A stretch of DNA of 37,824 nt, taken from positions 1 to 37,824 of the forward strand of contig CALXUD010000007.1 in assembly GCA_944391585.1 (NCBI GenBank). Direction: 5' to 3'. Positions within the stretch are counted from its first letter, which is position 1; each line of letters opens with the position of its first letter. The notes beneath the pieces are model-generated. The model was given only the letters and a program-made list of their open reading frames with translations, was not told the DNA's origin and searched no databases. The DNA is from an uncultured Alphaproteobacteria bacterium (GTDB taxonomy: Bacteria > Pseudomonadota > Alphaproteobacteria > CAAHEQ01 > UBA3637). The translations under genes were made by a program, and so were the position numbers. Below are positions 1 through 37,824 of this stretch, one piece after another.

Positions 1-480
1 GATTATCCATATGAAATTTCAACAATAAAAGAGGAATGTGATAAATGTTCTAATCGTGAAATGTACAATGAATATTGTATATTGAAGACAGGATGTGATG
101 GTTTCAGAGATCAATATGGAGCTTGTTATTCTTGTGATTATCCAGGGAGTGCATCAAATGTCCCTGAAAATGAGTGTAAGAAGTGTTCTAATCGGGAAAT
201 GTATGATGGATATTTTTGTGCATTTAAATGTGACGGTTTCAGAGATTATTCTGGAAATTGTTATGCTTGTGATTATTCAGGGAGTGCATCAGGTGTCTCT
301 GAAAATGAGTGTAAGAAGTGTTCTAATCGGGAAATGAGCGGGGGCTATTGCGTTTCATTAGATTTTTGTGATATTAAAGATCAATATGGAGCTTGTTATG
401 CTTGTGATTCAAGCAGTTCAATTTATGTCCAAGCGAGCGAATGTGGAAAATGTTTAAATAGATATATGAATGGAAATTAT
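1..480 (+). repeat. Coding tandem repeat, about 132-138 bp per unit
   Basis: The equivalent ATG of the NREM motif falls at 61, 199, 334 and 466, giving unit lengths of 138, 135 and 132 bp (46, 45 and 44 codons). The two central copies are nearly identical at DNA level; the block ending at 201 and the block ending at 336 share a long exact run. The outer copies are more diverged. This suggests recent duplication or gene conversion of the central units. The array starts before the window, so the total copy number is unknown. Confidence 0.8.
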
Positions 481-621
481 TGTCGTAAATGTAACCTTGG
501 ATATTATAATCCCAGTGGAGGAAGTATATGTAAAAAATGTCCTGATCGTTTAAGCATTACAAATGAAGCAGTTTGTACAGCATGTGGATATACGTGGAAT
601 TCTCGTCAAGGATGTATATAA
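1..621 (+). CDS. Cysteine-rich tandem-repeat protein, 5' end outside window
   Basis: The reading frame is open from base 1 to the TAA at 619-621, so the start lies upstream and only the last 206 residues are visible. The protein is made of units of about 45 residues, each with paired CxxC-type motifs (for example ACYSC, ECKKC) and the recurring string KKCSNREM. After four units it ends in a diverged cysteine-rich tail (residues about 160-206) with further CxxC pairs. This looks like an extracellular, disulfide-rich, growth-factor-receptor-like or furin-like repeat fold, but I cannot name a family. No membrane segment or sorting signal is visible in this part. A strong terminator follows 20 bases after the stop. 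The first ATG in the window (61) is inside a repeat and is not the true start. Function unknown. Confidence 0.8.
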   Translation, partial: DYPYEISTIKEECDKCSNREMYNEYCILKTGCDGFRDQYGACYSCDYPGSASNVPENECKKCSNREMYDGYFCAFKCDGFRDYSGNCYACDYSGSASGVSENECKKCSNREMSGGYCVSLDFCDIKDQYGACYACDSSSSIYVQASECGKCLNRYMNGNYCRKCNLGYYNPSGGSICKKCPDRLSITNEAVCTACGYTWNSRQGCI

Positions 622-640
622 ATAAAATTCATACACAACA

Positions 641-668
641 AAAGCGCTCTTTTTATGAGCGCTTTTTT
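641..668. terminator. Bidirectional rho-independent terminator
   Basis: A 9-bp perfect stem AAAGCGCTC/GAGCGCTTT (641-649 with 657-665) encloses a 7-base T-rich loop. It has a T run on the plus side and, read from the minus strand, a T-containing tail. It lies between the end of the cysteine-rich gene and the end of the convergent HAD gene, so it can serve both. Confidence 0.8.
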
Positions 669-1305
669 AAAGTCGTTTTTCTAAATCTGTTCTCAATTCA
701 AATAAATTAGAATAAGTTTTGTCGGGAATTAAATTACCAAAAGAGGGTGTTTTGTTCTCAGGACTGATAAATAAGCTAATCCCTTTGGGAAAATAACGGG
801 CTAGTTGAATATCTGACGGGGTATCTCCAATCGTGATAATTATGTTTGCATCAAAGCCGGCAACAGCCGCTTCGGCAAAAGCGTGAGAAGGTTTATCGCC
901 CGCAGCATCTCCCGTTCCAATCATTCTATCAAAAAAGTGATTTAAACTGGCTCCGTCGGCTTCCGTTCGTAATAAAGAACCTTGTTTATGGCTGCCTAAA
1001 ACAGAAATAAAACCGCAACTTTTGGCTGCTTGCAGAACTTCCGGTGCGCCGGGTTTTAATTGAATGTGAGAGGCATGTTGCCGATAACTGTTGAGATAAT
1101 ACTGCCATGCAGCTTCTTGTTGTTCGGGAGAAAATATCTCTTGAATCAGATGTCGGCGTGGCAGACTCATGACTTGGTGGATTTGTTCTTCGGTCAGAGG
1201 TGCTTTCCCAAAATGGGTTAGCATGTCGTTTTGTGCAGCTAAAATGGCTGGATATGTATCAACTAAAATGTTATCCCAACCCCACAGTAGAAGTGTTTTA
1301 AACAT
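667..1305 (-). CDS. HAD-superfamily hydrolase-like protein lacking the motif-I nucleophile
   Basis: This 212-residue protein resembles the phosphoglycolate phosphatase/beta-phosphoglucomutase branch of the HAD superfamily. Motif I is LLLWGWDNILVDT where family members have a DxD; the first Asp (the phosphorylated nucleophile) is Gly at residue 9 and only Asp11 remains. Other motifs look intact: the motif II region VLGSHKQG with its Ser, a Lys in GDKPSHAF, and the motif IV acid in TIGDTPSDI. A helical cap domain occupies roughly residues 20-85. I chose the ATG at 1305 because GAGGAG sits 6 bases upstream; an ATG 21 bases further up has no such site. It stands alone between two terminators. It may be a non-catalytic binding or regulatory HAD, or a damaged enzyme. 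The fold is clear, the substrate unknown. Confidence 0.85.
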   Translation of the reverse strand: MFKTLLLWGWDNILVDTYPAILAAQNDMLTHFGKAPLTEEQIHQVMSLPRRHLIQEIFSPEQQEAAWQYYLNSYRQHASHIQLKPGAPEVLQAAKSCGFISVLGSHKQGSLLRTEADGASLNHFFDRMIGTGDAAGDKPSHAFAEAAVAGFDANIIITIGDTPSDIQLARYFPKGISLFISPENKTPSFGNLIPDKTYSNLFELRTDLEKRL

Positions 1306-1376
1306 AATGTTCTCCTCGCTATTCATTTAGGCAAAAATAGAATAGTTTGTCAAGAGAGTATGCTTTGTAAGGGAGT

Positions 1377-1405
1377 TGTAAAAACCGCCCCGAAAGAGGC
1401 GGTTT
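1377..1405 (-). terminator. Rho-independent terminator of the FadL-type gene
   Basis: The stem AAACCGCC/GGCGGTTT (1382-1389 with 1398-1405) is followed on the minus strand by a run of five or more T. It lies 17 bases past the stop codon of the outer-membrane protein gene. Confidence 0.8.
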
Positions 1406-1421
1406 GAATCCATTATAAATA

Positions 1422-2663
1422 TTAAAAATGATATTGAGCCTGTAAACCGAAAATACTGGATTGTAGGTTCTTCATTTTACCGGCAATCGGACCTGTTGAG
1501 TTATCTAAATCATAAATATAACTTGTTTTTGCAAACATATGGGTATAAGCAAAGTCAAATTGCCAATTGTCTCGCATATAAGAGGCTCCGATTGATGTCC
1601 ACCAACGATCATTATCCGGAATACGCCAGGTGCGAGTGGTATCCTTATGATCCGGACTTTCGTCCCATCCGCCGCCGAAACGGAAGGTCCAATGATCATT
1701 ATAATAGTAATCCACGCCGGCGGTTAAAGTCCAAGAATTATCGTAATTATATGGCGATTCTTTTGCCCAACCGTTATTGGTTGCGAACATGGGGTTTTCG
1801 GATTCCATGACAAATTTTTCAAATGAGGTGGACCAGTGTGTCCAGCGTGCCGTTCCTGAAAAACCGAATTTTCCGTGTTTTGTAAAACCGGAGAGGGTAA
1901 TTGTTTCCGGTAGATTTGGGGAAGCGCGTCCAATATAAGTGCCGTTGAACATTCCCCCATATGCTAAATTATTTTCAATTTTGTGATCCCCTTTTACCTG
2001 TTGAGTGGATTTCATTCGCCAGGATAATCCAATCCGTGTGTCCTTTATGGGTTCATACATTATACCTAATGTTCCGGAGACGGTCCAGCCATCTAATTCA
2101 AAATCGCTGCGGCCACCTCCTGCAAGCGGAGAAATAGTATTGGTCATATGGCCATAGATATAGCGAGCGATAAATGAACCGCCGACGGTTAGGCTATCAG
2201 TTAATTTATAAGATAAAGCGGGAGCTAAATCAACAACCTGTAATTCTGATTTAATTGCAGAATCCGCCACAAAAGAGTTGGCTTTATAGCGTGTGGACAG
2301 ACCATAAGGGACATAAACACCGAAACCAAAATCCCAACGGTTATTAATTTTATACTGTGCAAAAAAATTAGGAATGGATACATAGTGATTCATTTTGGTA
2401 TCATGTATACCATCGATTGAATCTAAATCGGAGTATAAATGAACAGTAGAAACACCCAATTGCATTCCGGATTTTTTAACCGCACTCATGCCGGCGGGGT
2501 TGAATGCGATGGCAGAATAGTCATCTCCAACTACTCCGGCACCCGCAAAAGCGCGACCTAATCCCGTGACGGAGTATTCATTTAATTGGTAAGAACCGGC
2601 AGATGCCGTTTGAGCGCATAACAAGGTTGTTAGAAAAGCCCAAAAAGATTTTTTGAATTTCAT
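1422..2663 (-). CDS. FadL/OmpP1/TodX-family outer-membrane transport protein
   Basis: The 413-residue protein has a signal peptide of about 22 residues ending in TASA, then the family N-terminus with SVTGLGRAFAGAG and the AIAFNPAGM motif, which form the hatch/plug of FadL channels. The rest is beta-strand-rich with many aromatic residues, and the C-terminal residue is Phe (QAQYHF), as expected for an outer-membrane barrel recognised by BamA. FadL relatives pass long-chain fatty acids or other hydrophobic molecules across the outer membrane; the substrate here is not determinable. AGAGGAT precedes the ATG at a good distance. It appears monocistronic, with its own terminator and a likely promoter bearing direct repeats upstream. 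Confidence 0.93.
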   Translation of the reverse strand: MKFKKSFWAFLTTLLCAQTASAGSYQLNEYSVTGLGRAFAGAGVVGDDYSAIAFNPAGMSAVKKSGMQLGVSTVHLYSDLDSIDGIHDTKMNHYVSIPNFFAQYKINNRWDFGFGVYVPYGLSTRYKANSFVADSAIKSELQVVDLAPALSYKLTDSLTVGGSFIARYIYGHMTNTISPLAGGGRSDFELDGWTVSGTLGIMYEPIKDTRIGLSWRMKSTQQVKGDHKIENNLAYGGMFNGTYIGRASPNLPETITLSGFTKHGKFGFSGTARWTHWSTSFEKFVMESENPMFATNNGWAKESPYNYDNSWTLTAGVDYYYNDHWTFRFGGGWDESPDHKDTTRTWRIPDNDRWWTSIGASYMRDNWQFDFAYTHMFAKTSYIYDLDNSTGPIAGKMKNLQSSIFGLQAQYHF

Positions 2664-2697
2664 GATAAATCCTCTTTTTTTATGTTAGAACGGCTTC

Positions 2698-2742
2698 ATA
2701 ATATCGCATGCGTCATAAAAGTGCAATAATTTTGTCATAAAA
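2698..2742 (-). promoter_or_regulatory. Putative promoter of the FadL-type gene with two operator-like direct repeats
   Basis: Read on the minus strand, TTGCAC (2721-2726) and TATTAT (2698-2703) are separated by 17 bp. The 9-mer TTTTATGAC occurs twice in the same orientation, at 2712-2720 (in the spacer, touching the -35) and at 2734-2742 (just upstream of it), 22 bp apart. The -35 match is weak, so an activator or repressor using the repeats is plausible. No regulator is identified. Confidence 0.45.
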
Positions 2743-2845
2743 ATGTAATATTTTTTTAAACAGTTTGATAAAAAAGCATTTTTGAATAAAACAACCGTAT
2801 CCCTATCGGTTTGAATGGGATAAGAATATATAAAAAATATGCTTG

Positions 2846-3076
2846 TTAACGAATGACGCGACCGGTTTGATTATCAATTAAGATAAAATTGGAAAATTTT
2901 TCGGGTAATTCAGTGATTTTTTGGTTCGGATTTGAAAAAAACGGTTCGGGATGATCGGTGAACATTGAATGGTATCCGAAGGTTTTACAAAATTCAGCGA
3001 ACCGATGGTAAAGCGTTTCATCAACTAAAATGAAATTGGGCAGTTCGTTGCGTTTCTTGTTTTGTTGTTTGCGCAT
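2846..3076 (-). CDS. Small uncharacterised protein (76 aa)
   Basis: I do not recognise the family. The product is hydrophilic and starts with a basic stretch (residues 1-10, rich in Lys/Arg/Gln). It contains two similar short segments, NFILVD near residue 15 and NFILID near residue 64, which may be paired beta strands. No signal peptide or membrane segment is visible. The start is well supported by a strong AGGAGGGGG site just before the ATG. It lies between the FadL-type gene and a membrane-protein gene on the same strand, with gaps of 147-180 bases, so it may be transcribed alone. Confidence 0.7.
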   Translation of the reverse strand: MRKQQNKKRNELPNFILVDETLYHRFAEFCKTFGYHSMFTDHPEPFFSNPNQKITELPEKFSNFILIDNQTGRVIR

Positions 3077-3223
3077 GATTCCCCCTCCTTTTGATCATGT
3101 GGGCTTATTCTTATGGATACGCTCTTTTTGAGATAAAAACAACTAAAAAGTGTATAAATATTAAAAATTTATTAATAAAAATAAAAAAATATGCTTTTTA
3201 AGTTTATCTTTTTATGTTCTGTT

Positions 3224-3913
3224 TCATTCAGAAGGGTTTTCGAAACTTTTTGACGAGGAACGTCGTGTTAAATGATATTGAATGAGTGCTAAAGCAAATA
3301 ACCAAGGTAATGCCGATTCGGTTGTTTCTTCAAACAGTTCAATATATGCATGGATGCTCGGATCCAATGGCGTTTCCATTATCTTTTTGTAATTACCGGG
3401 GAAGCGGTCGGCTATTTTACACACGATGCCGGTGCCGCCTAATGTGGCAACTGTCCACGCAATCGGATTAAAACGGAAGAAAGATTTAAACAAAATCGGC
3501 AGATAACGCACCAGCAAGTAAATAACAACAATTGCAACCACGAGCAAAATATAGCCCGCAATCAATTTTTCATGTAAAGGGTTATTGGGGTTCGTAAAAA
3601 ATGGTAATTTAAAAGCGGTTGTATCGGTTTTTGTCAACCAATGTTGAATTCCCATTTCACGCAATAAAGCACAAATAAATAAGAAGACAAACAGTAAAAA
3701 GGTATTAAACGGTTTGCCTCTAAAATCGTATGCCGTCCACACAATAACAATTGCTGTTAAGGCATAGACAGTGTAGGTAATAGTTTCCAGAGTTGTGCTT
3801 GTAAAATGAAAAAGGGCATCTGCCGAAGTGGTTAAATGTGTTAAGAAAAAAAGAGAAACATATAAAAGAACGCACACAGGTGCAAACAAAGGATTTAAAA
3901 GTATTTTTTTCAC
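3224..3913 (-). CDS. Uncharacterised polytopic membrane protein (229 aa)
   Basis: The protein has about six hydrophobic segments (near residues 8-27, 40-60, 68-86, 118-137, 150-166 and 203-218), so it is an inner-membrane protein. Features that could be functional are a His (GIQHWLTK, near residue 92), a conserved-looking ELFEETTES acidic stretch just before the last segment, and a basic cytoplasmic tail. I cannot name a family. AAGGAAAA lies a few bases before the ATG, and an excellent sigma-70-like promoter sits about 50 bases upstream. It is probably a single-gene unit. Function unknown. Confidence 0.75.
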   Translation of the reverse strand: MKKILLNPLFAPVCVLLYVSLFFLTHLTTSADALFHFTSTTLETITYTVYALTAIVIVWTAYDFRGKPFNTFLLFVFLFICALLREMGIQHWLTKTDTTAFKLPFFTNPNNPLHEKLIAGYILLVVAIVVIYLLVRYLPILFKSFFRFNPIAWTVATLGGTGIVCKIADRFPGNYKKIMETPLDPSIHAYIELFEETTESALPWLFALALIQYHLTRRSSSKSFENPSE

Positions 3914-3959
3914 AATATTTTCCTTTTAACATACAATAAAACGCTTTAAAAGATACGAT

Positions 3960-3988
3960 ATTATGCATTGAAAAAAATTTTTTGTCAA
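3960..3988 (-). promoter_or_regulatory. Sigma-70-type promoter for the membrane protein gene
   Basis: On the minus strand a perfect TTGACA (3983-3988) is followed after 17 bp by CATAAT (3960-3965). The predicted start site lies about 40 bases before the ATG at 3913. Confidence 0.65.
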
Positions 3989-4143
3989 ATGAATTTCATC
4001 TCTTTTTAAGAGGATATTAACTTAAAAGAAAACAAGGAGTGTTTGAGTTTTTCACAAGAGATATTTTATTTTTAACAGATTTTGTTAGATTTTAAAGTAA
4101 GGGCTTAAATTAATCGATTTAATAAAAGATGCAAAATCAAGAT

Positions 4144-4219
<76 letters not shown>

Positions 4220-4228
4220 GTGGTTTTT

Positions 4229-4257
4229 CTTATACTGTATTTTATTCAAAATTGCAA
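4229..4257 (-). promoter_or_regulatory. Promoter of tRNA-Thr
   Basis: On the minus strand TTGCAA (4252-4257), a 17-bp spacer and TATAAG (4229-4234) end about 10 bases before the mature tRNA 5' end, the expected distance for a short-leader tRNA gene. Confidence 0.55.
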
Positions 4258-4298
4258 TAAAAATTTGTTTTCCGCGTTTTTGAGTATTGAAATGTATT

Positions 4299-4610
4299 TT
4301 ATTCTTTTTCTCTTGGTAAATTTTGGTTCGGCAACGGATTAGCCGTGTGTGTGGTGATATAGTTAAACTGAATTTCTTTATGGCAAAACGGGCATGTGAT
4401 TTTTTGATTTTCTTCCGATGAATTATTCATATAAAAGTTTTGCGTTGTAGCGCGGGGGTTTTGTTTTTCTTTTTGAAATAAGTTTTCGCCAAAACGTTCT
4501 GCAACACCTGTTAATACCCCGATGGCCAATAATAAAAGAAGAGGTTTTTTGTGTTCACGGTAAACAGTGGTCATTTTGTGACATAATTCTTTTGGATTTT
4601 TAATCGGCAT
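4299..4610 (-). CDS. Small single-pass membrane protein with a CxxC zinc-finger-like tail (103 aa)
   Basis: No family recognised. One hydrophobic segment (residues about 23-40) follows a basic N-terminus containing one Cys. The C-terminal half has CPFCHKEI with a downstream His (C-x2-C-x11-H), resembling a small zinc-binding knuckle. GGGGGA precedes the ATG. It is the last of a minus-strand series that starts at mutS and passes through the 774-residue protein and a 77-residue membrane protein, so it may be co-transcribed with them. Function unknown. Confidence 0.65.
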   Translation of the reverse strand: MPIKNPKELCHKMTTVYREHKKPLLLLLAIGVLTGVAERFGENLFQKEKQNPRATTQNFYMNNSSEENQKITCPFCHKEIQFNYITTHTANPLPNQNLPREKE

Positions 4611-4659
4611 ACATCCCCCTTTTTTTATAAAATATGGAATGGAAAAGCCAATTTGTCAA

Positions 4660-4893
4660 TCAGACTTCCGTCCATTCCACATCAATGATTTTTTCGGTTT
4701 GATGGGGGCGTGTTTTTTTGCGTTTGAGTGTCAGGTGCGGTTTATGGCGCAAGCTGAGAGCAATTTGTTGAAACACCCAGATGAAAAAAGCTATGATTAA
4801 AAGAGGAACGGCGATATACCATGCCACTAAAAACAATAAAATAAAAAAGCCTACCGCAAAAACAAGCGCGATTAAATTATATAAAAAATACAT
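4660..4893 (-). CDS. Small membrane protein (77 aa)
   Basis: The product is dominated by one long hydrophobic region or a hairpin of two membrane segments (residues about 4-45), then a basic tail rich in Lys/Arg/His and a short acidic end (DVEWTEV). I chose the ATG at 4893 because GGAGGG lies 4 bases before it; an in-frame ATG at 4941 has no such site. The gene begins about 55 bases after the stop of the 774-residue protein and probably shares its transcript. Family and function unknown. Confidence 0.65.
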   Translation of the reverse strand: MYFLYNLIALVFAVGFFILLFLVAWYIAVPLLIIAFFIWVFQQIALSLRHKPHLTLKRKKTRPHQTEKIIDVEWTEV

Positions 4894-4947
4894 CTTTCCC
4901 TCCATTATTTTTAATATAGGGGAAATATCAACGAAGGTCAATATCTC

Positions 4948-7272
4948 TTAACGGCCGTGTTCCATATGCGTTGCTCTTAAATTGAGCAGTATGGGGTGTG
5001 TTTCTTGTTTTTTGGCCGGCTGACTTAATAAGTGTTTGGCGAGCTCTTCGTGTTGACGCAAAAAGGTTGTGTCAGTCCATTTGCGATAGCATTCTTTTCG
5101 GCTGGCTAAATCTAAAAAAACCAACTTATGACGTGCAAAATCAACATAATATAACAAGCGATGTTTGCGAATACGATGTGCGCGTAATTCACCGTATATT
5201 TCTTTTCTGTCAGCATATGATTTTTGATAGTTAAAATCACTGGATAGCATATAGGTTATTGTTTTATGCAAGGATTTTAAAATATCTGTTTGTTGAATTT
5301 GTGCCAATGCTGTTTGAAAAAGTGGGGTTTCATAAGCCATTTTATCTATTTGGCGCAAAATGGACATTTTTTGTTGAGTAGGGCGTGGTTGTTTAATGGG
5401 TTCGCTTTGTTGTTTTTGGGTGGTTTCTTTTTGCTCAAACGTGATACCTTTATGATTTAAAAAATCTGTGAAAAGTTGAGCGAATTTTGTATCACCTTTT
5501 TGTGTTAAACGCAGCTCCATTTTACGGATAAATTGAGGGGGTGCTTTTTCAAACGGCGTTTTCTTTTGAGAGTCTTTTTCTTGAATCCAATCTAAAAATA
5601 AATCCGGATGTTTTTGATAAATCCATTTAAGTCCGCGTGTGTCAGATTTCCCACATAAATGGTGTAAAATATTTTGTGAGTCAAAATGGCAAAAAGTTTT
5701 AAATTGTTCTTTATCCATAGTTTCTAAAAAAGACACTGCTTCATCTTGCAGAACATCAAAATAATAAAGAGACATTTTGTTTTGGGACAACCAAATCAAT
5801 TCATCCCCTGAAACGGTGTTCTTTTTTAATTTGTCACCATAAAGGGCATGAATTGTTTTTTGGCGTGTCGGATGTGAAAAAGGATAAGCTGCATCCAGCC
5901 ACTTTTGAAGCAAATAGGAGTTTTGAGAAAAATGATAGAGGAATTCTTTTTCAATACGTGGGCTGATTTTATTTTGCGAATCAATACTTGGTATCAACGT
6001 TTGTGCAATGATTTTTTCAGGTATTTGATGTGTAGCTAATTTTTGGATATGCTCTAAAAAGATTGATTCGGTAATTGTTTTATTTTGTAATAATCCCCAT
6101 AAAAGCGGTTTATTTTTTAAGCTTAATCCGGCCGCGTATACGAGCGCTTTTTTACGCAGAACTTTTCGTTTAAAAGGATAGTTCAACATGTCATAAATTT
6201 TCTTTTGTTCTATTTGAGAAGAAGAATTTAAAAACTCTTGCAGACAAGAGATCGGAATTCGTTGAATCATATCAGCATAAATTGAATGTTGCATTTGGTA
6301 TTTCTCTGCCAGAATTAAAAGAGATTTAATAGCTGAAAAATAAGAAAGTCGCTCATTTAAGTCTGGCATAAAAAGGCCGGTTTTTTTATCTTTATGTTGA
6401 TTTTGTTTAAAAAAGTTCCAGATATTGGAGCCATTTGTTTTACATAAATAATAAATATGGGCTTGAATATCTGATAAAGAGAGATTCCTCATTAAAACTT
6501 CAAAATTTGGAGTTTGTCGACTGTCAAATAAAATGCGATTCATAAACAGAGCAATCACTTGAGTATAGCGTTCATGTTCAAACAAAGGAATCTTTTCAGC
6601 TTGCAAGAATTCAATCACTTTTTTGAGTAAATCCGGTGATTGAAAAACGGAAGAGCGAAACGGAAAGGCATATTTTTCAATCAATTTAACCAAATGCTCT
6701 GCTTGACCGGTGTACATTTTAAACAACGGTTCCCATAATTCTGGTTGTTCTTTCCACAACATAACGCGAAACAAGACGCTATATTCACAAACGGTTTCAA
6801 ATGCTTTTAAATCATTTGCATAAATTGCCAGCATGTGTCCCATAAATTTAGTATAAACGTTGGAAACAGAGATATGTTGTCCATCTATTTTTATTAATTT
6901 ATTGAAAGGTAAGCTATCTTGCAGTGTTTCTTCCAATACGATTCCCAATGTGTGAATATGCAATCCGGCTTCTGTTAGTTGTTTTGCTTTTTCCTTAATC
7001 TCCTCAAACGGAGTTGGCTTCGTCAACAACTTTTTAAAATTTAAAAGTTGTGTGCGTTGGTTTGCATCGGCCATAAATAACAGATATTCTTTTTCGGCAA
7101 AAGCGCGTAGGCTGTTTTCTGTTGCGTTTTGGGGTTCGGTTTGCGATAAAAAACAGGCAATCCCTTTAAACGTTGAAGGAAGTGTGATATCGGTTTTACG
7201 TGTTAAAGCGATTACTTTATCCAGTTTTTCGTGGTTTTGTTCAAAAAGGGTGTCAATGTCTTTTAACTTCAT
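4948..7272 (-). CDS. Large alpha-helical repeat protein with RelE/ParE-like C-terminal domain
   Basis: This 774-residue cytoplasmic-looking protein has no signal peptide or membrane segment. Residues 1 to about 600 appear almost wholly helical, with weak ankyrin-like units; the clearest reads ILHHLCGKSDTRGLKWIY and ends in KKTPFEKA. A Gln/Lys/Pro-rich linker lies near residues 610-635. Residues about 640-735 resemble the RelE/ParE toxin fold: a helical hairpin, then beta strands with ELRAHRIRKHRLLYYVD and LVFLDLASRKECYR, matching the family pattern of YRL-x-Y-x-D followed by a (G/S)HR/K-E-x-Y ending. It starts 53 bases after mutS with ATG at 7272. Either an RNase-like toxin tail or a non-toxic RelE-fold interaction module is possible. 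The domain call is my reading of the pattern, not a database match. Confidence 0.75.
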   Translation of the reverse strand: MKLKDIDTLFEQNHEKLDKVIALTRKTDITLPSTFKGIACFLSQTEPQNATENSLRAFAEKEYLLFMADANQRTQLLNFKKLLTKPTPFEEIKEKAKQLTEAGLHIHTLGIVLEETLQDSLPFNKLIKIDGQHISVSNVYTKFMGHMLAIYANDLKAFETVCEYSVLFRVMLWKEQPELWEPLFKMYTGQAEHLVKLIEKYAFPFRSSVFQSPDLLKKVIEFLQAEKIPLFEHERYTQVIALFMNRILFDSRQTPNFEVLMRNLSLSDIQAHIYYLCKTNGSNIWNFFKQNQHKDKKTGLFMPDLNERLSYFSAIKSLLILAEKYQMQHSIYADMIQRIPISCLQEFLNSSSQIEQKKIYDMLNYPFKRKVLRKKALVYAAGLSLKNKPLLWGLLQNKTITESIFLEHIQKLATHQIPEKIIAQTLIPSIDSQNKISPRIEKEFLYHFSQNSYLLQKWLDAAYPFSHPTRQKTIHALYGDKLKKNTVSGDELIWLSQNKMSLYYFDVLQDEAVSFLETMDKEQFKTFCHFDSQNILHHLCGKSDTRGLKWIYQKHPDLFLDWIQEKDSQKKTPFEKAPPQFIRKMELRLTQKGDTKFAQLFTDFLNHKGITFEQKETTQKQQSEPIKQPRPTQQKMSILRQIDKMAYETPLFQTALAQIQQTDILKSLHKTITYMLSSDFNYQKSYADRKEIYGELRAHRIRKHRLLYYVDFARHKLVFLDLASRKECYRKWTDTTFLRQHEELAKHLLSQPAKKQETHPILLNLRATHMEHGR

Positions 7273-7325
7273 TTATTCTTTTTCCTTTATTTCAAGGTAA
7301 AGAATAGCAGGAAAAGTTCTTTTTG

Positions 7326-9953
7326 TCAACTTTTTTGAGCAATACTCTTTAAATCATACAAAAAATCAAGCGCTTCACGTGGAGAAAGCATATCTAAATC
7401 AGTTTGTTTCAATTTTGTTTCCACTGCGCTGAAAGTTGGGCAAGCCGGTGTTTGAACCGCAACTTGGAAGAGAGGGAGATTATCAAATAAATGAGAACGG
7501 CCGGCGTTGGTTTCTTCAAGTTCGGACAAAACGTTTTGGGCTCGTTTCAGAACCGCTGCCGGCAGACCCGCCAATTTTGCCACATGTATCCCATATGATT
7601 TATCTGCCGATCCTTCTACGACTTCATGTAAAAAGACGATAGAGCCTTGCCATTCTTTGATGCGCATGGTGTGTAGTGAAAGGTTTTTTAATTTATCAGC
7701 CAGATGAGTGAGTTCATGATAATGTGTGGCGAAAAGACCGCGTGATTTATTTTGAGTGCACAAATATTCTACAACAGCCCAAGCCAATGAAAGCCCATCA
7801 AAGGTGGCTGTGCCACGTCCGACTTCATCTAAAATAACCAAAGAGCGTTCAGTTGCCCCGTTTAAAATATGACTGACTTCAACCATTTCAACCATAAAGG
7901 TGGAGCGTCCGCGCGCTAAATCATCCGAAGCTCCAACTCGAGAGAACAATTTATCCACAATGCCGATTGTGGCTTGATCTGCCGGCACAAAAGAACCCAT
8001 TTGTGCTAAAACGACTATGAGAGCATTTTGTCTTAAAAACGTGCTTTTCCCCGCCATATTAGGACCGGTTAATAACCATAGTTCGTTAGTGTCGTTTTTG
8101 TTGAGACAGCAATCATTACCGATGAATATTTGTTGTTCTTTTTTCAGTGATTGTTCCACGATTAAGTGTCGACCGTTTTTGATTTCAAAATCCAATCCGT
8201 TTGTTAAAATAGGACGAACATAATTATTTTGTAATGCTGCTTTTGCTAAACCACAGGCGACATCTATTTGTGCTAAAGCATTGGCAGCGGAAACAATTTT
8301 TTCTTTTTGTGTAAGCAAACGTCGGCGCAGTTGTTCAAAAATCTCTAATTCCAGCGCCAGAATTTTGGTGTCCGCCTGATTAATTTTAGTTTCCAGTTCA
8401 GAAAGTTCAACTGTTGTAAAACGAACGTTATTTAGTAAAGTTTGACGATGGATAAAACCCATTTCTTTATTTTCCAGCAAAGGTAACGCTTTTGTTGAAG
8501 GAACTTCTACATAATAACCAAGTAAATTATTAAAAGTGACTTTTAAAGTTTGGATGCCGGTTTGTGCGATATATTTTGCTTGTAAATCCATCAATAATTT
8601 TTTAGATGAGTTTTTTATTAACAAAAATTCATCTAAAACAGCGCTATATCCTTTTTGAATAAAACCGCCATCACGAGCCAAAAGAGGAGGTTCAGCGATG
8701 AGTGCTTTTTCTATCTCATTAACAAAAGAAGAATGTTCTCCCAAACTGCGTTTGTTTTCTTCTAAAGAATCGGGCACAATCGGTGTTTGAAGCAGATTGC
8801 GTAAAGCAGGAATCAGACCGAGGGCCGAAGCAATGGCTTTTAAATCTCGCGGACCACCACGCCCCAAGCATAAGCGCGATAAAGAGCGTTCTATATCGGG
8901 CATCCCTTTAAATAAATTTTCGACGTTTTCACGAATATCGGGATGAATAGTAAAGTATTCTATTTTATCCAAACGGCGGTTAATTTGGGTAATGTCTGTT
9001 AACGGCGCGGACAGATAATCGGTTAGTAATCGTCCGCCACCGCCCGTTGTGGTATAATCCAGCGCCTCTAAAACGCTTTGTGCCCTTTTATCATCAGACA
9101 ACGCTTTTGTTAACTCTAAGCTGCGGCGAGTAGAGGCGTCTATTTCCATAAATGTGTCGGCTTGAATTTTTTGAATCTTTTTAAAAAAAGGCAGTTGGCC
9201 TTTTTGTGTTTCAATCACATATTCCAGCAATAAACCGCAGACGATAGTTTCTTGTTTTGAAAATGAATCGAATCCATCAAGATCTGAGAGAGAAAAAAAA
9301 TCACGTAATTGTTTTTGTGTGTTTGGATAATTGAATTGTTCAATGGGTTTTAAGGTTAAAGATGGACCTAATTCCATCAACATTTGCTCTTCTGAATCGG
9401 ATAAATTATCCGGCACAATCAATTCGGATAAATTCAGTCGGGACAAGGTAGAAAAAAGCGCATTTTGGGGAATACTTTGTACGCAAAAATCACCGGTGGA
9501 GATATCCATCCATGCCAAAGCATTAGTGAGCGGAGCATTCAAAAGGCAGCCGATAAAATTATTGTGTTTAGCGCTTAAAAGGGTTTCTTCGGTTAAAGTG
9601 CCGGGTGTAACAACCCGAATGACATCGCGTCGGACAACAGAACCGGCCCCACGTTTTTTGGCTTCCGCCGGATCTTCCATTTGTTCGCAAACAGCTACTT
9701 TAAAGCCGGCTTTAACCAATTTATTCAGATAGCTTTCATAGGCATGAAACGGTACACCGCACATCGGGATATTGTGTCCTTGATGTTTACCACGGTAAGT
9801 TAAAACAATATCCAATGTTTTAGAGGCTTGTTTGGCATCTTCAAAAAATAATTCATAAAAATCGCCCATACGATAGAAGAGCAGACAATCCTGATAATGG
9901 CTTTTTGTTTCCAGATATTGTGCCATCATTGGTGTTGTTTTTTCTGATTTCAT
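7326..9953 (-). CDS. mutS: DNA mismatch repair protein MutS
   Basis: The full-length 875-residue MutS recognises mismatches and small loops and recruits MutL. The N-terminal mismatch-binding domain has the F-x-E wedge motif DFYELF (residues 31-36). Connector, core and clamp domains follow, then the ABC-type ATPase with Walker A TGPNMAGKST near residue 625-635, the ABC signature region with RGRSTFMVEM, Walker B VILDEVGRGT and the switch His in FATHYHEL. AAGGAA lies before the ATG. It is the first gene of a minus-strand series and is divergent from the sensor kinase gene, with only 41 bases between the two start codons. Nothing looks broken. Confidence 0.98.
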   Translation of the reverse strand: MKSEKTTPMMAQYLETKSHYQDCLLFYRMGDFYELFFEDAKQASKTLDIVLTYRGKHQGHNIPMCGVPFHAYESYLNKLVKAGFKVAVCEQMEDPAEAKKRGAGSVVRRDVIRVVTPGTLTEETLLSAKHNNFIGCLLNAPLTNALAWMDISTGDFCVQSIPQNALFSTLSRLNLSELIVPDNLSDSEEQMLMELGPSLTLKPIEQFNYPNTQKQLRDFFSLSDLDGFDSFSKQETIVCGLLLEYVIETQKGQLPFFKKIQKIQADTFMEIDASTRRSLELTKALSDDKRAQSVLEALDYTTTGGGGRLLTDYLSAPLTDITQINRRLDKIEYFTIHPDIRENVENLFKGMPDIERSLSRLCLGRGGPRDLKAIASALGLIPALRNLLQTPIVPDSLEENKRSLGEHSSFVNEIEKALIAEPPLLARDGGFIQKGYSAVLDEFLLIKNSSKKLLMDLQAKYIAQTGIQTLKVTFNNLLGYYVEVPSTKALPLLENKEMGFIHRQTLLNNVRFTTVELSELETKINQADTKILALELEIFEQLRRRLLTQKEKIVSAANALAQIDVACGLAKAALQNNYVRPILTNGLDFEIKNGRHLIVEQSLKKEQQIFIGNDCCLNKNDTNELWLLTGPNMAGKSTFLRQNALIVVLAQMGSFVPADQATIGIVDKLFSRVGASDDLARGRSTFMVEMVEVSHILNGATERSLVILDEVGRGTATFDGLSLAWAVVEYLCTQNKSRGLFATHYHELTHLADKLKNLSLHTMRIKEWQGSIVFLHEVVEGSADKSYGIHVAKLAGLPAAVLKRAQNVLSELEETNAGRSHLFDNLPLFQVAVQTPACPTFSAVETKLKQTDLDMLSPREALDFLYDLKSIAQKS

Positions 9954-9994
9954 TTTTACTTTCCTTCTTATTGAAAGTGCAGTATACTGGATTT

Positions 9995-11395
9995 ATGAAA
10001 AAAAATAAAGAAATTAAAAAGCGTTTTTTTTCGTGGCGGTTTGTGGCCCGTATTTTTGTGATTAACCTGCCGGCATATTTTGTGTTAACGGTATTGCTTT
10101 TGGCTGGTAAAATCGGGTGGCAAACGGCTGGGTTTCTTTTTTTATTAGTGACAGTTTTGGTGGTTATCATTACCGCGTTTGTTTTTCGGGATTTAGAAAC
10201 ATTCATTCTTTATTTGAAAAAAATTGCGGCAGATGAAGAAATTGAAATGCCGCGTTTTCACCGAGGAATTTTCAGCTCGAAACGATTGGCCGATGTTTTT
10301 TCTCAGGTCTTAAATCGGTGGCGGGATCAAACAATTTCCGATACACGAATTTTGGAAAATTTGCCCGATGTATTATTGATGTTAGATGAAACGGGACGTA
10401 TTGTTTTTGCCAATCATTTAGCGGTAGATTTTTTTGGGGATTTGGCACGCTATCCGACAGCACATGAGCTGTTTCAAACAGATGAAATTCAATCTATTTT
10501 AAAGGCTTTACTAAATCATCAAACAAATAGCGAATGGTTTGAGTGGACCTTTCAAGATGAACAGGATTATATATTTCGCATTCGAGCCGAAGCGTTGCCG
10601 GCTAAAGCGAAAAACGGTGCGGTGGCGGTGTTGGTGTTTCATGATATTACCCCCTTTAAATTATTTGAAAAGCAGCAGGTGGATTTCTTTGCCAATGCCT
10701 CACATGAATTAAAAACGCCGTTATCTATTTTATCAGGTTTTATTGAAACTTTGCAAGGTCCGGCTAAAGATGATGAAGCGGCACGTACAAAATTTTTGCA
10801 GATGATGGGAGAACAAGTTACGCGTATGACGCACTTAGTTCAAGATTTATTGGCTTTATCAAAGGCGCAGATGCATCCTCATGAAACGCAAACAGATGTA
10901 ATTTTAATCCCGTCGTTATTGCAAAATGTGGTGGAAGATTTAACCATCAAAGCCCATAAAAATCACAAGCAGTTAGTATTACAATTAGAGCATGATTTAC
11001 CGCGTTTGATGGGTAATCGGGCAGGATTGCATCGGGTATTTCAAAATTTAATTGATAATGCCATTAAGTATGGAGATGAAAATTCGCAGATCAATGTGCG
11101 GGCTTTCTTATGTAATAACTTCCCCAAAAAATCGGCACTCTATTTGGAAGATATGCGTCAAGTGTTGGGAGTGAGCATTCACAATTTCGGAAACCCCATT
11201 CCCAAACAGAATATCAATCGTTTATTTGAACGGTTTTATCGGTTGGATACGTTTAAAACAAAGAAAATTGAAGGAACCGGTTTAGGTTTGGGTATTGCCC
11301 AACAGATTGTACATAAGCACGGCGGAATGATTGATGTGTCCAGTTCGGCTGAAAAAGGAACAACTTTTACCGTTTATTTGCCGGTGAATTTATAG
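9995..11395 (+). CDS. PhoR-like membrane sensor histidine kinase
   Basis: The 466-residue protein has two membrane segments (about 17-37 and 43-64) with almost no periplasmic loop and a PAS domain (about 112-225, LPDVLLMLDETGRIVFAN). A HisKA domain follows with the phospho-accepting His237 in ASHELKTP, then a HATPase_c domain with N box NLIDNAIKYG and G boxes GTGLGLGIA. The architecture matches PhoR-type kinases, but no response regulator or pst/phoU gene is nearby, so phosphate sensing is inference. I start at ATG 9995; an in-frame ATG at 9905 would run antisense through the start of mutS and adds an unrelated hydrophobic stretch. There is no Shine-Dalgarno sequence before 9995, and a TATACT box lies 7 bases upstream, so the mRNA may be leaderless. 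Confidence 0.9.
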   Translation: MKKNKEIKKRFFSWRFVARIFVINLPAYFVLTVLLLAGKIGWQTAGFLFLLVTVLVVIITAFVFRDLETFILYLKKIAADEEIEMPRFHRGIFSSKRLADVFSQVLNRWRDQTISDTRILENLPDVLLMLDETGRIVFANHLAVDFFGDLARYPTAHELFQTDEIQSILKALLNHQTNSEWFEWTFQDEQDYIFRIRAEALPAKAKNGAVAVLVFHDITPFKLFEKQQVDFFANASHELKTPLSILSGFIETLQGPAKDDEAARTKFLQMMGEQVTRMTHLVQDLLALSKAQMHPHETQTDVILIPSLLQNVVEDLTIKAHKNHKQLVLQLEHDLPRLMGNRAGLHRVFQNLIDNAIKYGDENSQINVRAFLCNNFPKKSALYLEDMRQVLGVSIHNFGNPIPKQNINRLFERFYRLDTFKTKKIEGTGLGLGIAQQIVHKHGGMIDVSSSAEKGTTFTVYLPVNL

Positions 11396-11404
11396 GAGAA
11401 AAAA

Positions 11405-12007
11405 ATGAGTCAATTTGATGATTTGGAAAAATTGGGAGAATTAAAAAAGAAAGGGATTTTAACCGACAAAGAATTTCAAATTCAAAAAGAGCGGTTATTA
11501 AACAGTCCGATTGAATATGATAAACCGCATAAAAATATGTGGGATTATTATGCCGGATGTTTGAAAAAATACGCCGTGTTTCACGGGCGTGCGTCCCGGG
11601 CGGAATACTGGTCATTTTTTTTAGTTAATTTTTTAATCGGATTTATTTTGGGGATTTTAACGGTTCTGTTTCATTCACCGGTTTTACATTATTTATATAT
11701 AGCGCTTATTTTTATTCCGGGTTTTGCGGTGGCGGTTCGCCGGTTTCATGATGTGCAAATCAGTGGCGTCTGGTTGTTGGTACCGTATGTGATTTTACTT
11801 GTTTTATTGGCGGTATTAGGTGTGTTAACGGGGATTGGGCTTTCTTTATCTGATCTTTCTGAGGATTTTTATATTATATTGGTCGGATTATGGTTTGTGT
11901 TGATTGCGTTTGCGGCGGTTTATTCTGTGGCGTGTTTCGTTATCACGGTATTGCCCGGCACAAAAGGGCCGAATCGGTATGGTCCGGCGCCAACAAATGA
12001 ACGCTGA
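11405..12007 (+). CDS. SHOCT-DUF805 membrane protein
   Basis: The 200-residue protein begins with a SHOCT-like helical motif (residues about 5-31, LGELKKKGILTDKEFQ), followed by a DUF805 domain (about 40-190) containing FHGRASRAEYWSFFL, four hydrophobic segments, the family motif AVAVRRFHDVQISGVW and a C-terminal GTKGPNRYGP. DUF805 proteins are inner-membrane proteins of unknown function. It starts 9 bases after the sensor kinase, with GGAG upstream, so the two are probably one operon ending at the terminator at 12021. Confidence 0.92.
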   Translation: MSQFDDLEKLGELKKKGILTDKEFQIQKERLLNSPIEYDKPHKNMWDYYAGCLKKYAVFHGRASRAEYWSFFLVNFLIGFILGILTVLFHSPVLHYLYIALIFIPGFAVAVRRFHDVQISGVWLLVPYVILLVLLAVLGVLTGIGLSLSDLSEDFYIILVGLWFVLIAFAAVYSVACFVITVLPGTKGPNRYGPAPTNER

Positions 12008-12020
12008 TTATTGAAAATAA

Positions 12021-12048
12021 AAAACGCCTTGTTAAAAGGCGTTTTTTT
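12021..12048. terminator. Bidirectional rho-independent terminator
   Basis: The stem AAAACGCCTT/AAGGCGTTTT (12021-12030 with 12036-12045) has a 5-base loop and T runs on both strands. It sits between the convergent DUF805 and accA genes. Confidence 0.85.
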
Positions 12049-12055
12049 GAGAGAG

Positions 12056-13006
12056 TTAATTTTCCAACCGCGTCATATTCATGAATTTTTCGGTTCGATG
12101 GTGCACCAAATCCGAAGAAGTCATTCCTTTAAACTTAGATAAATATTTTTCTAAAGCATCTTGTACATGGAGCATTGTTTCCATTGGATAGCGGTGAGCG
12201 CCCCCTAAAGGTTCTTCAATGATTTCATCAATAACACCCAATTTCAATAAGTCTTGGGCGGTAAGGTGCAAAATTTCAGCGGCTTTGGGAGCATACTTAA
12301 AGTCTTTCCACAAAATAGAGGCGCACCCTTCCGGTGAAATAACGGAATAAATACTATTGGAGAGCATTAAAACGGCATTTCCTGCCGCTAAAGCAATTGC
12401 TCCGCCCGAACCGCCTTCTCCGATAATAACGCTGATCAATGGTACTTTTAAGTTTAGGCAAGTGTCCGTGCAGGATGCAATGGCTTGTCCTTGTCCACGT
12501 TCTTCTCCCTCCAATCCCGGAAAAGCACCGGCGGTATCAACCAATGTAATCACGGGAATATTGAATTGCTCAGCCAGTTTCATCAAGCGAATGGCTTTGC
12601 GGTAGCCTTCCGGTTTTGCCATTCCGAAATTGTGATAGAGACGTGATTCCGTGTCGTTGCCTTTTTCGTGTCCGATAATCATTACGGTTTGATCGCCCAG
12701 TTTTCCGATGCCGCCAATAATAGCGTGATCGTCTGCAAAAGCTCTGTCCCCCGATAAAACAGTGAAATCTTTAATGAGCGCTTTGATATAATCCAGTGTA
12801 TGCGGACGGTTTTCATGGCGTGCGACATTAGATTTTTGCCAAGCGTTTAAGTTTTTATAAGCCTCTTTTAATGCTTTTTCTTTTTTGGTTGTAATCCGAT
12901 CTAATTCTTTTGAAATATCAATGCCGCGTTGGGTATTGTTTTTTTTCAATTCTTCAATTTGTGCGTCTAAGTCTGCTAAATCTTGTTCAAAATCCAAATA
13001 CTGCAT
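12056..13006 (-). CDS. accA: Acetyl-CoA carboxylase carboxyltransferase subunit alpha
   Basis: The 316-residue AccA pairs with AccD to transfer the carboxyl group from carboxybiotin to acetyl-CoA, giving malonyl-CoA for fatty acid synthesis. Family signatures visible include an N-terminal helical region (FEQDLADLDAQIEEL), RPHTLDYI, the oxyanion-hole/CoA region GGSGGAIALA, and SPEGCASILWKD near residue 230. Length is normal. AAGGAT lies before the ATG. accB, accC and accD are not in the window. It has a TATAAT-type promoter and appears to be transcribed alone. Confidence 0.97.
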   Translation of the reverse strand: MQYLDFEQDLADLDAQIEELKKNNTQRGIDISKELDRITTKKEKALKEAYKNLNAWQKSNVARHENRPHTLDYIKALIKDFTVLSGDRAFADDHAIIGGIGKLGDQTVMIIGHEKGNDTESRLYHNFGMAKPEGYRKAIRLMKLAEQFNIPVITLVDTAGAFPGLEGEERGQGQAIASCTDTCLNLKVPLISVIIGEGGSGGAIALAAGNAVLMLSNSIYSVISPEGCASILWKDFKYAPKAAEILHLTAQDLLKLGVIDEIIEEPLGGAHRYPMETMLHVQDALEKYLSKFKGMTSSDLVHHRTEKFMNMTRLEN

Positions 13007-13035
13007 TTTTTTATCCTTTTGTTTTGATTTTTTGC

Positions 13036-13064
13036 ATTATAGCGTGTATGATGAAAAAAGTCCA
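13036..13064 (-). promoter_or_regulatory. Promoter of accA
   Basis: On the minus strand TGGACT (13059-13064), a 17-bp spacer and a perfect TATAAT (13036-13041) lie about 30 bases before the accA ATG. Confidence 0.5.
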
Positions 13065-13111
13065 GTTTTTATCATTTTTCTTCATAAAACTATAATAAAA
13101 GGATAGAGGAT

Positions 13112-13399
13112 ATGTGGCAGGCGATTTTGTGGGAATTTGGTGTTTTTTGTTTTATGGTGTTAGCCTTAATGCTGGCATTTTTATGGGTTTTGCTACGTTT
13201 TATGAGTATTCAACAGCGACAGATGAGTCGCTTAAATGCACGGTTGAATCGTTTGGAAAAAGTGATTTGTCCGTGCACTTCAAATCGCCCTCTGCAAACA
13301 GAAATTTCTATTACAAAAGATGAGCCGATTTCTAAATACAAATCCGTGACCTTACCGGATGATATTCAAATTTCATTTATTGATAAAGAGGAAAAATAA
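13112..13399 (+). CDS. Small N-terminally anchored protein upstream of alr (95 aa)
   Basis: No family recognised. One membrane segment (about residues 7-30) is followed by a short basic coiled-coil-like helix (QQRQMSRLNARLNRLEK) and a hydrophilic tail with CPC near residue 52. GGATAGAGGAT lies directly before the ATG, and a TATAAT box is at 13091. Its TAA overlaps the ATG of alr by one base (TAATG), so the two are translationally coupled. Confidence 0.75.
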   Translation: MWQAILWEFGVFCFMVLALMLAFLWVLLRFMSIQQRQMSRLNARLNRLEKVICPCTSNRPLQTEISITKDEPISKYKSVTLPDDIQISFIDKEEK

Positions 13400-14469
13400 T
13401 GTCTGTTTTAACGCGCCCTCAAATGATCATTCGGTTAGATCATTTAATTCAAAATTATCAGGTTTTAAAAAAAATTGCACCAAAGGCGATTGCGGCGGCT
13501 GTTGTTAAAAATGATGCCTATGGTTTAGGGGCTGAGGCAGTGGCACGCGCGCTTTATCAAAACGGGTGTCGGCATTTTTTTGTGGCACATGGAGCAGAAG
13601 GAAAAAAAGTGCGTTCGGTTGTGCCCGAAGCAGCGATTTTTGTTTTGCAAGGTATGGGGGAAGATTCAGTTGCAGATTTTCAGGAAGCGCGTTTAACGCC
13701 GGTGATTTCTTCACGAGCCGAATTGGATTTTTGGCATCAAAATAAGGTGGAGGGAGTGCGGCCGATTATTAATGTGGAAACCGGGCTCAATCGGTTGGGA
13801 TTTCGACCGGATGATTTAAAGCAATTAACGGCGTTGGAAAAAAAGGAATTTTCGTTTATTTTATCGCATTTGGCTTGTGGAGATGATACGCATCATTTTA
13901 TGAATGCGCGGCAGTTATCTGCTTTTGAAGCGGCTCGTGCTTTATTGCCGGGTGTGCCGGCAACCTTATCGGCTTCGGACGGTGTTTTTTTAGGAAAAGA
14001 TTTTCATTTTGACATGGTGCGTTTAGGGGCGGCTTTATATGGGTTAAATACAGCACCGTATCGCGAAGATAAGATGAAAGCGGTTTTGTATTTATCTGCA
14101 CCGGTATTGCAGATCGTAGATGTGCCTGCAGGGCAATATGTGGGCTATAGTGCAACTTATCAGACGCGACGGCCGATCAAATTAGCGATTGTATCTATCG
14201 GATATGGAGATGGACTTGCCCGTTCATTACAAGGACGAGGAAAGATTTTTTTCAATGGTCAGGAAGCGCCGATGATTGGACGGATTTCTATGGATAACAT
14301 TATGTGTGATGTGTCGGCGTTGTCAGATTTAAAAGAAGGGGATATGGTTGATTTATTGAACGATACTTATGGTGCGGATGAAATGGGGCAAGATGCCGGC
14401 ACAATCGGATATGAAATTTTGAATTGGATTGGAAAAGGGGGGCGCGCTTGGCGAAACGTGCTTGGATAG
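13399..14469 (+). CDS. alr: Alanine racemase
   Basis: The 356-residue, PLP-dependent enzyme interconverts L- and D-alanine for peptidoglycan. The PLP-binding Lys lies in AAVVKNDAYGLG (about residue 37), the second-domain catalytic Tyr in YVGYSATYQT, and the substrate/PLP contact motif in GRISMDNIMCDVS. Other family landmarks are RLGFRPDD and SIGYGDGLAR. Length is normal. It is coupled to the preceding small gene and its 3' end overlaps the YejA-like gene, giving a three-gene unit. Confidence 0.97.
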   Translation: MSVLTRPQMIIRLDHLIQNYQVLKKIAPKAIAAAVVKNDAYGLGAEAVARALYQNGCRHFFVAHGAEGKKVRSVVPEAAIFVLQGMGEDSVADFQEARLTPVISSRAELDFWHQNKVEGVRPIINVETGLNRLGFRPDDLKQLTALEKKEFSFILSHLACGDDTHHFMNARQLSAFEAARALLPGVPATLSASDGVFLGKDFHFDMVRLGAALYGLNTAPYREDKMKAVLYLSAPVLQIVDVPAGQYVGYSATYQTRRPIKLAIVSIGYGDGLARSLQGRGKIFFNGQEAPMIGRISMDNIMCDVSALSDLKEGDMVDLLNDTYGADEMGQDAGTIGYEILNWIGKGGRAWRNVLG

Positions 14470-16244
14470 GCTGGATTTTAGCGCTGTGTTTGGGAAGTGG
14501 GTCTGCTTTGGCCGATTTTCAGCATGGGATTTGTTTATATGGAACTCCCAAATATTCGGCCGGTTTTGAGGCCTTTGCGTATGTGAATCCAGATGCCCCG
14601 TTGGGGGGCTCTTTACGCCAGGCTACGTTTTCGGCATTTAACAGTTTAAATCCGTTTATTTTAATGGGGATGGCACCTGCGGGGATTGGACTTACGCATG
14701 ACACCTTGATGAAACAAAGCGCAGATGAAAATTTTTGTGCATATGGATTGGTGGCGGACGGAATTGAGGTTAATCCAGACAAATCCGTTGTGGCGTTTCA
14801 TTTAAATCCAAAAGCTCGGTTTAATGATGGAACGTTGATACAGGCTGAAGATGTGGTATTTTCGTTTAACATTTTGCGAGAAAAAGGGTTGCCGGCGTAT
14901 CGGTATTATTATGCAGATGTAGAACGGGTTGAAACCCCAGATGTTCAAACCGTGCGCTTTCATTTAAAACCCAATGCGGCAAATAAAGAATTACCATTAA
15001 TTTTGGGCGAATTACCGGTATTATCCAAAGCATATTGGGAAGGGAAAAATTTTGAGAAAACAACGTTGGAAGTACCTGTATCCAGTGGTCCATATCTGAT
15101 TTCTGATATGGATGTGGGGCGATCTATTACCTATCAACTCAATAAGGATTATTGGGCAAAAAAGTTAAATGTGAATCGGGGATTTTATAATTTTGAAACA
15201 GTGCGTTTTGATTTGTATCGTGATTCAACTGTGGCGGTGGAGGCCTTTAAATCCGGTTTGTTTGATGTGCGTATGGAAAATGAAGCTAAGAAATGGATGG
15301 TATTTAAAAACTATCCCGATGTGTTAAACGGGCGTATTCAGCGGCGCGAATTTGAACATCATCTACCAAGCGGTATGCAGGGTTTCGTTTTTAATACGCG
15401 TCGGCCGATTTTTCAAAATCCAAATGTGCGGGCGGCGTTGGCATATGCATTTGATTTTAATTTTGTGAATCAATTTTTATTTTATGGCCTTTATAAACGT
15501 ACAAACAGTTATTTTGACAATTCTATTTTTAAAGCAGATGGGATACCAACGGGTTTAGAATTAGCATTATTGGAACCATATCGTGATCAATTAGCTCCAG
15601 CGCTGTTTAACCAGCCTTATCAAGCGCCGGAACGCACGGGCAATATTCGGCGCAATTTAGGAATTGCGTTGGGGCTGTTGGGAAAGGCTGGGTGGATTGT
15701 GAAAGACGGCATTTTGGTAAATGAACAGGGGCAGCCGTTTCAATTTGAGATCTTAATTGATGCAGCATCTGCACCGACATGGGAGCGCGTGATTTTGCCG
15801 TTTATCGGGCAGTTGAAACGGTTAGGAATTACGGCTACATTGCGTGTGGTGGATTCCATTCAATATAAAAATCGTTTGGATGCGTATGATTATGATATGA
15901 TTGTGAGTGTGTGGGGGCAATCATTGGCGCCCGGAAATGAACAACGATATTTTTGGGGTTCTGAAGCAGCTCAACAAAAAGGCTCTTATAATTATGCAGG
16001 TATTCAAAATAAAGTTGTGGATGACTTAATTGAAAAAATTATTTCTGCTCAATCAAAAGAAGAACATCTCGCAGCAGTTAAGGCTTTAGACAGAGTATTG
16101 TTATGGGGACATTATGTAATCCCTCATTGGCATACGCCTGTTCAGAGATATTTATTTTGGAATAAGTTTGGTATCCCTCAAAATACGCCACTTAAAGGTG
16201 TTGATTTAATGACTTGGTGGGATCAATCAGCAGAAATAAAATAA
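14424..16244 (+). CDS. YejA-like peptide ABC transporter substrate-binding protein (SBP family 5)
   Basis: The roughly 600-residue periplasmic binding protein has a signal peptide ending in SGSALA and a family-5 fold. Segments typical of YejA, the oligopeptide/microcin C binding protein, include FNSLNPFI, ADGIEVNPDKS, LEPYRDQL, SVWGQSLAPGNEQ and NYAGIQN. The permease and ATPase genes (yejB, yejE, yejF) are not in the window. The ATG at 14424 overlaps alr by 46 bases and has no ribosome site. A TTG at 14448 has AAGGGGGG five bases upstream and gives a more compact signal peptide (start AKRAWIGW), so it may be the real start. Function as a peptide importer is by family. Confidence 0.9.
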   Translation: MDWKRGARLAKRAWIGWILALCLGSGSALADFQHGICLYGTPKYSAGFEAFAYVNPDAPLGGSLRQATFSAFNSLNPFILMGMAPAGIGLTHDTLMKQSADENFCAYGLVADGIEVNPDKSVVAFHLNPKARFNDGTLIQAEDVVFSFNILREKGLPAYRYYYADVERVETPDVQTVRFHLKPNAANKELPLILGELPVLSKAYWEGKNFEKTTLEVPVSSGPYLISDMDVGRSITYQLNKDYWAKKLNVNRGFYNFETVRFDLYRDSTVAVEAFKSGLFDVRMENEAKKWMVFKNYPDVLNGRIQRREFEHHLPSGMQGFVFNTRRPIFQNPNVRAALAYAFDFNFVNQFLFYGLYKRTNSYFDNSIFKADGIPTGLELALLEPYRDQLAPALFNQPYQAPERTGNIRRNLGIALGLLGKAGWIVKDGILVNEQGQPFQFEILIDAASAPTWERVILPFIGQLKRLGITATLRVVDSIQYKNRLDAYDYDMIVSVWGQSLAPGNEQRYFWGSEAAQQKGSYNYAGIQNKVVDDLIEKIISAQSKEEHLAAVKALDRVLLWGHYVIPHWHTPVQRYLFWNKFGIPQNTPLKGVDLMTWWDQSAEIK

Positions 16245-16248
16245 AAAA

Positions 16249-16758
16249 CTATCGAGGCATATATTTTTTCATCGCCGTGGCTGCTTGCGTGACGCTTTGT
16301 TCCAGGCGCGTTTCTCTTTCGGAAGAAGATAATTTTTGAAAAGATTGATATTGTTGCTTCGCTAAAGTAATTTGTTCTTCTGTAAAGGAAACTTTAAATG
16401 CGTTTTCATGCATTTCATTCAGTTGTTTTTGTGTTAATTCCGGATGAACTAATTTTAAAGTTCGCATGGCTAAATCAATACCGAATTGAATGGCTTTTTG
16501 TTCGGTTTTATTCATTTCTTGAAAAGTTCGTTGGGAGATGTTTGCCCTTATTGTTTGAGTTATTGAAGGGGAAGAAGTTTCCTCTTGTGTTTGTGCTTGA
16601 ACCAATGTGGGAGATAATGTCGCCGCTGCTAAAGAGCCTATGGCTAAAACTTTTTTCAATTGGCGTGTCAAAAAAGAGGATTTATTTTGATTTTTTAATC
16701 CGCTGGGATAAACCTTGGTATCTCCCAAAAAAGATTGAACTAATTTTAATTCTTCCAT
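16249..16758 (-). CDS. Uncharacterised exported or membrane-anchored helical protein (169 aa)
   Basis: No family recognised. An unusually long N-terminal region of about 33 residues precedes a hydrophobic stretch (about 36-54, VLAIGSLAAATLSP) ending in VQAQ, which could be a late signal peptide or an anchor. The remainder is hydrophilic, Gln/Glu/Lys-rich and probably helical. The ATG follows the rlmB stop by four bases, with GGGAG overlapping the rlmB end, so it belongs to the rlmB transcript. It ends four bases from the convergent YejA-like gene. Function unknown. Confidence 0.7.
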   Translation of the reverse strand: MEELKLVQSFLGDTKVYPSGLKNQNKSSFLTRQLKKVLAIGSLAAATLSPTLVQAQTQEETSSPSITQTIRANISQRTFQEMNKTEQKAIQFGIDLAMRTLKLVHPELTQKQLNEMHENAFKVSFTEEQITLAKQQYQSFQKLSSSERETRLEQSVTQAATAMKKYMPR

Positions 16759-16762
16759 CTTC

Positions 16763-17500
16763 TTACTCCCTTATTTTATAAAGTCGAAACCATTCATATA
16801 ATGCAATAGCACAAGCATTTGAAACATTCAAGCTTTCCATTTTCTCTGACATAGGTAATTTTGTTAAATAATCACAATTTTCCATTGTTAATCGGCGCAG
16901 ACCGTCTCCTTCCGAGCCCATCACCAAAGCGCATTTATTAGGGAGCTTTTGTTCCACAATGGATTTCTTTGCGTATCCGTCCATTCCGACGCACCAAAAG
17001 TCAGCCTTCTTTAATTGTTCCATTGTGCGAACTAAATTTGTGACGCGAATAAGGGGTAAAATTTCCAAGGCCCCGCTGGCGGATTTTGCTAATGTTCCGG
17101 ATTCTTGGGGAGCATTGGAATCTGGTAAAATAAGGGCAGTGGCTCCAAAGGCAACACCCGAGCGCATAATGGCACCGATATTATGTGGGTCAGATACCTG
17201 ATCTAAAATAATAACTAAGGCATTGGATTGATGTTTCGTATCGGTAATTAAATCGTCTATCGTATATGTTTCAAGCGGTTGGACGTGCGCAATAATGCCT
17301 TGATGTACGACATCACGTCCAACAATGGATTCTATTTGCTCTTTCGAAACGTTATGAGCAGGAATGTTTTGAGGCAATTTAAATGAAGGGTGTTTAGAAA
17401 ACCGAATTTCTAAAATGCGGCGCTTGGGATTTTGTAACGCCATTTCTATTGGGTGTATTCCGTAAAGCCAAAAGCCGGCAGATGTTTGTTTAGGTTTCAT
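16763..17500 (-). CDS. rlmB: SpoU/TrmH-family 23S rRNA 2'-O-methyltransferase (RlmB-like)
   Basis: The 245-residue SPOUT-class methyltransferase most likely methylates G2251 of 23S rRNA using SAM. An N-terminal substrate-binding domain (about 1-80, with YGIHPIEMAL) is followed by the catalytic knot domain. Its motif 1 is DPHNIGAIMRS, motif 2 is LVMGSEGDGLR and motif 3 is SLNVSNACAIALYEW, holding the conserved Arg, Glu and Asn. AAGGAAA precedes the ATG. The distinction from other TrmH-family members rests on the YGIHPI N-terminus and overall length. Confidence 0.9.
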   Translation of the reverse strand: MKPKQTSAGFWLYGIHPIEMALQNPKRRILEIRFSKHPSFKLPQNIPAHNVSKEQIESIVGRDVVHQGIIAHVQPLETYTIDDLITDTKHQSNALVIILDQVSDPHNIGAIMRSGVAFGATALILPDSNAPQESGTLAKSASGALEILPLIRVTNLVRTMEQLKKADFWCVGMDGYAKKSIVEQKLPNKCALVMGSEGDGLRRLTMENCDYLTKLPMSEKMESLNVSNACAIALYEWFRLYKIRE

Positions 17501-17617
17501 TTTATTTCCTTTTGTCGTTATCTTAACAGATATTTTTAAAAAAGCGAGTCGTTTTTTATCGTGTTAATAAAATCCTTACCATTTAATGGATAAAATAAAG
17601 AAAAGCAGAGGTTTCAA

Positions 17618-18700
17618 TTGAAAAAAGACATTATTTTAACGGGCGATTGTATTGAACAGATGAAAAAAATACCGGATTATAGTATTGATTTGGTTTTTGC
17701 CGATCCGCCTTATTTTTTACAGCTTGGAAAAGATTTATATCGGCCGGATAACACAAAAGTTCAAGCCGTGACAGATAAATGGGATCAATTCCAAAATTTC
17801 GCAGAATATGACCTCTTTACGCGAGCATGGTTAAGAGAAGTTCGGCGCGTTTTAAAACCCAACGGGGCTTTATGGGTGATTGGTTCTTATCATAATATTT
17901 TTCGGGTGGGAGTGGCTCTTCAGGATTTGGGTTTTTGGATTTTAAATGATATTATTTGGGCAAAAACAAATCCGATTCCTAATTTTAAAGGAACGCGTTT
18001 CACGAATGCTCATGAAACACTAATTTGGTGTTGTCCAAATGAAAATGCTAAATATACATTTAACTATGAAAGCATGAAAGCCTTTAATGAAGGATTGCAA
18101 ATGCGTTCGGATTGGTATTTCCCTGTTTGCAACGGACCAGAACGTTTGAAAGATAAATCCGGAAAGAAAGTGCATACAACTCAAAAACCGGAAGGTTTGT
18201 TATACCGGATTATTTTGGCGACAACAAATCCAAATGATGTGATTTTGGATCCGTTTTTCGGAACCGGAACAACAGGGGCTGTTGCAAAAAAATTAGGACG
18301 CCATTTCATTGGAATTGAAAAAGAAAAAAGTTATGTAGAATATGCACAAAAGCGGATTGAGGCTATTCAGCGCGGAAAAGGGACTTTGTATGAAGCGGTG
18401 CCGAAAAAAGAGCAAGTGCGGGTCCCGTTTGGGGCGTTATTGGCGCATGGATTATTAGAAGTAGGAACAAATTTATGGGATAAAAATAAACGCTTTAAAG
18501 CCGTTGTTAAAGCAGATGGTGCAATTCAGTGTCAAGGTTTGCAAGGTTCTATTCATCAAGTAGGGGCTTGGTTAGTTGGGGGTGGCGAATCTATTAATGG
18601 ATGGATGTTTTGGCATATTTCTCAAGAGGGAAAATTGGTTCCAATTGATGTGTTGCGACAAAAATTAAATTCACAATTAAAAAAACAGCCATGGGATTAA
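17618..18700 (+). CDS. ccrM: CcrM-type DNA adenine-N6 methyltransferase (GANTC)
   Basis: The 360-residue beta-class methyltransferase has the catalytic DPPY at residues 29-32, the target-recognition region after it, and the SAM-binding motif DPFFGTGTTG near residue 210-219. The C-terminal extension (about 270-360, VPFGALLAHGLLEVG) is typical of CcrM orthologues and helps DNA recognition. CcrM methylates adenine in GANTC and drives cell-cycle-dependent transcription in alphaproteobacteria. The start is a TTG at 17618 with AGAGG seven bases upstream; no better in-frame ATG exists near the N-terminus. A GAGTC site lies at 17546-17550 in its upstream region. It is followed after 42 bases by the TM1266-like gene. 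Confidence 0.95.
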   Translation: MKKDIILTGDCIEQMKKIPDYSIDLVFADPPYFLQLGKDLYRPDNTKVQAVTDKWDQFQNFAEYDLFTRAWLREVRRVLKPNGALWVIGSYHNIFRVGVALQDLGFWILNDIIWAKTNPIPNFKGTRFTNAHETLIWCCPNENAKYTFNYESMKAFNEGLQMRSDWYFPVCNGPERLKDKSGKKVHTTQKPEGLLYRIILATTNPNDVILDPFFGTGTTGAVAKKLGRHFIGIEKEKSYVEYAQKRIEAIQRGKGTLYEAVPKKEQVRVPFGALLAHGLLEVGTNLWDKNKRFKAVVKADGAIQCQGLQGSIHQVGAWLVGGGESINGWMFWHISQEGKLVPIDVLRQKLNSQLKKQPWD

Positions 18701-18742
18701 CGTTTTATTTAAATAAGGAGTTTTAATAAAAAGGAGGAATAG

Positions 18743-18988
18743 ATGGAAACTCGAGTAGCAGTTATAGCTTTATTATTGGAAAGCAGAGAATCCGTTGAAC
18801 AGATGAATGCTTTGCTTAGTCAGTATGGTGATTACATCATTGGTCGAATGGGAATCCCATATCGCGCAAAAGGAGTTCATATTATTTCTATTGCATTAGA
18901 TGCACCGCAAGAAATTATTAGTGCCTTGTCAGGACAATTGGGAGCTTTAAAAGGAATTACCGTAAAAACAGCTTATACAAAGGGATAA
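18743..18988 (+). CDS. TM1266-like iron-only hydrogenase system regulator
   Basis: The 81-residue protein matches the TM1266 family of putative [FeFe] hydrogenase system regulators, which have a small ferredoxin-like/ACT-like fold related to the NikR C-terminal domain. Typical features are the alternating strand-helix pattern, the motif GRMGIPY and the segment GVHIISIALDAP followed by ALSGQLGALKGITVK. AAGGAGG lies before the ATG. Adjacency to hydG supports the family call. What it senses is unknown, and the name regulator comes from gene association rather than a proven role. Confidence 0.88.
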   Translation: METRVAVIALLLESRESVEQMNALLSQYGDYIIGRMGIPYRAKGVHIISIALDAPQEIISALSGQLGALKGITVKTAYTKG

Positions 18989-18989
18989 C

Positions 18990-19018
18990 TTGACTTTCTT
19001 TTAAAAAAAAGGTAAAAA
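18990..19018 (+). promoter_or_regulatory. Possible promoter before hydG
   Basis: TTGACT (18990-18995), a 17-bp spacer and TAAAAA (19013-19018) lie in the 89-base gap before hydG. The -10 is weak, so hydG may instead be read through from ccrM and the TM1266-like gene. Confidence 0.35.
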
Positions 19019-19077
19019 GCTTTTAAAGAAATATGATTAACTAACGGGAAAGAAAAACTGACCCGAAAGGAGAAAAA

Positions 19078-20496
19078 ATGTATAATCCAAAATCGCTAAA
19101 AGCTGAAGAATTTATTGACCACAAAGAAGTAATGGACACGCTGGCTTATGCACAAGAGCATGCGAAAGATGTGGGATTGATTGATCTAATTTTAAACAAG
19201 GCGCGTGAACGAAAAGGTTTGACGCATCGGGAAGCGATGGTGTTGTTGGATTGTTCTATCCCAGAAAAAAATGCCGAAATTTTCGCGTTGGCAGAGCAAA
19301 TTAAAAAAGATTTTTATGGCAATCGAATTGTTATGTTTGCTCCGCTTTATTTATCAAATTATTGTGTGAATGGATGTGTGTATTGCCCGTATCATGCCAA
19401 AAATAAACATATCCCTCGCAAAAAATTAACTCAAGATGAAATTGCCGCTGAGGTTATTGCTTTACAAGATATGGGACATAAACGTTTGGCAATTGAAGCC
19501 GGAGAAGATCCTATCAATAATCCAATTGATTATATTTTAGAATCTATTAAAACAATTTACTCCGTAAAACATAAAAATGGTTCTATTCGGCGAGTGAATG
19601 TTAATATCGCAGCAACAACGGTTGAAAATTATCGCAAATTAAAAGATGCCGGAATTGGAACATATATTCTTTTTCAAGAAACTTATCATAAAGAAAATTA
19701 TGAAAAATTACATCCAACAGGTCCAAAGCATAATTATGCATGGCATACGGAAGCTATGGATCGAGCAATGGAGGGCGGAATTGATGATGTGGGATTGGGT
19801 GTTTTATTCGGTCTTTCATTATATCGATATGAGTTTGCTGCATTATTAATGCATGCGGAACATTTGGAAGCAGTGCATGGTGTGGGACCTCACACAATTT
19901 CAGTTCCTCGTATTCGGCATGCAGATGACATTGATCCAACCGCTTTTGATAATGGAATTGATGATGAAACATTTGCTAAATTGGTCGCGTGTATCCGAAT
20001 CGCCGTCCCTTATACGGGAATGATCATGTCAACACGCGAAAGTCAAGCTTGTCGCGAAAAAGTCATTCATTATGGGATTTCTCAAATTTCAGGTGGTTCT
20101 AAAACCAGCGTGGGAGGATATGCTGTCCCAGAAAAAGAAGACGAATCTTCTGCTCAGTTTGACGTCATTGATAACAGAACTTTAGATGAAGTTGTTTGTT
20201 GGTTAATGAAAATTGGTTATATCCCCAGTTTTTGTACCGCTTGTTATCGCGAAGGACGGACCGGAGATCGTTTTATGGCTTTGTGCAAAAACCTACAAAT
20301 TCACAATTGTTGTTTGCCTAATGCCTTAATGACGTTGAAAGAATATTTAATGGATTATGCTTCCGAGAAAACAAGAAAAATCGGTGAGTCTTTAATTTTA
20401 AATGAATTAAAAAATATCCCAAATGAAAAAGTGCGGAATATTGTCATAGAACGACTCAATTTAATTGAATCCGGGCAACGAGATTTCCGTTTCTAA
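19078..20496 (+). CDS. hydG: [FeFe]-hydrogenase maturase HydG (radical SAM tyrosine lyase)
   Basis: The 472-residue HydG cleaves tyrosine to make the CO and CN ligands and the Fe(CO)(CN)-cysteine synthon of the hydrogenase H-cluster. The radical-SAM cluster motif CVNGCVYC has Cys96, Cys100 and Cys103 (CX3CX2C). The HydG-specific C-terminal cluster motif CX2CX22C is complete: Cys386 and Cys389 in CTACYREGRTGDRF, and Cys412 before LPNA. This C-terminal motif separates HydG from the related ThiH. AAAGGAG precedes the ATG. hydE, hydF and the hydrogenase itself are not in the window. The protein looks fully functional. Confidence 0.96.
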   Translation: MYNPKSLKAEEFIDHKEVMDTLAYAQEHAKDVGLIDLILNKARERKGLTHREAMVLLDCSIPEKNAEIFALAEQIKKDFYGNRIVMFAPLYLSNYCVNGCVYCPYHAKNKHIPRKKLTQDEIAAEVIALQDMGHKRLAIEAGEDPINNPIDYILESIKTIYSVKHKNGSIRRVNVNIAATTVENYRKLKDAGIGTYILFQETYHKENYEKLHPTGPKHNYAWHTEAMDRAMEGGIDDVGLGVLFGLSLYRYEFAALLMHAEHLEAVHGVGPHTISVPRIRHADDIDPTAFDNGIDDETFAKLVACIRIAVPYTGMIMSTRESQACREKVIHYGISQISGGSKTSVGGYAVPEKEDESSAQFDVIDNRTLDEVVCWLMKIGYIPSFCTACYREGRTGDRFMALCKNLQIHNCCLPNALMTLKEYLMDYASEKTRKIGESLILNELKNIPNEKVRNIVIERLNLIESGQRDFRF

Positions 20497-20518
20497 AAAA
20501 TTACTGAAAGGACGCTTT

Positions 20519-20539
20519 TATAATATACTATCAGTATAT
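20519..20539 (+). promoter_or_regulatory. TATAAT box overlapped by an inverted repeat
   Basis: A perfect TATAAT (20519-20524) overlaps a 7-bp inverted repeat ATATACT/AGTATAT with a 3-base centre (20523-20539), upstream of the disrupted gene. No clear -35 is present at 17 bp. The arrangement could be a promoter with an operator, or chance in AT-rich DNA. Confidence 0.35.
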
Positions 20540-20554
20540 GGGTAGGAGTGGTTT

Positions 20555-21395
20555 ATGATACGCAGAATAGAGCAATTAATTGAAGTAGATGCTGTCGCAG
20601 CTGAGTTGGTTTTATTACGTGAAAAGCCAGAATTAATGCCCGAACATAAATTTGCAAATGGTCGGGACGATATGCTCCCTTATTTTAATCAAATGTGGTA
20701 AAAAAATTATGAAACTTATCAAAATGAAGATCAAGCAACGCAAATGACGCGTAAGCAATTTATTCAAAAAATGATCTTAAATCAAAATCCTGAAATGGTA
20801 TATAGTGAGAATTCTACGTCTGAACAAAAATGTAATTATCAAATTACAAATTGGAAGCATAAATATCAAATGCAGATTAATAATAATTTTGATGCTGTTT
20901 TAAAAGAACAATTTGATAATCATTCTTTGATATCTCTTAAAAGTGAAAAAAATGATAAAATGGTTGAAAAAAACAGGAACTTTATTTGGTTTTTCAAAAG
21001 AAGAGATAAATCAATTATATCAGGCTGTTCAAAAAGATGATAACCATTCATTAAATATGAAAGCTGTTGCTTTGGGAAATAATCCTAACTCTTTTGATGA
21101 CTTTCAGAAAAAAGAAACAGAAGCGTATGAAAAATGGCAAAAAGAGTCGGATACAAGCATAGAATTTGCTAACCAAAATTTAAAGGAACAAGTTAATGCC
21201 GCATATGGAAATTTAGTGGAAAAAGGGTTAACAAAAACACTGGCTGAAAAATCAACCCCTCAAAAAGAAGGAATGAGCTTGTTAACACAATTAAATAAAT
21301 TACAAAATCTTAATGCCGAAAAAGAAAAACAAACTCAAAATTCAGATAAAATGATAACAGCAGCTGTAATAAATGTCGGTGGGCAAAATCGGTAA
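20555..21395 (+). pseudogene. Disrupted uncharacterised gene: in-frame stop plus frameshift
   Basis: An ATG at 20555 with GGAG eight bases upstream opens 48 codons ending at a TAA (20699-20701). The same frame continues after the stop for over 100 codons, to 21040, with similar Gln/Asn/Lys-rich composition. Near 20940 the coherent sequence changes frame by one base; from 20943 a 150-residue frame runs to 21395, rich in Lys, Gln, Asn and Glu, probably helical. Joined, the pieces would give about 280 residues. I recognise no family. Alternatively there are two or three separate small genes, and the last (20943-21395) may still be expressed. The stop lies beside a run of seven A, a typical site for mutation or sequencing error. 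Confidence 0.55.
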
Positions 21396-21396
21396 T

Positions 21397-22473
21397 TTAT
21401 TGTTTTTGAAAGGTACAGATAAATAAACCGTCTGTCCCCGTTTGTGCGGGTGAAAATTGTTTTTGATTAATTTTATGAAAACCAGAATGACGACTTAAAA
21501 AAGCTGTCGCTTGTGCCGCATTTTCCAGCGTTGTGAGAGAACAAGTTATATACGATAAAAAACCGTTTGGACGAACAAAAGAGACTGCCTTATCCAATAT
21601 ATCCGCTTGTTTTTGAACGAGTGTATTGACTTGTTCTAGTGTTAATTTCCACCGCATATCTGGGCATCGGCGCCATGTTCCCGTCCCAGAACAAGGAGCA
21701 TCCACAACAACATGGTCAAAGGGTTTTTCTTGTGATAAATTTAAAGTTGTTTGAATAATGGAAGCGCCTGCACGGATGGCACGTTTTTGCAGTTCTTTCA
21801 AGGAGCGTTCCGAAACATCATGGGCAATTATTGTTCCCCTATTATGCATCATTTGAGCAAACAAAAGGCTTTTTCCACCGGCTCCCGCGCAGTAATCTAG
21901 TATGCGCATATTCGGTTTTATTTTCGTTTCTAATCCAACCAATTGTGATCCTTCATCTTGTACTTCAATTCGACCGGTTTGATAAGCAGATATTGTTTTT
22001 AAATTTATGCGTTTTTTTAAAATCAACCCGTAAGGTGACAGAGGAGTTGGAACGGTTTCAATCCCTTCGGATAAAAGTTGTTTTTGAATTTCTTCCCGAT
22101 TCCCGTTCGCGCGCAAAACAATTGGAGCGGGTTTTAAAAGAGCAGGGAGTTCTGAAGGGGCATTTTGAATGAGAGGGATAAGCCAATCCGGTGTTTCATA
22201 ACGTACCCAATCCGGGGTATTTGCGGGTAAAATTAGAGAATCGGTTGGTATTTTCAATTTAGTTTTTATATCTGTTTGCGGGAATAAATAATTCAATCGA
22301 GCTCGATGACGCAGATAAGTCCATACCAAATCTGTGAGCATGCGACGGTCTTTGAAACCAATATAACGGCGGGAGCGCGTGTATTGATTGATGAGTTCGC
22401 TGGCCGGTGTGATTGTTTTTTCAATTTGCTCAATCAATTCGGCAGCGGCTGTCAAAATTGCTTCAGGCTTCAT
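21397..22473 (-). CDS. rsmB: RsmB/Sun-family 16S rRNA cytosine-C5 methyltransferase
   Basis: The 358-residue protein is an m5C rRNA methyltransferase of the RsmB (Fmu/Sun) family. A helical N-terminal region (about 1-140, with GFKDRRMLTDLVWTYLR) is shorter than the NusB-like domain of E. coli RsmB. The Rossmann domain has SAM motif YCAGAGGKSL, motif IV DAPCSGTGTWRR and the catalytic-Cys motif VI ITCSLTTLENA, plus QDEGSQLV before it. The ATG overlaps the rlmE stop by four bases, so it is translationally coupled to rlmE. The exact target (C967 or another cytosine) is inferred from the family only. Confidence 0.88.
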   Translation of the reverse strand: MKPEAILTAAAELIEQIEKTITPASELINQYTRSRRYIGFKDRRMLTDLVWTYLRHRARLNYLFPQTDIKTKLKIPTDSLILPANTPDWVRYETPDWLIPLIQNAPSELPALLKPAPIVLRANGNREEIQKQLLSEGIETVPTPLSPYGLILKKRINLKTISAYQTGRIEVQDEGSQLVGLETKIKPNMRILDYCAGAGGKSLLFAQMMHNRGTIIAHDVSERSLKELQKRAIRAGASIIQTTLNLSQEKPFDHVVVDAPCSGTGTWRRCPDMRWKLTLEQVNTLVQKQADILDKAVSFVRPNGFLSYITCSLTTLENAAQATAFLSRHSGFHKINQKQFSPAQTGTDGLFICTFQKQ

Positions 22474-23153
22474 CCTTTGTTCCCTTTGAAACCTGTGGCA
22501 ACAACGTAAAATTCCGAAGAATCTTTACGACTGGCATCCGGTTTGGCATGTTTGACAAGTGAAAAATCTTTTTTCATTTGAGCGAGAAATTGATTTTCAG
22601 TCCCCCCTTGGAAAATTTTAGCGATAAAAACCCCGCCCGGATTTAAAACTTGTCGAGCAAAATCATAGGCCATTTCCAATAAACCCATGATGCGTAAGTG
22701 ATCCAATTCGTGCAGACCGGTTGTGTTGGCAGCCATATCGGACATGACAATATCTGCCGGATGATTGTCCATTAATTCTTTTAATTTATTCGGTGCGTTT
22801 TCATCGGTGAAATCCATTTGAATCATTTTGGCGCCGGGAACAGGATTCGTGGGGAGCAAATCAATCCCGATCACCAGTGGATTTTCCGGTGTTGATTTAA
22901 CCTTTTTTACGGCCACCTGAACCCAGCCACCGGGAGCACAGCCCAAATCAACCACGCGTTTGCCTGGTTTAAAAAAATGAAACTGTTCGTCCAGTTGGAT
23001 AATTTTAAAAGCTGCTCGACCGCGAAACCCTAAACGATGCGCTTCCGAAACATATGGATCGTTGATTTGACGTTGCAGCCATTGTTGAGATGATTTCGTG
23101 CGACCACGCATTTTTTTCAGATGATTTTTGAGGGGTCTGGAATTAAACTTCAT
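22470..23153 (-). CDS. rlmE: 23S rRNA uridine-2'-O-methyltransferase RlmE (FtsJ/RrmJ)
   Basis: The 227-residue Rossmann methyltransferase should modify U2552 in the 23S A-loop. The SAM motif DLGCAPGGW is at residues 69-77, and the catalytic K-D-K-E tetrad is visible as Lys50 (RAAFKI), Asp138 (SDMAAN), Lys178 (AKIFQGG) and Glu213 (SSEFYVVA). I chose the ATG at 23153 because AAGGAAA lies upstream; an in-frame ATG 48 bases earlier lacks one. It heads a two-gene rRNA-modification operon with rsmB. Confidence 0.95.
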   Translation of the reverse strand: MKFNSRPLKNHLKKMRGRTKSSQQWLQRQINDPYVSEAHRLGFRGRAAFKIIQLDEQFHFFKPGKRVVDLGCAPGGWVQVAVKKVKSTPENPLVIGIDLLPTNPVPGAKMIQMDFTDENAPNKLKELMDNHPADIVMSDMAANTTGLHELDHLRIMGLLEMAYDFARQVLNPGGVFIAKIFQGGTENQFLAQMKKDFSLVKHAKPDASRKDSSEFYVVATGFKGNKG

Positions 23154-23295
23154 GCCGGTTTCCTTTTTGGGCAGTATAAAGAAAAAAGCGTTTTTTGTCA
23201 AGGTTGGACAATTTTAAGAAAAAAGGATTTTTTACTTGAATTATTTTAGAAAACATTTTATGAATAAAGAAGGTATTTTTGGCAGAGGATGAATC

Positions 23296-24009
23296 ATGAA
23301 AAATTTAATGCGTGTTTTGTTGATGTGCGGTGTATTTTGGGGCGGTTCCGTTCAAGCGCAGAGTATTGTTTGGGGATTTGATGATGATAACAATGAAGTT
23401 TATATCCCAGTTCAATGTGATGGACAGTTTGATGAGGAAAACGGCGGGGTGTTTGTCCCAACTCCCGTGGAATTGTTTAATCAAGGTGAGCTATTTTTAA
23501 ATTCCGGTGATAAAGCACAGCAATCTAGCGCCGGATATTGTTTTATGTCGGCGGCCTTACAAGGTTATGTGCCGGCGCAATATCGGTTGGCGCAGTTATA
23601 TGAAAAGGGAATTGGTGTCCCTCAAAATGACTTAACAGCTTATAAATGGGCATATACGGCATCATTATCGGGTGATAAAGAAGCGGCGCGTTTGGCGTTG
23701 ATGTTGGAGCAGTATTTAACAGCCGAAGATATTGAGTTGGCAACAAAAGATGTTCAAACGGTTATCCCGCAGATTAAAGCGGTGACAGAAGGTGAATTGC
23801 AAATTGCCGATCGGGAATTAAATCAAAAAAAAGAAAAATTAGAAAGTATCAATCAAGAAATTGATGCCTTGTTGGGAATACCTCCTCAAAAACCGGTGAA
23901 AGTTGCTTCAGCGGAAGAAACTTCGGCAAAAGAAAATAAACCGATTGTAGGAAAAACGGTGTCCCCGCGTAAAAAAATTATTTTCAACGAAAAGGATCGC
24001 TTGAAATGA
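23296..24009 (+). CDS. Exported Sel1-repeat protein (237 aa)
   Basis: A signal peptide (about residues 1-21, ending SVQAQ) is followed by a short acidic region, then two Sel1-like repeats (about 55-145; GYCFMSAALQGYVPAQYRLA and YEKGIGVPQNDLTAYKWAY). A Lys/Glu-rich coiled-coil-like segment and a basic tail follow. Sel1 repeats are helical protein-interaction modules, often in periplasmic proteins. AGAGGATGAATC precedes the ATG. Its stop overlaps the start of the next gene (ATGA), so both are made together. Specific partner unknown. Confidence 0.82.
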   Translation: MKNLMRVLLMCGVFWGGSVQAQSIVWGFDDDNNEVYIPVQCDGQFDEENGGVFVPTPVELFNQGELFLNSGDKAQQSSAGYCFMSAALQGYVPAQYRLAQLYEKGIGVPQNDLTAYKWAYTASLSGDKEAARLALMLEQYLTAEDIELATKDVQTVIPQIKAVTEGELQIADRELNQKKEKLESINQEIDALLGIPPQKPVKVASAEETSAKENKPIVGKTVSPRKKIIFNEKDRLK

Positions 24010-24365
24010 AAAAAGGGATAGCGATTTTTTGCATTCTTTTTTTGTGGGGTTCGGTTTGTTTGGCTCAAGAAGTTTTTATTCCGGGGACGGAAGATGTGCC
24101 TTTGGCTGAAGGATTAGTTATTGTGTCGGGAGAAGAAGACGTTTCGTTTGATACGCCGGCGGGGCAAATTTTAATTGTGGAGGCTGTATCAGATACCTTA
24201 TCCGCAGAGGATGTTTTATCCTTTTATCGACGCACATTACCGGCATTGGGATGGCAGCAAGAAGGGATGTGTCGTTTTGAACGGGAAAGTGAAAGTTTGA
24301 CAATTTCGGTGCAAAAACAACATCCCGTATCTGTTCGCTTTGAGTTATCACCACGTGATTTTTAG
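24006..24365 (+). CDS. Small exported protein coupled to the Sel1-repeat gene (119 aa)
   Basis: A clear signal peptide (about residues 1-20, ending VCLAQ) precedes a roughly 100-residue acidic domain with the pattern GQILIVEAVSDTLSAEDVLSFYRRTLPALGW split across a strand and a helix, then a strand-rich end. The helix with FYRRTLPALGW resembles the helix of small periplasmic domains in which a peptide ends in LGW and is followed by paired strands. I cannot name the family with confidence. The ATG overlaps the Sel1 gene stop by four bases. Confidence 0.75.
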   Translation: MKKGIAIFCILFLWGSVCLAQEVFIPGTEDVPLAEGLVIVSGEEDVSFDTPAGQILIVEAVSDTLSAEDVLSFYRRTLPALGWQQEGMCRFERESESLTISVQKQHPVSVRFELSPRDF

Positions 24366-24384
24366 TGCTTTTTTAAAAAAAAGC

Positions 24385-24413
24385 TTGACTTTTGATTTTA
24401 AATCGTATATAAG
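24385..24413 (+). promoter_or_regulatory. Promoter of rpsT
   Basis: TTGACT (24385-24390), a 17-bp spacer and TATAAG (24408-24413) match the sigma-70 consensus at 5 of 6 positions in each box. The predicted start site lies about 38 bases before the rpsT ATG. Confidence 0.7.
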
Positions 24414-24457
24414 TCCGTTTTAGTTTTTATGTAGTAATCTATCTATTGGGGTAAAAA

Positions 24458-24718
24458 ATGGCCAATATCAAATCGGCAAAAACAAGAATTAAACACAACG
24501 AAAAACGCGCTGAAATCAATGCGATTCGTTTAAGCGCCGTTAAAACACAAGTGAAAAAAACGCAAGCCGCTATTAATGCGGGAGATAAGAAAGCCGCTCA
24601 GGATTCTTTTGCGGCAACGCAAGCTGCTTTAGCGCGCGCCGGTCAGAAAGGGGCTTTGAACAAAAAAGCCGCTTCTCGGAAAATTTCAAGACTTTCTGCT
24701 GCCATTAAGGCGATTTAA
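24458..24718 (+). CDS. rpsT: Ribosomal protein bS20
   Basis: The 86-residue basic, helical 30S protein binds the 5' domain of 16S rRNA. The N-terminus ANIKSAKTRIKHNEKR and the C-terminal GALNKKAASRKISRLSAAIK are hallmarks of the family. GGGGTAAAAA lies before the ATG. It has its own promoter and a double hairpin downstream. The rpsT-dnaA neighbourhood is common in alphaproteobacteria. Confidence 0.98.
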   Translation: MANIKSAKTRIKHNEKRAEINAIRLSAVKTQVKKTQAAINAGDKKAAQDSFAATQAALARAGQKGALNKKAASRKISRLSAAIKAI

Positions 24719-24730
24719 GTTTTTGGAGAG

Positions 24731-24793
24731 TTAGGCGTTTTTCGCCTAATAAAAACATCTCGGTCCTCCTCCTATTCCGAGATGTTTTTTTAT
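24731..24793 (+). terminator. Double hairpin/terminator after rpsT with anti-Shine-Dalgarno-like loop
   Basis: Hairpin 1 is TTAGGCG/CGCCTAA (24731-24737 with 24743-24749) around TTTTT and has no T tail. Hairpin 2 has a 12-bp stem AAAACATCTCGG/CCGAGATGTTTT (24752-24763 with 24777-24788) followed by a T run, a strong rho-independent terminator. Its 13-base loop is TCCTCCTCCTATT, complementary to Shine-Dalgarno sequences. Confidence 0.8.
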
Positions 24794-24799
24794 GTCTTT

Positions 24800-25374
24800 T
24801 AAAAAAGAGAATTTTCTTTTTTTTAAAGAGATGAGGATATTTTTTTTCTTTTGTCTAAAGATTTAAAGAACTAATTGATTCGTAAAAAAATTTTTTAAAA
24901 AAAGAGTTTTCTGAAAATGGAAGAAAAACAAAATATAGTAATTTTAAAAACTATATGTTGAGTCAAGCTTTTTATTTGCAAAAATTAATAAAAAGTTAAT
25001 TGAAATTTTAAAAATAAACTTTTATGATGACCTTATCAAGCATAAAAAGATAACTTAAATGAACGGAAAATGGCGGAAAATAAGGATTTTAAGAGGTTGT
25101 CTTTTTTTTGCGAAGAGGTTTTCTTTAAAAATTGAAAGCCTAAAGCTTAAAAAGAAAGGCTTTTAAACGGAGAATTTCTTAAGAAGAAAAATGGGCTTCT
25201 TTAAAAGGGAAGTGAAAATTTTAAGGAGAGAAAAGAAAAAGAGTTGGAAAAAGGTTTATCAGAGTTAAGGTTGAAAGGGTGATAAAACAAGGAAGATATG
25301 TTTTAGAGCGCTAGAAATGAGAAATTGACGATCAGTCAGAGAATTAAAACGACGCAAGTCGGTATGTTAAAACA
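24800..25374 (+). other. Gene-free AT/purine-rich region with long dnaA leader
   Basis: I see no gene in these bases. The first 200 are very AT-rich with A and T runs; from about 25080 the plus strand is strikingly A/G-rich. GANTC sites lie at 24877-24881 and 24960-24964. Within the likely transcript are a hairpin AAAGCCT/AGGCTTT (25135-25141 with 25157-25163) and another AAGAAG/CTTCTT near 25181-25201. No cluster of DnaA boxes was found. Confidence 0.5.
25000..25028 (+). promoter_or_regulatory. Likely dnaA promoter
   Basis: TTGAAA (25000-25005), a 17-bp spacer and TATGAT (25023-25028) match sigma-70 at 5 of 6 positions in each box. Transcription from about 25035 would leave an untranslated leader of about 370 bases. 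No equally good promoter was found closer to the gene. Confidence 0.55.
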
Positions 25375-25419
25375 GTGTTCAAATGAATAAGTGAGGATGT
25401 TCAAAATGAATAAAGAAGG
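25375..25419 (+). repeat. Tandem duplication at the dnaA start site
   Basis: Two adjacent, near-identical units lie at 25375-25396 and 25397-25419. Each has TGTTCAAA, then ATGAATAA and a purine-rich GG end. The second carries the dnaA ATG (25406); the first carries an ATG (25383) followed after two codons by TGA, making a three-codon upstream frame that ends on the dnaA ribosome-binding site. Confidence 0.75.
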
Positions 25420-26875
25420 TGTCATGGCGGTGGAATCTGTAGAAGATATGGCGCAATCAATGGGAAATGTTTTTTCTTCTTCAGCCCCGATATTGGAAAG
25501 TATTGAGCGTCAATGGCAGGTTGTTTTTGAACAGTTGCGAGAAGCATTGGGGGATAAGTTGGCGCTACGGTGGTTGAAAAAAATTGAGCCGGAAAAAATT
25601 GAAGCCGATGTGGTATCTTTATTTGTCCCGTCACCGTGTATTGGAGAATTGGTCAGTCGTAATTATTCGGAGCAGATTTTAAAGTTATGGCAAGCGCATA
25701 ATCCAGTTGTTCGAGAGTTATCATTTAAATTAAAGCCACTACAAAGTAAGGCGGTGGCGCCGATTGAATCTAAAAAGGAAATTATGCCCAAAGCGCCGCT
25801 GGCGTTGCCGGCTGTGCAAGCGATGACCCTAATGGATGAGCAGGGGGATTTAATGACATGTTATTTAAACCCAGCTTATACATTTGATTCGTTCGTGGTT
25901 GGAAAGTCTAATGAGTTTGCTTACGCAGCAGCGCGTCGAGTCGCTGAAGATGCTGATGTCTCATTCAATCCGCTGTATTTACATAGTTCTGTCGGATTAG
26001 GAAAAACGCATTTAATGCATGCAATTGCGTGGCGCATGCAAGAATTGCAACCGGGGCGCAGTGTGTTGTATTTATCCAGCGAGCAGTTTGTGCATCGGTT
26101 TATTAAATCGTTGCGTTCCAATACGACGTCGTCTTTTCGGGACATGTTTCGTTCGGTGGATGTGTTGATGATTGATGACGTTCAATTTATTTGTGGGAAA
26201 AAAGCAACGCAGGAAGAATTCTTCCACACCTTTAATGCATTGGTTAGTCAAGGCAAGAAAATTATTTTGTCTTCCGATTCGTCGCCGTCGGATTTAAAGG
26301 GGATTGAAGATCGATTAAAAACCCGTTTGGTGCAAGGATTGGTGGTGGATATTCATCCTGCCTCTTATGAATTGCGGTTAGCAATTTTAGAAGAAAAAGT
26401 AGCACGGATGGGTGTGGTTGTCCCAAGAGATGTTTTAGAATTTTTAGCTAAACATATCACAACAAATGTGCGGGAATTAGAGGGAGCTTTAAAACGAATC
26501 GTTGCGCATGCGGATTTAATTGGGGCACCCATCAATATGGAAACGACTAAAAAAGTTTTATCGGATGTATTGCATTCTTGTGAACGGGTGTTAAGTGTTC
26601 CCGAAATTCAAGAAGCGGTGGCGGATTATTTCCATGTGCGTTTGTTGGATTTAAAAGGTAATCGGCGAGATCGGAAAATTGCTCGGCCGCGTCAGATTGC
26701 AATGTATTTATCCAAAACGTTAACGACATTATCTCTGCCGGATATTGCACTGCAGTTTGGACGGGATCATACGACGATTATTCATGCGGTTAAAACAATT
26801 GAAAAATTGCAAGCGGATGATGTGCAAATGGCACGTGATATTCAAAAAATCACAACAATTTTGCAGGAGGGATAA
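25406..26875 (+). CDS. dnaA: Chromosomal replication initiator DnaA
   Basis: DnaA (489 residues from this start) binds oriC and melts DNA. Domain I (about 20-100) includes LRWLKKIEPEKIE. After a short linker, the AAA+ domain III carries a Walker A of SSVGLGKTHLM near residue 193-203 (the first Gly of the usual GGVGLGKT is Ser) and Walker B LMIDDVQFI. The C-terminal domain IV carries the DnaA-box recognition helix GRDHTTIIHAVKTI. I chose ATG 25406, with GAGG nine bases upstream; GTG 25391, ATG 25397 and ATG 25424 (with AGAAGG close by) are alternatives. The stop overlaps the next ATG (TAATG). Confidence 0.97.
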   Translation: MNKEGVMAVESVEDMAQSMGNVFSSSAPILESIERQWQVVFEQLREALGDKLALRWLKKIEPEKIEADVVSLFVPSPCIGELVSRNYSEQILKLWQAHNPVVRELSFKLKPLQSKAVAPIESKKEIMPKAPLALPAVQAMTLMDEQGDLMTCYLNPAYTFDSFVVGKSNEFAYAAARRVAEDADVSFNPLYLHSSVGLGKTHLMHAIAWRMQELQPGRSVLYLSSEQFVHRFIKSLRSNTTSSFRDMFRSVDVLMIDDVQFICGKKATQEEFFHTFNALVSQGKKIILSSDSSPSDLKGIEDRLKTRLVQGLVVDIHPASYELRLAILEEKVARMGVVVPRDVLEFLAKHITTNVRELEGALKRIVAHADLIGAPINMETTKKVLSDVLHSCERVLSVPEIQEAVADYFHVRLLDLKGNRRDRKIARPRQIAMYLSKTLTTLSLPDIALQFGRDHTTIIHAVKTIEKLQADDVQMARDIQKITTILQEG

Positions 26876-27321
26876 TGGCTGGTTCTTCATTTAATAATCC
26901 CTTTTTGTTAGGGTTTGATAATTTAGAGCAGATATTGAATCGGATTGCAAAATCATCCGAAAGTTTTCCGCCTTATAATATTGAGCAGATTGATGAAAAT
27001 GTGTTGCGGTTATCCTTGGCGGTGGCTGGTTATACAGAAGATGATTTAGAAATTACATTGGAAGATAACCAATTGATTATTCGGGGGCGGCAAGCGCAAA
27101 ATCCGAATCGTCAATTTTTACATCGGGGGATTGCAGGACGTGCTTTCATAAAATCGTTTGTGTTAGCAGATAATATGCAAGTGGGTAATGCCTTTATGGA
27201 ATGGGGATTATTGAATATTGATTTATTGAGACCTCAGCGACAGTCCAGAGTGAAAAAAATTTCTATCCAAAAGAAAAAAGGAGACAAGACCTTAATCGCG
27301 TCTTGTGTTGTTAAAAAGTGA
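26875..27321 (+). CDS. Small heat-shock protein, Hsp20/IbpA family
   Basis: The 148-residue holdase chaperone has an alpha-crystallin domain (about 35-135) with NIEQIDENVLRLSLAVAGY, the segment DDLEITLEDNQLIIRGR and the family's IAGRAFIKSFVLAD. The region MEWGLLNIDLLRP corresponds to the G-x-L motif. The N-terminus FLLGFDNLEQIL is typical of alphaproteobacterial IbpA-like proteins. It overlaps the dnaA stop by one base and the DUF1150 gene by four, so all three are coupled. Confidence 0.93.
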   Translation: MAGSSFNNPFLLGFDNLEQILNRIAKSSESFPPYNIEQIDENVLRLSLAVAGYTEDDLEITLEDNQLIIRGRQAQNPNRQFLHRGIAGRAFIKSFVLADNMQVGNAFMEWGLLNIDLLRPQRQSRVKKISIQKKKGDKTLIASCVVKK

Positions 27322-27530
27322 TTGAAGTCGGAACAGGATATGCCGTTTCGGATCAAGCATTAGGGGTGGAAGAAAATCTAGCCTATGTGAAACGCGAGTA
27401 TGTGGGACAGGAATGGGTTTGGTCCATTTATTTAGCTTCTAACGGAGAACGAATCGGGTATGCCGTGGATCAAAAAACAGCTTTTGCTCTAGTGTGGCAA
27501 AATGAATTAACGCCCATGAGTGTACACTAA
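27318..27530 (+). CDS. DUF1150-family small protein (70 aa)
   Basis: The product matches DUF1150, a short alphaproteobacterial family of unknown function that commonly follows an Hsp20 gene. Visible features are ALGVEENLAYVKRE, WSIYLASNGERIGYA and the helical end QKTAFALVWQNELTPMSVH. The start is a GTG overlapping the Hsp20 stop (GTGA). The constant pairing with Hsp20 suggests a helper or modulator of that chaperone, which is inference. Confidence 0.88.
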   Translation: MIEVGTGYAVSDQALGVEENLAYVKREYVGQEWVWSIYLASNGERIGYAVDQKTAFALVWQNELTPMSVH

Positions 27531-27545
27531 ATAATGGTTTAAATT

Positions 27546-28349
27546 TTAGCGTGTAAATTCTCGCCAAGTGACGGGAGTTTTTAACAACTGCCATTGTTTA
27601 TCCAGCGGAAAATGCGTGCGGATGAATATGCGGGGGTCAGAAAAGAAAAATGTTTCATCATATTTTTTGCCGGCCGTTAAGCGAGATAAAGGAGGTAATT
27701 TTTTTTGCCGATTTTTCAGAAGATTTTCCATCGCCAAATCCGATTGGGCGTTTGTGCCGAATTTTTTCCCGCCACGACTCATCCAATAAGTGTCAACTAA
27801 TTTCCATTGACCGTCTATTTTTACAGCATTCCAGCTTGAGTAATAAGGTTGCATTTCATTATTCAGTGCCACCCCAGTTAGAGTGCGTTCTAAACCGCGT
27901 AAAGCCGTTATGCCCGCAGATTTATTTTGATCAGCGGAATAAGGAACGGATTTGCCGGCATAACCTTGGATAATTTCAACGTCTAAGCCCATTAATTTCC
28001 CGATTTGTTGATATAAAGCAGCGTATTCTTGCGGCGTGCCAACGCGCGTTTGAAAGGGATTGTTTGATAAAGCATCCGGTGCTTTCCGACCCCTGGCGGC
28101 GTTTTGTTTTATTACCTTTTCTCGATAACCATCTTTATCCATTTGATAGACCATCCAGGAAGCCAATGCTCGTGCACGGTCTGCCGGTTTTTCCAAGTTA
28201 TCCATAAAGTATTTTGCCAGCGATTCGGGTGTTTCGGCCACTGTATAAGGTGCGATTTTTCCGAACTTATCCGCTTTTGAATAACCAAGGGCCAAAACCG
28301 ATTGCGTACATAAAAGACAAATAAAGAGTATTCCCCAAAAGTGTTTCAT
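27546..28349 (-). CDS. Exported transglutaminase-like protein lacking catalytic Cys and His
   Basis: A signal peptide (about 1-20, ending SVLA) precedes a domain with the transglutaminase/kyphoscoliosis-peptidase pattern: the helix ARALASWMVYQM, the core RVGTPQEYAALYQQIGKLMG, strand DVEIIQGYAGK, then SSWNAVKIDGQWKLVDTYW, and the tail FFFSDPRIFIRTHFPLDKQW. In active members the core starts with a Cys where Thr105 stands here, and a His two residues before the conserved Trp is Ser171. Only the Asp (186) of the triad remains. It is probably a non-catalytic periplasmic binding protein. It lies 6 bases after the 238-residue gene, so they form one unit. Confidence 0.8.
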   Translation of the reverse strand: MKHFWGILFICLLCTQSVLALGYSKADKFGKIAPYTVAETPESLAKYFMDNLEKPADRARALASWMVYQMDKDGYREKVIKQNAARGRKAPDALSNNPFQTRVGTPQEYAALYQQIGKLMGLDVEIIQGYAGKSVPYSADQNKSAGITALRGLERTLTGVALNNEMQPYYSSWNAVKIDGQWKLVDTYWMSRGGKKFGTNAQSDLAMENLLKNRQKKLPPLSRLTAGKKYDETFFFSDPRIFIRTHFPLDKQWQLLKTPVTWREFTR

Positions 28350-28355
28350 GATTTT

Positions 28356-29072
28356 TTATTCCCTCTCTTGTTTTTGAAACAACAAATCTTCAAAGTTTGT
28401 TTGTTGCGGATGTGTTTGGAGTGGTTTCGGCTGTTTTTCTTTTTCTTGTTGTTGGCGTTTTGAGAGTTGGTTTGTTAAAGAAGTTGCGGAAGGCGAGATC
28501 GTTGTTTGTATTTTTTGGTCGGCGTTTTTTAGTTGCTCTTGCCAAATTTCATAACGCCGATCCTCTTCTTCTTCCAAAGCGCGTGCAGTGGCGTCAGCCG
28601 CCGTGTATTTTGGTGATATCATGTGTTCCTCCAATTTTGGGCGTCCCGATTGGGACCATTCTTCCAGTGCAAATAAAGATAAGCGTGTTTTAATTAATTG
28701 GGCAATATGGGATAATTCATTACGGGTTTTGAAAGGTAGTTGAGCGAGCGCCATTGCGCGGCGGTTTGGAGCTTTTAAAAAGCGGAGTACTTCACCGCAC
28801 TGTTCAAAATTACAAAAGCGCATGACTTTATCATCTTGTTGCGGGTGATAAACTGCGCTTTTTACCGGTAATCGTTTTAAAATGTTTTTAGCACAGATAT
28901 AATGTTGTGTTTGTATTAATGCGGAAAACAAAGTGTGATTTGTTTGAGAATCTTGATAAAAAAAATCGTATTTTTTATTTGAAAGGGTTGTCCCTTTAAA
29001 GGAGCGAGGAGAAGCGATTAATCGGCGGATCAATTGTTGAGTTGCAAGTTGCTTTTCTGTTAAAGTTGGCAT
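28356..29072 (-). CDS. Uncharacterised hydrophilic protein (238 aa)
   Basis: No family recognised. The first 130 residues look helical and vaguely ankyrin-like (HTLFSALIQTQHYICAKNIL). Residues about 165-238 are Glu/Gln/Lys-rich, low complexity and probably disordered or coiled-coil, ending in FEDLLFQKQERE. Two Cys (FCNFEQC) lie near residue 90. No signal peptide or membrane segment. AAGGAGGA just before the ATG gives a secure start. Co-transcribed with the transglutaminase-like gene. Confidence 0.75.
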   Translation of the reverse strand: MPTLTEKQLATQQLIRRLIASPRSFKGTTLSNKKYDFFYQDSQTNHTLFSALIQTQHYICAKNILKRLPVKSAVYHPQQDDKVMRFCNFEQCGEVLRFLKAPNRRAMALAQLPFKTRNELSHIAQLIKTRLSLFALEEWSQSGRPKLEEHMISPKYTAADATARALEEEEDRRYEIWQEQLKNADQKIQTTISPSATSLTNQLSKRQQQEKEKQPKPLQTHPQQTNFEDLLFQKQERE

Positions 29073-29168
29073 CTATATCCTCCTTTTTTAGGAAACTCTC
29101 CCGATTTTTTAAGTATATGATGCAAATCGATTTTTGTCAATGAAAACGTCAGATGTGCTGATTTATCC

Positions 29169-29197
29169 TTGAAAAAAAAATCAAAATATGCTATGAA
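29169..29197 (+). promoter_or_regulatory. Promoter of the tpiA operon
   Basis: TTGAAA (29169-29174), a 17-bp spacer and TATGAA (29192-29197) lie about 30 bases before the tpiA ATG. No promoter as good was seen before secG, kdsA or eno. Confidence 0.5.
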
Positions 29198-29227
29198 AAA
29201 TTATTATTAACAAAAGGAGAGTAAAAA

Positions 29228-29977
29228 ATGCGTCGTAAATTAATCGCGGGTAATTGGAAAATGAATATGTTTAAAGAAGACGGATTGAATTTGGTGCGTC
29301 AGATTTTATCGCATGTAGAAGGACAAAAGCTACCGTTTGATGTTTTGGTTTGTCCGCCATTTACATTATTATCCGATGTATGTCATGCCGTGAATGGAAA
29401 AGTGTTCGTGGGCTCTCAAGATGTGTCGGTTGTTTCCGAGTTTGGCGCATTTACGGGTGATGTATCAGCCAAAATGGTCGCTGATATTGGTGCCGAATAT
29501 GCTATTGTCGGTCACTCTGAACGGCGTGCCGGAAGAGGTGATACAGATGCAATTGTGCAAGAAAAAGCATTTAACACAATTGAGGCAGGTTTGATTCCAG
29601 TGATTTGTGTCGGTGAAACATTGGAAGAACGGGAAGCCGGCAAAGCATTAGATATTGTGTCTGCGCAAGTACGTGGATCTTTGCCAAAAAATGTGAACGG
29701 AACGGTTGTAATTGCGTATGAGCCTGTTTGGGCGATTGGAACAGGTAAAATTCCGACATTGGAAGACGTAGCGCAGATGCATAACACGATTCGGGCTGTT
29801 TTGACGGAAATGCTCGGGCCAGATACGGCGGATCAGATGCGTATTTTATATGGTGGATCAGTGAAGCCGGGGAATGCTAAAGAATTGTTAGCGGTTTCCA
29901 ATGTGGACGGTGCATTGATTGGTGGTGCCAGTTTGAAAGCGGATGATTTTTGGGCGATTGCCGCGACTCAATTATAA
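29228..29977 (+). CDS. tpiA: Triose-phosphate isomerase
   Basis: The 249-residue TIM barrel interconverts dihydroxyacetone phosphate and glyceraldehyde 3-phosphate. Catalytic residues are in place: Asn9/Lys11 in NWKMN, His96 in IVGHSERR and Glu165 in AYEPVWAIGTGK, with the phosphate-binding YGGSVKPGN near the end. AAGGAGAG lies before the ATG. It is first in a tpiA-secG-kdsA-eno run. Confidence 0.98.
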   Translation: MRRKLIAGNWKMNMFKEDGLNLVRQILSHVEGQKLPFDVLVCPPFTLLSDVCHAVNGKVFVGSQDVSVVSEFGAFTGDVSAKMVADIGAEYAIVGHSERRAGRGDTDAIVQEKAFNTIEAGLIPVICVGETLEEREAGKALDIVSAQVRGSLPKNVNGTVVIAYEPVWAIGTGKIPTLEDVAQMHNTIRAVLTEMLGPDTADQMRILYGGSVKPGNAKELLAVSNVDGALIGGASLKADDFWAIAATQL

Positions 29978-29989
29978 GGAGAAGATTTT

Positions 29990-30280
29990 ATGTATTCCAT
30001 TATTTTGACTATCCATATTATTTTAGCGGTGGCTTTGACTATTTTGGTGTTATTGCAACGTTCTGAAGGAGGTGCTTTAGGAGCTTTAGGGGGTGGCAGT
30101 GGTTCCAATTTATTTACGGGTCGCCAAGCGGGTAATTTTTTATCACGGGCAACAGCGTATTTATTTGTGGCATTTATTTGTACCAGTTTATCGTTGGTGA
30201 TCCTGGCTAAAAACATGACCGGTACGGAAAAAGTTTCTATCTTACCAACAGAGTCTGTGACTCAAGAGGCGGAACAATAG
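29990..30280 (+). CDS. secG: Protein translocase subunit SecG
   Basis: The 96-residue membrane protein of the SecYEG channel has two membrane segments (about 1-20 and 50-72) joined by the signature loop [17 protein letters not shown] and [21 protein letters not shown] lies before the ATG, 12 bases after tpiA. The short hydrophilic C-terminus is normal. Confidence 0.95.
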
Positions 30281-30288
30281 AGGGATAT

Positions 30289-31113
30289 ATGCAAAAAAAA
30301 GTTGCTTTGAAAAATTTGGTTTTTTCAAATGAAAATCCTTTCATTTTAATTGCGGGGCCATGTCAAGCCGAAAGTTCTGAACATGCTGTTCAAATGGCAG
30401 GTGAGCTTCAAGAAATGTGTCAGAAAATGGGTATTGGTTATGTGTTTAAAGCATCATTTGACAAGGCGAATCGGACAAGCTTATCCGGCAAACGTGGATT
30501 GGGATTAGAGGCTGGATTAAAAGCTTTTGAAGCAGTCAAAACTCAAGTGAAATGCCCGATTTTAACGGATATTCACGAGAGTTTTCAATGTGAACCGGTG
30601 GCAGCTGTGGTGGATATTTTACAAATTCCGGCCTTCCTCTGTCGGCAAACGGATTTGATTTTAGCAGCCGCAAAAACCGGTGCGGTTATCAATGTCAAAA
30701 AAGGGCAATTTTTGGCGCCGTGGGATATGAAAAATGTTGTGGCTAAAATTGAAAGCACCGGAAATGAAAAAATCTTATTGACGGAGCGGGGTGTTTCGTT
30801 TGGGTATAACACGCTGGTGGTGGATATGCGTGCGTTGCCGATTATGAAACAAACGGGTTATCCGGTAATCTTTGATGCAACGCATTCCGTACAGCAGCCT
30901 GGAGGACAAGGGACAAGTAGCGGAGGGCAACGGGAGTTTGCTCCTGTTTTGGCAAATTGTGCAATCACAACGGGAATTGCCGGAATTTTTATTGAAACGC
31001 ATGAAACTCCGGATACAGCCCCTAGTGATGGTCCGAATATGATTCCTTTAAATCAAATGCCAATGATTTTAGAAAAATTAATGGCTTTTGATAAGGTTGC
31101 AAAAGAAAAATAG
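30289..31113 (+). CDS. kdsA: 3-deoxy-8-phosphooctulonate synthase (KDO8P synthase)
   Basis: The 274-residue TIM-barrel enzyme condenses phosphoenolpyruvate with arabinose 5-phosphate to make KDO 8-phosphate for lipopolysaccharide. Motifs visible are [35 protein letters not shown] and [11 protein letters not shown]. The Cys in AGPC is the metal-ligand position of metal-dependent KDO8P synthases, so this is probably the metal-dependent class (inference). It starts 8 bases after secG with AGGGAT upstream. It implies a KDO-containing outer membrane. Confidence 0.96.
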
Positions 31114-31136
31114 TTTTTTAATCAAAAAATCTGTAA

Positions 31137-32438
<1,302 letters not shown>

Positions 32439-32454
32439 ATTTGAATTTAACTTT

Positions 32455-32485
32455 AAAACCCCGCTTTCAAAAGTGGGGTTTTTTG
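32455..32485 (+). terminator. Rho-independent terminator after eno
   Basis: The stem AACCCCGCTT/AAGTGGGGTT (one G-T pair) with a 4-base loop is followed by a run of T, 19 bases after the eno stop. It ends the tpiA-secG-kdsA-eno transcript. Confidence 0.8.
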
Positions 32486-32509
32486 TTTTGTAAAATAAAA
32501 AATTTGATT

Positions 32510-32542
32510 TTGACAATAAATTATATACACTTAGCTTATAAT
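32510..32542 (+). promoter_or_regulatory. Possible promoter of the prepilin-like gene
   Basis: A perfect TTGACA (32510-32515) and a perfect TATAAT (32537-32542) are present but separated by 21 bp, longer than the usual 16-18. Activation by a DNA-bending regulator, or a different -35, is possible. Confidence 0.4.
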
Positions 32543-32569
32543 GTTTTAAATTTTATTTGAGGAGAGCTT

Positions 32570-33025
32570 ATGTTGTTCAAAAAAAATCAATCAGGTCGTA
32601 GTATGGTAGAAATGCTCGGTGTCCTTGCCATTATTGGCGTCTTGTCCGTTGGAGGGATAACAGGATATCGGCAAGCGATGGAGAAACATAAAGTAAATGA
32701 ATTTTTAAATTACTTACAAATGGATTTGATAAATGCTGAAAATGAATTTCAATCAACAGGCCAAGTTAGTAAAACAAAATCGGTGATGCCGTCCTCTTTT
32801 TGTTATTTGAATAAGCCTAATTGTTGGACTATAACTTATCCGAGCAGGATATCTTATCAAGACAATGTTCCTAATGAATTTTGTAGAGCATTAAAAAGTG
32901 TTTTGTCTTGTGATAAATTAACAGAAATGGTAGAAGAAATGACCTCGGCAGAAGTTTCCTATTGTCTTTTTAATGAGAATGGGGTTGATTGCGGTATAGG
33001 ACTACAAATTGAGTGGCCAAATTAG
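32570..33025 (+). CDS. Type IV prepilin-like protein with six cysteines (151 aa)
   Basis: The N-terminus has a short basic leader ending in Gly, then RSMVEMLGVLAIIGVLSVGG. The Glu at position +5 after the Gly and a 20-residue hydrophobic helix are the prepilin-peptidase (GspJ/PilD) processing and assembly signature, although the +1 residue is Arg rather than Phe/Met. The C-terminal domain (about 45-151) is small and contains six Cys spaced as potential disulfides (FCYLNKPNC, EFCRALKSVLSC, YCLFNENGVDC). GAGGAGAG lies before the ATG. No pilus assembly gene is in the window. It may be a minor pilin or type II pseudopilin. Its stop codon overlaps that of the convergent divK. Confidence 0.85.
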   Translation: MLFKKNQSGRSMVEMLGVLAIIGVLSVGGITGYRQAMEKHKVNEFLNYLQMDLINAENEFQSTGQVSKTKSVMPSSFCYLNKPNCWTITYPSRISYQDNVPNEFCRALKSVLSCDKLTEMVEEMTSAEVSYCLFNENGVDCGIGLQIEWPN

Positions 33026-33393
33026 TTTTTTATAGCTAAATTTTTTTCAACCGTTTCGAAAAATAAAGGAATTGATATCGGCTTCGAAATATAATCATTA
33101 CAGCCAGAAGCTAAAATCTTTTCTTTATCTCCGCTCATGGCAAAGGCCGAAACTGCAACAATTCGGGTATCAGCTATCTCGGGAGTTTTTCGAATTTGTG
33201 CTGTTACCTCTAAGCCTGAAATTTCGGGCATTTGAATATCCATTAAGATTAAATCCGGTTTTTCGGTTTTTGTAATTTCCAACGCCTTTGTCCCTTCTAA
33301 GCATTCTATAATTTCATAGCCTTTTGTTTTCAACAAATCTGAAAACAGGCGCATGTTCATTTCATTATCTTCAACAATTAATATCTTACTCAT
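33022..33393 (-). CDS. divK: DivK-like single-domain response regulator
   Basis: The 123-residue receiver domain has no output domain. The phosphorylation site is Asp52 (LILMDIQMP), with acidic pair Glu8/Asp9, switch Ser82 (VAVSAFAMSGD) and Lys104 (YISKPIS). The sequence IVEDNEMNMRLFSDLL and ISGLEVTAQIRK closely follow DivK, which in Caulobacter relays PleC/DivJ signals to control CtrA and polarity. A DivK role fits the presence of CcrM in the same window. AGGGGAAAAAT lies just before the ATG. No kinase is adjacent. Confidence 0.88.
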   Translation of the reverse strand: MSKILIVEDNEMNMRLFSDLLKTKGYEIIECLEGTKALEITKTEKPDLILMDIQMPEISGLEVTAQIRKTPEIADTRIVAVSAFAMSGDKEKILASGCNDYISKPISIPLFFETVEKNLAIKN

Positions 33394-33408
33394 TATTTTT
33401 CCCCTTTT

Positions 33409-34401
33409 TTAATACATATTTTCTGATTTAAATGGTCGCAATAACAAATCGTTCAATCCTTCATCTAATGTGGCATCGTGGAACAGGATTTTATCCAAAA
33501 CTTGGCAGATTGGCATATCCAAACCCAATGCGGCAGCGCGCTTCATAACGGCCTGTGTTGTGGCAACCCCTTCTACTGTTTTGGTAGAGCTTTCCAATAT
33601 CGGTCGCGCATGTCCGGATTTCCCGATTTCCAAACCCAAAGTATAATTGCGGGATTGTTTGGAGCTGGCGGTTAAAACCAAATCCCCCACACCGGATAAG
33701 CCTAAGACAGTGTGCATGTGACCACCCAATGCTTTTGCAAAACGGGCCATCTCGGATAAGCCACGGGCAATAAGTGCCGCACGAGCATTGTCGCCGAGAT
33801 TATGACCTTCCACAATTCCGGCTGCAATGGCAAATACGTTTTTGAGAGCGCCACAGATTTGAGGTGTGATAATATCTGTTGAAGAATAGGGACGAAAATA
33901 AGTAGAACCTAATGTATTGACTAGCTTATTTGCCAAATCTTCCGATTCGGCAGCGATGGTAACTGCCGTTGGTTTTTGTTTGGCAACTTCTGCTGCAAAA
34001 CCCGGACCGGACAAAACAGCCGGGTGGATATTCGGTATAACATCGGCGACCACTTCGCTGAGCAATTTTCCGGTGGATACTTCAATTCCCTTGGCACATA
34101 AGACTAATGGTACATCCGGGCGCCAAAAAGGTTTTATTGTTTCCAACATCGAGCGAGTGAATTGAGCCGGCGAGACAAGCAAAATTGTATCTGCCCAATC
34201 AATCAGAGATCTTAAATCCGTTGTTGCGTTGATTTCTGGAGGCAAAATAACATCCGACAAGAAAATGTTTTGGTGATCCGTGTTGATTTGATCAACCACA
34301 TTTTCTTCCCGAGCCCATAAACGAACAACATTATTTGCACGATGAGCTGTTATGGCTAAAGCTGTTCCCCAAGCGCCGGCACCGATGATTCCGATCTTCA
34401 T
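33409..34401 (-). CDS. gpsA: NAD(P)-dependent glycerol-3-phosphate dehydrogenase
   Basis: The 330-residue GpsA reduces dihydroxyacetone phosphate to glycerol 3-phosphate, the backbone for phospholipids. The N-terminal dinucleotide-binding motif IGAGAWGTALA is at residues 5-15. CAKGIEV, SGPGFAAEV and the catalytic-Lys region CGALKNVFAIAAGI follow, with GLSGVGDLVLT further on. The ATG abuts the stop of the upstream fusion gene, with GGAGGA inside that gene's end, so the two are coupled. Confidence 0.97.
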   Translation of the reverse strand: MKIGIIGAGAWGTALAITAHRANNVVRLWAREENVVDQINTDHQNIFLSDVILPPEINATTDLRSLIDWADTILLVSPAQFTRSMLETIKPFWRPDVPLVLCAKGIEVSTGKLLSEVVADVIPNIHPAVLSGPGFAAEVAKQKPTAVTIAAESEDLANKLVNTLGSTYFRPYSSTDIITPQICGALKNVFAIAAGIVEGHNLGDNARAALIARGLSEMARFAKALGGHMHTVLGLSGVGDLVLTASSKQSRNYTLGLEIGKSGHARPILESSTKTVEGVATTQAVMKRAAALGLDMPICQVLDKILFHDATLDEGLNDLLLRPFKSENMY

Positions 34402-37400
34402 TTAGGCATCCTCCTTTATAGCCAATTCTTTAGCGGCGACATAGTTGAATTTGCCGGACCCCAACAAGGGAGGAGCATCTGTTACAATTACTTTTGACGG
34501 AAGTCCTAATTCCGTGACGCCTGCGGATTTGAATGCTTCAATCATTCCTTCTTTTGTAATATCTTTACAGGTTGTGATTAAAACAATTTTTTCGCCTTTG
34601 CGTGCATCCGGAATATTGACGGCACCAGAAACAAAGCCCGGCCATTTTTTGTCAATGACATTTTCAACGGAAGTTAATGAAACCATTTCGCCCCCAATTT
34701 TTGCAAAGCGTTTACAACGACCTTTGATGAAAATATAACCTTCTTCATCAATATCTACAATATCGCCGGTATCATACCATCCGTCTTTTGGCGGATCTAA
34801 TTCCAGCGGTTTTTCAAAGCGCATGTAGCCCATCATAATATTTGGTCCTTTGAGCCATAATTCGGCTCCGTCTTTAATTCCTTCAACCGGTTTGAGTTTT
34901 GTTTCAATACCCGGCAGAACGCGTCCGACAGATCCTTTACGAGAATGCAGGAACGTGTTAACAGAGATAAAGGGTGAGCACTCGGTGGCTCCATAGCCTT
35001 CCAAAATCCGGATACCGAATTTTTCGCTCCATACCTTACGGGTTTCGTCTTTCACTTTTTCCGCACCGGCAGCCACTAAGCGCAAGCTGTTAAAATCATA
35101 TGGGTTTGCACATTTTGCATAGCCGGCCAAAAATGTATCTGTTCCCAAAAGCAATGTGGCGCGAGTAGAAGCACAAATCTCCGGAATAATGCGGTAATGC
35201 AACGGTGTTGGATATAAAACCGTTTTGACCCCCAACAGTAAGGGTAAGATGGTGCCCGCACCGAGCCCAAAAGAATGGAACATCGGTAGGCAGTTCATCA
35301 TCACGTCATTTGGTAATACGTCCAAACGAGAGGGGACTTGATAACAGTTGGAAAGGATATTCTTGTGGGTGAGAAAAACGGCTTTAGGCATTCCTTCAGA
35401 ACCCGATGTAAATAAAATTACAGCCGGATCTCGGCTTTCTATGGATTGTTCGGTTGTTTTGCGATAGACTTTTAACGGATTTAACGCCCCTTTTATACCA
35501 AACACTTTATCAGTAGTTTTTAAAGTTGGTTTTAAATCCTCTAAGTATAAAATACGCACACCGGCGGCTTCAATTTCTTCAACCAAGGCATCCAACTTAC
35601 CAAGTTGAACAACTTTTTTCGCAGTAATAACTGTTTTTAAGTCAATCGTTTTGCAAGTGGCAATGACTTGTTTAGGACCGGAGGAAAAGTTGATCATGGC
35701 CGGAATTTTGGCAAAAGCGTGTAAGCCCAAAAAAGATAAGAGACAGGCATTGGATGTCGGCAACATTAAGCCAACATATTTTTCATCCGGAATGGCACGA
35801 TGAATTAATTTGCCCAAGATAAACGCGCGCATAAAAACGGAAAAATATTTCAGCGGTTGGCGTGTAGTATCTTCTAAAATAGGTTTGAATTTTCCTGTCA
35901 TGCGCATTGCACGGGCTAACGCCTCAAAAATCGTCAGGTCTTTTTCATATGAATCAAAATTCATATTGGAATGAATATCATATAATTTAGAACTGGACTT
36001 TTCACGGCATTCCCTTGTCGGCATATCGTCAGGGTATTTAAAATCAACCGGCGGCAGTACTGTCAACGTAATTTTAGGGAACCAACGAAAATCTGCTTTC
36101 GTTTTTAACACACGTGAAAAAAATGTAAAGCGGGCGCCGTCAATACGAATAGGGACAATGGGAGCCTCTCCCTTGACGGCCATCATGGCTGGACCTTCAT
36201 AGATTTTCATACGAGTATTTCCATCACTGATAAAGCCTTCCGTAAAAATCATACAGAGTTGATCTTTGCGCAATTCCTCCACCATATCCTTAACAGCGAA
36301 CGGGCTGAGAGGATCCAATGGACGTACGTCTACCAAATTAGTCATGAATTTGACAAATGGTTTTTCCATCAATTTATCATTAATGGCAAAAACGATTTTG
36401 CGATCAATGAATGTGGAAATTAATAAAACATCCATATAAGAGCTATGATTAGTCATAATGAGAGCGCGTTTACCCGCTTTTTCCAGATTTTCAAGCCCAA
36501 CAATTTTTGCACCATAGAGGAAAGAAAAAACGCGTTTAAACATGCGTCGACGAGAATCAATCGGTAAAAGGCGAGTCATATAAATAGCGATAAAAATATT
36601 GAGGATGCTGAAAATCAACAAGACAGTCAGGATATTAAAGAGCATCAATTTAATTGCTAAAACAAACAAAAAGCCAATAGTAACCCCTAATGCATTAACC
36701 ATATTGGAAAATGCAAAAACACGTCCTATGCTTTGCGTATTGGTTTTCATTTGAAGCAGGGTGTAAAAGGCGATAATATAAAAAGCGGCCAAGCCTCCTA
36801 AAACGAAGATATCTGTTAAAATGCGCCAGTATTCAAAATCGGTTGTTAAAAATTTAGAAATAGACAAGTTAGAAACTGTTTCTTTTAATAAGTTATCACT
36901 GGCCATAACCAGGTCAAACAAGAAAACGGTGATTAAAAAAGTTACAAAAGAGGTATAAGCACCCATATTGTTTTTGCGTGAAACGCGTGCGTAAAAAAGA
37001 GATCCTAATCCGTATCCGATTGCGAAAACAGATGTTAAGAACATCACAACAGACCAACGAGCATTTAAAATTTCTTTTCCGTATTCGGCAGAGAAAGTAA
37101 AAACAACAGTTCCAAGTAGCCAAAACCAAGCAATTCCTGTGAGATAAGACCAACTGTCAAATTTATTTTTAAGAGACGTGGCAACCGAACCAAAAACTTG
37201 TAACGGTTGAGAAATGATTTTCAAGTCAGCTTCTGCCGCTGGTGTTGCAGGGATTTTTAAAGAAATTAAATAACCCACGAAAGAAAGAACGATACCAAGC
37301 AATAAAATCATTTCATATTTTGCATTGAATTTTAAAATCGAAACCAGCAAAAGAACGGCAAAAACATAAGATAAAACAGTGGCCATTTTTAACCATGTGT

Positions 37401-37818
37401 TGCCGGCATTTAATTGATTTGTCGGAACTAAAGTTGGTAAAATGGAATAATTCAAAACACGCATCATTGCTCCGACAAAGCCCATGCTGGCGATAATCAT
37501 GACAAAGAGAAATAAGGAGTTAATGGATAAACTGAAAAGAGCTAAAACCATTAAACCAACTTCTAATAAACGAATCCACCGAATGAGGGTGGATTTGGCG
37601 TATTTATCAGCGAATTGGCCGGCATAAACGGAGGTTGCACAATAAACAAGGGCATATAAAACAACGCTTGTAATAATAATCATCGGGCTTTGCATGCTCA
37701 TTTGATAGGTGACAAAGAACAAAAACACCAATCGCATGAAACTTTCATTTAAGGCCGATAAAAATTGGGAAGCCAGTAAAGGGGAAAAACGCCGATTGTT
37801 TAAGGTTGATAATAACAT
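34402..37818 (-). CDS. aas: LplT-Aas-type fusion: MFS transporter, PlsC acyltransferase and AMP-dependent acyl-ACP ligase
   Basis: This 1138-residue protein combines three modules. Residues about 1-410 form a 12-segment MFS transporter like LplT (start RRFSPLLASQFLSALNES), which flips lysophospholipids. About 430-620 is a PlsC-type acyltransferase with HX4D in NHSSYMD and the motif TEGFISDGN. About 640-1138 is an AMP-dependent acyl-ACP synthetase with FTSGSEGMPKAV, EGYGATECSP, GWYDTGDIVD and the catalytic Lys in GSGKFNY. Together they would import lysophospholipid and re-acylate it at the inner membrane. The ATG at 37818 is six bases from the window edge; its frame stays open to the edge, so the start is likely but not proven. 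gpsA follows directly. Confidence 0.93.
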   Translation of the reverse strand: MLLSTLNNRRFSPLLASQFLSALNESFMRLVFLFFVTYQMSMQSPMIIITSVVLYALVYCATSVYAGQFADKYAKSTLIRWIRLLEVGLMVLALFSLSINSLFLFVMIIASMGFVGAMMRVLNYSILPTLVPTNQLNAGNTWLKMATVLSYVFAVLLLVSILKFNAKYEMILLLGIVLSFVGYLISLKIPATPAAEADLKIISQPLQVFGSVATSLKNKFDSWSYLTGIAWFWLLGTVVFTFSAEYGKEILNARWSVVMFLTSVFAIGYGLGSLFYARVSRKNNMGAYTSFVTFLITVFLFDLVMASDNLLKETVSNLSISKFLTTDFEYWRILTDIFVLGGLAAFYIIAFYTLLQMKTNTQSIGRVFAFSNMVNALGVTIGFLFVLAIKLMLFNILTVLLIFSILNIFIAIYMTRLLPIDSRRRMFKRVFSFLYGAKIVGLENLEKAGKRALIMTNHSSYMDVLLISTFIDRKIVFAINDKLMEKPFVKFMTNLVDVRPLDPLSPFAVKDMVEELRKDQLCMIFTEGFISDGNTRMKIYEGPAMMAVKGEAPIVPIRIDGARFTFFSRVLKTKADFRWFPKITLTVLPPVDFKYPDDMPTRECREKSSSKLYDIHSNMNFDSYEKDLTIFEALARAMRMTGKFKPILEDTTRQPLKYFSVFMRAFILGKLIHRAIPDEKYVGLMLPTSNACLLSFLGLHAFAKIPAMINFSSGPKQVIATCKTIDLKTVITAKKVVQLGKLDALVEEIEAAGVRILYLEDLKPTLKTTDKVFGIKGALNPLKVYRKTTEQSIESRDPAVILFTSGSEGMPKAVFLTHKNILSNCYQVPSRLDVLPNDVMMNCLPMFHSFGLGAGTILPLLLGVKTVLYPTPLHYRIIPEICASTRATLLLGTDTFLAGYAKCANPYDFNSLRLVAAGAEKVKDETRKVWSEKFGIRILEGYGATECSPFISVNTFLHSRKGSVGRVLPGIETKLKPVEGIKDGAELWLKGPNIMMGYMRFEKPLELDPPKDGWYDTGDIVDIDEEGYIFIKGRCKRFAKIGGEMVSLTSVENVIDKKWPGFVSGAVNIPDARKGEKIVLITTCKDITKEGMIEAFKSAGVTELGLPSKVIVTDAPPLLGSGKFNYVAAKELAIKEDA

Positions 37819-37824
37819 AAAAAA

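What the first reader, a model, noticed from the sequence alone, without database searches (positions are those of the whole stretch)
4948..7272. RelE/ParE-like domain at the C-terminus of a 774-residue helical protein
Residues about 640-735 show a helical hairpin and then strands with ELRAHRIRKHRLLYYVD and LVFLDLASRKECYR, the pattern seen in RelE/ParE ribonuclease/gyrase toxins, usually free proteins of about 90 residues. Here the domain is fused to some 600 residues of ankyrin-like helical repeats and sits behind mutS. No standard antitoxin gene (small, DNA-binding) is adjacent. This could be a polymorphic-toxin-like effector, a self-inhibited toxin held by its own repeats, or a domesticated fold.
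Basis: partly seen in the sequence, partly recalled or inferred. Interest (0 to 1): 0.6.

Follow-up and report, generated by a model that had tools for sequence, protein, structure and literature searches.

The report
Orphan helical protein with RelE-like tail
In one uncultured gut-type alphaproteobacterium, a 774-residue protein with no known relatives has been inserted between two normally adjoining genes; a stretch of about 85 residues near its end faintly but reproducibly resembles the RNA-cutting toxin RelE, with RelE's key catalytic residues in place and no antitoxin gene beside it.

Summary
The ORF (4948-7272, minus strand, 774 aa) is real, cytoplasmic-looking and mainly helical. It is an orphan: only itself among 385 genomes of its class and 43 of its family; nothing in phages, plasmids, IMG/VR, Pfam, NCBIfam or PDB. 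RelE (not ParE) profiles match residues 650-731. PHROG 1213 matches over its full length, but library-wide E (0.04-0.06) is marginal. Tail-specific tests are stronger: 0 of 19,742 shuffles reach the tail with a 78-sequence RelE profile; hhalign P 4e-5. R700, R705, R725 and Y729 keep the RelE spacing R-x4-R-x19-R-x3-Y, aligning with E. coli RelE K54, R61, R81 and Y87. A rival match to UvrD motif VI vanishes with broader profiles. Single-sequence AlphaFold was uninformative. 'Ankyrin-like' is not supported. The place behind mutS is an insertion: in 24 of 25 relatives holding both genes, a small membrane-protein gene starts within 16 bases of the mutS stop; here the ORF splits that pair, so the neighbour is no cognate antitoxin or immunity gene. 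Most likely reading: an accessory RelE-type ribonuclease restrained or aimed in cis by its helical part.

The parts
4948..7272 (-). 774-aa orphan ORF; SD-like AAAGGAAAAAG before ATG at 7272
5443..7272 (-). residues 1-610, mainly helical region without recognisable family or repeats
   Evidence: AF2 single-sequence secondary structure, low confidence; no family; no self-repeats; no Ank_2
5353..5442 (-). residues 611-640, P/Q-rich linker (10 of 30 P or Q)
   Evidence: sequence
5080..5325 (-). residues 650-731, RelE-like domain
   Evidence: PHROG 1213 E 0.04-0.06, positions 3/5-88 of 88; only and best place in own genome, E 0.028; 78-seq RelE HMM 13.4 bits, 0/19742 shuffles; hhalign P 4.3e-5
5086..5175 (-). 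R-x4-R-x19-R-x3-Y, residues R700, R705, R725, Y729 (align with E. coli RelE K54, R61, R81, Y87)
   Evidence: 61 of 78 RelE-set members have the same 30-residue spacing; only such motif in the window proteome, 0.09 expected; catalytic roles from PMC2807027
4951..5079 (-). residues 732-774, short C-terminal extension
   Evidence: sequence
4660..4893 (-). small membrane-protein gene (77 aa) that directly follows mutS in relatives; separated from mutS here by the insertion
   Evidence: SD GGAGGG
7326..9953 (-). mutS, upstream flank of the insertion

Best explanation
A gene gained by this lineage codes for a large cytoplasmic protein in which residues ~650-731 form a RelE-type (BECR-fold) ribonuclease domain with the arginine/tyrosine catalytic set kept. 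With no antitoxin or immunity gene, the ~610-residue helical part and its P/Q-rich linker most likely restrain or aim the nuclease in cis, releasing it on a trigger to cut RNA, probably mRNA in the ribosomal A site. Shown: the gene, its orphan status, the insertion, remote RelE similarity, catalytic-residue spacing, absence of a recognisable partner next door. Inferred: fold, nuclease activity, cis-restraint, trigger.
For: PHROG 1213 'RelE-like toxin' over full profile length and the only place in the own genome up to E 10. RelE HMMs from genomic (23) and viral (55) sets each give p about 3-4e-4 against ~20,000 tail shuffles; joined, 0 of 19,742; hhalign P goes from 6e-4 to 4.3e-5. The tail is the top tile in the window proteome (12.4 bits, next protein 5.0). 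R700/R705/R725/Y729 spacing equals that of 61 of 78 RelE members; R61, R81 and Y87 are the catalytically important residues of RelE (PMC2807027). In 24 relatives the next gene starts -16 to +7 bases from the mutS stop, so it is not a cognate antitoxin; Pfam finds no antitoxin family in neighbouring small ORFs.
Against: Library-wide E-values (0.03-0.06) are near noise: Pfam gives EURL at 0.028 for the same tail and other segments of the protein get 0.1-0.4 in PHROGs. AF2 single-sequence models show helices where RelE strands are expected, at pLDDT about 40. No homologue exists to show that the catalytic residues are conserved. Cis-restraint has no direct evidence.
Confidence: 0.42

Rival explanations
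1. The tail is not RelE-like; the resemblance is chance in a basic, aromatic-rich tail of an orphan protein of another kind.
For: Near-noise library E-values; AF2 predicts helices; an equally strong first-pass match to UvrD motif VI (E 0.025).
Against: The UvrD match collapses when the profile is broadened (16.9 to 8.2 to 3.1 bits; hhalign P 0.001 to 0.28), while RelE persists in two separate halves and strengthens when joined; catalytic spacing is exact.
Confidence: 0.3
2. An injected effector: the helical part binds a target and the RelE-like tail cuts RNA in a eukaryotic (for example gut protist) or bacterial recipient.
For: Own genome has a VirB4 ATPase and ankyrin proteins; no immunity gene, as for ankyrin + Tox-REase-8 effectors of Wolbachia/Amoebophilus (PMC3482391); accessory orphan gene.
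Against: No secretion signal or trafficking domain found; VirB4 may belong to a conjugation system (not tested); classical RelE acts on bacterial ribosomes, so the producer would still need protection.
Confidence: 0.14
3. A domesticated or inactive RelE-like fold used for RNA or ribosome binding.
For: No antitoxin; the position of RelE K52 is alanine; single-copy gene read in line with mutS.
Against: R61/R81/Y87 equivalents are all kept; K52A in RelE did not significantly lower activity (PMC2807027); the gene is not conserved, unlike what a housekeeping role would predict.
Confidence: 0.14

Closest known systems
RelE family of type II toxins (PHROG 1213; E. coli RelE)
   Same: Profile match over positions 3/5-88 of 88; R61/R81/Y87 (and K54 as R) positions and spacing kept
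   Different: Domain near the C-terminus of a 774-aa protein rather than ~90 aa alone; no antitoxin gene beside it; similarity remote; fold not shown
Tox-RelE polymorphic toxins (PMC3482391; its text reports a single instance of the classical RelE domain, in Paenibacillus elgii)
   Same: RelE-like domain towards the C-terminal end of a large protein
   Different: No trafficking domain, RHS repeats or immunity gene found; 43 residues follow the domain
Ankyrin-array effectors with C-terminal nuclease (Tox-REase-8 of Wolbachia/Amoebophilus, PMC3482391)
   Same: Helical N-terminal part, nuclease-like tail, no immunity gene, accessory
   Different: Different nuclease fold; ankyrin repeats not detectable here; single copy

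Membership tests
RelE superfamily toxin domain | Sequence profile match | tested here: met
   Remote: 0/19742 shuffles, hhalign P 4.3e-5; PHROG E 0.04-0.06 is marginal
RelE superfamily toxin domain | Catalytic R61, R81, Y87 equivalents | tested here: met
   R705, R725, Y729 at exact spacing
RelE superfamily toxin domain | Helical segment plus four-stranded sheet | tested here: inconclusive
   AF2 single-sequence pLDDT 48 and 53, no strands modelled in the tail
RelE superfamily toxin domain | Ribosome-dependent RNA cleavage | not testable with these tools
   needs an experiment
Type II RelE/RelB toxin-antitoxin module | Small free toxin with adjacent antitoxin gene | tested here: not met
   774 aa; next gene is a conserved membrane-protein gene also present where the ORF is absent; no antitoxin family in small neighbours
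ParE gyrase toxins (PF05016) | Profile match | tested here: not met
   2.6 bits, 1643 of 19350 shuffles as good; no PF05016 match in own genome
Polymorphic toxin | N-terminal trafficking domain and immunity gene downstream | tested here: not met
   No family in N-terminal part; downstream gene is the ancestral neighbour of mutS
Ankyrin-repeat protein | Ankyrin profile match or repeats | tested here: not met
UvrD/PcrA helicase fragment | Motif VI match that holds for the family | tested here: not met
   Signal only with closest sequences; 374 of 17621 shuffles as good with distant ones

The most novel reading that the evidence does not exclude
A one-gene, antitoxin-free RelE ribonuclease whose large helical sensor region keeps it silent in cis and fires it on a trigger such as phage infection or host contact.
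Probability: 0.2. Interest if true: 0.68.

Novelty: new variant of a known kind. Interest (0 to 1): 0.4.

Why it matters
Classical RelE is almost always a small free toxin held by a separate antitoxin. In 385 class genomes the RelE-profile places listed lie nearly all in short frames, mostly under 180 aa, and a broad survey of polymorphic toxins saw only one classical RelE instance (PMC3482391). A RelE ribonuclease controlled by its own polypeptide would be an unusual control logic for this fold and could be tested with one short construct.

Tried and rejected
Paralogue or homologue searches (own genome, family, class, genome contigs, viral, phages, plasmids): none. UvrD motif VI homology: rejected by broadened profiles. 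ParE: no signal. Ankyrin repeats: none detectable. A partner among neighbours: the 77-aa membrane gene and the 229-aa membrane protein occur in relatives without the ORF. Direct or terminal inverted repeats marking the insertion: only low-complexity matches. Fold search was not run because both models are low confidence. tblastn of the tail against phages and plasmids gave only E 2-10 noise.

Full report
What is there. The ORF at 4948-7272 (minus) encodes 774 residues, starts about 53 bases after the mutS stop with a plausible ribosome-binding site, has lower GC (0.345) than mutS (0.398) and no transmembrane stretch. No Pfam, NCBIfam, PADLOC or PDB sequence match exists (only sub-threshold noise). 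It was not found elsewhere in the family (43 genomes), in 385 genomes of the class (except itself), or in GTDB contigs, IMG/VR, phage or plasmid records. The contig scans need exact short peptide matches, so distant homologues there could be missed. The genome is a 1.08-Mb, 74-contig assembly; loci of relatives carrying its FadL homologue are metagenome-assembled Alphaproteobacteria, mostly from ruminant guts.

The position. In 25 relatives' loci that hold both mutS and a homologue of the small membrane protein at 4660-4893, the second gene starts between 16 bases before and 7 bases after the mutS stop in 24; the one exception (L012) has 574 bases between. In several genus-g4 genomes a FadL-type porin gene homologous to window 1422-2663 follows. 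In the window 2.4 kb with the 774-aa ORF separate mutS from the small gene. The ORF is thus a lineage-specific insertion into a tightly spaced pair. Both flanks are syntenic on one contig, which argues against an assembly chimaera. The neighbour is not a dedicated antitoxin or immunity gene, since relatives keep it without the ORF. 'Behind mutS' is a landing place, not a functional link. L012 shows that the same junction took a different ORF (195 aa).

The tail. PHROG 1213 (RelE-like toxin) aligns to residues 647/650-731 over its whole length, E 0.04-0.06 against 38,880 families, and this is the only place in the whole own genome up to E 10 (E 0.028). Such E-values are marginal: the same tail gets EURL at 0.028 in Pfam. 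Tail-specific tests are stronger. A RelE profile from 23 genomic sequences: 8 of 19,235 shuffles as good; from 55 viral sequences: 6 of 19,840; joined: 0 of 19,742, with hhalign P falling from 6e-4 to 4.3e-5 and probability rising to 69%. Other segments of the protein give nothing, and the tail is the top tile of the window proteome, 12.4 bits against 5.0 for the next protein. ParE gives no signal. (The ParE profile was built with some loci in the wrong strand and is disregarded; one search corrected it.)

Catalytic residues. Among ten RelE sequences aligned, R57, R62, R82 and Y86 are invariant. The tail has R700, R705, R725 and Y729 at the identical spacing, shared by 61 of 78 RelE members; it is the only such motif in the window proteome, 0.09 expected by shuffling, although 156 of 20,000 shuffled tails also carry it, so by itself it is modest evidence. 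In E. coli RelE, R61, R81 and Y87 are the residues whose loss lowers cleavage (PMC2807027); matching them to R62/R82/Y86 of the alignment, and so to R705/R725/Y729, is my inference.

The rival match. The tail's non-self hits in the family with long open frames were UvrD/PcrA motif VI. With four close UvrD sequences the score is high (16.9 bits), but it falls to 8.2 with twelve and 3.1 with distant ones only (374 of 17,621 shuffles as good), whereas RelE does the opposite. I take the UvrD match as chance.

Limits. AF2 without an alignment gave pLDDT 48 (whole) and 53 (residues 640-750), with helices throughout the tail; this neither supports nor excludes the fold. Simple strand/helix propensities are indecisive. 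I put the domain assignment at about 0.65-0.7.

How it may work. Classical RelE needs a separate antitoxin; none is recognisable here. Cis-restraint by the helical region and linker is the simplest way for the cell to survive the gene, if the domain is active. Export is the main alternative: the genome has a VirB4 ATPase and ankyrin proteins, and ankyrin plus nuclease effectors without immunity genes are known in endosymbionts (PMC3482391). A dead or domesticated fold is less favoured because the key residues are kept and the gene is not conserved.

Place among known things. Works like: RelE-type ribonuclease (inferred). Member of the RelE/RelB toxin-antitoxin class: no (size and antitoxin tests not met). 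Polymorphic toxin: no (trafficking domain and immunity gene not met). Classical RelE on a large protein is rare: one instance reported in polymorphic toxins (PMC3482391), and RelE matches in the class genomes listed here lie nearly all in short frames, the exceptions being one partial match in a 1057-aa frame and one in a 320-aa frame with a stop inside (neither was followed up).

Noticed in passing
window 4144-4219, minus: tRNA-Thr (CGT) gene between the 103-aa and 229-aa ORFs.
   Followed up: no
L012, between mutS (ends 3549) and about 4133: A 195-aa membrane-like ORF sits between mutS and the small membrane-protein gene in another species: the same junction accepted a different insertion.
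   Followed up: partly
window 3224-3913, minus: 229-aa membrane protein of no Pfam family, found in 23 of 43 family genomes including this one; in the genomes compared it lies away from mutS.
   Followed up: partly
window 61-621, plus; L192: Cys-rich repeat protein; in a relative similar Cys-rich modules follow a prepilin-like N-terminus.
   Followed up: no
window 4299-4610, minus: 103-aa protein with one hydrophobic segment and a zinc-ribbon-like end (PF21957 E 1e-4, below cut-off); no relative seen at the mutS/FadL loci compared.
   Followed up: no
genome G137:C9:91204-91308: Partial RelE-profile match (E 1e-4, positions 33-68) inside a 1057-aa open frame: possible second large fusion.
   Followed up: no
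own genome G000:C45:5678-6175: VirB4-type ATPase (E 3e-13, 821-aa frame), so a type IV secretion or conjugation system may exist.
   Followed up: no
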